Shown: in pieces, positions 1 through 42,253 of the stretch
How the letters are laid out: each line of letters begins with the position of its first letter
How positions within the stretch are numbered: the stretch's first letter is position 1
Origin: Zetaproteobacteria bacterium CG_4_9_14_3_um_filter_54_145
GTDB taxonomy: Bacteria > Pseudomonadota > Zetaproteobacteria > Mariprofundales > Mariprofundaceae
Reading direction: 5' to 3'
NCBI GenBank assembly: GCA_002791575.1
Contig: PFXI01000051.1
Location: 1 to 42,253, forward strand
DNA: 42,253 nucleotides
Notes under the pieces: model-generated
Seen by the model: only the letters and a program-made list of their open reading frames with translations
What the model was told of the DNA's origin: nothing
Databases searched by the model: none
Made by a program: the position numbers and the translations under genes

Positions 1-83
1 TGGTTGTCGTCGATGACTTACCCTACCAGAAGGGAGTTTTTTCGCCTCTTCTCAGAGGCTTAATTCAGCAGGTTTGAAGACTT

Positions 84-533
84 TTGCAAGAGGCTCAGTT
101 GTTTGGGCATGGTGAAAAGTGGCTGGATGCAGGATTGTATCTTGAATATTTCAAGCCCAAAGCCGCATTGAATCAACCCGCTGCGTTTGAATTTAAACTG
201 TTGCTGGAAAAACAGAGCGGACAACTGGTCAATACAGCAAATCTAATACTCACCAAAGAGGTAGGGCGCAATGCCGTGACGCATACGATCGCGGGTTATG
301 CATGGCGAAGCAAATGGCGCTGGTCGCGACAGATGGAGCCGGCCATTGAACTGTATGGCTCACTGGGTCCTGTGCATAACACCAGCAGCCTCTCCGGCCA
401 GACGCATCAGCTTGGCGTGGTGATGCTGGGCAAGCTGCCGGGGGATCTGAGTTATGAAGTTGGTTATCTGTTCGGTCTTACATCAGCCACAGAGAGAGGC
501 ATGTTCAAATTTGTCATCGCTTACGAGCTGTAA
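84..533 (+). pseudogene. 3' remnant of an outer-membrane barrel-type protein
   Basis: About 149 residues read without interruption to a TAA at 531-533. The protein alternates aromatic and polar residues in short strands (for example WLDAGLYLEYF, KLLLEKQSG, TANLILTKEVG, YEVGYLFGLT) and ends in an amphipathic strand, FKFVIAYEL. This resembles the C-terminal half of a proteobacterial outer-membrane 'transporter-like' beta-barrel family with conserved LLEK and HTANLI...KE motifs, as I remember it. No signal peptide or N-terminal half is present. The only upstream starts are non-ATG, and an in-frame TGA lies at 75-77. Upstream codons in the same frame (3-74) do not look like the missing half. I read it as a truncated or frameshifted remnant; a real gene beginning left of the window in another frame is possible. 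It converges on the flagellar operon with 3 nt between stop codons. Confidence 0.55.
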
Positions 534-549
534 TCACTAAGAAGTGATT
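532..549. terminator. Short stem-loop between convergent genes
   Basis: AATCACT (532-538) pairs perfectly with AGTGATT (543-549) around an AAGA loop, followed on the plus strand by only two more T residues. It overlaps both convergent stop codons. A weak bidirectional terminator is plausible but unproven. Confidence 0.35.
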
Positions 550-821
550 TTGCGGGCCAGTCGCTGATCCGTCTGGTAGAGGAAGGCGAGCAGCTCGGCG
601 ACCAGCTGATAGGCATCTGCAGGTATCTCCGTACCCGGCGGTACACGTGCCAGCAGACCGGTCAGGGCTTCATCATGGTGTATATGAATCTGCTTTTCGT
701 TGGCGATTTCCAGTATTTTTTCAGCCAGATGACCGAACCCGGACGCCAGCACGGTTGGTGCCTGACCTGAATCGGGCTCATAACTGAGCGCGACGGCCGC
801 TTGTCTGTCCTTTGTCTTCAT
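537..821 (-). CDS. FlhB C-terminal-domain-like protein (FhlB/YlqH type)
   Basis: The 94 residues match the cytoplasmic C-terminal part of FlhB/YscU export-switch proteins: ALSYEPDSGQAPTVLASG, then LAEKILEIANEKQIHIHHD, then GTEIPADAYQLVAELLAFLY. There is no membrane domain and no NPTH autocleavage site; the protein corresponds only to the segment following that site in full-length FlhB (7130-8200). Such stand-alone FlhB-C homologues often sit beside fliK and are thought to bind the export gate or assist substrate switching. The ATG overlaps the FliK-like stop as ATGA, so the two are translationally coupled. It is the last gene of the minus-strand flagellar block. Identity of the domain is clear; its role here is inferred. 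Confidence 0.85.
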   Translation of the reverse strand: MKTKDRQAAVALSYEPDSGQAPTVLASGFGHLAEKILEIANEKQIHIHHDEALTGLLARVPPGTEIPADAYQLVAELLAFLYQTDQRLARKITS

Positions 822-1558
822 CCGTGCCTGTCTGGTGACATATTCGGCTTGAGGATGGGCTCATCCCCCTCCGATAACTCAGCCTGCAGTGTTGTACCGC
901 TCTGGTTCAGTTGTTGATCCTTGACCCATGCGGCAAATGGCTGGTGCAGCTGAACAAAGCTGGTGTGGCCAGTAGCGCGCAGTTTTAGTTGCGCAGGACT
1001 CCCCTGTTGCTGCTGCAGGGCAAAGTAAAGGGTACCCAGCTGATCAAGATCAACTCGCCCGTGCAGGGCAAAGCCGTTGCTGTCATTCTGCCGCTCAATC
1101 ATGCCGCGCGGTTGACGGCTCTCTCTCTCATCGAGTATCAGACGCCGGCCATTGTCCGACTCCTGTGCGTGTAGCGGATGATTATCCTGCCAGGACCATG
1201 AGCCATGCCCTTGTCGTTGCCCCTGATTGGGTAGCTCTGTGTGGCGGTTGCCGGCAAGTTCCGCCAGACGCCCGGCAATTTCGTTGATGGCCTGTTGGCG
1301 ACTCAGTATACGAAAATGGGCGGGGGCTTCGCGGCTGAGCAGCTCCAGCCAGAGTTGTCCCTGTGGCAGACTGGCCAGCAGGCCGGGTGGCAGCGTGGCA
1401 AGAAAACGTTGTGAAGCGATAATCAGTGTGGCGCTACCACCGGTGATACCCTCCAGCCTGCCGGGCAGGATGCTGCCGTTCGGCCACGGCAGCGGGGGTG
1501 TGCTACCGGGTTTGGCCGCTTGCATCAGGGCAGGCAGTGAAATGGTGTTCAGTATCAT
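818..1558 (-). CDS. fliK: FliK-like flagellar hook-length control protein
   Basis: A 246-residue protein with a Gln/Pro/Gly-rich middle and a C-terminal Flg_hook-like segment (LHGRVDLDQLGTLYFALQ ... LKLRATGHTSFVQLHQPFAAWV). FliK family members measure hook length and trigger the FlhB specificity switch. This one is shorter than typical FliK proteins, so a second full-length FliK may exist elsewhere. The start at 1558 (MILNTISLPAL) is preferred because it lies just after the upstream DUF2802 stop. A start at 1612 adds 18 residues that overlap that gene. No good Shine-Dalgarno precedes either. Its pairing with the FlhB-C-like gene supports the assignment. Confidence 0.65.
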   Translation of the reverse strand: MILNTISLPALMQAAKPGSTPPLPWPNGSILPGRLEGITGGSATLIIASQRFLATLPPGLLASLPQGQLWLELLSREAPAHFRILSRQQAINEIAGRLAELAGNRHTELPNQGQRQGHGSWSWQDNHPLHAQESDNGRRLILDERESRQPRGMIERQNDSNGFALHGRVDLDQLGTLYFALQQQQGSPAQLKLRATGHTSFVQLHQPFAAWVKDQQLNQSGTTLQAELSEGDEPILKPNMSPDRHG

Positions 1559-1574
1559 GCTTCGGAGGGAGTGC

Positions 1575-2069
1575 TTATTTGTGTGCAGGGGTGGTTTTGG
1601 AAGCCGCAGCATGCAGCTTCAGCATCAACTTTACCTGAGCCAGTGGCATATCAAGCCGTTCGGCAATGGTTTCAGCGGCTTCGCCTTCCCTGTGCATGCG
1701 TAAGATCATGGTTGCCTGTGTGCTGTTCTGCGGCGGGGTGCGGGGCGAATCGATTGGCGCGGCGGGCATAACCCGTTCAGGCTGTTGACGGGGCGGCTTT
1801 GCTACCGGTTTCGGGCGCTCAGCCTCTTCTTCGGCGTGCTGTCGGGATTTGAGCTGTTGCATGCTGTGTGTGGCATCGGCCAGATGACGTGTTGCCTCGT
1901 CCAGCTGTGCCGCGGTGGCTGCCAGCAACTGCTCCATGGCCTGCTGACGTTTGCCATTGCGATGCCATGTCAGCCATAGCATGAAAATGCCGAGCATCAG
2001 TGCAATATCAATGGCCAGCCCGAGCCAGTCCCTGCCGGATGCATTGATACCGGTGAGGATAGATTCCAT
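1575..2069 (-). CDS. DUF2802 family membrane-anchored protein
   Basis: The 164 residues start with one transmembrane helix (about residues 16-34, LGLAIDIALMLGIFMLWLTW), continue into a coiled-coil-like region rich in Gln and Ala (40-85) and a Pro-rich linker. They end in a helix-turn-helix-like motif, ILRMHREGEAAETIAERLDMPLAQVKLMLKL (residues about 122-152, quoted as a pattern only). This architecture is that of DUF2802 proteins, which are found next to fliA and cheY/flhF clusters and distantly resemble Bacillus SwrB. Biochemical role is unknown. It starts 5 bp after fliA and lies inside the operon. Confidence 0.75.
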   Translation of the reverse strand: MESILTGINASGRDWLGLAIDIALMLGIFMLWLTWHRNGKRQQAMEQLLAATAAQLDEATRHLADATHSMQQLKSRQHAEEEAERPKPVAKPPRQQPERVMPAAPIDSPRTPPQNSTQATMILRMHREGEAAETIAERLDMPLAQVKLMLKLHAAASKTTPAHK

Positions 2070-2074
2070 ATCTG

Positions 2075-2806
2075 TTAACCCAGACCCATAAGGGCACGCA
2101 GACGCAACACCATTTGCGAATGCAGTTGTGATACGCGGGATTCGGTGAGGCCAAGAATCAGGGCAATTTCTTTCATGGTCAGCTCTTCATAATAATAGAG
2201 TGTAATCAGAACCTGCTCGCGTGCCGGCAGCTGGCTGATACCGTCGGCCAGTTGTTGAACAAACTGCAATAGTGTGTTCTGTGCTTCCGGTGTGTCGGCC
2301 GGATCACCCGCCAGTGTTTCCAGTATGCTTATTTCATCACCATGATCATTGTTAACCGGCAGATCATCAAAGTGAATAATCGACATGCTGCGTACCTGGT
2401 ACAGGCGTGTCCGGTATTCATCCAGCGTAATATCCAGATGCTTGGCAATTTCAGCCTCTTCTGCCGGCCGTCCATGCACCTGTTCCAGCGTCAGAAAGGC
2501 TGCCTGCATCTCCTTGGCATGATCGCGCAGGCCACGAGGCATCCAGTCAAAGGCGCGCAGATAATCAATCATGGCACCGCGGACCCGGTAGGAAACAAAG
2601 GTTTTGAACTGGACATCGCGGCTGTGATCGAAACGCTGGGCACCATCGAGCAGTCCGAGAACACCGGCATTGATCAGGTCATCGAATTCAATGGAATCGG
2701 GCGTGCGCCGCATTAACTGATCGGCGTGATAGCGCACGAGTGGCAGATATTCTGCCAGCAGTTCATCCGGCGTTGGCGATACGCTGTAGTTTGGCTTAGT
2801 GCTCAT
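2075..2806 (-). CDS. fliA: Flagellar sigma factor 28
   Basis: A 243-residue sigma-70 family protein of usual FliA length. Region 2 covers roughly residues 15-95 and includes EFDDLINAGVLGLLDGAQRF and FKTFVSYRVRGAMIDYLR; region 3 follows; region 4 (about 190-240) has the helix-turn-helix LTMKEIALILGLTESRVSQL. It would direct RNA polymerase to late flagellar genes once FlgM is exported. No clear TAAAG-N11-GCCGATAA promoter was noticed in this window, so its targets may lie elsewhere. The ATG overlaps the stop of the upstream 72-residue gene. Confidence 0.96.
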   Translation of the reverse strand: MSTKPNYSVSPTPDELLAEYLPLVRYHADQLMRRTPDSIEFDDLINAGVLGLLDGAQRFDHSRDVQFKTFVSYRVRGAMIDYLRAFDWMPRGLRDHAKEMQAAFLTLEQVHGRPAEEAEIAKHLDITLDEYRTRLYQVRSMSIIHFDDLPVNNDHGDEISILETLAGDPADTPEAQNTLLQFVQQLADGISQLPAREQVLITLYYYEELTMKEIALILGLTESRVSQLHSQMVLRLRALMGLG

Positions 2807-3021
2807 GCACCGGAATCCTGTTTTTTAGCGCTGTGTTCATGACGGGTGGGTAGCAGAAGATTCAGCCAGGCAAGCATCACACCCATCCAGGCGCCGGCAA
2901 AAGTAAGCACGAGGATGCGAAAGAGTGATTCAGTGACCGGAATATTCTGAATCAGACAGACAGCCAGTCCGAAGAGCAAGCCGGTCAGGCTGCCTGTGAG
3001 CGCCGCATGTACCGGTTTCAC
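2803..3021 (-). CDS. Small two-helix membrane protein in the flagellar operon
   Basis: I do not recognise this 72-residue protein. It has two predicted transmembrane helices, about residues 6-27 (ALTGSLTGLLFGLAVCLI) and 34-57 (FRILVLTFAGAWMGVMLAWL), then a basic and polar tail (RHEHSAKKQ). The first helix has small-residue spacing (G-x-L-x-G), suitable for helix packing. It is embedded between flhG and fliA with ATGA overlaps on both sides, so it is almost certainly translated. A role in polar flagellar assembly is only suggested by context. Confidence 0.75.
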   Translation of the reverse strand: MKPVHAALTGSLTGLLFGLAVCLIQNIPVTESLFRILVLTFAGAWMGVMLAWLNLLLPTRHEHSAKKQDSGA

Positions 3022-3914
3022 TGCTGGTTACCCTGTAAGGCGACATTGTCGACGACTTCATCATCGTCATCCAGTGATGCTGCCAGACTGCGTTCCCAGA
3101 AAAATTGCAAGCCGGCCGAACGGGAGTTGTCGCGCGGACGGGCGATCAGTGTATCAAACAGCTTTTCCAGATGACGGGAGAGATCACTGCCATTATGGAT
3201 CAGCAGTTTCTGGCGCTGGATGGATTTACGTACATCCATGTGCTGCGGGACATAACCGACATAGTCGAGATAGACATCGAGATAGCGATCACTGACAGAT
3301 AACAGGCGTTTGAAGGTGATATGGCCATCGATTTCGTCGGTTTGATTGACGATTACCATAAAACGGCGGACATCGCGTTGTTGTGACATCACCTTGATCA
3401 ATGCGTAGGCATCCGTTAACGAGGTGGGATCAGGCGTCAGCACTACCAGTGCTGTCTCCGATGCCGAGGCAAAGTAGAGTACATTATCGCCAATGCCTGC
3501 GGCGGTATCGATCAGAATAAGATCATAATTGCGGCCGGCTTCGCGCAGCGTATCGAGAATGGTCTGTTGCTCGCGCACATTGAGGTTGGTCAGTTCATAC
3601 AGACCGCTGCCGCCGGGTAACACATCAAAACCCTGCGGGCAGGGGACAATAAGATCTTCCAGATTGCATCCGTCGGTCAGCAGATCACGAATACTGCCGG
3701 TTGTATGCAGACCCAGCATCACATCGACATTGGCCAGACCCAGGTCGGCATCAATAAGCAGTACCTTCTGCCCCTGTGCTGCGGCATGGGCTGCAAGATT
3801 GACGGAAACAAAGGTTTTGCCGACACCACCCTTGCCGCTGCTGATAGAGATGACACGAGGAGAGTGCGTATCTATTGCGCTTTCGGCGGCTGTGGCAGAG
3901 AGGGACGAATTCAT
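3018..3914 (-). CDS. flhG: FlhG, MinD-like ATPase controlling flagellar number
   Basis: The 298-residue protein has a deviant Walker A motif SGKGGVGKT (residues 26-34), the MinD signature IDADLGLANVD (54-64) and the DTAAGIG switch (about 137-143). FlhG (FleN) limits flagellar number and site by acting on FlhF and on the sigma-54 activator FleQ. The usual N-terminal DQAxxLR-type helix that stimulates FlhF GTPase activity is not visible: the first 20 residues are Ser/Ala-rich instead. It overlaps flhF by 4 nt, the standard order for polar flagellates. Confidence 0.92.
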   Translation of the reverse strand: MNSSLSATAAESAIDTHSPRVISISSGKGGVGKTFVSVNLAAHAAAQGQKVLLIDADLGLANVDVMLGLHTTGSIRDLLTDGCNLEDLIVPCPQGFDVLPGGSGLYELTNLNVREQQTILDTLREAGRNYDLILIDTAAGIGDNVLYFASASETALVVLTPDPTSLTDAYALIKVMSQQRDVRRFMVIVNQTDEIDGHITFKRLLSVSDRYLDVYLDYVGYVPQHMDVRKSIQRQKLLIHNGSDLSRHLEKLFDTLIARPRDNSRSAGLQFFWERSLAASLDDDDEVVDNVALQGNQQ

Positions 3915-4975
3915 AGTGGCGTTTCCCGGCTGGCTTTGCTGAGCAGGGCGGTCAGAGCCTGATCGGTCAGCCAGCCCATCTGTTCGGGCACTTCAGGGCC
4001 GAAACTGCAATAACCCAGAGGCATACCTGCGACAATTGACCAGTTGACAATTTTTCCCGGCTTCTGTGTCTCATCCAGCTTGGAAAATGCCAGATGGGTC
4101 ATAGACGATGCTGTATTGTGTGCCAGTAGCTGCATGCCATCCTCCTCATCCATATTGGCTGGCAATACCAGAAAGCGCTCTGTGCATTGCATGGCATCCC
4201 ATAATCCGGTCTGCCGACGCAAGCCGATATCACGCCGTGGGCTCCAGCCTTCACTGTCTATTAGCAGGAGTTGTGCCGATTGTGTCTGACGCAGTATATT
4301 TGCGGCGTCACTCACCTTGTTGAGCGGGAAAAACGGCACACCGAGTGTATTGGCGTAAGCTTTCAGGCTGTCGAGGCCGCCCATGCGTTCAGTATCGGTG
4401 GATAACAGCGCTACGCGGATCCCTTTCATGCTGTAATGCGCGGCAAGCTTGGCAATCAAGGTGCTTTTACCGCAACCGGCAGGACCAGTGAACAGCACGG
4501 TATGACGTTGCTGGCCGGGATTGATGCGTTTGCCCCAACGTATGGTCTTGCTCGCTGTCGGGTTTCTTAGGGAAAAGTCGACAGCCATGTCAAAAGCATG
4601 ACTGGCCGCAATGCCCAGTTTGCTCAGGTGATCAAAGGCATCCTGTTCTGCAATGCCGGAGAGTGCCTGGCGCAGGCTGGCGCTCTCTTTGTTGCCAAGG
4701 CCTTCGACCAGGCGCTCCAGACGCCTGATGGTGACGTCGACTTGCTTGCTTGCCGGCGCGGATTCCGGAGCAGGTGGATGCGCTACGGCGGCAGTTGCCG
4801 GTTTTGTCGGTGCCGCGCCTGCGCTGTCCAGGGCTGCGTGCACATGCCACAGGGTGTTGCCGCTGGCATCTTTGGACTGCTGACGATCAAGGATCAGTGC
4901 TTCGGGCCCCATATCCTTGCGAACCTTGCTTAATGCCTCATGCAGGTGCGGGGCTGTGAAAACTTTAATTCGCAT
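3911..4975 (-). CDS. flhF: FlhF, SRP-type GTPase for flagellar placement
   Basis: The 354-residue protein has a variable N-domain (1-80), an N-helical bundle (about 80-150) and an SRP-like G domain. The P-loop is GPAGCGKST (164-172), followed by STDTERMGG (192-200) and SKLD (298-301) as the guanine-specificity motif. The G3 motif, normally DTAGR, reads DSEGW (240-244), an unusual substitution for a GTPase switch. FlhF recruits the first flagellar components to the pole. It overlaps flhA by 11 nt and flhG by 4 nt. Confidence 0.93.
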   Translation of the reverse strand: MRIKVFTAPHLHEALSKVRKDMGPEALILDRQQSKDASGNTLWHVHAALDSAGAAPTKPATAAVAHPPAPESAPASKQVDVTIRRLERLVEGLGNKESASLRQALSGIAEQDAFDHLSKLGIAASHAFDMAVDFSLRNPTASKTIRWGKRINPGQQRHTVLFTGPAGCGKSTLIAKLAAHYSMKGIRVALLSTDTERMGGLDSLKAYANTLGVPFFPLNKVSDAANILRQTQSAQLLLIDSEGWSPRRDIGLRRQTGLWDAMQCTERFLVLPANMDEEDGMQLLAHNTASSMTHLAFSKLDETQKPGKIVNWSIVAGMPLGYCSFGPEVPEQMGWLTDQALTALLSKASRETPL

Positions 4976-7049
4976 CGTACAGACTCACTTTGGCCAGTGC
5001 CTGAATATTGGTTTGTGGCGGTATCTCGCCAATGGAGAGTACAGTGATACGGGTCATCACCTTGCGCAGAGCCCGGGTCAGGTGGCCACGCAGTTGCGGT
5101 GTGGTCAGCAGTACCGGCATATCCACGTCGAAGCGGGATGAAACTTCATTGATGCGGGCAATAAAACGCTGCCATTCAGGCATATCCAGTGGCAGCGCCC
5201 AGCCCTGATTCATGCTCAATCGCTCACTCATGCGTTGTTCCAGCTCGCCATCCAGCATGAATACTGCCAGCTCACCCTGATGATTCAGGTAGCGCTGGGT
5301 AATGGTGCGACCGAGCCGCATACGTACTTTTTCCACCAGATCGTCAATGCTGAGTTGCTCCGCAGAGTGGTCGGAGAGTGCTTCAAGAATCAGCATCAGG
5401 TCCCGGATGGGTACCCATTCAACCAGCAGTCTTTGCAGTACATTCTGCAATAGCCCGACCGAGACCTGAGCCGGTACAATCTCCTCGACAACCTTGGGGT
5501 GGCGCTGGGCAAATTTGGCCAGTAGTTCATGTACCTGTGTGCGGTCGAGCATCTCGGCTGCCTGTGAACGCAGCAACTCGGTCAAGTGGGTAATGACCAC
5601 GGTTGTCGGTTCAACCACGGTATAACCGGAAAGCTCGGCCTGCTGCCGCTTGTCTTCCGTGATCCATACGGCAGGCAGACCGAAAGCAGGCTCCTGCGTG
5701 GCAATACCCTCAACGGGCGGGCCGCTGATCTGGCTCTCCAGAGCCAGCAGATTGCGTGGCCGGATTTCACCCTTGCCGACAACCGCACCGCGAATAAGGA
5801 TCTGATAATCGGATACGCCCAGTTGCAGGTTATCCTTGATATGTACCGGCGGCAGTACAAAACCGATCTCCTGCGTGATCTGGCGGCGTACTTTTTTCAT
5901 GCGATCGAGCAGATTACCCTCGCGACCGCCCTCCACCATATCGATCAGACCGTAACCGATTTCCAGCCGGATCGGATCTTCCACAAGCAGGTCATCAAGC
6001 CCGTCATCGCCGACCGGTTCGGCCACGGGCATGACCTCTTCGGCTATGGTATCGAGCGCTTTCTGCTGATTGCTCAGCTGCAGGTAATAACCGCTGGCAG
6101 CCAGACCCAGTGACAGAATGAGGAAGGGGATAAAGGGTAAGCCCGGCACAAAACTCATCAGCAGCAGCGCGCCTGCAGTGACCCAGTGTACCTTGGGGTG
6201 AGCGGTAAACTGAGCCTTGAGCTCAAGCGGTAGTGATTTGTTGCTGCTGGCGCGCGTGATAATGATGCCGGCAGCAGTGGATATGACCAGTGCAGGGATC
6301 TGCGCGACCAGACCATCACCCACCGTCAACAGGCTGAATACAGCCATGGCGTCGGAAACCGACATGCCATGCTGCATGACGCCGATCACCAGTCCGCCGA
6401 TCAAATTGATCACGGTGATAATCAGGCCGGCCACCGCATCGCCACGTACGAATTTGGAAGCACCGTCCATAGCGCCGTAAAATTCGGCTTCGCGGGCCAC
6501 ATTTTCACGCCGGATGCGGGCTTCACCTTCATTGATCAGGCCGGCATTCATGTCGGCATCAATGGCCATCTGTTTACCGGGCATGGCATCGAGAGTAAAA
6601 CGGGCAGCCACTTCGGCAATACGGGTGGATCCCTTGCTGATTACGACAAAGTTAATCAGTACCAGAATGATGAAGATAATCATGCCGACAACGGTGTTGC
6701 CGCCGACAACAAATTGACCGAACCCCTCAATGACGTGCCCGGCCGCAGCAGGGCCATCCTGACCGTTAAGCAGGATCAGGCGTGTTGTGGCAACATTCAA
6801 TGACAGACGGAACAGGGTGGTTAGCAGCAGCAGTGACGGGAACACTGAAAATTCAAGTGGTTTGAGCACATACAAGGCCGTGAGCAAGATCAGGATGCCG
6901 GCAGTGATATTGGCAGCCAGCATGATATCCATCAGCCATGTGGGCAACGGCACCATCATCACCAGCAGTACGGCGAGTACAGCAATAGCCAGCAGTACAT
7001 CAGGCTGTTTACCTATGCGCTGAAATATCATCGACACAGTCTGTTGCAT
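4965..7049 (-). CDS. flhA: FlhA, flagellar type III export gate protein
   Basis: A 694-residue protein of the normal family length. Eight or so transmembrane helices occupy the first ~330 residues, including LLLLTTLFRLSLNVATTRLIL and the conserved FHIPEP-type cytoplasmic loop (RFTLDAMPGKQMAIDADMNAG region). The C-terminal half is the cytoplasmic ring domain that binds chaperone-substrate complexes. It forms the nonameric proton-coupled export gate with FlhB and FliPQR. AAGGAG lies about 12 nt before the ATG, a little far. The gap to flhB is 80 bp; no clear promoter was found in it. Confidence 0.97.
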   Translation of the reverse strand: MQQTVSMIFQRIGKQPDVLLAIAVLAVLLVMMVPLPTWLMDIMLAANITAGILILLTALYVLKPLEFSVFPSLLLLTTLFRLSLNVATTRLILLNGQDGPAAAGHVIEGFGQFVVGGNTVVGMIIFIILVLINFVVISKGSTRIAEVAARFTLDAMPGKQMAIDADMNAGLINEGEARIRRENVAREAEFYGAMDGASKFVRGDAVAGLIITVINLIGGLVIGVMQHGMSVSDAMAVFSLLTVGDGLVAQIPALVISTAAGIIITRASSNKSLPLELKAQFTAHPKVHWVTAGALLLMSFVPGLPFIPFLILSLGLAASGYYLQLSNQQKALDTIAEEVMPVAEPVGDDGLDDLLVEDPIRLEIGYGLIDMVEGGREGNLLDRMKKVRRQITQEIGFVLPPVHIKDNLQLGVSDYQILIRGAVVGKGEIRPRNLLALESQISGPPVEGIATQEPAFGLPAVWITEDKRQQAELSGYTVVEPTTVVITHLTELLRSQAAEMLDRTQVHELLAKFAQRHPKVVEEIVPAQVSVGLLQNVLQRLLVEWVPIRDLMLILEALSDHSAEQLSIDDLVEKVRMRLGRTITQRYLNHQGELAVFMLDGELEQRMSERLSMNQGWALPLDMPEWQRFIARINEVSSRFDVDMPVLLTTPQLRGHLTRALRKVMTRITVLSIGEIPPQTNIQALAKVSLYDAN

Positions 7050-7129
7050 TTTGCTGAATCTCTCCTTGCCCGTAGCGCAGGCTTGTCATGATGAAGTCGC
7101 CAGGTTGTCCGCGTCATGATGCGGATGGC

Positions 7130-8200
7130 CTATCGCCGTTGTTTCAGTCGGAAGATCTCAGCCAGAATAATGGCGACAGCTTCGAACAGTACTTCCGGTA
7201 TCTCTTCACCGACCTCGACCTGCTTAAACAAGGATCTTGCCAAAGGTTTGTTTTCGCGCATCGGAATATTATTTTCGCGTGCGATCTCTCTTATTTTTGC
7301 GGCGATATGGCCCTTGCCCTTGGCCAGAATGCGCGGTGCTCCGGGCTTGGCGGGATCATAGGATAGCGCAATGGAAATATGGGTAGGATTGGTGATTATC
7401 ACATCTGCATCAGGCACATCGGACATCATACGGTTCTGGGACTGCTGCATCTGTATCTGGCGGATCTTGGCTTTCAGGTGCGGATCACCCTCTGAATCCT
7501 TATGCTCATCACGTTGCTCTTTTTTCGACATGCGCAGTGATTTGGCATGCTCCCAGCGTTGATAAATCACATCTGCGAGGGCAATGACGACAAAAATGAT
7601 GGCTACAAGCGTTGCAATTTTGACGCTCCCGTGAATGGTCAGCGTACCAATATCAGAGGGGTTCTTCAGCGCGGCATGCAGTATTTCCGGAAACATGTCG
7701 GATACTACGCTTGAGCATACCACGCTGATCAGCGTCAGTTTGAGCACGGACTTGACAAATTCTGCCAGTGCCTTGGTGGAGAAGAGCCGTTTGAGTCCTT
7801 TCAGCGGGCTTATTTTTTCAAATTTGGGTATCATGGTTTCAAAGGTGAATACCGGCCCGCTGACCATGAATGTGATCAACACGCCCAGTAGCATGATTGG
7901 AATGGCGAAGGGCAACATAATCATGGCCATGTCCGCGCCTGCCGTGATCAGCAGGCTCTGCATGCCTTCAGGGGTAGCATTGAGCTTTATCTCGCCGGAG
8001 AGATAGTTGCTTAACATGTGCTGCATGTTTTCACCCAGCCAGCTGCCAAGGCCTGTGATCACGATCAGGCTGATGACGACAAAAGCGATGGCGGTAGAGG
8101 GCTCCTTGCTGGTGGCAATTTGTCCCTTTTTGCGCGCATCCTCTTCCCGTTTCGGGGTTGCCTCTTCGGTTTGCTGGCTCTTGTCCTGTTCGTCAGCCAT
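7130..8200 (-). CDS. flhB: FlhB, export gate and substrate-specificity switch
   Basis: A 356-residue protein with four transmembrane segments between about residues 33 and 215 and a cytoplasmic C-domain. The autocleavage motif NPTH is intact at residues 271-274, followed by the expected YDPAKPGAPRILAKGKG segment. FlhB self-cleaves there and, with FliK, switches export from rod/hook to filament substrates. The ATG is 1 bp after the fliR stop, so they are translationally linked. The separate FlhB-C-like gene at 537-821 is a paralogue of only the last ~85 residues. Confidence 0.97.
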   Translation of the reverse strand: MADEQDKSQQTEEATPKREEDARKKGQIATSKEPSTAIAFVVISLIVITGLGSWLGENMQHMLSNYLSGEIKLNATPEGMQSLLITAGADMAMIMLPFAIPIMLLGVLITFMVSGPVFTFETMIPKFEKISPLKGLKRLFSTKALAEFVKSVLKLTLISVVCSSVVSDMFPEILHAALKNPSDIGTLTIHGSVKIATLVAIIFVVIALADVIYQRWEHAKSLRMSKKEQRDEHKDSEGDPHLKAKIRQIQMQQSQNRMMSDVPDADVIITNPTHISIALSYDPAKPGAPRILAKGKGHIAAKIREIARENNIPMRENKPLARSLFKQVEVGEEIPEVLFEAVAIILAEIFRLKQRR

Positions 8201-8201
8201 A

Positions 8202-8984
8202 TTAAACGCCGCTCAAGTGACGCAGAAAGAGGGGGAGCTGACCAGGCAGACTGGAGAAGGCATTGCTGATCAGATAAACAAATGCCGGCATACCCAGCGC
8301 AAATGTCAGCAGACCGAGCCCGACGGTGAGTGGAAAGCTGACAAAAAAGACCTGAATCTGGGGTACTGCACGCGACAACAGGCCGAGAGCCACATATATC
8401 AGCGTCATCAGTACCATAATCGGTGCTGCAACTTTCAATGCCAGAACAAACATCATGGCGGCGGCATCGGTCAGTGTGGTCAGGGCAGGGAAGTAGATGG
8501 GCTGATTAATGGGAAACAGGGTGAACGATTCGATCAGGGTGGCAATAAAGATATGGTGAGCTCCGGCGGAGATCCACAGCAACATGGCCAGGGTCACCGC
8601 AAATTGCGAGATGACCGACTGTTGCGAATGGGTGACCGGGTCAAATACATTGGCTACCGTCATGCCCATCTGGAAGCTGATCAGCTGACCGGCAAACTGT
8701 ATGGCGGCAAAAATTAACTGGGCGAACATGGCCATGGCTGCAGCAACGAGTATCTCATGGATGGCGACAGCGGCAAAGGCGACCGGAGTCAGTGGTATCA
8801 TTTCCACCTTGTCTGCGACCATTGGAAAGATAAGCACAGTCAGCAATACAATCAAACCGATCTTGACTTGCGAGGGAACCAGCTGATGTCCGATGACCGG
8901 TAACATCATGACCATGGCGCTGATACGTAACATCACCAGCAGGCCGATGATGATCTGCTCGATTTCAGGCCATGGCACATCCAT
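8202..8984 (-). CDS. fliR: FliR, flagellar export apparatus membrane protein
   Basis: The 260-residue product has about six transmembrane helices, with family landmarks VIGHQLVPSQVKIGLIVLLT, AGQLISFQMGMTVANVFDP and FPLTVGLGLLTFALGMP. FliR combines with FliP and FliQ into the helical export pore. The start chosen is MDVPWPEIEQ at 8984, because this matches the family N-terminus and sits 5 bp after the fliQ stop; a longer in-frame ORF up to 9059 would overlap fliQ by 70 bp and adds hydrophilic residues. Confidence 0.95.
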   Translation of the reverse strand: MDVPWPEIEQIIIGLLVMLRISAMVMMLPVIGHQLVPSQVKIGLIVLLTVLIFPMVADKVEMIPLTPVAFAAVAIHEILVAAAMAMFAQLIFAAIQFAGQLISFQMGMTVANVFDPVTHSQQSVISQFAVTLAMLLWISAGAHHIFIATLIESFTLFPINQPIYFPALTTLTDAAAMMFVLALKVAAPIMVLMTLIYVALGLLSRAVPQIQVFFVSFPLTVGLGLLTFALGMPAFVYLISNAFSSLPGQLPLFLRHLSGV

Positions 8985-8989
8985 CGGTG

Positions 8990-9259
8990 TTACCGGGTCA
9001 GAGTCGGAATCATTGAAAATATGTCGTGGGTGAATGCTATCATTTTTTCTGTCATCCACGGGGCGGCAAGAATCATGGCGACAAAGACAGCGATGATTTT
9101 GGGCACAAAAGTGAGCGTCATCTCCTGAATCTGGGTGACGGCCTGAAACAGGGAGATGGCGATGCCGACAACCAGCGCAACGCCCAGCATGGGTAGTGAA
9201 ATCATCAACACCAGCCTGAGTGCTTCACTGCCGATTTGAATAACGGAATCAGGATTCAT
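8990..9259 (-). CDS. fliQ: FliQ, flagellar export apparatus membrane protein
   Basis: Exactly 89 residues when started at MNPDSVIQIG (ATG 9257-9259), the normal FliQ size. Two transmembrane helices flank the conserved loop SLFQAVTQIQEMTLTFVPK. A longer ORF from 9304 adds 15 residues encoded by the sigma-54 consensus itself, so it is rejected. The upstream region lacks a clear Shine-Dalgarno. A perfect sigma-54 site ends 11 nt before the ATG, with a predicted transcription start at or within a base of the ATG, which raises the possibility of a leaderless message. Next genes are fliR and flhB. Confidence 0.95.
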   Translation of the reverse strand: MNPDSVIQIGSEALRLVLMISLPMLGVALVVGIAISLFQAVTQIQEMTLTFVPKIIAVFVAMILAAPWMTEKMIAFTHDIFSMIPTLTR

Positions 9260-9269
9260 ACCGTTATTC

Positions 9270-9286
9270 AGCAATCCCCGTGCCAA
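9270..9286 (-). promoter_or_regulatory. Perfect sigma-54 (-24/-12) promoter match before fliQ
   Basis: The minus strand reads TTGGCACG, GGGA, TTGCT, matching the consensus YTGGCACG-N4-TTGCW at every defined position. The C of the -12 element is at 9271, so the predicted start is about 9259, the A of the fliQ ATG. It lies in the 167-bp gap between the kinase gene and fliQ. Sigma-54 control is normal for polar flagellar genes, but whether this match is active is not shown by sequence alone. Confidence 0.65.
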
Positions 9287-9426
9287 TCCCCGGTTTACGC
9301 TCAAATCTAAACAGGTTACTGCATGGGAGGAGCAGCAACCAGGCAGGCGAGTGTTACAGCCGAGGGAGCAGAAACAGGTGGCGGAATGATTGTGCCCGGC
9401 TGCGGCTCATTCTACTGTGCAGCGGC

Positions 9427-12423
9427 TTACTCACTCAGGCACTGGCGCATGATCTGTTGCAGGGCTTCGGGGGTATATGGCTTCTGAATAAAGCCGGCCA
9501 GTATGCCGAAGGCGAACTGATCACCGGTTTCCGTTTCATTGTAGCCGCTTGAAAGAATGACTTTGACGTCCGGATTGATGCAGAGCAGTTCGGCCAGACA
9601 TGCTTTACCATCCATGATCGGCATGGTTAAGTCCAGCAGTACGGCCGCCACCTCCTGCCTGTGTCGGCGGTATAGCTCAACGGCTTCTTCACCGTTGGAC
9701 GCATTGATCGTGTCAAAGCCCATCTCTTCGAGCATGGCGCTGGCAACCTCACGGATGCTCTGTTCATCATCAACGACCAGCACCGTGCCACGCTCGAGCC
9801 AATGTTTGCCGCTATCCTGCCCCCCTTGATCAGGGACACATTGACTTGCGCTGACCGGCAGCAGGACTTTGAAGGTGGTGCCGCGGCCGGGCTCGCTGTA
9901 AACGCGGATGGTTCCATGATGACCGCGCACAATGCCCAGCATTGCACTCATGCCAAGCCCTCTGCCGGTGAATTTGGTGGTGAAAAACGGATCGAACATT
10001 TTTTCCATGGTCGCGGCATCCATACCGCAGCCGTTATCCGAGACCTCCATGTACACATATTCACCTTCATTCAGGGTTTCATTGTTTACCGTGCACTCCA
10101 GATAGGCGCGGTCGGCCTGCATGACCCCGGTGGCAAGTGTGATCATGCCGTTCTTATTGCCGATGGCCTCATTGGCGTTGGTAATCAGATTCAGGATAAC
10201 CTGCTGAATCTGGGCCGTGTCGGCATCGGTCATGGGCAGTGAGTCGCTCAGATCGTAACGGATCACCACATTCTTTTCGATGGAGACCTCCATCAGTCGG
10301 GTCATCTCCTCAATCAGGCTGCTCAGGTTGACCGGTTTGACAATAAAGCGACCTTTGCCTGCATAGGCCAGCATCTGTTTGCACAGGCCGGCTGCCAGCT
10401 GGCTTGATTCTTCAATGCGCGCCAGATAGGGCTTTGCCGGCGCCGTTTCTTCCATGTTGCGCTCAGCCATGGCTGCATTACCCATGATGGCGGTGAGCAG
10501 GTTATTGAAATCGTGTGCGATGCCGCCGGCCAGAATGCCGAGACTCTCCAGTCGCTGCGTATGCTCCAGTTGCTCGCTGTGCCTCTTTTCAGCGGTAATG
10601 TCTCGATCAATACAAACCTGGTGATGCACAACTCCCTGCTCATCCATGATCGGGGAGATACGCCGTGCCACCAGTGTTTTCTCTCCTGCTGGCGGGTGAA
10701 TCGTCATTTCGCCGGACCAGTTTTTTCCGCAACTAATGGTCGATATGATGTCGTGGTGGGTGGCATCACCGTTATGACCACCGCGCAGGCTGGCTGCAGA
10801 GGTGCCGACAAGCGCATCAATCGGTTTTTTGTACAGGGATGCTGCAGCAGGGTTGGTAAATGCGATCTGTCCCTGATTATCCAGAATCATAATGCTTTCA
10901 TTGCTGGCATGAATAGCCTGTTGTAACAGGGTTAACATCGATTCGGCCTGTTTGCGACGGGTAATATCGCGCGCCACCCCTTGCACGGCCACAGCCCTGC
11001 CAGCCTGCATCACCAGGCTGGAGTTGATTTCCAGCGTGTGTCGCTTGCCCTGCATGTCAATGGCGGTCAGCTCATAAACGGTGCTGCCTCCCTGATTGCA
11101 TTTTTGTGTCATCATGGCATGGGCTTTTGCGGCATCTTCAGCCACAATGATGTCGGCAATATTTCTGCCGATGATTTCACCGCCGTAGTTACGTGTGCAC
11201 GTTGCATTGGCAGTGGTGATGGTGCCGTCCAGATCATGGGCGTAAATCATGTCGGAGCTGTGCTCTACAATAGCGGCCAGTTCCAGTTCATGCTCAAGAC
11301 TGGCCTCCAGCTGTTCTTTTCTCCGGCAGCTCTCAATGGCGATGCTTGTCAGGCTGGCAACACTTTCTATCAGTTGAATATCTGCATCAGAAGGTTGACA
11401 GGGCTGGTGATAATAGATGGCGAAGGTGGCCAATACCTTGCCGTCGGCATCGCGAACAGGTTCAGACCAGCATGCCTGCAGACCAAAGGAGAGGGCAGCT
11501 TCACTGTATGCCGCCCACAGCGGGCTGGTGGCAATATCATCGACGATGACCCGCTCGTTGCGAAAGGCAGCAGTGCCACATGAGCCTGTTTGCGGACCGA
11601 TTTCAGCGCCGTCTATGGCCCTGTTCCATGCATCCGGCAGGCTGGGCGCGGCTCCCGCGCACAGATGCTTCTCCTGCGCATCAAGCAGCAATATCGAGGT
11701 CAGCATATCCGGGCGTTGTGCTTCCACACAGCCGGTAATGCTTGCCAGCAGTGTACGCAGGCTGCCATTGTGACGGGCGATGGCATCCAGTATCGAGCGC
11801 TGTAGCTCCAGTATTGTCTGTTGCGCTTTGCTGTTGCTTATCTCCTGCTGCAGGCGGGTGTTGTGTGCTGAGGCCATACGTAATAATTCGGTATTGCGAC
11901 GTGCGAAGATGGTGAGCCCCAGCATGAATAACAGATCGATGATGCCCAGTGTTACATAGATCTGGGATGCCTGAGCAAAGAACCAGACGCCAACCGGCAG
12001 CAGAACCGGTAACATGAATGCATAAAACAGCGGCATGCGGCCCGCGTAGGCATTGCTGCTGGCAGCAACGATACCAACAAGCATGAGGATCAGCAGCATC
12101 TGGTGGTGCGCATCCAGAGCGGGCAGGAACAGCGGCGCTGTCACTCCCCAGCACAGGCCGGCCGCAGCAGTGAGCGACCATTGCAGAGCGTTGTTGTGGC
12201 TCAGTGCCAGGCGAGGCAGCAGGGCAATCAGGCGCAGTGCGCTAATGGCAAAGAGGGTTGCCAGCCAGTAGCCGGGGTGAACGGGCAGTGGCTCAATCCA
12301 GATCGCAGTGGCAAGCAGGGCGGCAATCAGCATGGATATGGCGATAGAAGCAGACATCTGACGGTCGATGGTTGCCATCATATCCGGTTGTTCGCCTATG
12401 GGCATTATTTCGGTGTATCCCAT
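9427..12423 (-). CDS. Hybrid sensor histidine kinase (6 TM, GAF, two PAS, receiver)
   Basis: A 998-residue hybrid kinase. Six transmembrane helices lie at about 25-175, a coiled helix at 185-210, a GAF-like domain at 212-362 (TGSCGTAAFRNERVIVDDIA), PAS domains at about 380-490 and 498-612, then HisKA with H637 in GGIAHDFNNLL. HATPase motifs follow: N box near 741-755, DNGCG 796-800, GRGLGMS 820-826. A C-terminal receiver (about 880-996) has acidic pair DD 885-886, phospho-acceptor D931 and K951. AAGGAG precedes the ATG by 5 nt. It lies between fliP and fliQ, which are normally adjacent. The signal sensed and partner regulator are unknown; a role in motility is inferred only from position. Confidence 0.93.
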   Translation of the reverse strand: MGYTEIMPIGEQPDMMATIDRQMSASIAISMLIAALLATAIWIEPLPVHPGYWLATLFAISALRLIALLPRLALSHNNALQWSLTAAAGLCWGVTAPLFLPALDAHHQMLLILMLVGIVAASSNAYAGRMPLFYAFMLPVLLPVGVWFFAQASQIYVTLGIIDLLFMLGLTIFARRNTELLRMASAHNTRLQQEISNSKAQQTILELQRSILDAIARHNGSLRTLLASITGCVEAQRPDMLTSILLLDAQEKHLCAGAAPSLPDAWNRAIDGAEIGPQTGSCGTAAFRNERVIVDDIATSPLWAAYSEAALSFGLQACWSEPVRDADGKVLATFAIYYHQPCQPSDADIQLIESVASLTSIAIESCRRKEQLEASLEHELELAAIVEHSSDMIYAHDLDGTITTANATCTRNYGGEIIGRNIADIIVAEDAAKAHAMMTQKCNQGGSTVYELTAIDMQGKRHTLEINSSLVMQAGRAVAVQGVARDITRRKQAESMLTLLQQAIHASNESIMILDNQGQIAFTNPAAASLYKKPIDALVGTSAASLRGGHNGDATHHDIISTISCGKNWSGEMTIHPPAGEKTLVARRISPIMDEQGVVHHQVCIDRDITAEKRHSEQLEHTQRLESLGILAGGIAHDFNNLLTAIMGNAAMAERNMEETAPAKPYLARIEESSQLAAGLCKQMLAYAGKGRFIVKPVNLSSLIEEMTRLMEVSIEKNVVIRYDLSDSLPMTDADTAQIQQVILNLITNANEAIGNKNGMITLATGVMQADRAYLECTVNNETLNEGEYVYMEVSDNGCGMDAATMEKMFDPFFTTKFTGRGLGMSAMLGIVRGHHGTIRVYSEPGRGTTFKVLLPVSASQCVPDQGGQDSGKHWLERGTVLVVDDEQSIREVASAMLEEMGFDTINASNGEEAVELYRRHRQEVAAVLLDLTMPIMDGKACLAELLCINPDVKVILSSGYNETETGDQFAFGILAGFIQKPYTPEALQQIMRQCLSE

Positions 12424-12526
12424 GGGACTCCTTCAGATTATTTGATCCTGATTGGTGGTTTGCCAGTGTACTCTGCCTGGCGGGTTTGTTCCAGTTGATT
12501 GCATGCAGTGGTGCAGGAAAAACAGT

Positions 12527-13273
12527 TTACATACGGAAGCTGGCCAGCAGGTTCGCCGTGATCAAATGCCAGCCATCGACCAGCACGAACAGAATGATTT
12601 TCAGCGGTAGTGAAATCATGACCGGTGGCAGCATCATCATGCCCATACTCATCAGTACACTGGCGACGATCAGATCGAGAACGACAAAGGGGATATAGAT
12701 CAGAAAACCGATCTCAAAGGCAGTCCGCAGCTCGGAAATGACAAAGGAGGGGATCAGCACATGCATCGGCGTATCTTCAGCTTTGGCCGGTTTCTCCAGC
12801 TTTGCCGCACTGAGAAAGAGAATCAGATCATCTTCGCGCGTCTGCTTGAGCATGAAGTCGCGCAGTGGCGCAATGCCGCGCTCAAAGGCTACGGATTGAT
12901 TGATCTGCTCATTCAGGTAGGGCGTTAGCGCCTCGGTGTCAATTTTCTGCCATACCGGCATCATGACGAACATGGTCAGGAACAGGGAGAGGCCGATCAG
13001 AATCTGGTTGGGTGGCGCCTGCTGCGTACCCAGCGCCTGACGCAGGAAGGCAAAGACAATCAGGATGCGCGTGAAGGACGTCATCATCACCAGAATAGAG
13101 GGCGCCAGCGTCAGGATGGTCATCATGGCCAGAATCTTCAGGCCGTTAAACCATGCATCCGGATCGTCGCTCTCGCCAAGACTCATCGACAGGGTGGGGA
13201 TATCTGCAGCCTGAGCCAGATGCGGCAGCAGAAGGCCGGTCAGCATCAGTATCAGCAGTGCAAGCCGGCTCAT
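12527..13273 (-). CDS. fliP: FliP, flagellar export pore protein
   Basis: The 248-residue protein starts with a cleavable-type signal peptide (about 1-22, ending AQA) as usual for FliP. Conserved segments are MMTSFTRILIVFAFLRQALG, PPNQILIGLSLFLTMFVM, LIPSFVISELRTAFEIGF and VLMSMGMMMLPPVMISLPLK, with four transmembrane helices in total. Five FliP subunits build the core of the export pore with FliQ and FliR. It overlaps fliO by 4 nt. A 103-bp gap separates it from the downstream kinase. Confidence 0.97.
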   Translation of the reverse strand: MSRLALLILMLTGLLLPHLAQAADIPTLSMSLGESDDPDAWFNGLKILAMMTILTLAPSILVMMTSFTRILIVFAFLRQALGTQQAPPNQILIGLSLFLTMFVMMPVWQKIDTEALTPYLNEQINQSVAFERGIAPLRDFMLKQTREDDLILFLSAAKLEKPAKAEDTPMHVLIPSFVISELRTAFEIGFLIYIPFVVLDLIVASVLMSMGMMMLPPVMISLPLKIILFVLVDGWHLITANLLASFRM

Positions 13274-13566
13274 GATGGCATCTCCGTGGATTTATCTGTC
13301 GACTCGACCGGGCAGTGATCCGCGCGCAGCTGGGTGATGCCGCCCGGTGACATGGCAAGCAGGTATTGCCTGCCCTGATGTCTTATTTCAACGATGCTGT
13401 TGCGATTATCAATGTGAATTTTTTGCATGACGCGAAAATCGGCCGGACTGCCGGCTTGCCCGCCCTGCATGCGCCGCATGCCCCAGACAAGCAAGGCAAA
13501 CAGGCCGAGCACGAAGGCCAAACCAAGCAGGGACTGCAGCACCATGGCTAACATACCTTGTTCCAT
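13270..13566 (-). CDS. fliO: FliO, flagellar export assembly protein
   Basis: A 98-residue protein with one N-terminal transmembrane helix (about residues 8-28, LQSLLGLAFVLGLFALLVWG) and a cytoplasmic FliO/MopB-like domain (RVMQKIHIDNRNSIVEIRHQGRQYLLAM as landmarks). FliO stabilises FliP during pore assembly. It lies in the standard place between fliN and fliP, 6 bp after fliN and overlapping fliP by ATGA. Confidence 0.9.
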   Translation of the reverse strand: MEQGMLAMVLQSLLGLAFVLGLFALLVWGMRRMQGGQAGSPADFRVMQKIHIDNRNSIVEIRHQGRQYLLAMSPGGITQLRADHCPVESTDKSTEMPS

Positions 13567-13572
13567 CGGTAC

Positions 13573-13866
13573 TCAGGAGAGGCTGCTGATACGGGCCGAA
13601 GCCGGTACGATTTCCGTGATGCGGACACCCAGTTTGTCACCGGTAGAGACCACTTCACCCTTGGCAAAAATACTGCCGTTAGCGAGAATCTGTACTTCGG
13701 CGTTGGCTTCCTTGTTCATCTCAATGACCATGCCTCGATTCAGGCGTGCAATCATATGCAAGGGGAGTTTGATCCGTCCTAGTTCCACGCTGATCTCCAG
13801 CGGTACATGCATAATGGCCTCGAGATTGGCTGATTGTGAATGGTCTGTGGTTGTTTCGTTGCTCAT
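13573..13866 (-). CDS. fliN: FliN, flagellar motor switch protein
   Basis: A 97-residue SpoA-domain protein: VPLEISVELGRIKLPL, then NRGMVIEMNKEANAEVQILANG and FAKGEVVSTGDKLGVRITEIV. It lacks the long N-terminal extension of enteric FliN. FliN forms the bottom of the C-ring with FliM and docks FliH during export. Start ATG overlaps the fliM TGA by one base. Confidence 0.95.
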   Translation of the reverse strand: MSNETTTDHSQSANLEAIMHVPLEISVELGRIKLPLHMIARLNRGMVIEMNKEANAEVQILANGSIFAKGEVVSTGDKLGVRITEIVPASARISSLS

Positions 13867-14855
13867 CAGATGCCTCCGGGTTGTGCAGGTTCGATAATTT
13901 CAGCTGCCAGATGACCATCTTTTTCACCTGGTCTGGCCTGAAACAGCGGGATCTCATCGATCCACAGTGAACAGGGGTCATTGGCGCGTGTGCTCAGGGG
14001 TAAAAAATCACCCGGTTTCATTTCGAGAAATGCACCGATATTAATCTGGCAGCGACCCAGCTCGAAACGCAGTGCTGCCGGTGTTTTGGATAGCTGCTGG
14101 ATAAGGCTGTCCGTCCACTCAGAGTCGTTGTCTACTGTGTCATCAGTGACGGTAACGCGCAGAACATCCAGCATAGGTTCCAGAAAGGGGCGGGGATAAT
14201 AGATGCCCATCTGACCTTCCAGATCCTCGCTCAGTTTGATATCAAAAAAGGTCGAAAAGCAGTGCTCCATGGCACTGGTTACGGCCAGAAATTGCGGGTC
14301 GTAATCCAGCTTGTAGAGCTCGAACTCAATCGGAAATACTGGCCGCCATAGCTCGCCCAGGGTTTTGATCAATTTGTCTGCAATGCGTTCGGACAGACGT
14401 AACTCAACTGCCGAGAGTGTCTGTGGACTATCGCTGGCTTCGCCAGTGCCTCCGAGCATGGCATCAACAAAGGCCACAATCAGCGCGGTGTCGAAGCTGA
14501 CAAGCATGCGCCCGTAGCTGTCGGCTTCGAATACAAAATAGACCTGCGGTGTATCTACGGCGATGATATCTTTATAGAACAGGCTTTCCATGCTGCTGAC
14601 CTGCAGGGAAATATCCCGTTTGAACAGCTCGTTCCACTGTTCATCCAGCATTTCAACCAGCCTCTCCTGTAGATTGACGAACATAGGATAGCGTTGCGGT
14701 GTATCCTCATCGCCGGCGTCGAAACGATAGGGTTTGACATGCTCAGGTTGCTTTACCGGTGGCAGCGAGGCAAATATGGCCTCGGTCTGCTCGGCCGGTG
14801 CCACTTCCGCCATCAGTGCTTCTATCTCTTCGGGTGCCAGTATCGGTTCGCTCAT
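13866..14855 (-). CDS. fliM: FliM, flagellar motor switch protein
   Basis: The 329-residue protein has the N-terminal CheY-P-binding helix (APEEIEALM, residues 7-15), a CheC-like middle domain (about 45-230, with GRMLVSFDTALIVAFVDAMLGG) and a C-terminal SpoA domain (about 245-320). It receives CheY-P and reverses the motor. Length and order are typical; it is followed by fliN with a 1-nt overlap and starts 14 bp after fliL. Confidence 0.96.
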   Translation of the reverse strand: MSEPILAPEEIEALMAEVAPAEQTEAIFASLPPVKQPEHVKPYRFDAGDEDTPQRYPMFVNLQERLVEMLDEQWNELFKRDISLQVSSMESLFYKDIIAVDTPQVYFVFEADSYGRMLVSFDTALIVAFVDAMLGGTGEASDSPQTLSAVELRLSERIADKLIKTLGELWRPVFPIEFELYKLDYDPQFLAVTSAMEHCFSTFFDIKLSEDLEGQMGIYYPRPFLEPMLDVLRVTVTDDTVDNDSEWTDSLIQQLSKTPAALRFELGRCQINIGAFLEMKPGDFLPLSTRANDPCSLWIDEIPLFQARPGEKDGHLAAEIIEPAQPGGI

Positions 14856-14869
14856 CGTTTGCTCCGTAG

Positions 14870-15385
14870 CTACTGGGATACAAAGTCCGTAAAATAGAGG
14901 TTCTTAATCGGTTTTCCTCCGATAATACGGTTGAGCCTGTACACCATATCTTCTTTCAGAGCGTATTTTCCCTGTGGCGTGCGAATATCAGCAAATGTCT
15001 TGCTGGCCAGCAGCGTGATAATCAGATCATTCACCTTGACCATATTCTCGGTTACCTTGGCCTGAGCCTCTTCGCTGCGCACTTCCAGTTTGATTTTTGC
15101 GCGCAGAAAACGACTCTCTTCGACATCGGCCAGATTGACGGTGATATCGTCGATATCCATCATGATCGGTGGTCCGGTCTCTTCATCCTCGGCTTCCGGG
15201 ATGGTTGTGGCATCGGTTTGCGTGACAGCAGCTTTATCCGTGGTTGTCGACGACTGCTCCATATTGAGCAGTTTCCAGGCTACAAAACCACCAACGGCCA
15301 ATACAAGTACAAGCAGTACCAGATTAATAATCGGTAGCAGGCCGCCGGAAGACTTCTCTTTTACTTCTTTCTCTGCATCAGCCAT
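14870..15385 (-). CDS. fliL: FliL, stator-associated basal body protein
   Basis: A 171-residue single-pass protein: short cytoplasmic head, transmembrane helix at about 15-36 (LPIINLVLLVLVLAVGGFVAW), an acidic Thr-rich linker, then the periplasmic FliL domain (about 70-171, FLRAKIKLEVRSEEAQAKV). FliL forms rings round stator units and affects torque. GAGGAG precedes the ATG. It follows the second motB by 69 bp, which fits a stator-related function. Confidence 0.93.
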   Translation of the reverse strand: MADAEKEVKEKSSGGLLPIINLVLLVLVLAVGGFVAWKLLNMEQSSTTTDKAAVTQTDATTIPEAEDEETGPPIMMDIDDITVNLADVEESRFLRAKIKLEVRSEEAQAKVTENMVKVNDLIITLLASKTFADIRTPQGKYALKEDMVYRLNRIIGGKPIKNLYFTDFVSQ

Positions 15386-15454
15386 CTCTATTCTCCTCGT
15401 CTGTCTGTTAAACTTATCTGTTCGGGCCCCGTCATCTGCTGAATCTGATGGCGT

Positions 15455-16153
15455 TTACTTGTAGACCATGATCTCTACCCGTCGGTTCTTGCTGCGCCCG
15501 AACGGTGTGGCTTCGGTAGAAATGGGCTGGGAGGGGCCATAGCCTGCCAGCGATAACCGGGCAGGGCTGACGCCCTCATCTTCGAGTATATGCAAGACTG
15601 ATGCCGCTCTGGCCAGAGAGAGGCTCCATGGGTCATCAAAGGCACTGTTATCCATGTCCAAATTGGCATTGGTATGGCCCTGTACACGAATATTGCCCGG
15701 TGACATGGCCAGCATCTGGGCGAGTCTCGTCAGTGCTTTGACGCTATCCGGTTTCAGTGTCGCACTGCCTTCATCAAACAGAATGGCATCGGGGATGCGC
15801 AGATAGAGGCGGTCATTGACGATGACACCCCTCACTTTGTGATCCAGTACGCTGTTTCTCATGATTGCCCGACTGTTCTGGCGCATAGCCAGCATCAACT
15901 CGCGCGGTGAGACCATTTTTTGCATCTGCATGGGTGGAATGATCTGCAGTTCGGTTTTGTCGCCGGAGTTGAGGACGGATACCGCCTTGCGGAATGATGA
16001 TTCGACATCGGATAGTCCGGTTTTGTCCATTGTGGACATCGAAATCAGCAGAATGAAAAAGGTGAGCATCAGGCTGACCAGATCGGCAAAGGTGGTCATC
16101 CATGCTTCGGTGTTCGGCGCGTACTCAACGGGCCATTTTTTCTTTTTGGCCAT
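15455..16153 (-). CDS. motB: MotB/PomB-type stator protein, second paralogue (canonical Asp)
   Basis: A 232-residue MotB-family protein. The transmembrane helix (residues 18-38, TTFADLVSLMLTFFILL) carries the expected ion-binding aspartate D24. The C-terminal OmpA-like domain (about 115-230) ends in NRRVEIMV. In the peptidoglycan-binding motif the usual GHTD reads GHTN. Its start overlaps the stop of the first motB as TAATG. With MotA it would form the ion-driven stator. The ADLVSLMLTFFILL helix looks more like sodium-type PomB than enteric MotB, but the coupling ion cannot be decided from this. Confidence 0.9.
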   Translation of the reverse strand: MAKKKKWPVEYAPNTEAWMTTFADLVSLMLTFFILLISMSTMDKTGLSDVESSFRKAVSVLNSGDKTELQIIPPMQMQKMVSPRELMLAMRQNSRAIMRNSVLDHKVRGVIVNDRLYLRIPDAILFDEGSATLKPDSVKALTRLAQMLAMSPGNIRVQGHTNANLDMDNSAFDDPWSLSLARAASVLHILEDEGVSPARLSLAGYGPSQPISTEATPFGRSKNRRVEIMVYK

Positions 16154-16926
16154 TACATCTTCCCCGGTTGTGAGACTACCGAGTGTTGCAGTTGCTGCTG
16201 AGGGCCTTTGTTTTCATGATTGACCTTATCGGTAACCGGACGGAATTTCAGTGTGATGTCGACGCGGCGTGAAAGTTCTTCATGACCCTTGACCGGGTGC
16301 AGGTCCCCCATGCCGGCAGTAATCATGCGGCCTCTGGGGACACCTCTCTCTTCCAGAGCATGAAAGACAGTCATGGCACGTGCAGCAGAGAGTTCCCAGT
16401 TGGATGCATATTCACTGCCGCGGGTCGGTGTCGCATCGGTGTGGCCTTCGATCTGGATCTCTATGATTTCCGGTTTCAGAAAGGTGATGGCGAGTTTGTC
16501 GATAAAGGCGAGCGCCTCGGGTGAGAGGTCTACATGGCCGCTGGCAAAGGCGATATGATCCGGGAAGCGGATAAGCAGGGTCTCCTTATCCAGCGGCATC
16601 ACGTGTATGGCGTCACCTTTACCCAGCTCCTTGGCCGCATCTGTCAATTCCTTGGCGGTTCGTTTTGGCGCAGTTGACCCGTCGACAACGGAGCGTGCCG
16701 GCAGGGCGGGGCCGTCACCTTTGGCAAGGTTCGCGCCGCGGGGCATGGGATTGAATGTGCCTGCCAATGAGCCGATAGCGGCCAGACGTTTGTCATCGAC
16801 AATGACGGCATAGGAGGTCAGCAGAATGAAAAAGGCCAGCATCTGCATCATCAACTCGAGAAACAGGGCTGCTCCAGGATCCGAAGGGAACGGGAGTGGT
16901 GCAGGTTTTTTATCGCGCTTGGCCAT
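16153..16926 (-). CDS. MotB-like stator protein, first paralogue (Glu at ion site)
   Basis: A 257-residue MotB-family protein with one transmembrane helix (about 19-40, LFLELMMQMLAFFILLTS) and a C-terminal OmpA-like domain that has an intact GHTDATP motif and SRRVDITL. The helix aligns without gaps to the second paralogue, and the ion-binding Asp is replaced by Glu at residue 24. The codon is GAG, and the aromatic W before it is also lost. A 27-residue polar tail extends beyond the OmpA domain. It sits between motA and the canonical motB. It may form heteromeric stators or serve as an accessory; function is not established. Confidence 0.85.
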   Translation of the reverse strand: MAKRDKKPAPLPFPSDPGAALFLELMMQMLAFFILLTSYAVIVDDKRLAAIGSLAGTFNPMPRGANLAKGDGPALPARSVVDGSTAPKRTAKELTDAAKELGKGDAIHVMPLDKETLLIRFPDHIAFASGHVDLSPEALAFIDKLAITFLKPEIIEIQIEGHTDATPTRGSEYASNWELSAARAMTVFHALEERGVPRGRMITAGMGDLHPVKGHEELSRRVDITLKFRPVTDKVNHENKGPQQQLQHSVVSQPGKM

Positions 16927-16947
16927 GTCGCTTACCAGTCAGAGAGC

Positions 16948-17706
16948 TTATTCAAAAGAGGATTTGCGATCTTTTGGTGGTAAATATCCGAGCAGCTTCT
17001 GCTCCATAATGCGCGGATTCTCGCCAACTACCAGTGACTGGACGCCGACCAGGATGATTTCATGCACCAGCATCTCCTGTTTGCTGCGGTTCTTTAACTT
17101 TCCGGACATGGGCAGGAACAGGATGTTGGCCATCAGCGCGCCGTAGAAGGTGGTCAGCAGGGCGATTGACATGGAGGGGCCGATGGATGATGGGTCGGAC
17201 ATATTTTGCAGCATCAGTACCAGGCCGACCAGCGTGCCGATCATGCCCATGGATGGGGCATAGGTACCAAGTGCGGTGAACATATCGGAACCTACCGAAT
17301 GCCGTTCGGCGATTTTATCCATCTCCATGGTCAGTATATCTTCAATGACCCTTGGCTCCTGGCCGTCAATAGCCATTTGCAGGCCTTTTGCCATGAATTT
17401 GTTGTCGATGTTTGTGACTTCGCTTTCCAGTGCAAGGATACCATCCTTGCGTACTGTCTGAGCCAGCTCTACCAGTTTGGCAATGACATCGGAGCCTGTG
17501 TCGACCTTGTACATAAACGTCTTCATCACCACGCCAATGACGCTGAGGGCCGTTTTCAGCGGATAGCCGACCAGCAGTACGCCGACTGTGCCGCCGATGA
17601 CGATCAGCATGGATGGCGGATCGATAAAGCTTGATATGCCGCCGCCGATGGCGGATACGACAAGTCCAAATGCAAGCAGTATGCCGATGATTGTTGCTAT
17701 ATCCAC
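16948..17706 (-). CDS. motA: MotA/PomA-type stator protein
   Basis: The 252-residue protein has four transmembrane helices (about 5-24, 30-50, 150-172, 180-200) and the conserved segment GTYAPSMGMIGTLVGLVLML before helix 3, plus ALLTTFYGALMANILFLP. It is of the PomA-like size. The start codon is GTG (17706), with GGAGG 6 nt upstream. MotA pentamers rotate around MotB dimers and drive the C-ring. Two different motB genes follow this single motA. Confidence 0.95.
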   Translation of the reverse strand: MDIATIIGILLAFGLVVSAIGGGISSFIDPPSMLIVIGGTVGVLLVGYPLKTALSVIGVVMKTFMYKVDTGSDVIAKLVELAQTVRKDGILALESEVTNIDNKFMAKGLQMAIDGQEPRVIEDILTMEMDKIAERHSVGSDMFTALGTYAPSMGMIGTLVGLVLMLQNMSDPSSIGPSMSIALLTTFYGALMANILFLPMSGKLKNRSKQEMLVHEIILVGVQSLVVGENPRIMEQKLLGYLPPKDRKSSFE

Positions 17707-17768
17707 GGGGTGCCTCCCGGTTCAGTGAGTCTTTGTGACTGCCGACGAAGGGCAGTGATGCAGTTAGA

Positions 17769-17786
17769 TAGCAAGAAGCGTGCTAG
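17769..17786 (-). promoter_or_regulatory. Sigma-54-like promoter before motA
   Basis: The minus strand reads CTAGCACG, CTTC, TTGCT: one mismatch to YTGGCACG-N4-TTGCW, with A in place of the -25 G, and correct spacing. Predicted start is about 17759, giving a leader of about 53 nt before the GTG. The -25 G is normally well conserved, so activity is uncertain. Confidence 0.5.
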
Positions 17787-17992
17787 TTTTTTGATCTGCC
17801 TGTAGGGGAGGGCTGATTGTTTATGTTGCAGGTTTGCCAACGGTGCAGTGCTGCCGTGTGGGGGCGGGACACTGGCAAGAGTGGATGCTTTTCTGCGCCT
17901 GGCAGGTCCTGTGTTCAGGTTTGGCCTGCATTGTCTCGGCCCGTAAGTTGCTTTTTTCCTTTATTTGTAAGTGGATATGTGATTTTCAGACG

Positions 17993-18017
17993 AAAAAAAG
18001 GGGCGCAATAGCGCCCC
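17993..18017 (-). terminator. Rho-independent terminator of the PuuD-like gene
   Basis: GGGGCGC (18000-18006) pairs perfectly with GCGCCCC (18011-18017) around an AATA loop. On the minus strand the stem is followed by seven T residues (A tract 17993-17999), a strong terminator for the gene ending at 18043. Four T residues on the plus side make it partly bidirectional. Confidence 0.9.
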
Positions 18018-18042
18018 TTTTCAGGTGATCCGTGGAAAGCTG

Positions 18043-18636
18043 TTAACCGAGCAGACGGAAGTGAGCAGACGATGCCATCAACAGCAGCATCGGAATCGAC
18101 AGGATGGTGTTGGTGCGTGAAGCGATCAGCGCACGCTTGCCTAGTGTCAGCTTCTCTTCCGGAGTGGCACCGGCAACAATGCCGAGAATCTTCTTCTGTG
18201 CAGGCCAGATGATGAACCAGACGTTGAACCACATGATGATGCCGAACAGGCCGCCAATACGGATATCCCAGCCGGGCATACCGCTACCGCCATCGCCGTG
18301 CATCATGCCCATGTAGAGGCTGATGCCGAAGATCAGGGTGAACATTGCGCCCCAGCGGAACCAGAACATGACACGGCGAACGACGCTGTCAGCCTTGAAC
18401 AGGTCGGCTTTGGTGTCGGCAGAGAGGCCACCCATTGAAGGTACCTGACAGAAGTTCAGGTAATACAACAGGCCAATCCAGGTGACGCCAGCCAGGAAAT
18501 GGCCCCAGCGAGAGAGTCCGCCTATCAGATCAGTGGTTGCAGGTACATTGCCGTCACTCAGGCCGATAGCGAGGAACAGCGCCGCCAGTACAAAGCCGGC
18601 GACCAGTGTGAGTTTATGATCGGTAAAGATTTTCAA
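18043..18636 (-). CDS. Membrane protein of the urate hydroxylase PuuD N-domain type
   Basis: A 197-residue integral membrane protein with about five helices (10-27, 46-66, 90-112, 127-148, 176-193). Segments GHFLAGVTWIGLLYYLNF, FRWGAMFTLIFGISLY and FNVWFIIWPAQKKIL resemble the membrane part of the Urate_ox_N (PuuD) family. Full PuuD proteins have a cytochrome c domain after the membrane part; here there is none, so calling it a urate oxidase would be unsafe. AAGGAG precedes the ATG. It is monocistronic with its own terminator. H46 and other in-membrane His residues might bind haem, but this is a guess. Confidence 0.75.
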   Translation of the reverse strand: MKIFTDHKLTLVAGFVLAALFLAIGLSDGNVPATTDLIGGLSRWGHFLAGVTWIGLLYYLNFCQVPSMGGLSADTKADLFKADSVVRRVMFWFRWGAMFTLIFGISLYMGMMHGDGGSGMPGWDIRIGGLFGIIMWFNVWFIIWPAQKKILGIVAGATPEEKLTLGKRALIASRTNTILSIPMLLLMASSAHFRLLG

Positions 18637-18686
18637 TATTTTCTCCTTGTGGTGCTCATATAGTGCGGCGCATAATACCTGATTAT

Positions 18687-18715
18687 TTTACTCAGGTAAG
18701 GTGTAGTTAAATTAT
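18687..18715 (+). promoter_or_regulatory. Weak sigma-70-like promoter upstream of rimP
   Basis: TTTACT (18687-18692) and AATTAT (18710-18715) are separated by 17 bp, each matching four of six consensus positions. It is the best candidate I see for the rimP-nusA-infB operon, with a leader of about 150 nt. Low confidence. Confidence 0.3.
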
Positions 18716-18825
18716 GGGTATTCCTGTGCCATTTCAAAGCACCGGTATGAGGGGCCAAACAGGCCTGCAAAGTAACCGTCTGTTGCTTTATCAAGGGTGA
18801 CTCCCTATGCTTCGCAACGTTGAAA

Positions 18826-18848
18826 GTGGGCTGCGGCTCGCTTTTTTT
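18826..18848 (+). terminator. Terminator-like attenuator in the rimP leader
   Basis: GTGGGC (18826-18831) pairs with GCTCGC (18836-18841), including two G-U pairs, over a TGCG loop, and is followed by seven T residues. It lies 25 nt upstream of the preferred TTG start of rimP, where a NusA-responsive attenuator would be placed. Confidence 0.5.
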
Positions 18849-18872
18849 GTTTTTGTAAGGCGGGAAACGATA

Positions 18873-19349
18873 TTGGAAGCAAAGATTGAATCATTGCTCA
18901 GGCCGATTGCCGATGAGCTGAGTGTTGATATCATCAAGATAAGTCTTGGTGGTGGTGGACACAACCCGTTGCTGCGCGTCATTGTGGATAAAGCAGGCGG
19001 TGTGGATTCGGATGCGCTGGCGCGAATCAGTCGCGGTCTGGCATTACAGCTGGATGTGGAAGACCTCATCAAGAGTGCTTTTCGTCTGGAAGTTACAACG
19101 CCGGGACTGGACTGGCCGCTGACCACGCGTGCGGACTTCGAACGCCATCAGGGCGAATGGTTGAAGGTGATCTTCGCCGATGGCAGCAGTCAGGAGGGGC
19201 GGAACCTCGGGCCTGCCTCTGATAGTAGTTTTAACCTGCTGGTGGATGGTGTAAAAAAGGCCAAAGCCCGGGAGTTGTTGATTGATATGGCGGATGTAAT
19301 GAAGGTGGTGCGGGCCATTAACTGGAAAGAAGTATCCCGCACAAAGTAG
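18873..19349 (+). CDS. rimP: RimP, ribosome maturation factor
   Basis: From the TTG at 18873 the product is 158 residues, close to E. coli RimP (150). Family landmarks are SLLRPIADELSVDIIKISLGGG, LLRVIVDKAGGVDSDALARISR and RLEVTTPGLDWPLTTRADFERHQG. RimP assists 30S subunit maturation. The start is chosen because the preceding 22 codons from an ATG at 18807 have no family resemblance and overlap a terminator-like hairpin, while AAGGCGGG lies about 8 nt before the TTG. It is the first gene of the nusA-infB operon. Confidence 0.92.
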   Translation: MEAKIESLLRPIADELSVDIIKISLGGGGHNPLLRVIVDKAGGVDSDALARISRGLALQLDVEDLIKSAFRLEVTTPGLDWPLTTRADFERHQGEWLKVIFADGSSQEGRNLGPASDSSFNLLVDGVKKAKARELLIDMADVMKVVRAINWKEVSRTK

Positions 19350-19407
19350 TTAATAAGGAAGCGTACAAACGCGTTTCCAGATCATACGGACAGGTGAGAA
19401 TGCGGTC

Positions 19408-20877
19408 ATGAATGTAGAAATGTTACAAGTTGCTGACGCGGTTGCGCGTGAAAAATCAGTGGATCGAGAGCTGGTTCTGGAGGCTATGGAGCAGGCGCTG
19501 AAAACTGCGGCGCGCAGAACATACCCGGGCTTGAATGTAGAAGCTGAAATTGACCGGACAACCGGTGAAATTCGTCTGTTCCACGTGCGTTGCGTGGTTG
19601 AGGAAGTTGAAGACCCCGAGAATGAGCTGACCCTGGAACAAGGTATGGCGCTGCGTGAAGATGCTGAGCAGGGCACTGAATTCCGTACCACGCTGGCGCC
19701 GATTGAGCTGGGTCGCATTGCTGCGCAGACTGCCAAGCAGGTGATTAACCAGAAAATTCGTGAGGCTGAGCGCGAGCGCGTGATTGCTGAGTATGAACCG
19801 CGTGTTGGTGAGTTGATTACCGGTATCGTCAAGCGCGTTGAGCGTGGTAATGTCTATGTCGATCTGGGTCGTGGTGAAGCAGTGATGTACCGTGAGGATC
19901 TGCTGCCGCGTGAAACATTCCGTCAGGGTGACCGTGTGCGTGCTTATCTGCGCGAAGTGAGAAATCAGCCCAAGGGGCCGGTGGTTTTCATCTCCCGTTC
20001 TGACGCCGGCATGGTGTTGCGTCTGTTTGAGCAGGAAGTGCCCGAGATTGAAGACGGTACCGTTACCATTCAGGCGATTGCCCGTGATCCGGGTTCGCGC
20101 AGCAAGATTGCCGTGATCTCTACCGATCCATCTGTGGACCCGGTCGGCGCATGTGTGGGTATGCGTGGCTCCCGCGTGCAGGCTGTGGTCAATGAGCTGC
20201 ATGGCGAAAAGATTGATATTATCGAATGGACAGATGATCCGGCGACCTTCGTGGTTAATGCGCTGGCACCTGCGGAAATTGAACGTGTGATGGTGGATGA
20301 AGCTACTAATACTATTGAAGCTGCAGTCAGCGAAGAGAATCTCGCGATTGCCATTGGCAGGCGCGGGCAGAATGTGCGCCTGGCATCCGATCTGACCGGT
20401 TGGCATATCGAGCTGATGAGTACCGGTGAAGAGAAAGAGCGCCGGCATGAAGAGGTGGCCAAAGCGCGTACTGTGTTCCAGGAAGGGCTGGATGTGGATG
20501 AAGGTTTCGCCACTGTGCTGGTGGATGAAGGATTCTACTCTCTGGAAGAGTTGGCCTACTGTGCTGCTGAAGATATCGCTGCGATTGAGGGGCTGGATGC
20601 CGAGGTTGCTCAGGAACTGCAGAAGCGAGCACGTAATGTGCTGCTGGACCAGGCCCTGAAGCAGGGTAGTGAAGAAGCTGACTCTTCAGTTTCACTGCTT
20701 GATCTGCCGGGTATGACGCGTGAGATTGCTGAGCAGTTGGCTGCACGTGAGATGACAACAGTCGAAGCGCTGGCAGATGCTGCCGGTGACGAGATTGAAG
20801 ATATCGACGGGTTGAGCCGCGAAGAGGCGGATGCCCTGATTATTGCAGCGCGCGAGGCATGCGGCTGGTTTGACTGA
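19408..20877 (+). CDS. nusA: NusA, transcription elongation/termination factor
   Basis: The 489-residue protein has the N-terminal RNAP-binding domain (1-130), S1 domain (about 135-200, GELITGIVKRVERGNVYVDLG), two KH domains (about 230-345, GACVGMRGSRVQAVVNELHGEKIDI and AIGRRGQNVRLASDLTGW), and two C-terminal acidic helix-hairpin-helix repeats (about 370-489). Layout and length match gamma/beta-type NusA. It controls pausing, termination and antitermination. It starts 58 bp after rimP. Confidence 0.97.
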   Translation: MNVEMLQVADAVAREKSVDRELVLEAMEQALKTAARRTYPGLNVEAEIDRTTGEIRLFHVRCVVEEVEDPENELTLEQGMALREDAEQGTEFRTTLAPIELGRIAAQTAKQVINQKIREAERERVIAEYEPRVGELITGIVKRVERGNVYVDLGRGEAVMYREDLLPRETFRQGDRVRAYLREVRNQPKGPVVFISRSDAGMVLRLFEQEVPEIEDGTVTIQAIARDPGSRSKIAVISTDPSVDPVGACVGMRGSRVQAVVNELHGEKIDIIEWTDDPATFVVNALAPAEIERVMVDEATNTIEAAVSEENLAIAIGRRGQNVRLASDLTGWHIELMSTGEEKERRHEEVAKARTVFQEGLDVDEGFATVLVDEGFYSLEELAYCAAEDIAAIEGLDAEVAQELQKRARNVLLDQALKQGSEEADSSVSLLDLPGMTREIAEQLAAREMTTVEALADAAGDEIEDIDGLSREEADALIIAAREACGWFD

Positions 20878-21469
20878 CTGTAGTCACCCTGAACGGCGCT
20901 GTATCATCTGCAAGCAGTCACTGCCTGCGGCAGAGATGCTGCGGCTGGTTGTCGATGCGGAAGGTCAGATATGGCCGGACCTGTTGCATAAGCTGCCGGG
21001 GCGTGGTGCTTGGCACTGTATGTCGGAAGCATGTCTGGCCGCTACAAACGACAAGCGCTTGCAGGTAATGAAACGCGATTTTTCCATTGTTCTGCCGCAA
21101 TGGAATGTACTCGGCGACCGCATCAGGCATGTGCTGGATGTTCATCTGGTGCAGATGTTTTCGCGTATTCGACGTGGTGTGGCCACAGGCAGGGATGCGG
21201 TGATGCACCGACTGTGGAATAATGCGCCGGTCATGTTGCTGCTGGCGGCTGATGCGGGTGACGCGATAACGCGGCAGGTGCAGGATGCGGCGGAAAAGAG
21301 ACAGCAGGCAGGCCATGGTTATACACTTGTGCTTGTCGCTGATCGGGACTGGCTGGGCCGGATGCTCGGACGGGAACAGGTTGCAGTGGCGGCGCTGGAT
21401 AGCTCTGCCATGGCAGAAAAATTAAAACAATATTGCGTCTGGTTTGGGCGCATGAAGGTATCAGGGTAA
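20870..21469 (+). CDS. YlxR (DUF448) fused to an L7Ae-like RNA-binding domain
   Basis: About 199 residues. The N-terminal YlxR-like domain has PERRCIICKQSLPAAEMLRLV and GRGAWHC; the C-terminal part (about 95-199) resembles L7Ae/YlxQ proteins, with FSRIRRGVATGRDAV, VMLLLAADAGDAITRQV and LGRMLGREQVAVAAL. In Bacillus these are two genes, ylxR and ylxQ, between nusA and infB; here they are one. The TTG at 20870 overlaps the nusA stop and gives MTDCSHPERRC; an upstream TTG (20843) is an alternative. Nucleic-acid binding is expected; exact role unknown. Confidence 0.88.
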   Translation: MTDCSHPERRCIICKQSLPAAEMLRLVVDAEGQIWPDLLHKLPGRGAWHCMSEACLAATNDKRLQVMKRDFSIVLPQWNVLGDRIRHVLDVHLVQMFSRIRRGVATGRDAVMHRLWNNAPVMLLLAADAGDAITRQVQDAAEKRQQAGHGYTLVLVADRDWLGRMLGREQVAVAALDSSAMAEKLKQYCVWFGRMKVSG

Positions 21470-21478
21470 TTAGGGCAG

Positions 21479-24400
21479 ATGGCGAAGCGTATTTTAGATT
21501 TGGCAAAAGAACTCGGTGTGGACGCGGCTGAAATACAGCGCGTGGCCGTTCAATGTAATGTTGTGGTGAGCGGGCCGACCAGTACACTGGATAATGATGA
21601 CCAGATAAAAATCCGGGCATCCCTGCAGGCTGCAGGCAAGTCTGAGCCGGCCAGAGCAGGTGGTAAAACCCTGACGCTGAATCGGCCGATGGTAGCAGGC
21701 CAGCCGCGCAGCGGTGGCCGTGTTGAAGGGCGGGGGCGCTCTGTCGAAGTCTCTGTTCGTCGTCGACATACACCGGCAAAAGCCCAGCCGGTTGCTGCCG
21801 ATGTGGTGCAGCCCGATAAGCCAGCCGAGGTCGTGACTGCGCCGGTCGTGACGCCGAAAGCCAAACCTATGGCGCCGGCCCAGCGAGCTGCGGCGGCAGT
21901 AGAGCAGAAGAAACAGGCAGAAGCAGAGAGCAGGGCTGCTGCAAGCCTGGAGAAAGCTGCCGCAAGCGAAAAGGCGGCTGCCGCTTCCGAAGCCAAGCAA
22001 AAATCTGTTGTAAGCGAGCCTGTTGTGACTAAACCGGAAGAGACGCAGAAGACCATCACTGAGTCACCTGTAAAAGAGCCTGTTGTGAGCAAGACAGTGG
22101 CCACACCGCAGCCTGCGGTAGTCAGGCAGGCGGCCGTCCGACAGGTCGGCGCCAAGCCGGGTGCCAAACCGGCAGGTGTTGTCAGTAAATCGGCGGAACC
22201 TGCAGGCGTGGTCAGACGCGCAGCTGTAAATCCTGCCGAAGTGGCCCGCACAAAAATTGCTGCGGCAGCAGCAGTACGCGCAGCCGCACAGGAAAAGGCT
22301 GTACAGGAGAGAATTGCCAAGCAAAGGGCAGCTCAAGCCAGAACAGCAACAAATGCACCTGCAGCAGGGCGAGACGGACAGGCCAGGCCAGCTCAGGCCG
22401 GCGCTCCGGCCAGAACCAGACAGCAGACACCGGGTGGTCCGAACCGCGGCGGCCCTCAGGGCAGACGTCCGGCAGCAGGTCCAGCAGGAGCACCGGGTAG
22501 TCGCCCTGGTGCTACGTCACCGACCCATAAAGGGCCACGCACGACGATACGCCGTGGTCTGACACCTGCCCAGATTGCAGCCTCGAAAGCACCCAGTTCT
22601 TCGCTTAAACAGATCGAACAGAAAATATCGGAAGAGCGCGCCACCAGGCGTAAAGCTCAGCAGCGTCCAACACAGGGTGGTCCTGGCGGAGCGGCAGCTA
22701 AACAGGCAATGACCCGTCGAGGTCCCTCTGTGGCGGTCTCTCCTTCAACAGATGCACCATCGGCGCCTACAGGACCGGTACAGCGTCGTCGCGGCGCACC
22801 GGGTGCTGCCCAGCGGGGTCAGCGTCGTCTATCTCCTGCCGAGAAGGCCGCACGTCGCGACTATGCATCCAAGCGCAATGTGGTATTGACGCCGCAGCAG
22901 GAAGAGCGCATGGCCAGGCTGGCCCGCGGTAGTAAACGACGTAACCAGATTACCAAGGATGACGATGATTTCGTGGTTCGCACAGTGGAAGTGACTGATC
23001 CGATCATGATTTCAGAGCTGGCCAGCCGTATGGCGATCAAGAGTGCAGAAGTGGTCAAGAAGTTGTTTGAGATGGGTAGTATGGTAACTGTTAACGAAGG
23101 TATTGATGGTGAAACAGCAGTACTGATTGTTGAAGAGTTCGGCCATAAGGCGAAAATTATCAATGCAGGTGCAGTTGAAGATGTGCTGATTGAGGATGTC
23201 TCTGCAGATGATGACTCCGATTTGCAGCCGCGTCCGCCGGTTGTGGTAGTTATGGGTCACGTTGATCATGGTAAAACATCGATTCTCGATGCCCTGCGTA
23301 AAGCGCATGTGGCAGATGGCGAAGCCGGTGGTATTACGCAGCATATCGGCGCTTATATGGTCAAGCTGGAGAGTGGCGAGCGCGTGGTGTTTATTGATAC
23401 ACCTGGCCATGAGGCGTTCACCAGCCTGCGTGCTCGTGGTGCAGGCATGACCGATGTGGCTGTACTGGTTGTGGCAGCCGATGACGGTGTAATGCCGCAG
23501 ACGGTTGAGGCATTGAATCACGCACGTGCCGCGAATGTGCCAATGATTGTTGCTGTCAACAAGATGGATAAAGAGGGTGCGGATCCTGAACGGGTGATGC
23601 GTCAGCTGGCAGATCATGGCGTACTGGCAGAGCAGTGGGGTGGCGACACGATCTTTGTGCCGGTTTCCGCCCGTAGCGGCCTGGGTCTGGATGAGTTGCT
23701 CGATATGCTGGCACTGCAAACCGAAATTCTCGAGCTCAACGCCAATCCTACACGCCGCGGCAAGGGCATCGTCATTGAATCACGTCTGGATCGTGGCCGC
23801 GGCCCGGTCGCAACCGTTCTGGTGCAGAATGGTACCTTTAAACAGGGCGATACCGTGGTTGTCGGATCGGTTACCGGCCGCATTCGTGCCATCGTAGATG
23901 AGAACGGCAAGCAGCATCGCACGGCCGGTCCGTCGATCCCGTTTGAGCTGCTGGGTCTGGACTCCGTACCGGAATCCGGACAGGAGCTGTTCGCAGTCGA
24001 GAATGAGAAACAGGCGCGTGACATTGTCCGCTATCGTAAGGACAAGGAACGCGAGCTGGGTGCGGAAGCAATGCAGCGCGCCACCATGGATGAGTTGTTC
24101 GCTAATCTGCAGAGCGGTATGAAAGAAGTACCTGTTGTGATCAAGGGCGATGTGACCGGCTCCGTTGAAGCCATGGCTGATTCACTGGCCAGAGCTGGTA
24201 CGGATGAGGTGAAGGTCAAGGTTATACACAAGGGTATCGGCGGTATTAACGAATCGGATGTTATGCTGGCTTCGGCCTCCAATGCAATTGTCATCGGCTT
24301 TAATGTGCGTCCTGAGGCCAAGGCCAAGCGTCTGGCAGAACAGGAAGGCATTGATATACGTTTCTACAAGATCATCTACGATGCCATTGATGACATGAGA

Positions 24401-24733
24401 GCTGCCATGGCCGGTGTTCTGTCGCCGAACAAGGTAGAGAAAGTGACGGGCATGGCCGAAGTGCGCGAGGTGTTCATGGCACCGAAGATCGGTGCGATTG
24501 CCGGCTGTTATGTCACCGAGGGTTTTGTTACCCGTGGTTCGCATGTACGTGTACTGCGTGATGATGTGATGATTTATGATGGTCTGCTGGCATCCCTGCG
24601 TCGCTTCCGTGATGATGTGAAGGAAGTGAAAACCGGTTTCGAGTGCGGTATCGGTGTAGAGAAGTTCAATGATGTGAAAGAAGGCGACAACTTCGAGTTT
24701 TATGTGATCGAGGAAGTGGCTGCGACACTGTAG
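21479..24733 (+). CDS. infB: InfB, translation initiation factor IF-2
   Basis: A 1084-residue IF-2, longer than E. coli IF2 (890) because of an Ala/Pro/Arg/Gln-rich linker from about residue 55 to 450. An IF2_N-like helical domain is at 1-50 and another at about 507-560. The GTPase domain starts near 590 with GHVDHGKTS, followed by DTPGHEAF (about 640) and NKMD (about 694). Domains II-IV fill the rest, ending in [13 protein letters not shown]. It recruits initiator tRNA and joins subunits. The linker is low-complexity and repetitive. Confidence 0.97.
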
Positions 24734-24742
24734 GGCTGAGAG

Positions 24743-25087
24743 ATGCGTAACGTTCCTACTGGCCAACAGCGGTTTCTGACAGATGTTCAGCGACTGCTTG
24801 CTACACTGATCATACGTGATGTCTCTGATCCCCGTTTTTCGGGGGTCAGCATCACCCGTATCGAGCGCTCGGGTAAACAGATGGTTACGGTCTGGGTCTA
24901 CCGCGGTGGCGTTTGCGATGCCAAGGCCTGTATGCAGGCGCTGGAAAAGATGACGCCGCATTTTGAACATGAATTACGCCGTGCCCTGCCCAAGCGCCGC
25001 CTGCCCAACCTGCGTCTGCGCTGGGATGTAAACTTTGAGAAGAGTGGTGATGTACTGCAGATGCTCAGAGATCTGGAGCGCCCTTGA
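24743..25087 (+). CDS. rbfA: RbfA, 30S ribosome-binding factor
   Basis: A 114-residue KH-fold protein: RFLTDVQRLLATLIIRDVSDPRFSGVSITRIE, VTVWVYRGG, LRRALPKRRLPNLRLRWDVNFEKSGDVLQML as landmarks (shown as separate pieces of the chain). RbfA is needed for 16S 5' end maturation and cold adaptation. It starts 9 bp after infB, the canonical place, and overlaps the next gene. Confidence 0.95.
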   Translation: MRNVPTGQQRFLTDVQRLLATLIIRDVSDPRFSGVSITRIERSGKQMVTVWVYRGGVCDAKACMQALEKMTPHFEHELRRALPKRRLPNLRLRWDVNFEKSGDVLQMLRDLERP

Positions 25088-26094
25088 GCGCAACGATGCC
25101 CGTGCCACAGTTTGCTGATATGAACTGGCAGCCGGTAATAGATGCAATCAGCAAGGCTGGCAGCATTGTCCTGATTACCCACTGTAATCCTGATGGCGAT
25201 GGCATCGGTTCACAGATGGCACTCTATGATGCGTTGACCGAATCCGGCACTCGTTGTGTATCGATGCACAACCGCGATGGTGTACCCCGAATTTACTCCT
25301 TTTTAACACATGCTGATCAGGTTCAGATGGGCGAATGGCCACTGGATGCAGCAACACCCGATCTCATCATTGCACTCGATTGCGGTGCGCGTGGTCGTCT
25401 GGGTATGCCGGATGCATGGTTTGACGGTCCTACACTGCTTAATATCGACCACCATGCCAGCAATCGCCTGTTTGGCGATATCAATATCGTTGACGCCCGT
25501 TATTGTGCTACAGGGGCAATGATATTTGATCTACTGATTGCAATGCATATGCCGCTGAACAAGGACCGCGCCAGCGCCATTTATGCTGCGGTTCTGACCG
25601 ATACTGCCAGCTTCAGGCTGGCCAGCAGCACGCCGGCAGTCTACCGCATGGCTGCAGATCTGGTGAAAGCCGGAGCCGAGCCATGGCCGATCACTGTACA
25701 GGTGTATGAGAGTCGTTCTCTGGCCGGTATGCATATCATGACCGCCTGCCTGGATACGCTGGAGATGCGCGATAACAACCGCTCCGCCTGGGTCTATGTG
25801 ACTACGGATATGTACACAAAGACAGGTGCGGATGTCGAGGATACCGAAGGACTGATCGATTATGCGCGCAGTATCGACGGTGTTGAAGTGGCGGTGTTTA
25901 TACGCTGCGACGAGCATGCGGCCGATCGCTGGAAAGTCAGCTTTCGTGGTAAAACCTTTGCCAATGTCGGTACCCTTGCAGCAGAGCTGGGCGGGGGCGG
26001 CCATGCCCATGCTGCCGGCTGCCAGTTATCGGGTACCCTCGATGATGTGCGTGAACGCGTGCAGGCGGTCGTCAGCCGCACTCTTTTCAACTAA
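25084..26094 (+). CDS. nrnA: DHH-family phosphoesterase, NrnA-like
   Basis: A 336-residue DHH/DHHA1 protein. Motifs: NPDGDG (35-40), LDCGARGRLGM (98-108), NIDHH (120-124), LTDTASF, and C-terminal GGGGHAHAAG (about 300-310). NrnA enzymes degrade nanoRNA and dephosphorylate pAp. Its location between rbfA and truB is seen in many bacteria, fitting RNA turnover. The TTG at 25084 overlaps the rbfA stop, with GGAG close upstream; ATG at 25096 or 25120 would remove 4 or 12 residues. Confidence 0.9.
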   Translation: MSATMPVPQFADMNWQPVIDAISKAGSIVLITHCNPDGDGIGSQMALYDALTESGTRCVSMHNRDGVPRIYSFLTHADQVQMGEWPLDAATPDLIIALDCGARGRLGMPDAWFDGPTLLNIDHHASNRLFGDINIVDARYCATGAMIFDLLIAMHMPLNKDRASAIYAAVLTDTASFRLASSTPAVYRMAADLVKAGAEPWPITVQVYESRSLAGMHIMTACLDTLEMRDNNRSAWVYVTTDMYTKTGADVEDTEGLIDYARSIDGVEVAVFIRCDEHAADRWKVSFRGKTFANVGTLAAELGGGGHAHAAGCQLSGTLDDVRERVQAVVSRTLFN

Positions 26095-26107
26095 GCAATA
26101 TAACCCA

Positions 26108-27031
26108 TTGATTTCCGGTATCGTGTTTCTAGACAAGCCGTATGGCTGGACATCGCGTCAGGCGGTGAATGCCATGATTCGTCTGTTTACCCTGCCCGGC
26201 GAGAAACGCATCAAGGCAGGACATGCAGGCACACTTGACCCGCTGGCCACAGGCATGTTGCCGATTCTGCTGGGTGAGGCGACCCGCTATGCCGAGATGG
26301 GTCTGAATGCAGATAAATCTTACCGGGTCAGCTTTGATCTCTCCTACCAGACGGATACACTGGACTGCGAGGGTGAGGTGGTTGCCCGTTTTGACGGGGT
26401 GGTGGAGCATTCGGCCCTGCAGCCGGTACTGGATGCGCATAGCGGTCCTATAGAACAGGTTCCGCCGGCTTACTCTGCCATTCGCATCGATGGCAAACGG
26501 GCCCACGCCATGGCCAGAAAGGGTGAGGATGTCATCATTCCGGCGCGTCCGGTTACCGTACATGCTATTAAACTGGTGGCATTTGATTTTCCGCAGCTGA
26601 CTCTGGATGTGGACTGCTCCAAAGGAACTTATATCCGCTCGCTGGCACGTGATATCGGTGAGGCGCTGGCTATGGGTGGTTGCGTGACTGCCTTGCGCAG
26701 GCTCTCCACGGGTGGCTGGCCGGAAGCGATGATGGTAACCATGGAGCAGTTGCAGGCCGAGCCGCAGGCGTGTGTGTTGCCGCTGGCGCAGTGGCTCAGG
26801 GAAATGCCGGAGGTCGCACTCGCAGAGGCTCTGGCAAGTCGTTTTGTGAAGGGGCAGCGGATTCAGTTGCCAACAGAGCCCGGTCAACCGGATCCGGGTG
26901 ATCAGGAGCTGCCTGTGCGTGTTTTTTCCGGTGAGCAGCTGCTCGGTACCGGTATACTCAAATCTGGACATCATCGCACGGTACTGCATCCTTCACGTAT
27001 CCTGCCATCGGCACAACAGAGGTATATATGA
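26108..27031 (+). CDS. truB: TruB, tRNA pseudouridine-55 synthase
   Basis: From TTG 26108 the product is 307 residues ([20 protein letters not shown]), matching the family start SG-x-x-x-x-DKP. The catalytic aspartate is D44 in [12 protein letters not shown]. Later landmarks are [39 protein letters not shown] and [18 protein letters not shown]. The open frame runs back to 25862 but that part overlaps nrnA out of frame and is not homologous. It modifies U55 of tRNAs. GTG 26123 is a less likely start. Confidence 0.95.
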
Positions 27032-27639
27032 CGGGCACAACAGATCAGGCGAACAAACTGAAAAAAAAGAATGGAATCATTCTCGTGGTTTCGTTGGCAT
27101 TGATGCTCCTTACCGGGCTGATCAGCGCTAACCAAACATCAACAACAGCACAGGAGAGTAGTGTGGGATTATTGAGCAAGGCGCCCCAGGCGGGTGATAA
27201 AGATATTCCGGCGGGTAATCATATCCGCATCGAGACAGAGAACGGTCCTGTCGTCATAGAACTCTATCCTGATGAGGCCCCGAACACAGTGGCTAATTTC
27301 AAGGCTCTGGCCGGAAAGGGTTACTACGATGGCCTTGTTTTTCACCGCGTAATTCCCGGCTTTATGGCTCAGGGCGGTGATCCGCTGGGTACAGGTACGG
27401 GTGGTCCCGGTTACAAGGTGAAAGCGGAGTTCAACAAGCACAAGCATCAACGCGGCACAGTGGCTATGGCGCGATCATCCGATCCCGACTCGGCCGGCAG
27501 CCAGTTTTATATCTGTTTCGGTCCTCAGCCGCACCTGGATGGCCAGTATACAGTATTCGGTCAGGTGATTGAGGGTATGGATGTTGTAGACCAGATCCGT
27601 CAGGGCGATGAGATGGTCAAGGTGAGCGTCGAGCCCTGA
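27028..27639 (+). CDS. Membrane-anchored cyclophilin-type peptidyl-prolyl isomerase
   Basis: A 203-residue protein with a Lys-rich head and one N-terminal transmembrane helix (about 16-34, [18 protein letters not shown]), then a cyclophilin domain (about 63-203). Active-site residues include R107 in [14 protein letters not shown], with later [21 protein letters not shown]. The domain would lie in the periplasm and assist folding. It overlaps truB by ATGA, so it is co-transcribed with the translation operon, an unusual place for a periplasmic foldase. The strong hairpin downstream ends the operon. Confidence 0.92.
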
Positions 27640-27671
27640 CCTGATCCATGACCTGATCTATTGATATATCC

Positions 27672-27727
27672 CGGGGCTGTGCCTGCATTTATCGCTAACG
27701 ATAAACTGCAGACACGGCCCCGTTTTT
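27672..27727 (+). terminator. Long intrinsic terminator after the cyclophilin gene
   Basis: CGGGGCTGTG at 27672 starts a 51-nt hairpin closing with CGGCCCCG at 27722. About 23 base pairs form with one mismatch and one bulge around a CTAA loop, then TTTTT. Much longer than needed for termination; it ends the rimP-to-cyclophilin operon. Confidence 0.9.
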
Positions 27728-27900
27728 GTTTGTGGCCAAGCCTGTCGTGATTCATGAATGTATATCTGAGCAATCTCTTGCTCTCAATGCGGGTATGGCA
27801 TGTAGCTTTTATGCCAAATCCTGCGCACTTTAGCGGCCATGCGCTGCTCAAACATAGGCGATGCGGAACAAAGTAATGCTCCAGCCAGCTGTATGCCTGC

Positions 27901-27929
27901 TTGCATATGGCTGTCTGATCGTGTAAAAC
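27901..27929 (+). promoter_or_regulatory. Candidate sigma-70 promoter of the fatty-acid operon
   Basis: TTGCAT (27901-27906), 17-bp spacer, TAAAAC (27924-27929). Predicted start is near 27936. A GTCTG half-site lies in the spacer and a CAGAC half-site immediately follows the -10 element, an arrangement suited to repression. Confidence 0.5.
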
Positions 27930-27963
27930 AGACTATGTCTGTGCAAGCTGCAATTGCACAGAC
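27913..27963. promoter_or_regulatory. Array of GTCTG/CAGAC half-sites, candidate operator
   Basis: Four half-sites alternate in orientation: GTCTG 27913, CAGAC 27929, GTCTG 27937, CAGAC 27959. The last two belong to a perfect 10-bp inverted repeat, GTCTGTGCAA (27937-27946) and TTGCACAGAC (27954-27963), which could also form an RNA hairpin 12 nt before the ribosome-binding site. The binding protein is unknown. Confidence 0.5.
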
Positions 27964-27986
27964 GATGGGCAGAACAAGGAGCTGGT

Positions 27987-29321
27987 ATGGGCGCTGCTGT
28001 TGGTTCAGGAAAGCACAAGACCAGGCTCCGTGATGTGGTCGTGGTTGCGGGGCTGAGAACACCTCTGGGCAAGGTGGGCGGCGCGTTTGACAGGCTTGGT
28101 GCCGTGGAGCTGGGCAGCATGGCCATGCGCGAGCTGTTGGCCCGCTCAGCCGTCTCAGCTGAGGATGTCGATCAGGTCATTATCGGCAATGTCATACAGC
28201 CGGCGGAAGCTGCCAATATCGCACGCGTGATTGCGCTGACTGCCGGTATCCCGCAGCAGGTGCCGGCGCACACAGTACATCGCAACTGTGCTTCGGGTAT
28301 GCAGGCGATCACCGATGCGGCTGAAAAGATTCAACTGGGCCGGGCCGATGTCGTACTGGCCGGCGGGGTGGAGTCGATGACGCATGCGCCGCTGCTGTTT
28401 GATGATCGCTTTCGTGCCGCCATGGCCAAGTGGCCGCGCGCCAGAACCTTATCGAAAAAAATTACCACGCTGGCCGAATTGGCCCGCGCTCCATGGAAAC
28501 CGCGCATTGCACTGCTGGAAGGGTTGACCGATCCGACTGTCGGCATGGGCATGGGGCAGACAGCTGAAATACTGGCCCGCGAATTTGCTGTGACACGGGC
28601 AGAGCAGGATGCATATGCGCTGATGAGTCACCAGCGCGCTGATGGCTCCTGGAATGACGGCTGGTATGATGATGAGGCGATGCACCTGTTTGCACCGCCT
28701 TCTTTCGCCGATGTTCACCGCGATGAGGGCATACGTGCCGCTCAGACTATGGTGGCGCTGGCGAAGTTGAAGCCGGCTTTCGACCGGCCGCTTGGTACAG
28801 TGACAGCCGGTAACAGCTCGCAGATTACCGATGGTGCCGCCATGCTTGTGCTCAGTCACCGCGAAAAAGCCGAAGCGGAAGGGTGGCCGATTATGGGTTA
28901 CCTGCATGACTGGGCCTATACCGGTTGTGATCCGGCCCGTATGGGCTTGGGGCCGGTATTTGCCACACAGCGACTGCTGGCATCCAGTGGTCACAGCATG
29001 AGCGATATCAGCCGTATGGAGATCAATGAAGCCTTTGCCGTGCAGGTGCTGGCATGTCTGAAAGCAATGGACTCCGCTGCGTTTGCTGCCGAGAAACTGG
29101 GTGGAAGCGCCCTCGGTGTGCCGGATATGGATCGACTGAATGTGCACGGTGGGGCAATTGCCATGGGTCATCCTGTTGGTGTGACCGGTGCACGGTTGGT
29201 GCTGACGCTGCTCAGGCAGTTGCAGCGGGATACAGGCGGTGGATTGGCGATCGGTACACTCTGTATCGGTGGCGGACAGGGTGGAGCGGTACTGCTCGGG
29301 AGTGAACCATGCAAGTCGTAA
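27987..29321 (+). CDS. Acetyl-CoA acyltransferase (thiolase)
   Basis: A 444-residue thiolase. Catalytic Cys101 lies in HRNCASGMQ, His395 in GHPVG and Cys426 in CIGGGQGG; NEAFA is also present. The ATG at 27987 is chosen because AAGGAG lies 5 nt upstream; the reading frame extends back 11 codons without support. The enzyme would cleave 3-ketoacyl-CoA in beta-oxidation, or condense in the reverse direction. It precedes a FadB/FadJ-type gene by -13 nt (overlap), so the two probably form one complex. FadA and FadI types cannot be told apart here. Confidence 0.93.
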   Translation: MGAAVGSGKHKTRLRDVVVVAGLRTPLGKVGGAFDRLGAVELGSMAMRELLARSAVSAEDVDQVIIGNVIQPAEAANIARVIALTAGIPQQVPAHTVHRNCASGMQAITDAAEKIQLGRADVVLAGGVESMTHAPLLFDDRFRAAMAKWPRARTLSKKITTLAELARAPWKPRIALLEGLTDPTVGMGMGQTAEILAREFAVTRAEQDAYALMSHQRADGSWNDGWYDDEAMHLFAPPSFADVHRDEGIRAAQTMVALAKLKPAFDRPLGTVTAGNSSQITDGAAMLVLSHREKAEAEGWPIMGYLHDWAYTGCDPARMGLGPVFATQRLLASSGHSMSDISRMEINEAFAVQVLACLKAMDSAAFAAEKLGGSALGVPDMDRLNVHGGAIAMGHPVGVTGARLVLTLLRQLQRDTGGGLAIGTLCIGGGQGGAVLLGSEPCKS

Positions 29322-31411
29322 CGCTGATTCGCCATGATGTTGAAACGCGCCTGCATTTTGAGCGCAGTGACAAGTCGGTCAATGTGCTGGACGAGAGATG
29401 CATGAGCCAGCTGGAGCTGCATCTGGATGCGCTGGAAGCCGACCCACCGGCCCTGCTGGTGCTGGAGAGCGGCATGCCGGGCTCATTTATTGCCGGTGCC
29501 GATCTTGCCATGATTGCAGGTGTGAGCGAGCAGGCGGTTGCCACGGCGATGGCCGAGCGCGGGCAGGCGCTGTGTCGGCGCATTGAAGTGCTGCCATCGG
29601 TGTCGATTGCCATGGTGCATGGTGCCTGTATGGGCGGCGGACTGGAGCTGGCGCTCGCCTGCGATTATATCGTGGCTGTGGATGATAAAAAAACAGTACT
29701 GGCTCTGCCAGAAATAAAAATCGGTATCCATCCCGGTTTTGGTGGTTGTGTACGCCTGCCCAGGCGTGTGGGTTGGGTCAAAGCCGCAGAGATGATTCTG
29801 TCCGGCAGTGGCCTCAATGCAGAGCGTGCCCATCGCGCTGGTCTTGTGGCACTCACGGCCAGGCCGGAGCAGTGCGATGACGCAATTGCTTACCTGATGA
29901 AACGGGGAAAGATCAAATCACGGCCACTTCATCCATGGTGGTTGCGTTTGTGGCCGGCCAGGGTGCTCTTCTTTCAACAGGTGGAGAAAAGGGCCATGGC
30001 CCGTTTTGCCCATCTCAATGTGGAAGCGAGCTATCCGGCTGTGCCGGCGGCGATTGCGCTGCTCAGGGAAACTGTCGGCATGAGCGATGGTCTGGCGCTG
30101 GCGCGCGAGGCCGAATCACTCGGGCGCCTGGCCATCACGCCGACCTGCAAAAATCTGATTCGCGTATTTCATCTGGGCGAGTCGCTGAAAAAACAGGATG
30201 CAGCAAAACGCGGTCGCGATGCGGTATCGGAGATGAAAAAAGCGGCAGTTTATGGTGCCGGTGTTATGGGCAGTGGTATCGCCTGGGTGGCATCACAGAC
30301 CATGGATGTGGATCTGCATGAAGTAGCGGCTGAGCCGCTCGGTCGCGGTATGAAGGGTATCTCACGACTGGCGATGCGGAGGGGACGCGAGCATGCGAAA
30401 CGTATGTCGCGCATTCGACCGGTGCTCGATGAGAGCGGCTTGAGTGATGTCGATGTGGTGATTGAAGCGGTGCTGGAAGAGATCAAGGTCAAACGCCAAC
30501 TATGGGGCTCTCTGGGTAAACATGTGGCAAAAGATGCGCTGCTGCTCTCCAATACCTCCTCATTATCAATCACTGATATGCAATACCGCCGTGCCAATGC
30601 CGAGCGTATTGCCGGCTTACATTTTTTTAACCCGGCAGAAAAAATGCCGCTGGTCGAAGTGGTTGCCGGTGACAAGACCAGTGCCGAGACGCTGGATCGG
30701 GTGTGTGCACTGGCCGTGTCATGGGGTAAATATCCGATTGTGGTTGCTGATCGCCCCGGCTTTCTCGTTAATCGCTGCCTGATGCCCTATATGGTGGCTG
30801 CACTCAAGCTGCTGGAGGCGGGCGAGAAAATCACCCACATTGATGGTGCGCTCAAGCGCTTCGGTATGCCGATGGGGGCGTTTGAGCTGGCTGATCGGGT
30901 GGGGCTGGATATCTGCACACATGTAGGCACGCATCTGGGCGAAGCCCTGCCGGCAGTCGGCGAGCGTTTTGCCATGCCGGATTGGTTTGCGCGCATGGCG
31001 GCAGATGGCATGTTGGGTGAAAAATCGGGCAAGGGCTTTTTTGTCTATGAACAGGGCAGACAGACAGAGCTGAATGCCGGGGTGAGCCATTACCTGCCTA
31101 TAGCCGCGGTGCGCGAGCATGAAGGCGCTGCTGAACTGGGTAGTGGTAAAGCACCGATGTCACGGAATCAGGTAGCGGATGCCTGTCTGATTCCAATGCT
31201 GGTGGAGGCGCTGGCCTGTCTTGATGAGCAGGTGGTGGATGATCCGGTACATCTGGATGCAGCATTTGTTTATGGTATCGGCTTTCCACCGTTCCGCGGT
31301 GGTCTGCTGCGATATTTTTCCGGCCGCGATATGGAAGCGCTGAAGCTGTCAATTACAGCTGCGGGGCTGCCTGTGCCGGCAAATCTGGCTCTGCTTGATG
31401 CGTTCCGCTGA
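29309..31411 (+). CDS. FadB/FadJ-type enoyl-CoA hydratase / 3-hydroxyacyl-CoA dehydrogenase
   Basis: The 700-residue bifunctional alpha subunit. The crotonase part (1-300) retains both catalytic glutamates, E113 (GGGLELAL) and E135 (LPEIKIG). The dehydrogenase part has the NAD motif GAGVMGSGIA (316-325), HFFNPAEKMPLVEVV with H438 and E450, and a C-terminal FGxGFPPFRGG-like site (YGIGFPPFRGG). All key residues are intact, so it should be active with the upstream thiolase. The start overlaps the thiolase gene; it uses TTG or ATG-context codons close together, with the first M at 29309. Confidence 0.93.
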   Translation: MQVVTLIRHDVETRLHFERSDKSVNVLDERCMSQLELHLDALEADPPALLVLESGMPGSFIAGADLAMIAGVSEQAVATAMAERGQALCRRIEVLPSVSIAMVHGACMGGGLELALACDYIVAVDDKKTVLALPEIKIGIHPGFGGCVRLPRRVGWVKAAEMILSGSGLNAERAHRAGLVALTARPEQCDDAIAYLMKRGKIKSRPLHPWWLRLWPARVLFFQQVEKRAMARFAHLNVEASYPAVPAAIALLRETVGMSDGLALAREAESLGRLAITPTCKNLIRVFHLGESLKKQDAAKRGRDAVSEMKKAAVYGAGVMGSGIAWVASQTMDVDLHEVAAEPLGRGMKGISRLAMRRGREHAKRMSRIRPVLDESGLSDVDVVIEAVLEEIKVKRQLWGSLGKHVAKDALLLSNTSSLSITDMQYRRANAERIAGLHFFNPAEKMPLVEVVAGDKTSAETLDRVCALAVSWGKYPIVVADRPGFLVNRCLMPYMVAALKLLEAGEKITHIDGALKRFGMPMGAFELADRVGLDICTHVGTHLGEALPAVGERFAMPDWFARMAADGMLGEKSGKGFFVYEQGRQTELNAGVSHYLPIAAVREHEGAAELGSGKAPMSRNQVADACLIPMLVEALACLDEQVVDDPVHLDAAFVYGIGFPPFRGGLLRYFSGRDMEALKLSITAAGLPVPANLALLDAFR

Positions 31412-31427
31412 ACCATGTGAGGGGCTT

Positions 31428-33179
31428 GTGCAGGTGCGGCGCGCCCGATGTCTCTCCGATCTGTTACTGGCGCCGCCGCCCGAGTGGCTGGATGCGCCGT
31501 TATTGCGTTTTCGTCAGCAGGATGGGGTATGGCATTCATGGTCCCGTATCCGTGTGCAGCAGGCGGTACTGCGTCTGGCCGCCTGGCTGGAGTTCAACGG
31601 CATAAAGCCGGGGGATCGGGTGGGTATTCTGGGGCATAACTGTCCCGAGTGGTATATTGCCGATTTCGCTATTTTGCGGCTGGGTGCTGTGACCGTTCCA
31701 GCCTATTTTACCGATCCTGCCGAGGCGGTGCAGTATGTGTATGCCGATGCCGCTGTTTCGATCATCTTTGTGGAAGAGGGTGAGCAGCAGGCGAAACTGA
31801 CAGGTATGACCACACCCTTACTCCCTTTTCATGGCGGAGAGAACAGTATCGCCGCTATTACTGCCGATGATGCATGGGATAACCGGCTGGCGGCAGCTTG
31901 CCCGCAACGCCAGGACCTGGCTACACTGATTTATACTTCGGGTACAACCGGTCACCCCAAGGGGGTGATGCTTACACACGGTAATCTGCTTTCCGATGTC
32001 GAAGCGGGCATTGGTGGCGTGCCGGTGTTTCCCGACGATCTGTTTCTCTCCTTTCTGCCGGCTTCTCATGCCTTTGAGCGTACGGTCGGCCACTTCCTGC
32101 CCAGCGCCTGTGGTGCCGAAATTGCCTACGCTGAATCGGTGACAACCCTGCTGCGCGATATGCCCGAAGTGCAGCCGACAATCATGATCTCGGTGCCGCG
32201 TCTGTATGAGAAAATTTATGCCGGCGTGCAGACCAGGCTGGCTGAGGGGAGTGTACTAAAGCGGGTTCTGTTTCAGCTTGCCCAGCATCTGGGTCTGGAG
32301 CGCTTTGAGCTGCGTCAGCAGGGCAGCGATCTGTCGGCCGGCAAGGCATGGTTGTGGGGTGTGCTCGATACACTGGTCAATGCCAAACTGCGCGACAAGA
32401 TGGGTGGCAGGATACGCACCTTTGTCTCCGGGGGTGCAGCCCTCTCGCCGGATATCGCCCGTTTCCTGCTGGCGGCCGGCATCGTTGTACTGCCCGGTTA
32501 CGGGCTGACGGAAACCTCTCCGGTATTGACGGTGAACCGGGCGACGAAAATCAAACCGGAAAGCGTAGGGCCGGCTCTGCCCGGTGTTGAACTGCGCTGT
32601 GCCGAAGACGGGGAACTGCTGGTCAAGGGGCCGATGGTCATGCAGGGCTACTGGCAGCAGCCGCAAGCTACCAGTGATGCATTTGATGCGGATGGCTGGC
32701 TGCATAGTGGTGATATTGTCGCCATGGATGATGACGGTTATCTGCGTATTATCGATCGCAAAAAGGAGATCATGGCTCTCTCCAATGGTGAGAAAGTGGC
32801 GCCGGCGGTGGTTGAGCAGCATATCACCAGTAATCCGTGCATTATGCAGGCGATGGTAATTGGTGACGGGCGCCCCTTTGTGGCGGCACTGGTCGTTGCT
32901 GACGAGGAGGGGCTTGGGCGGGCATGGCAGCAGATGCAGAAACAGCCGCTGCCGGCAGCGTGGCGTACGGACAGGGATGTTCAACTGTGGATGCTCGAGC
33001 GTATGCGCGCCGATGAGTATGATCTGGCCAGTTATATGCAGGTCAAACGATTCGCTTTTGTTGATGAGGCGTGGACGCAGGATAACGGCCTGCTGACGCC
33101 AACGCTGAAGCTCAAGCGGAGGAATATCAGTGAACGGTATGCCGGCCTGATCGAATCAATTTATGAGGAGCGGCCGTAA
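31428..33179 (+). CDS. Long-chain acyl-CoA synthetase (AMP-forming)
   Basis: From GTG 31428 about 583 residues; ATG 31398 or TTG 31395 would add 10-11 residues overlapping the FadB-like gene, and GAGG lies 5 nt before the GTG. AMP-binding motifs: YTSGTTGHPKGVMLTHGN, FVSGGAALSPDIARF, GYGLTETSPV, DGWLHSGDI and IDRKKEIMALSNGEKVAP. It resembles FAA1-type enzymes that activate fatty acids to acyl-CoA. Together with the two preceding genes it supplies activation plus three of the four beta-oxidation steps; no acyl-CoA dehydrogenase is in the window. Confidence 0.92.
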   Translation: MQVRRARCLSDLLLAPPPEWLDAPLLRFRQQDGVWHSWSRIRVQQAVLRLAAWLEFNGIKPGDRVGILGHNCPEWYIADFAILRLGAVTVPAYFTDPAEAVQYVYADAAVSIIFVEEGEQQAKLTGMTTPLLPFHGGENSIAAITADDAWDNRLAAACPQRQDLATLIYTSGTTGHPKGVMLTHGNLLSDVEAGIGGVPVFPDDLFLSFLPASHAFERTVGHFLPSACGAEIAYAESVTTLLRDMPEVQPTIMISVPRLYEKIYAGVQTRLAEGSVLKRVLFQLAQHLGLERFELRQQGSDLSAGKAWLWGVLDTLVNAKLRDKMGGRIRTFVSGGAALSPDIARFLLAAGIVVLPGYGLTETSPVLTVNRATKIKPESVGPALPGVELRCAEDGELLVKGPMVMQGYWQQPQATSDAFDADGWLHSGDIVAMDDDGYLRIIDRKKEIMALSNGEKVAPAVVEQHITSNPCIMQAMVIGDGRPFVAALVVADEEGLGRAWQQMQKQPLPAAWRTDRDVQLWMLERMRADEYDLASYMQVKRFAFVDEAWTQDNGLLTPTLKLKRRNISERYAGLIESIYEERP

Positions 33180-33230
33180 ACCGGCGGCACTGTAGCAAAG
33201 CTTGCCGGATGTGGCTGTATTCAGCATCTT

Positions 33231-33872
33231 GTGCCGATGCGTGAAACAGAGCCCCTGCTATCGACACGACCTGCCTGGCACTGGCTGGGTCGCCAGCCCT
33301 ATCTGCCGCTCTGGCATCAGATGCAACAGAGGGCCGCAGATATTGCTGCTGGATCTGCTGCTGAAGAGATTTGGGCCTGCGAGCATGACCCGGTCTATAC
33401 CACCGGTCGTCGCGGCATCGATAATCGCACGATGCGTGAATTGCCTGCTCAGTTGATCAGGATTGACCGAGGTGGTGAAACCACGTTTCACGGGCCGGGC
33501 CAGCTGTTGCTCTACCCGGTTATTGATTTGCGCAGGCGCAGCATCGGTGTGCGTGACTATGTCCATATGCTCGAGCACTCCTGTATTGATCTGCTGACTG
33601 CATTCGATATTGATGCCGGCAGGCGCTGCGGCTTTCCCGGCGTCTGGATCGGGTCGGGCAAGGTGGCAGCCCTGGGAATCCGTGTATCCAACGGTGTGGC
33701 TTATCATGGTATGGCATTGAACCTGGATGTGGATATGCATTGGTTTCAAGCTATCAAACCATGCGGTTTGACGCTCTCGGCGGTTAACGCCAGTGCCTGT
33801 GCCGAGCTGCCTTCGCCGGCCGATATGGCGGAAAACTGGAGCCGCCGTTTTGTATCGCTGTTGGCCGGGTAA
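33231..33872 (+). CDS. lipB: LipB, lipoyl(octanoyl) transferase
   Basis: A 213-residue LipB with RGGETTFHGPGQLLLYPV (80-97), the active-site lysine K144 in GKVAALGIRV and cysteine C178 in KPCGL. It transfers octanoate from acyl carrier protein to lipoate-dependent enzymes. Start is GTG 33231 or ATG 33237; neither has a clear Shine-Dalgarno. It stands alone, 51 bp after the acyl-CoA ligase. Confidence 0.93.
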   Translation: MPMRETEPLLSTRPAWHWLGRQPYLPLWHQMQQRAADIAAGSAAEEIWACEHDPVYTTGRRGIDNRTMRELPAQLIRIDRGGETTFHGPGQLLLYPVIDLRRRSIGVRDYVHMLEHSCIDLLTAFDIDAGRRCGFPGVWIGSGKVAALGIRVSNGVAYHGMALNLDVDMHWFQAIKPCGLTLSAVNASACAELPSPADMAENWSRRFVSLLAG

Positions 33873-33911
33873 ACGTATATTTATTTGACTGTATTTTGTG
33901 CCGGTTTCCCC

Positions 33912-33930
33912 TATAATGACTGCTGCAGTC
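33912..33930 (+). promoter_or_regulatory. dksA promoter -10 element abutting a palindrome
   Basis: A perfect TATAAT (33912-33917) is followed directly by GACTGC-T-GCAGTC (33918-33930), a 6-bp inverted repeat covering the expected start site. The nearest TTGACT (33886-33891 region) is about 21 bp upstream, too far, so the -35 element is unclear. Confidence 0.5.
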
Positions 33931-34025
33931 GTCTTATTTACAGCATAGAGAAGAGTCGCTAAGGTTCACGCCCTTTTTTAAGGTACTATCCATTTTTCGG
34001 ATAGGCGTATGCTGGAGGAGATATC

Positions 34026-34397
34026 ATGGCACTGACCAAGAAACAACTGGCTGATTTTGAAAAACAACTGGTGGATTGGAAATCTGAACTGGAAATCGGA
34101 CAGAGCGAGAATGTGCAGGCTATGACCGAGCAGGAGCAGACCTCGTTCCCGGATCCTACCGATCAGGCCAGTATGGAAATCGATCGCAATTTCGATCTGA
34201 AAATCAAGGATCGTGAACGCAGGCTGATCAAGAAAATCGATCAGGCAATTGCACGCATCAAGGATGGAGAGTTCGGCGAATGCGATGCATGCGGTGGTGC
34301 GATCAGTGCCAAACGTCTGGAGGCTCGTCCTGTCACGACGCTGTGCATTGAATGTAAAACTGCCCAGGAGCAGGAAGAGCGTACCCGCCTCGACTGA
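34026..34397 (+). CDS. dksA: DksA, RNA polymerase-binding transcription factor
   Basis: A 123-residue protein with the coiled-coil tip motif D43-P-T-D46-Q-A48 (equivalent to DxxDxA of E. coli DksA) and a C4 zinc finger (C86, C89, C107, C110). It binds the RNA polymerase secondary channel and mediates the stringent response with ppGpp. GGAGG precedes the ATG by about 7 nt. It is about 25 residues shorter than E. coli DksA (151), mostly at the N-terminus. It has its own promoter and terminator. Confidence 0.94.
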   Translation: MALTKKQLADFEKQLVDWKSELEIGQSENVQAMTEQEQTSFPDPTDQASMEIDRNFDLKIKDRERRLIKKIDQAIARIKDGEFGECDACGGAISAKRLEARPVTTLCIECKTAQEQEERTRLD

Positions 34398-34435
34398 ATG
34401 ATGGATTGAATAAATCCATTTGATATTCTGTTTTT

Positions 34436-34465
34436 AAAGCCCGCGCATAGTCGCGGGCTTTATTT
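34436..34465 (+). terminator. Intrinsic terminator after dksA
   Basis: AAAGCCCGCG (34436-34445) pairs perfectly with CGCGGGCTTT (34452-34461) over CATAGT; ATTT follows, and TTTTT precedes the stem. Separates dksA from dnaX. Confidence 0.92.
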
Positions 34466-34471
34466 GTGAAG

Positions 34472-34495
34472 CATGCAGGATAGAGTGCCTGCATG
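34472..34495 (+). promoter_or_regulatory. Stem-loop enclosing the dnaX ribosome-binding site and start codon
   Basis: CATGCAGG (34472-34479) and CCTGCATG (34488-34495) are perfect 8-bp complements around ATAGAGTG. The likely Shine-Dalgarno (AGGA) is in the 5' arm and the ATG at 34493 is the last part of the 3' arm, so the folded RNA would hide the start of dnaX. Confidence 0.55.
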
Positions 34496-36202
34496 TCTTA
34501 TTTGGTACTGGCCAGACGCTGGCGTCCTCAACAATTTTCCGATCTGGTCGGCCAGGATGTGGTCGTCCGTACGCTGAAAAATGCACTTGCTACAGGCAAT
34601 ATGGCTCATGCCTACCTGTTGTGCGGTATACGCGGTGTCGGTAAAACAACCATTGCCCGCCTGATGGCGATGGCGGTCAATTGTGAACAGCCGGCAGATG
34701 GCGAACCATGCGGCCGTTGCAGGTCTTGTCGTGGTATTGCCGATGGCTCCAATCTGGATGTGCAGGAGATGGATGCGGCCAGTCACACCGGTGTTGATGA
34801 TGTGCGCGAGATTCTCGATGGCGTGCGTTACCCGCCGGCAAGCCTGAAAACACGTGTATATATTATCGATGAAGCGCATATGCTCTCCAAGAGCGCCTTC
34901 AATGCGTTGCTCAAGACGCTGGAAGAGCCGCCTGCACATGTGCTGTTCATTCTGGCCACGACCGAGTCGGACAAGTTGCCGATTACCGTACGCTCACGCT
35001 GCCAGCGCTTTGATTTACGCAGGCTGGGGCTGGCTGAAATTGCCGCTTATCTGACACATGTATTTGCACAGGAATCTATTTCAGCAGATGTCGATGCCAT
35101 TGCCGCCATTGCCCGTGCAGCCGACGGCAGTGTGCGCGATGCCCTGTCGCTCAGCGAGCGCGTACTGGCCTATACCGGCAAGCAGGTTTCTCTGAAAGAT
35201 GTGGATGCTGCCCTTGGCCAGGTAGGTGTTGCACGGATCCGGGCGCTCTCCCATGCCGTATTTGCAGGTCATGCGTTTGAGGCTGTTGAACAACTCAGAC
35301 AGGCAAGCAATACGGGGCACGGCGCACGTACGCTGTTGCAGGAGTTAGCCCGTTTATGGCATCAACTGGCTTGTCTGCAGGTGGATCAGGCGCTGTTGGG
35401 TGAAGAAGCGGACGTCGAGCAGCGTCAATGGTTACAGCAGTATCGGGATGGTTTGACAGGGCCTGCACTGGATCTGCGTTATCAGGTGTTGCTTGCCGGC
35501 ATGCGTGACTTGTCGCTGGTTGATGAGCGCATGGGAGCCGAAATGGTTCTGATGCGTTTGTGCGGTTTGAATGCAATTTCCGCAGTAGGGTTGCTGCCGG
35601 ATAGCCATGCGCCTGTTGCTGGCAGGGATGATGTAGCGGCTGCATTTAGCCCTGCGCCTGCCAAAGCGCTGCCGGGAACCCCGGCAACGGCAGCGGTTGT
35701 CGAATCCGATACTGCAACCGGGATGCAAAAAACACCGGCTGATGAGTCCGGGCGCGCCGATACGCCCACTGTCGAGGCAGATCTGCCGCTGCAGATGCAA
35801 CCGGCAGGTCGTCGCCATACCGGTTGGCCGGAGGTGGTAGCGGCGTTGCACGATTTCAAGCCGGGGCTGGCTGCCATGCTGGAGCATGTACGCTGTCTGG
35901 AATTTACAGATGATCTGGTGCGCCTGGGTGTGGATAAGCATCAGCAAGCGATGATTAATACAGCCGACAGACGCGCTTTTGCCGAATGGCTGGGCCGGGA
36001 AATATTCTGGGAATCACGCCAGGCAGGTGAGGGTGAATCGATTTCGCAGGAGCGTGAGCGGTTGGCGCGGGCTGAAAAAGCGCGCATGCGTCAGCATGCC
36101 GAAGCAGATCCTCATCTGCAGGCGCTGATGGGTGAGATGGATGCCCAGCTGATCAATGTGTTGCCGGCAGGTGTGGCTGATCAATCTGCTGAGCCGGGTT
36201 GA
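34493..36202 (+). CDS. dnaX: DnaX, DNA polymerase III tau/gamma subunit
   Basis: A 569-residue clamp-loader ATPase. Walker A GIRGVGKTT (45-53), zinc-binding cysteines C64, C73, C76 and C79, DEAH (126-129), TTESDKLP and the SRC motif SRCQRF follow, then domain III to about residue 370. A Pro/Ala/Thr-rich linker (about 375-440) leads to a tau-like C-terminal domain. An A6 run (35727-35732) in the linker offers a -1 frame that stops after three codons. It is shorter than E. coli tau (643). It begins a tight operon with ybaB and recR. Confidence 0.96.
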   Translation: MSYLVLARRWRPQQFSDLVGQDVVVRTLKNALATGNMAHAYLLCGIRGVGKTTIARLMAMAVNCEQPADGEPCGRCRSCRGIADGSNLDVQEMDAASHTGVDDVREILDGVRYPPASLKTRVYIIDEAHMLSKSAFNALLKTLEEPPAHVLFILATTESDKLPITVRSRCQRFDLRRLGLAEIAAYLTHVFAQESISADVDAIAAIARAADGSVRDALSLSERVLAYTGKQVSLKDVDAALGQVGVARIRALSHAVFAGHAFEAVEQLRQASNTGHGARTLLQELARLWHQLACLQVDQALLGEEADVEQRQWLQQYRDGLTGPALDLRYQVLLAGMRDLSLVDERMGAEMVLMRLCGLNAISAVGLLPDSHAPVAGRDDVAAAFSPAPAKALPGTPATAAVVESDTATGMQKTPADESGRADTPTVEADLPLQMQPAGRRHTGWPEVVAALHDFKPGLAAMLEHVRCLEFTDDLVRLGVDKHQQAMINTADRRAFAEWLGREIFWESRQAGEGESISQERERLARAEKARMRQHAEADPHLQALMGEMDAQLINVLPAGVADQSAEPG

Positions 36203-36276
36203 TAACTCTCAACAAACATGACCGGTTAAAAAATAGTGCATAGTTTGTAATATATCAAAATGAACAGGGGCAGACG

Positions 36277-36591
36277 ATGAATATCGGCAAGATGATGCAG
36301 CAGGCAAAAAAGATGCAGGAGAACATGAAAGTCATGCAGGAAGAACTTGCTGCTATGGAGATTCATGGCGAAGCCGGCGGCGGTATGGTGCGGGTTGTTC
36401 TCAGCGGTGACAAACTCGTACGCAAGGTGGATATCGATGCCTCCCTGTGGGCAGAACAGGATAAGGCGCTGATCGAGGATCTGGTAGCAGCGGCGGTTAA
36501 TCATGCATCGCAGAAGGCTGAAGAGCTTGCCAAACAGAAGCAACAGGGATTGATGGCCGGTATGCCACTGCCACCGGGCTTCTCCCTTTGA
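36277..36591 (+). CDS. ybaB: YbaB/EbfC nucleoid-associated protein
   Basis: A 104-residue protein: MNIGKMMQQAKKMQENMKVM, EIHGEAGGGMVRVVLSGD, and a C-terminal helix. YbaB dimers bind DNA and commonly lie between dnaX and recR, as here. AGGGG precedes the ATG. A 74-bp AT-rich gap separates it from dnaX. Confidence 0.95.
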   Translation: MNIGKMMQQAKKMQENMKVMQEELAAMEIHGEAGGGMVRVVLSGDKLVRKVDIDASLWAEQDKALIEDLVAAAVNHASQKAEELAKQKQQGLMAGMPLPPGFSL

Positions 36592-37211
36592 TGCACTTTC
36601 CCGGTATGCCCGCGCCGCTGGCGCGGGTGGTGGAGATGCTCTCCACACTGCCGGGTGTGGGTCCGAAAACGGCTATGCGGCTGGGTTTGAACCTGTTGAC
36701 CCGGCCGGCCAGTGATACTGCTGCGCTGGTTCTGGCTCTGCAGTGTTTGCATGAGCAGGTGGGTTTTTGCCCGTGTTGCGGCTGTTTTTCGGAGCAGGGG
36801 CATTGCCACTTCTGTGATGATCCGGCGCGTGATGCCACCACCCTCTGTGTGGTGGAGCAGCCGGTGGATGTGCTGATGATGGAGCGCGGACATGGCTATC
36901 GGGGCAGCTATCACGTGCTGCTCGGTCGTTTGAGCCCTGTTGATGGTGTCGGACCGGACCAGTTGCGTCTGGTTTCACTGGATCAGCGTGTGCAACAGGG
37001 GATAGGCGAAATGATTCTGGCAACCAGTGCTACGGTGGATGGTGAGGCCACAGCCCACTATCTGGCCAACCGTTATCGGCATGCAGGCGTCAATGTATCG
37101 CGTATCTCACGCGGTGTACCCGAAGGTGGTGAGCTGGAATATCTGGATGAGCATACCCTGAGCAGGGCGCTGGATCAGCGCGTGTCGTGGCAGCAGGCAA
37201 TATTGCCATGA
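36591..37211 (+). CDS. recR: RecR, recombination mediator protein
   Basis: About 206 residues. Helix-hairpin-helix LSTLPGVGPKTAMRLGLNLL near the N-terminus, C4 zinc finger (CPCC and CHFC), Toprim domain with VVEQPVDVLMMER and GGELEYLDEHTLSRAL. With RecF and RecO it loads RecA at gaps. Start is ATG 36591, overlapping the ybaB TGA by one base; TTG 36588 directly before it is an alternative. Confidence 0.95.
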   Translation: MHFPGMPAPLARVVEMLSTLPGVGPKTAMRLGLNLLTRPASDTAALVLALQCLHEQVGFCPCCGCFSEQGHCHFCDDPARDATTLCVVEQPVDVLMMERGHGYRGSYHVLLGRLSPVDGVGPDQLRLVSLDQRVQQGIGEMILATSATVDGEATAHYLANRYRHAGVNVSRISRGVPEGGELEYLDEHTLSRALDQRVSWQQAILP

Positions 37212-37885
37212 CTAAGCCGATGCTACCTGAATCATTAGCGGCCCTCTGCCGGCGCTGGCACCAGTTGCAGGATGAGCTCTCGGCTGATGGCGTGACCATG
37301 CTGGCGATCAGTAAATACGCACCGGATGTGGCTGTGCAGGCCCTGATTGATCAGGGACAGCGCTGCTTTGGCGAGTCCAGACCGCAACAGTTGCGTGACA
37401 GGGCTCTGTGCTGGCCGGATTGTCAGTGGCATATGATCGGGCCGTTGCAGAAAAACAAGGCCAAGTATATTGCCCGCCATGCTGCTATGTGGCACAGCTG
37501 TGATGATCTGGACACAGCTGTCGCTGTCAGCCGTCAACTGGATGGACGTACGTTGCCTGTATTGATTCAGGTGAATATTGCCGGCAACCCCGATCAGCAC
37601 GGTGTTGCGCCCGAAGCCCTGCCTGCATTTGCCGGAGCACTATCTGCTCTGGACGGAGTGGTGCTGCATGGCCTGATGGCGATGGCGCCACAGGATGGGA
37701 ACGAGCTGCAGGCATTCCAGAGTATGCGTAACTTGCGGGACGAATTGTTCGGTGGGAGTGTTGGTCTGTTGAGTATGGGGATGAGTAATGATTACCGTGC
37801 GGCTGTGACGGCCGGTGCGGGTATGGTAAGGCTGGGATCCATACTGTTTGGTGATCTTGATATTAGAAACAACAAGGATAACTAA
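37208..37885 (+). CDS. yggS: YggS-type PLP homeostasis protein
   Basis: A 225-residue PLP-binding TIM-barrel protein; Lys36 in AISKYAPD is the expected PLP lysine, followed by GESRPQQLRDR, WHMIGPLQKNK, VLIQVNIAGN, LHGLMAMAP, LSMGMSNDYRAAVTAGAGMVRLGSILFG (separate pieces). The ATG at 37208 overlaps the recR TGA (ATGA); a longer frame to 37187 is not needed. It regulates free PLP and commonly precedes proC. Confidence 0.94.
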   Translation: MTKPMLPESLAALCRRWHQLQDELSADGVTMLAISKYAPDVAVQALIDQGQRCFGESRPQQLRDRALCWPDCQWHMIGPLQKNKAKYIARHAAMWHSCDDLDTAVAVSRQLDGRTLPVLIQVNIAGNPDQHGVAPEALPAFAGALSALDGVVLHGLMAMAPQDGNELQAFQSMRNLRDELFGGSVGLLSMGMSNDYRAAVTAGAGMVRLGSILFGDLDIRNNKDN

Positions 37886-38688
37886 TGCAACTACTGACTA
37901 TTTCTTTTATTGGCGGCGGCAATATGGCTGAAGCGCTGATTGCAGGCTTAAAGCGCGCAGGCCACCCTGTTGATCAAATCTGGGTAGCTGATCCGGGTGA
38001 AGCTCGTCGCGAGCAGTTAAGGAGCCAATATGGTGTGCGTACAACTGCCGACAACAGCGAGGCGGCCGCTTGTGCCGATATGCTGGTGATGGCGGTCAAG
38101 CCGCAGCAGATGCAGGGAGCACTCTCCGGTTTGGGTAAATGTCTGAAGGCTGATGCAACCATTGTCAGTATTGCTGCGGGTGTAAGCACCGCTTCGCTGG
38201 CCGAGTGGCTGGACGGGGTGGCGAATCTGGTACGTGTGATGCCCAATACGCCGTCACTGGTTGGCGAAGGGATGTCTGTACTTTACAGCGCTGCCAGTGA
38301 GATCCATCGCAACAGGGCCGTCTATCTGATGCAGGCCTGTGGTGCAGTGGAGTGGGTGGACAACGAACAGCAGATGCATGCGGTGACGGCAGTCTCCGGC
38401 AGCGGACCGGCATACTTTTTTCTGCTGACCGAAGTGATGCAGGCATCCGGCGTGGCGCTGGGGCTGAGCGAGGAGCTGGCCTGGAAGCTGGCAACGCAGA
38501 CCGCATTCGGTGCAGGACGTATGCTGGTGGAGAGCGGACGTGCTCCCGAGATACTGCGGCAACAGGTAACCAGTCCCGGTGGCACAACGCAGGCGGCGCT
38601 CGATGTGATGTTTGAAGAGGGACTGCCCGGCACGGTGCGCAATGCGCTGACTGCTGCCAGTAAACGTTCGAAGGAGATTGCAGGCTGA
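37885..38688 (+). CDS. proC: ProC, pyrroline-5-carboxylate reductase
   Basis: A 267-residue enzyme with N-terminal Rossmann motif IGGGNMAEALIAGL, VMAVKPQQM, RVMPNTPSLVGEGM, and the C-terminal helical domain with SGSGPAYFFLLTE and VTSPGGTTQAALDVM. It makes the last step of proline synthesis using NAD(P)H. Start overlaps yggS as TAATG. Confidence 0.96.
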   Translation: MQLLTISFIGGGNMAEALIAGLKRAGHPVDQIWVADPGEARREQLRSQYGVRTTADNSEAAACADMLVMAVKPQQMQGALSGLGKCLKADATIVSIAAGVSTASLAEWLDGVANLVRVMPNTPSLVGEGMSVLYSAASEIHRNRAVYLMQACGAVEWVDNEQQMHAVTAVSGSGPAYFFLLTEVMQASGVALGLSEELAWKLATQTAFGAGRMLVESGRAPEILRQQVTSPGGTTQAALDVMFEEGLPGTVRNALTAASKRSKEIAG

Positions 38689-38990
38689 TGTATATACTCG
38701 GCTATTTTCTGCAGGCGTTGGCCAGTGTAGTTCATATCGTCCTTATGGGCGTGATGATTGTGGTGATTGCCCGTGCCGTGCTCTCCTGGGTTTCACCTGA
38801 TCCATACAATCCGGTGGTGCGCATGATCAACCAGATGTCCGAGCCACTGCTGTTTCCGATCCGGCGGCGCGTACCCTATATCGGCGGTATCGATCTCTCG
38901 CCGATGATCGTGCTTCTGGTCGTGATGTTTTTCGATAATTTTCTGGTTCCGAGTCTCGAGCGCATTGCCATCAGCCTGATTCAGGGATGA
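38688..38990 (+). CDS. yggT: YggT family membrane protein
   Basis: A 100-residue single-repeat YggT protein with two or three hydrophobic helices and the motif SWVSPDPYNPVVRMINQMSEPLLFPIRR (pieces about residues 30-60). Function is not well defined; E. coli YggT has been linked to osmotic stress. Overlaps proC by one base (TGATG). Confidence 0.92.
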   Translation: MYILGYFLQALASVVHIVLMGVMIVVIARAVLSWVSPDPYNPVVRMINQMSEPLLFPIRRRVPYIGGIDLSPMIVLLVVMFFDNFLVPSLERIAISLIQG

Positions 38991-39292
38991 GTTTTGAAGC
39001 TGCCCTGACTGAGGGGAGGGACGGCTTGTATCTGAATATCCATGCGCAACCGGGTGCGCGAAAACCGCAACTGCGTGGTATGCACGGCGATGCCGTAAAA
39101 ATTGCCGTGGCGGAAGCAGCACAGGACGGCAAGGCCAATGAAGCGATCATCCGCTTTGTAGCCAGTGCGCTGGATCTCGCCCGTGCAGATGTGGAGGTGG
39201 CCTCCGGTCACACCTCGCGCCGAAAACGGCTGTTCCTGCACGGTGAAGAGGGCGACTTGCGCACCCGTCTGCAGCTATGGCTGGATCTCTGA
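38987..39292 (+). CDS. yggU: YggU/DUF167 family protein
   Basis: A 101-residue protein: LYLNIHAQPGARKPQLRGMHGDAVKIAV, GKANEAIIRFVASALDL and VEVASGHTSRRKRL (three separate segments). DUF167 proteins accompany yggT and proC; function is unknown. ATGA overlap with yggT. It converges on the M50 gene. Confidence 0.93.
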   Translation: MSFEAALTEGRDGLYLNIHAQPGARKPQLRGMHGDAVKIAVAEAAQDGKANEAIIRFVASALDLARADVEVASGHTSRRKRLFLHGEEGDLRTRLQLWLDL

Positions 39293-39303
39293 ACAGCCGG
39301 GCT

Positions 39304-39320
39304 ACTGCAAAAGCTGCAGT
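39304..39320. other. Stem-loop between convergent yggU and M50 genes
   Basis: ACTGCA (39304-39309) and TGCAGT (39315-39320) are perfect complements with loop AAAGC. No T run follows on either strand, so a terminator role is uncertain. Confidence 0.3.
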
Positions 39321-39330
39321 CAGATGCGAA

Positions 39331-39987
39331 TTAACCCATGGCCAGATTAATCAGATATTCGGCGCTGCCCAGTACCATAGGACCAATGATCGTCTGCAGG
39401 ATGCCGCTCACCAGCAAGATGACAATAATGATGAAACCGTATGGCTCCAGCCTCGACAGCTGGTATGATGCAGCTCCCGGCAGCAGACCGACTGCAACAC
39501 GCCCGCCATCGAGTGGCGGCAGCGGCAGCAGGTTGAAAATACAGAGCACCATATTGATGATGATTGAAGCCTGACACATCAGTGCCAGCGGCTGAGCCAC
39601 CCATGAGGCTGCGGCAGGAAGCTGTACCGTTACAGCCAGCAAGGCCGTCGACAGCAGCGCCAGCAGGACATTGGTTGCGGGGCCGGCCAGTGCCACCAGC
39701 ACCATATCCTGTTTCGGGCACCTGAGATTTCTGAAATTGACCGGTACAGGCCTGGCATAGCCGAAGAGAAAAGGCGATCCGATGATGACCAGCGCCAGCG
39801 GAACCAGGACGGTGCCGATCGGGTCGATATGTTTGAGCGGATTCAGGGTCAATCGCCCCATCCAGCGGGCAGTACTGTCGCCCAGCCGGTCAGCTACCCA
39901 GCCATGTGCAACTTCATGCAGTATAATGGCCAGCAGTACGGGCAGCGCCCATATGCTTATTTTTTCCATGATCATGGCAATGTCCAT
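39331..39987 (-). CDS. Site-2-protease-like M50 zinc metalloprotease
   Basis: From ATG 39987 (AAGGAG 6 nt upstream) the product is 218 residues with about five transmembrane helices. Zinc motif H24-E25-V-A-H28 lies in the first helix, and the third ligand region is NLLPLPPLDGG (about 163-173). RWMGRLTLNPLKHIDPIGT is typical of the SpoIVFB-like Rv0359/YwhC subgroup. It would cleave membrane proteins; no substrate is evident. An ORF start at 40008 is rejected for lack of a ribosome-binding site. Confidence 0.92.
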   Translation of the reverse strand: MDIAMIMEKISIWALPVLLAIILHEVAHGWVADRLGDSTARWMGRLTLNPLKHIDPIGTVLVPLALVIIGSPFLFGYARPVPVNFRNLRCPKQDMVLVALAGPATNVLLALLSTALLAVTVQLPAAASWVAQPLALMCQASIIINMVLCIFNLLPLPPLDGGRVAVGLLPGAASYQLSRLEPYGFIIIVILLVSGILQTIIGPMVLGSAEYLINLAMG

Positions 39988-40097
39988 CAGATACTCCTTG
40001 CCAGTCAATGCTGCCTCCTGATCTCTGTCAGGGAAACAGCGGATACGCCTTCTTTACTACTTCATCTGATATGTTCATGCTTTTCGTTGTCATCATT

Positions 40098-40742
40098 ATG
40101 ATAAAACGACTCCCGAATTTACTCATTCTCTGCCTGCTGGCCCTGCTTGTCTGGTTTCTGTGGCAGAAGCCGGCCGTCTCACCCGAGCAGCCGATTGTTC
40201 GTATTGCCTTACCTCATGCTGAGCGATCCGCCACGGCAGAGGCAACGTTGTGGCGTGTGGTAACACGCAGACTGGTATCACATGCATCGGTCAATACCCT
40301 GAGTTATCGCTTGCAGCAGATGGGGTTGACCCCGATGGAAATAAGGTCGCAGGAAGAGGTCACGCTGCATGCCTTTGACGATGCGACACAGTATAATTCG
40401 TGGCAAGATGCATCTGCTGCCAGTGAACAATGGAAAGCAAAAGGGGTTGATGTCAATGTCATCAAGGTCGATGACTCGCTCTATATGCTGGGGCTGGGCC
40501 GCCTGTATCAGGAGAAGTATGCTCTGCTGTTGCAGCAGAAACTGCGGCAAACGGGCATGTTATACCGTTATCAGCGACGCACTGTCTCTGTGCCGACATG
40601 GCGCTTTACCTTTGCCGCTACAGATCGTGGCCGTGCGGAAACGCTTTGGAAGCAGCTGGAAGATACCGGCGTGATGATGCCGGTATTAATGCCTGAATCC
40701 CGTTTTCAGATACAGTACAGTAAAGCTGCAGAACAGGAGTAA
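40098..40742 (+). CDS. Membrane-anchored SPOR-like protein
   Basis: From ATG 40098 the product is 214 residues: a basic head (MIKR), one transmembrane helix (about 5-24, LPNLLILCLLALLVWFLW) and a periplasmic region. The region holds a SPOR-like pattern, ASEQWKAKGVDVNVIKVDD, then LYMLGLGRLYQEKYALLLQ and LRQTG, and a similar second lobe near the C-terminus. SPOR domains bind denuded glycan at division septa, but the match is by eye and weak. Divergent from the M50 gene (110 bp between starts). Other in-frame starts (40008, 40071) add an unlikely N-terminus. Confidence 0.65.
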   Translation: MIKRLPNLLILCLLALLVWFLWQKPAVSPEQPIVRIALPHAERSATAEATLWRVVTRRLVSHASVNTLSYRLQQMGLTPMEIRSQEEVTLHAFDDATQYNSWQDASAASEQWKAKGVDVNVIKVDDSLYMLGLGRLYQEKYALLLQQKLRQTGMLYRYQRRTVSVPTWRFTFAATDRGRAETLWKQLEDTGVMMPVLMPESRFQIQYSKAAEQE

Positions 40743-41180
40743 CCGCCTGCCTGCTGTTTTGCCGGAGTCCTCGGTTTCACTGTCCGGATATTGTGGTATG
40801 AAGCACTTATAGTGGTTGTTCAATAGTCGACCGGGTTGATCACGATGCGTCAGTGGCATACATGATGGGCAACTGCTCTACTGAATATGAGCACTGCATC
40901 CGGCGGTTAGGCACTTGCGGGTGGTGGCATATACGAGCCAGGCATAAGTGCCCGCTCCGCGCATGACGCAGGGCAGGATTGAATATCGTTCTTGTACCTT
41001 ACTTAAACTGTACTCGGCCAGATTATAGTCTTTATTATCCCTTCCTCTGTATTACTTGTTAGTCAATAAATGGGCGAAGTATGACTTTGTTGCATTGCAG
41101 AATTTCGTCTATAATGGACTGCAAACTGACTTGATAGAGGAATAGCAAACACCTGACTATTCTGAAGCCAGGGGGGAAAT
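40743..41180. other. 438-bp intergenic region before the EpsL-like gene
   Basis: No coding sequence is supported. It contains a potentially structured segment at 40901-40961 (GGCACTT/AAGTGCC arms, GGCGG/CCGC flanks and an inner TGGC/GCCA stem) and a promoter-like pair at 41087-41115. The region from 40980 to 41090 is AT-rich and otherwise unremarkable. Confidence 0.65.
41087..41115 (+). promoter_or_regulatory. Sigma-70-like promoter of the EpsL-like gene
   Basis: TTGTTG (41087-41092), 17-bp spacer, perfect TATAAT (41110-41115). Predicted start is about 41122, giving a leader of roughly 59 nt; GGGGGG lies just before the ATG at 41181. Confidence 0.6.
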
Positions 41181-42168
41181 ATGAGGTCTGTATTCATCAC
41201 CAGGGCCGATGTATTCGGTCTGATTGCAATATCCGCACTATGTTGCAATGTACCTTCAGCCGTTGCAGTTGTAACAATTGCCGGCAACGAGAAGGGAGCC
41301 ACAGTTGGTACGGGTGGAGGCGTTAAACTGGCCCATACCTTTCATGCCGGCCCGGTCGACATCACACCGGGCATCGGCGTCGGTGCGGGTTATAATGATA
41401 ATATTTTTGCTGCTGAAAATGCAAAGAAGGGCAGTTTTGTCGGTAACATCAGTCCGGAGATCCTCTTTGGCGTAAACAACCCGGATTCGGCATATCAGTT
41501 ACTTTATGCGCGCAGACAAGCAGGTGCTATTCAGCAGTCACCAGGATAATACCATTGACCATACCCTCTCTTTCGGTGCCGGTGGCAGACTCAGTGAGAA
41601 GCTGGATGTGGATTTGTCGGCGGGGTATTACCGGCTGCATGACGGACGCGGCACTACTTTTACCGGCGTAAACTATTCGGGCACGGTGCCCGATAAATAT
41701 CGTGAGTATGACCTGAGGACGACACTCGGTTACGGGCATAATAACCGTGTTGAAACCTACGTTGAATACGGTAACAAACGCTATTATAACAACCGTTACG
41801 TCATTACACCGCTGAAGATCTATCCGCAAACGGTTACCCGTGATGTGGATACAATCGGTGGTGGCATAGGCTTTTCCGTTCAGGTGATGCCCAAAACATC
41901 CATGGTGCTGGAGACGAGATACAAACACTTTGATTATAAATATCTGTCACCCTCGTTCAATCTGGATAGTTATGAACAACGTTACTTTGCCGGTGTAAAC
42001 TGGGATGCGACGGCAAAAACATCGGGCAGATTAAGACTGGGTTACACGACCAAAAGATTTAATGATAAACGCAATGCCGATTACGCAGGGTTAGGTGGCG
42101 AGCTTGGCGCGACGTGGAACCCGAAAGTTTATTCCACATTTGATTTGAGCTTCAGGTATGAGCTGCGT
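41181..42168 (+). pseudogene. EpsL-like outer-membrane barrel gene, frameshifted and interrupted
   Basis: The first frame encodes an apparent signal peptide (about 1-29, ending SAVA) and a barrel start (VDITPGIGVGAGYNDNIF, residues about 67-84) typical of EpsL-like proteins of exopolysaccharide gene clusters. It stops at 41549. In the +1 frame the barrel pattern continues from about 41504 (ADKQVLFSSHQDNTIDHTL, then GAGGRLSEKLDVDLSAGYY) with no stop to the end, so a 1-nt frameshift lies around 41500-41515. Homology ends at about 42168 (FDLSFRYEL), where terminal repeats of an insertion element begin. Strong RBS and promoter suggest the original gene was expressed. A sequencing error could explain the frameshift but not the element. 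Confidence 0.75.
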
Positions 42169-42253
42169 ATTCCGGTGAAGTCGGCACCTGATTCCAGTCG
42201 AACGCGACACCCTATTCCGGTGAAGTCGACACCCCCTTTGGGAGCCTGTTGCT
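42169..42253. mobile_element. End of a probable IS21-family insertion sequence (partial)
   Basis: Three tandem imperfect ~22-bp repeats: TATTCCGGTGAAGTCGGCAC C at 42169, a diverged copy GATTCCAGTCGAACGC at 42190, and TATTCCGGTGAAGTCGACAC C at 42213. Multiple internal repeats at each end, of this ATTCCGGTGAAGTCG type, are familiar from IS21-family elements (istA/istB). The element continues beyond the window; no transposase is visible, so the family is a recognition from pattern rather than proof. Confidence 0.65.

Follow-up and report, generated by a model that had tools for sequence, protein, structure and literature searches.

The flagellar stators of known structure, MotA5MotB2 and PomA5PomB2 (6YSF, 8BRD and 8BRI), contain two identical B subunits, both of which carry the ion-binding aspartate, an acidic residue regarded as indispensable for ion flow. 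One A-type gene accompanied by two B-type genes is found in the AglR-AglQ-AglS gliding motor of Myxococcus, although AglQ and AglS are ExbD/TolR-type proteins that both have the conserved aspartate and the motor drives no flagellum; whether they form a heterodimer is stated as unknown in a review (PMC9389320). In the open-access literature, the only paper on two motB genes that we found concerns Aquifex aeolicus, in which one motA is followed by two motB genes in a single operon. The transmembrane and N-terminal regions of these two MotBs are 97% identical, with residue 20 (Gly or Ser) as the lone difference (Takekawa 2015, PMC4525482). A glutamate at the ion site has been studied in engineered D24E and D33E variants of an unpaired MotB, made in the laboratory, which lower motility (PMC6663468, PMC4030992). 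Asp-to-Glu stators of Salmonella keep about half of the stall torque and lose 90% of the low-load speed (PMC4030992), and in Borrelia the Asp-to-Glu mutant is less motile and the Asp-to-Asn mutant non-motile (PMC6663468). Our search of the open-access literature found no paper on a natural MotB partner that lacks the aspartate.

The window, by which we mean the whole 42,253-nucleotide stretch of DNA analysed here, contains a minus-strand run of genes that we read from its open reading frames as motA, motB1 (encoding B1), motB2 (encoding B2) and fliL-, fliM-, fliN-, fliO- and fliP-like genes. The features on which the comparison depends are as follows.

16948..17706, minus strand: motA/pomA-like stator A subunit with a GTG start and matches to PF01618 and MotA_N
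16153..16926, minus strand: motB1 (B1, 257 amino acids), with Glu24 and an intact GHTD/SNW/R peptidoglycan signature
16855..16857, minus strand: B1 Glu24 codon (GAG), aligned with the established ion-binding aspartate
16435..16437, minus strand: B1 Asp164 codon, the aspartate of GHTD (conserved as Asp in all 56 class orthologues)
15455..16153, minus strand: motB2 (B2, 232 amino acids), with plug and OmpA domains, Asp24 at the ion site and a decayed peptidoglycan signature (SNW without its Asn; GHTN)
16082..16084, minus strand: B2 Asp24 codon (Asp in every one of the 55 class orthologues)
15668..15670, minus strand: B2 Asn162 codon (GHTN), read from the sequence
14870..15385, minus strand: fliL-like gene, the next after motB2, assigned from sequence and position
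13866..14855, minus strand: fliM-like gene, assigned from sequence and position

The sequence TAATG joins the B1 stop to the B2 start, and base 16153 is common to both genes. The initial annotation had described two overlapping tandem motB genes behind one motA, the first with Glu24 (GAG) and GHTD and the second with Asp24 and GHTN, and each of these particulars was confirmed at its position. The MotA protein matched solved MotA and PomA over its full length (E values of 1e-61 to 1e-60), and PomA is its nearest named family, although its score against the PRK08990 PomA model (276 bits) falls under that model's cut-off of 341.

B2 contains the plug (MotB_plug, E 5e-17) and OmpA (E 2e-16) domains of Pfam, matches solved MotB and PomB, and has its residue 24 aligned with Asp24 of solved PomB. 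B1 contains the OmpA domain (PF00691, E 7e-16), its MotB_plug score of 21.5 bits lies just short of the 24-bit cut-off, and it matches solved MotB (6YSF) over its full length, with Glu24 aligned to the ion-site aspartate. An AlphaFold model of the B1 monomer (pLDDT 69, from a 12-row alignment) has a helix at residues 17-41, an OmpA-like domain and a low-confidence short helix at residues 46-55. As would be expected of a MotB, B1 is encoded immediately after motA within a flagellar operon and carries an OmpA-like domain with GHTD...SNW...R, but its transmembrane helix lacks the aspartate that B2 has; in B2, the aspartate of GHTD is replaced by asparagine. The two transmembrane helices diverge at and near the ion site, unlike the near-identical transmembrane regions of the Aquifex MotBs, which share one and the same ion site. 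This comparison with Aquifex comes from the literature, as the data searched contained no A. aeolicus and left Aquificota unsampled. B1 differs from the engineered Asp-to-Glu proteins in that its glutamate occurs in nature, is conserved and comes with an aspartate-bearing partner. B1 and B2 are only 28% identical and fall into separate groups across phyla, which argues against a recent duplication, and a sequencing or frame error as the cause of Glu24 can be dismissed, since the reading frames are open and the state is common to 55 loci.

We searched 299 genomes of the window's phylum for B1 orthologues and found strong ones confined to the window's own order; the named relatives with B1 are Zetaproteobacteria, marine iron oxidisers that include Mariprofundus ferrooxydans PV-1. 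The pair was kept in all 55 readable class loci, and the order motA, B1, B2 was constant in the class loci read, contig ends apart. In 53 of the 55 loci, the gap between B1 and B2 lay within the range of -1 to +6 nucleotides, and in 25 it was exactly -1. The ion site of B1 is Glu in 51 of the 55 class orthologues and Gln in the other 4, so that Glu24 is no chance variant, and the ion site of B2 is Asp in all 55. B1 also retains its wall-binding signature throughout the class (Asp, Asn and Trp each in 56/56, Arg in 55/55). B2 has lost the asparagine of SNW in 54 of 54 orthologues, with Pro in its place in 42, and has kept the arginine in all 54. At the GHTD aspartate, it has D in 28, N in 19, S in 6 and G in 1. 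GHTN itself is found chiefly in the genus to which the window belongs, and we reject it as the conserved counterpart of Glu24. Within B1, the transmembrane helix is the most conserved segment (mean pairwise identity 93%), followed by the plug (79%) and the OmpA domain (63%). With dN/dS values of 0.035-0.13 in ten close pairs, B1 is under strong purifying selection. Among 22 genomes of at least 91% completeness, searched at E 1e-5, the pair locus holds the sole detected MotA in nine, one of which has Gln in B1.

When the B1 alignment was run against 84,980 species genomes, the matches listed led to further motA-motB-motB loci with a non-acidic first MotB in Nitrospirota and Desulfobacterota; the other phyla sampled are those reached in this way. 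A follow-up search of Nitrospirota found the pair in 5 of 198 genomes, with Ser or Ala in the first MotB, and in Desulfobacterota, the phylum of a Desulfobacteraceae genome, it was present in at least 23 of 297 sampled genomes. Among 35 loci outside the class, the first gene has Ser in 16, Ala in 9, Gly in 6 and Asn, Thr and Asp in one each, one being cut, and the second gene has Asp in all 34 that are readable. Asp-less first MotBs in loci L149-L153 (Nitrospirota) and L257-L275 (Desulfobacterota) have conserved helices such as VMMVSLNLILVIFFVYLNS and MTALSMILLAFFIVM. These proteins share with B1 the first place in motA-motB-motB, the missing ion-site aspartate and a plug signature like ALGSLAGTF..LP.G, which was drawn from an alignment of Zetaproteobacteria, Nitrospirota and Desulfobacterota and is not clear in the Gly-type rows. 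In one genome (L261), the first MotB carries Asn, and MotB mutants of E. coli and Borrelia with this residue are non-motile. Several Desulfobacterota loci continue into fliL and fliM like the window, whereas fliL and fliM do not adjoin the pair in the two Nitrospirota loci read.

Altogether, 88 loci from three phyla have a first gene without the ion-site aspartate and, where readable, a second gene with it, and never the reverse. Many of the loci outside the window come from draft assemblies, and the loci counted are not independent observations. What generally holds is loss of the aspartate in the first gene, glutamate being peculiar to one lineage. In single MotBs sampled across many phyla, the ion site is Asp in 60 of 60 and the wall-binding signature almost unbroken (D in 59, N in 60 and R in 60), and with every readable second MotB of a pair also carrying Asp, the view of this residue as near-invariant was upheld. 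The proposed glutamate-aspartate pair holds in 51 of the 55 class loci and gives way to a first gene without glutamate in the other phyla. Two findings that the initial annotation had named as weighing against it were looked for: the pair is not limited to this genome, and an aspartate in the first gene occurs in none of the 55 class loci and in one outside the class, L239 of Desulfovibrio sp. UBA6079, which has Asp in both MotBs. Its suggestion of something other than a simple spare copy is supported by the spread of the pair over the class and two more phyla, the close coupling of the genes, the purifying selection and the genomes in which this locus has the sole MotA detected.

A tree built from 143 MotB rows unites 38 first genes without the aspartate and the Desulfovibrio protein in one group (SH-aLRT 83), and 37 second genes form another group (87); MotA proteins from pair loci also cluster (87). 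The aspartate in the L239 first gene may be ancestral or a reversal. After removal of the transmembrane columns, the second genes still cluster (89/76), and a single first-gene clade is not recovered, yet not rejected (p-AU 0.36); on this tree, the ion-site state requires at least three changes. The simplest reading is that B1 and B2 split anciently and were retained as a pair, with one or a few losses of the aspartate on the B1 side. Loci L101 and L145 (Elusimicrobiota) and L240 (Pseudodesulfovibrio) have Asp in both MotBs, fall outside the B1 and B2 groups and were set aside as separate tandem duplications; L242, with a first gene cut before the ion site, was excluded on the same ground. A different grouping occurs in the Nitrospirota locus L156 (genome G491), where a 223-amino-acid Asp-less MotB-like protein lies beside a 450-amino-acid open reading frame with MotB and OmpA matches. 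The cluster continues with another motA-motB, an unusual assembly of OmpA-domain proteins.

From these sequences, we infer that motA-motB1-motB2 encodes a stator with unlike B subunits, which would most plausibly be built, on a balance that tips modestly in its favour, from five MotA, one B1 and one B2. B2 would supply the sole full ion-binding aspartate and drive MotA rotation. B1, whose ion site is neutral, Glu or Gln and which would therefore carry no ion or carry it slowly, would contribute the second transmembrane helix and the plug. A neutral residue in B1 could mimic a permanently filled ion site, and the glutamate of Zetaproteobacteria could act as a weak second one. In Zetaproteobacteria, B1 would also be the main peptidoglycan anchor. 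The GHTD aspartate and the arginine of B1 and B2 are presumably the counterparts of D271 and R286 in Acinetobacter OmpA, as judged from family knowledge and motif spacing. Both of these residues are critical for diaminopimelate binding (PMC6572160).

If five MotA enclosed a B1:B2 dimer, this would account for the complementary decay of the two proteins, the coupling of their genes and the conservation of the B1 helix, which is the most conserved segment of B1, as expected of a segment inside MotA. The complementary losses in Zetaproteobacteria, of the ion-site aspartate in B1 and of wall-binding residues in B2, would leave neither homodimer intact for both tasks. The divided labour suggested at the outset is partly borne out, with the wall residues intact in B1 and, in B2 of this class, the SNW asparagine lost in every orthologue and the GHTD aspartate in 26 of 54, but GHTN is mostly a feature of one genus and B2 outside Zetaproteobacteria mostly keeps its wall-binding residues. 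Because the GHTD aspartate is present in 15 of 17 of those proteins, complementarity in anchoring is not general. Counted against a heterodimer are also the aspartates in both genes of L239 and the failure to recover a single first-gene clade without transmembrane columns. By analogy with the Asp-to-Asn MotBs that are non-motile in Borrelia and E. coli (PMC6663468), a unit with one aspartate may need compensation. By extension of the 5:2 model (PMC9389320), one revolution might take about 5 ions instead of 10. That the pairs in at least three phyla form a widespread and so far unrecognised stator class, an obligately asymmetric MotA5-B1-B2 with a single active aspartate and about half the ions per turn, is a tentative extension, somewhat less likely than not.

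Alternatively, the working stator could consist of MotA and B2 homodimers, with B1 in a separate non-conducting complex, together with MotA or alone, that serves assembly, holds places or tunes the active units. We consider this unlikely, though worth keeping in mind: most B1 orthologues outside the class have a neutral residue, a pattern that also suits the earlier idea of an inactive or tuning partner, B2 lacks nothing required for ion flow or, in the other phyla, for anchoring, and Borrelia D24N stators partly assemble around the motor (PMC6663468). However, B2 homodimers of Zetaproteobacteria, without their wall-binding residues, should anchor poorly, and the extreme conservation of a B1 helix that has lost one side chain suggests a role inside the pore. 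There is little to recommend B1 as a slower ion-carrying MotB that forms MotA-B1 homodimers with Glu as a low-speed stator beside MotA-B2. The glutamate is kept almost throughout the class and engineered Asp-to-Glu MotB still functions, at a reduced level, in Salmonella, E. coli and Borrelia (PMC4030992, PMC6663468), but four relatives have Gln, including one in which the pair locus has the sole MotA detected, and the other phyla have Ser, Ala, Gly, Asn or Thr. A place for B1 outside the MotA pentamer, for instance as a wall-bound scaffold near FliL, is improbable, for although its peptidoglycan signature is intact and fliL adjoins the pair in the window and in Desulfobacterota, the conservation of helix and plug is hard to explain without contact to MotA, and the two Nitrospirota loci read have no adjoining fliL.

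A B1:B2 stator would bear on how stators are surveyed and modelled. In a 2025 phylogeny of stators, the gene immediately following motA was treated as encoding the B subunit (PMC12505986), and surveys built on such a rule would select the Asp-less protein and overlook the second MotB. In 5:2 stator models, the aspartates of two identical MotBs alternate; a natural unlike pair makes the need for both sites testable, and would also allow tests of the number of ions per revolution and of anchoring and ion transport on separate chains.

The window's genome also has a single motA-motB pair with Asp (L067, at G000:C49:21500-25500), whose MotA is of a different type (31% identical) and which occurs in several, but not all, relatives. 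Inside the flagellar run of the window itself, between fliP (12527-13273) and fliQ (8990-9304), sits a 998-amino-acid open reading frame (9427-12423, minus strand) that resembles a hybrid sensor histidine kinase.
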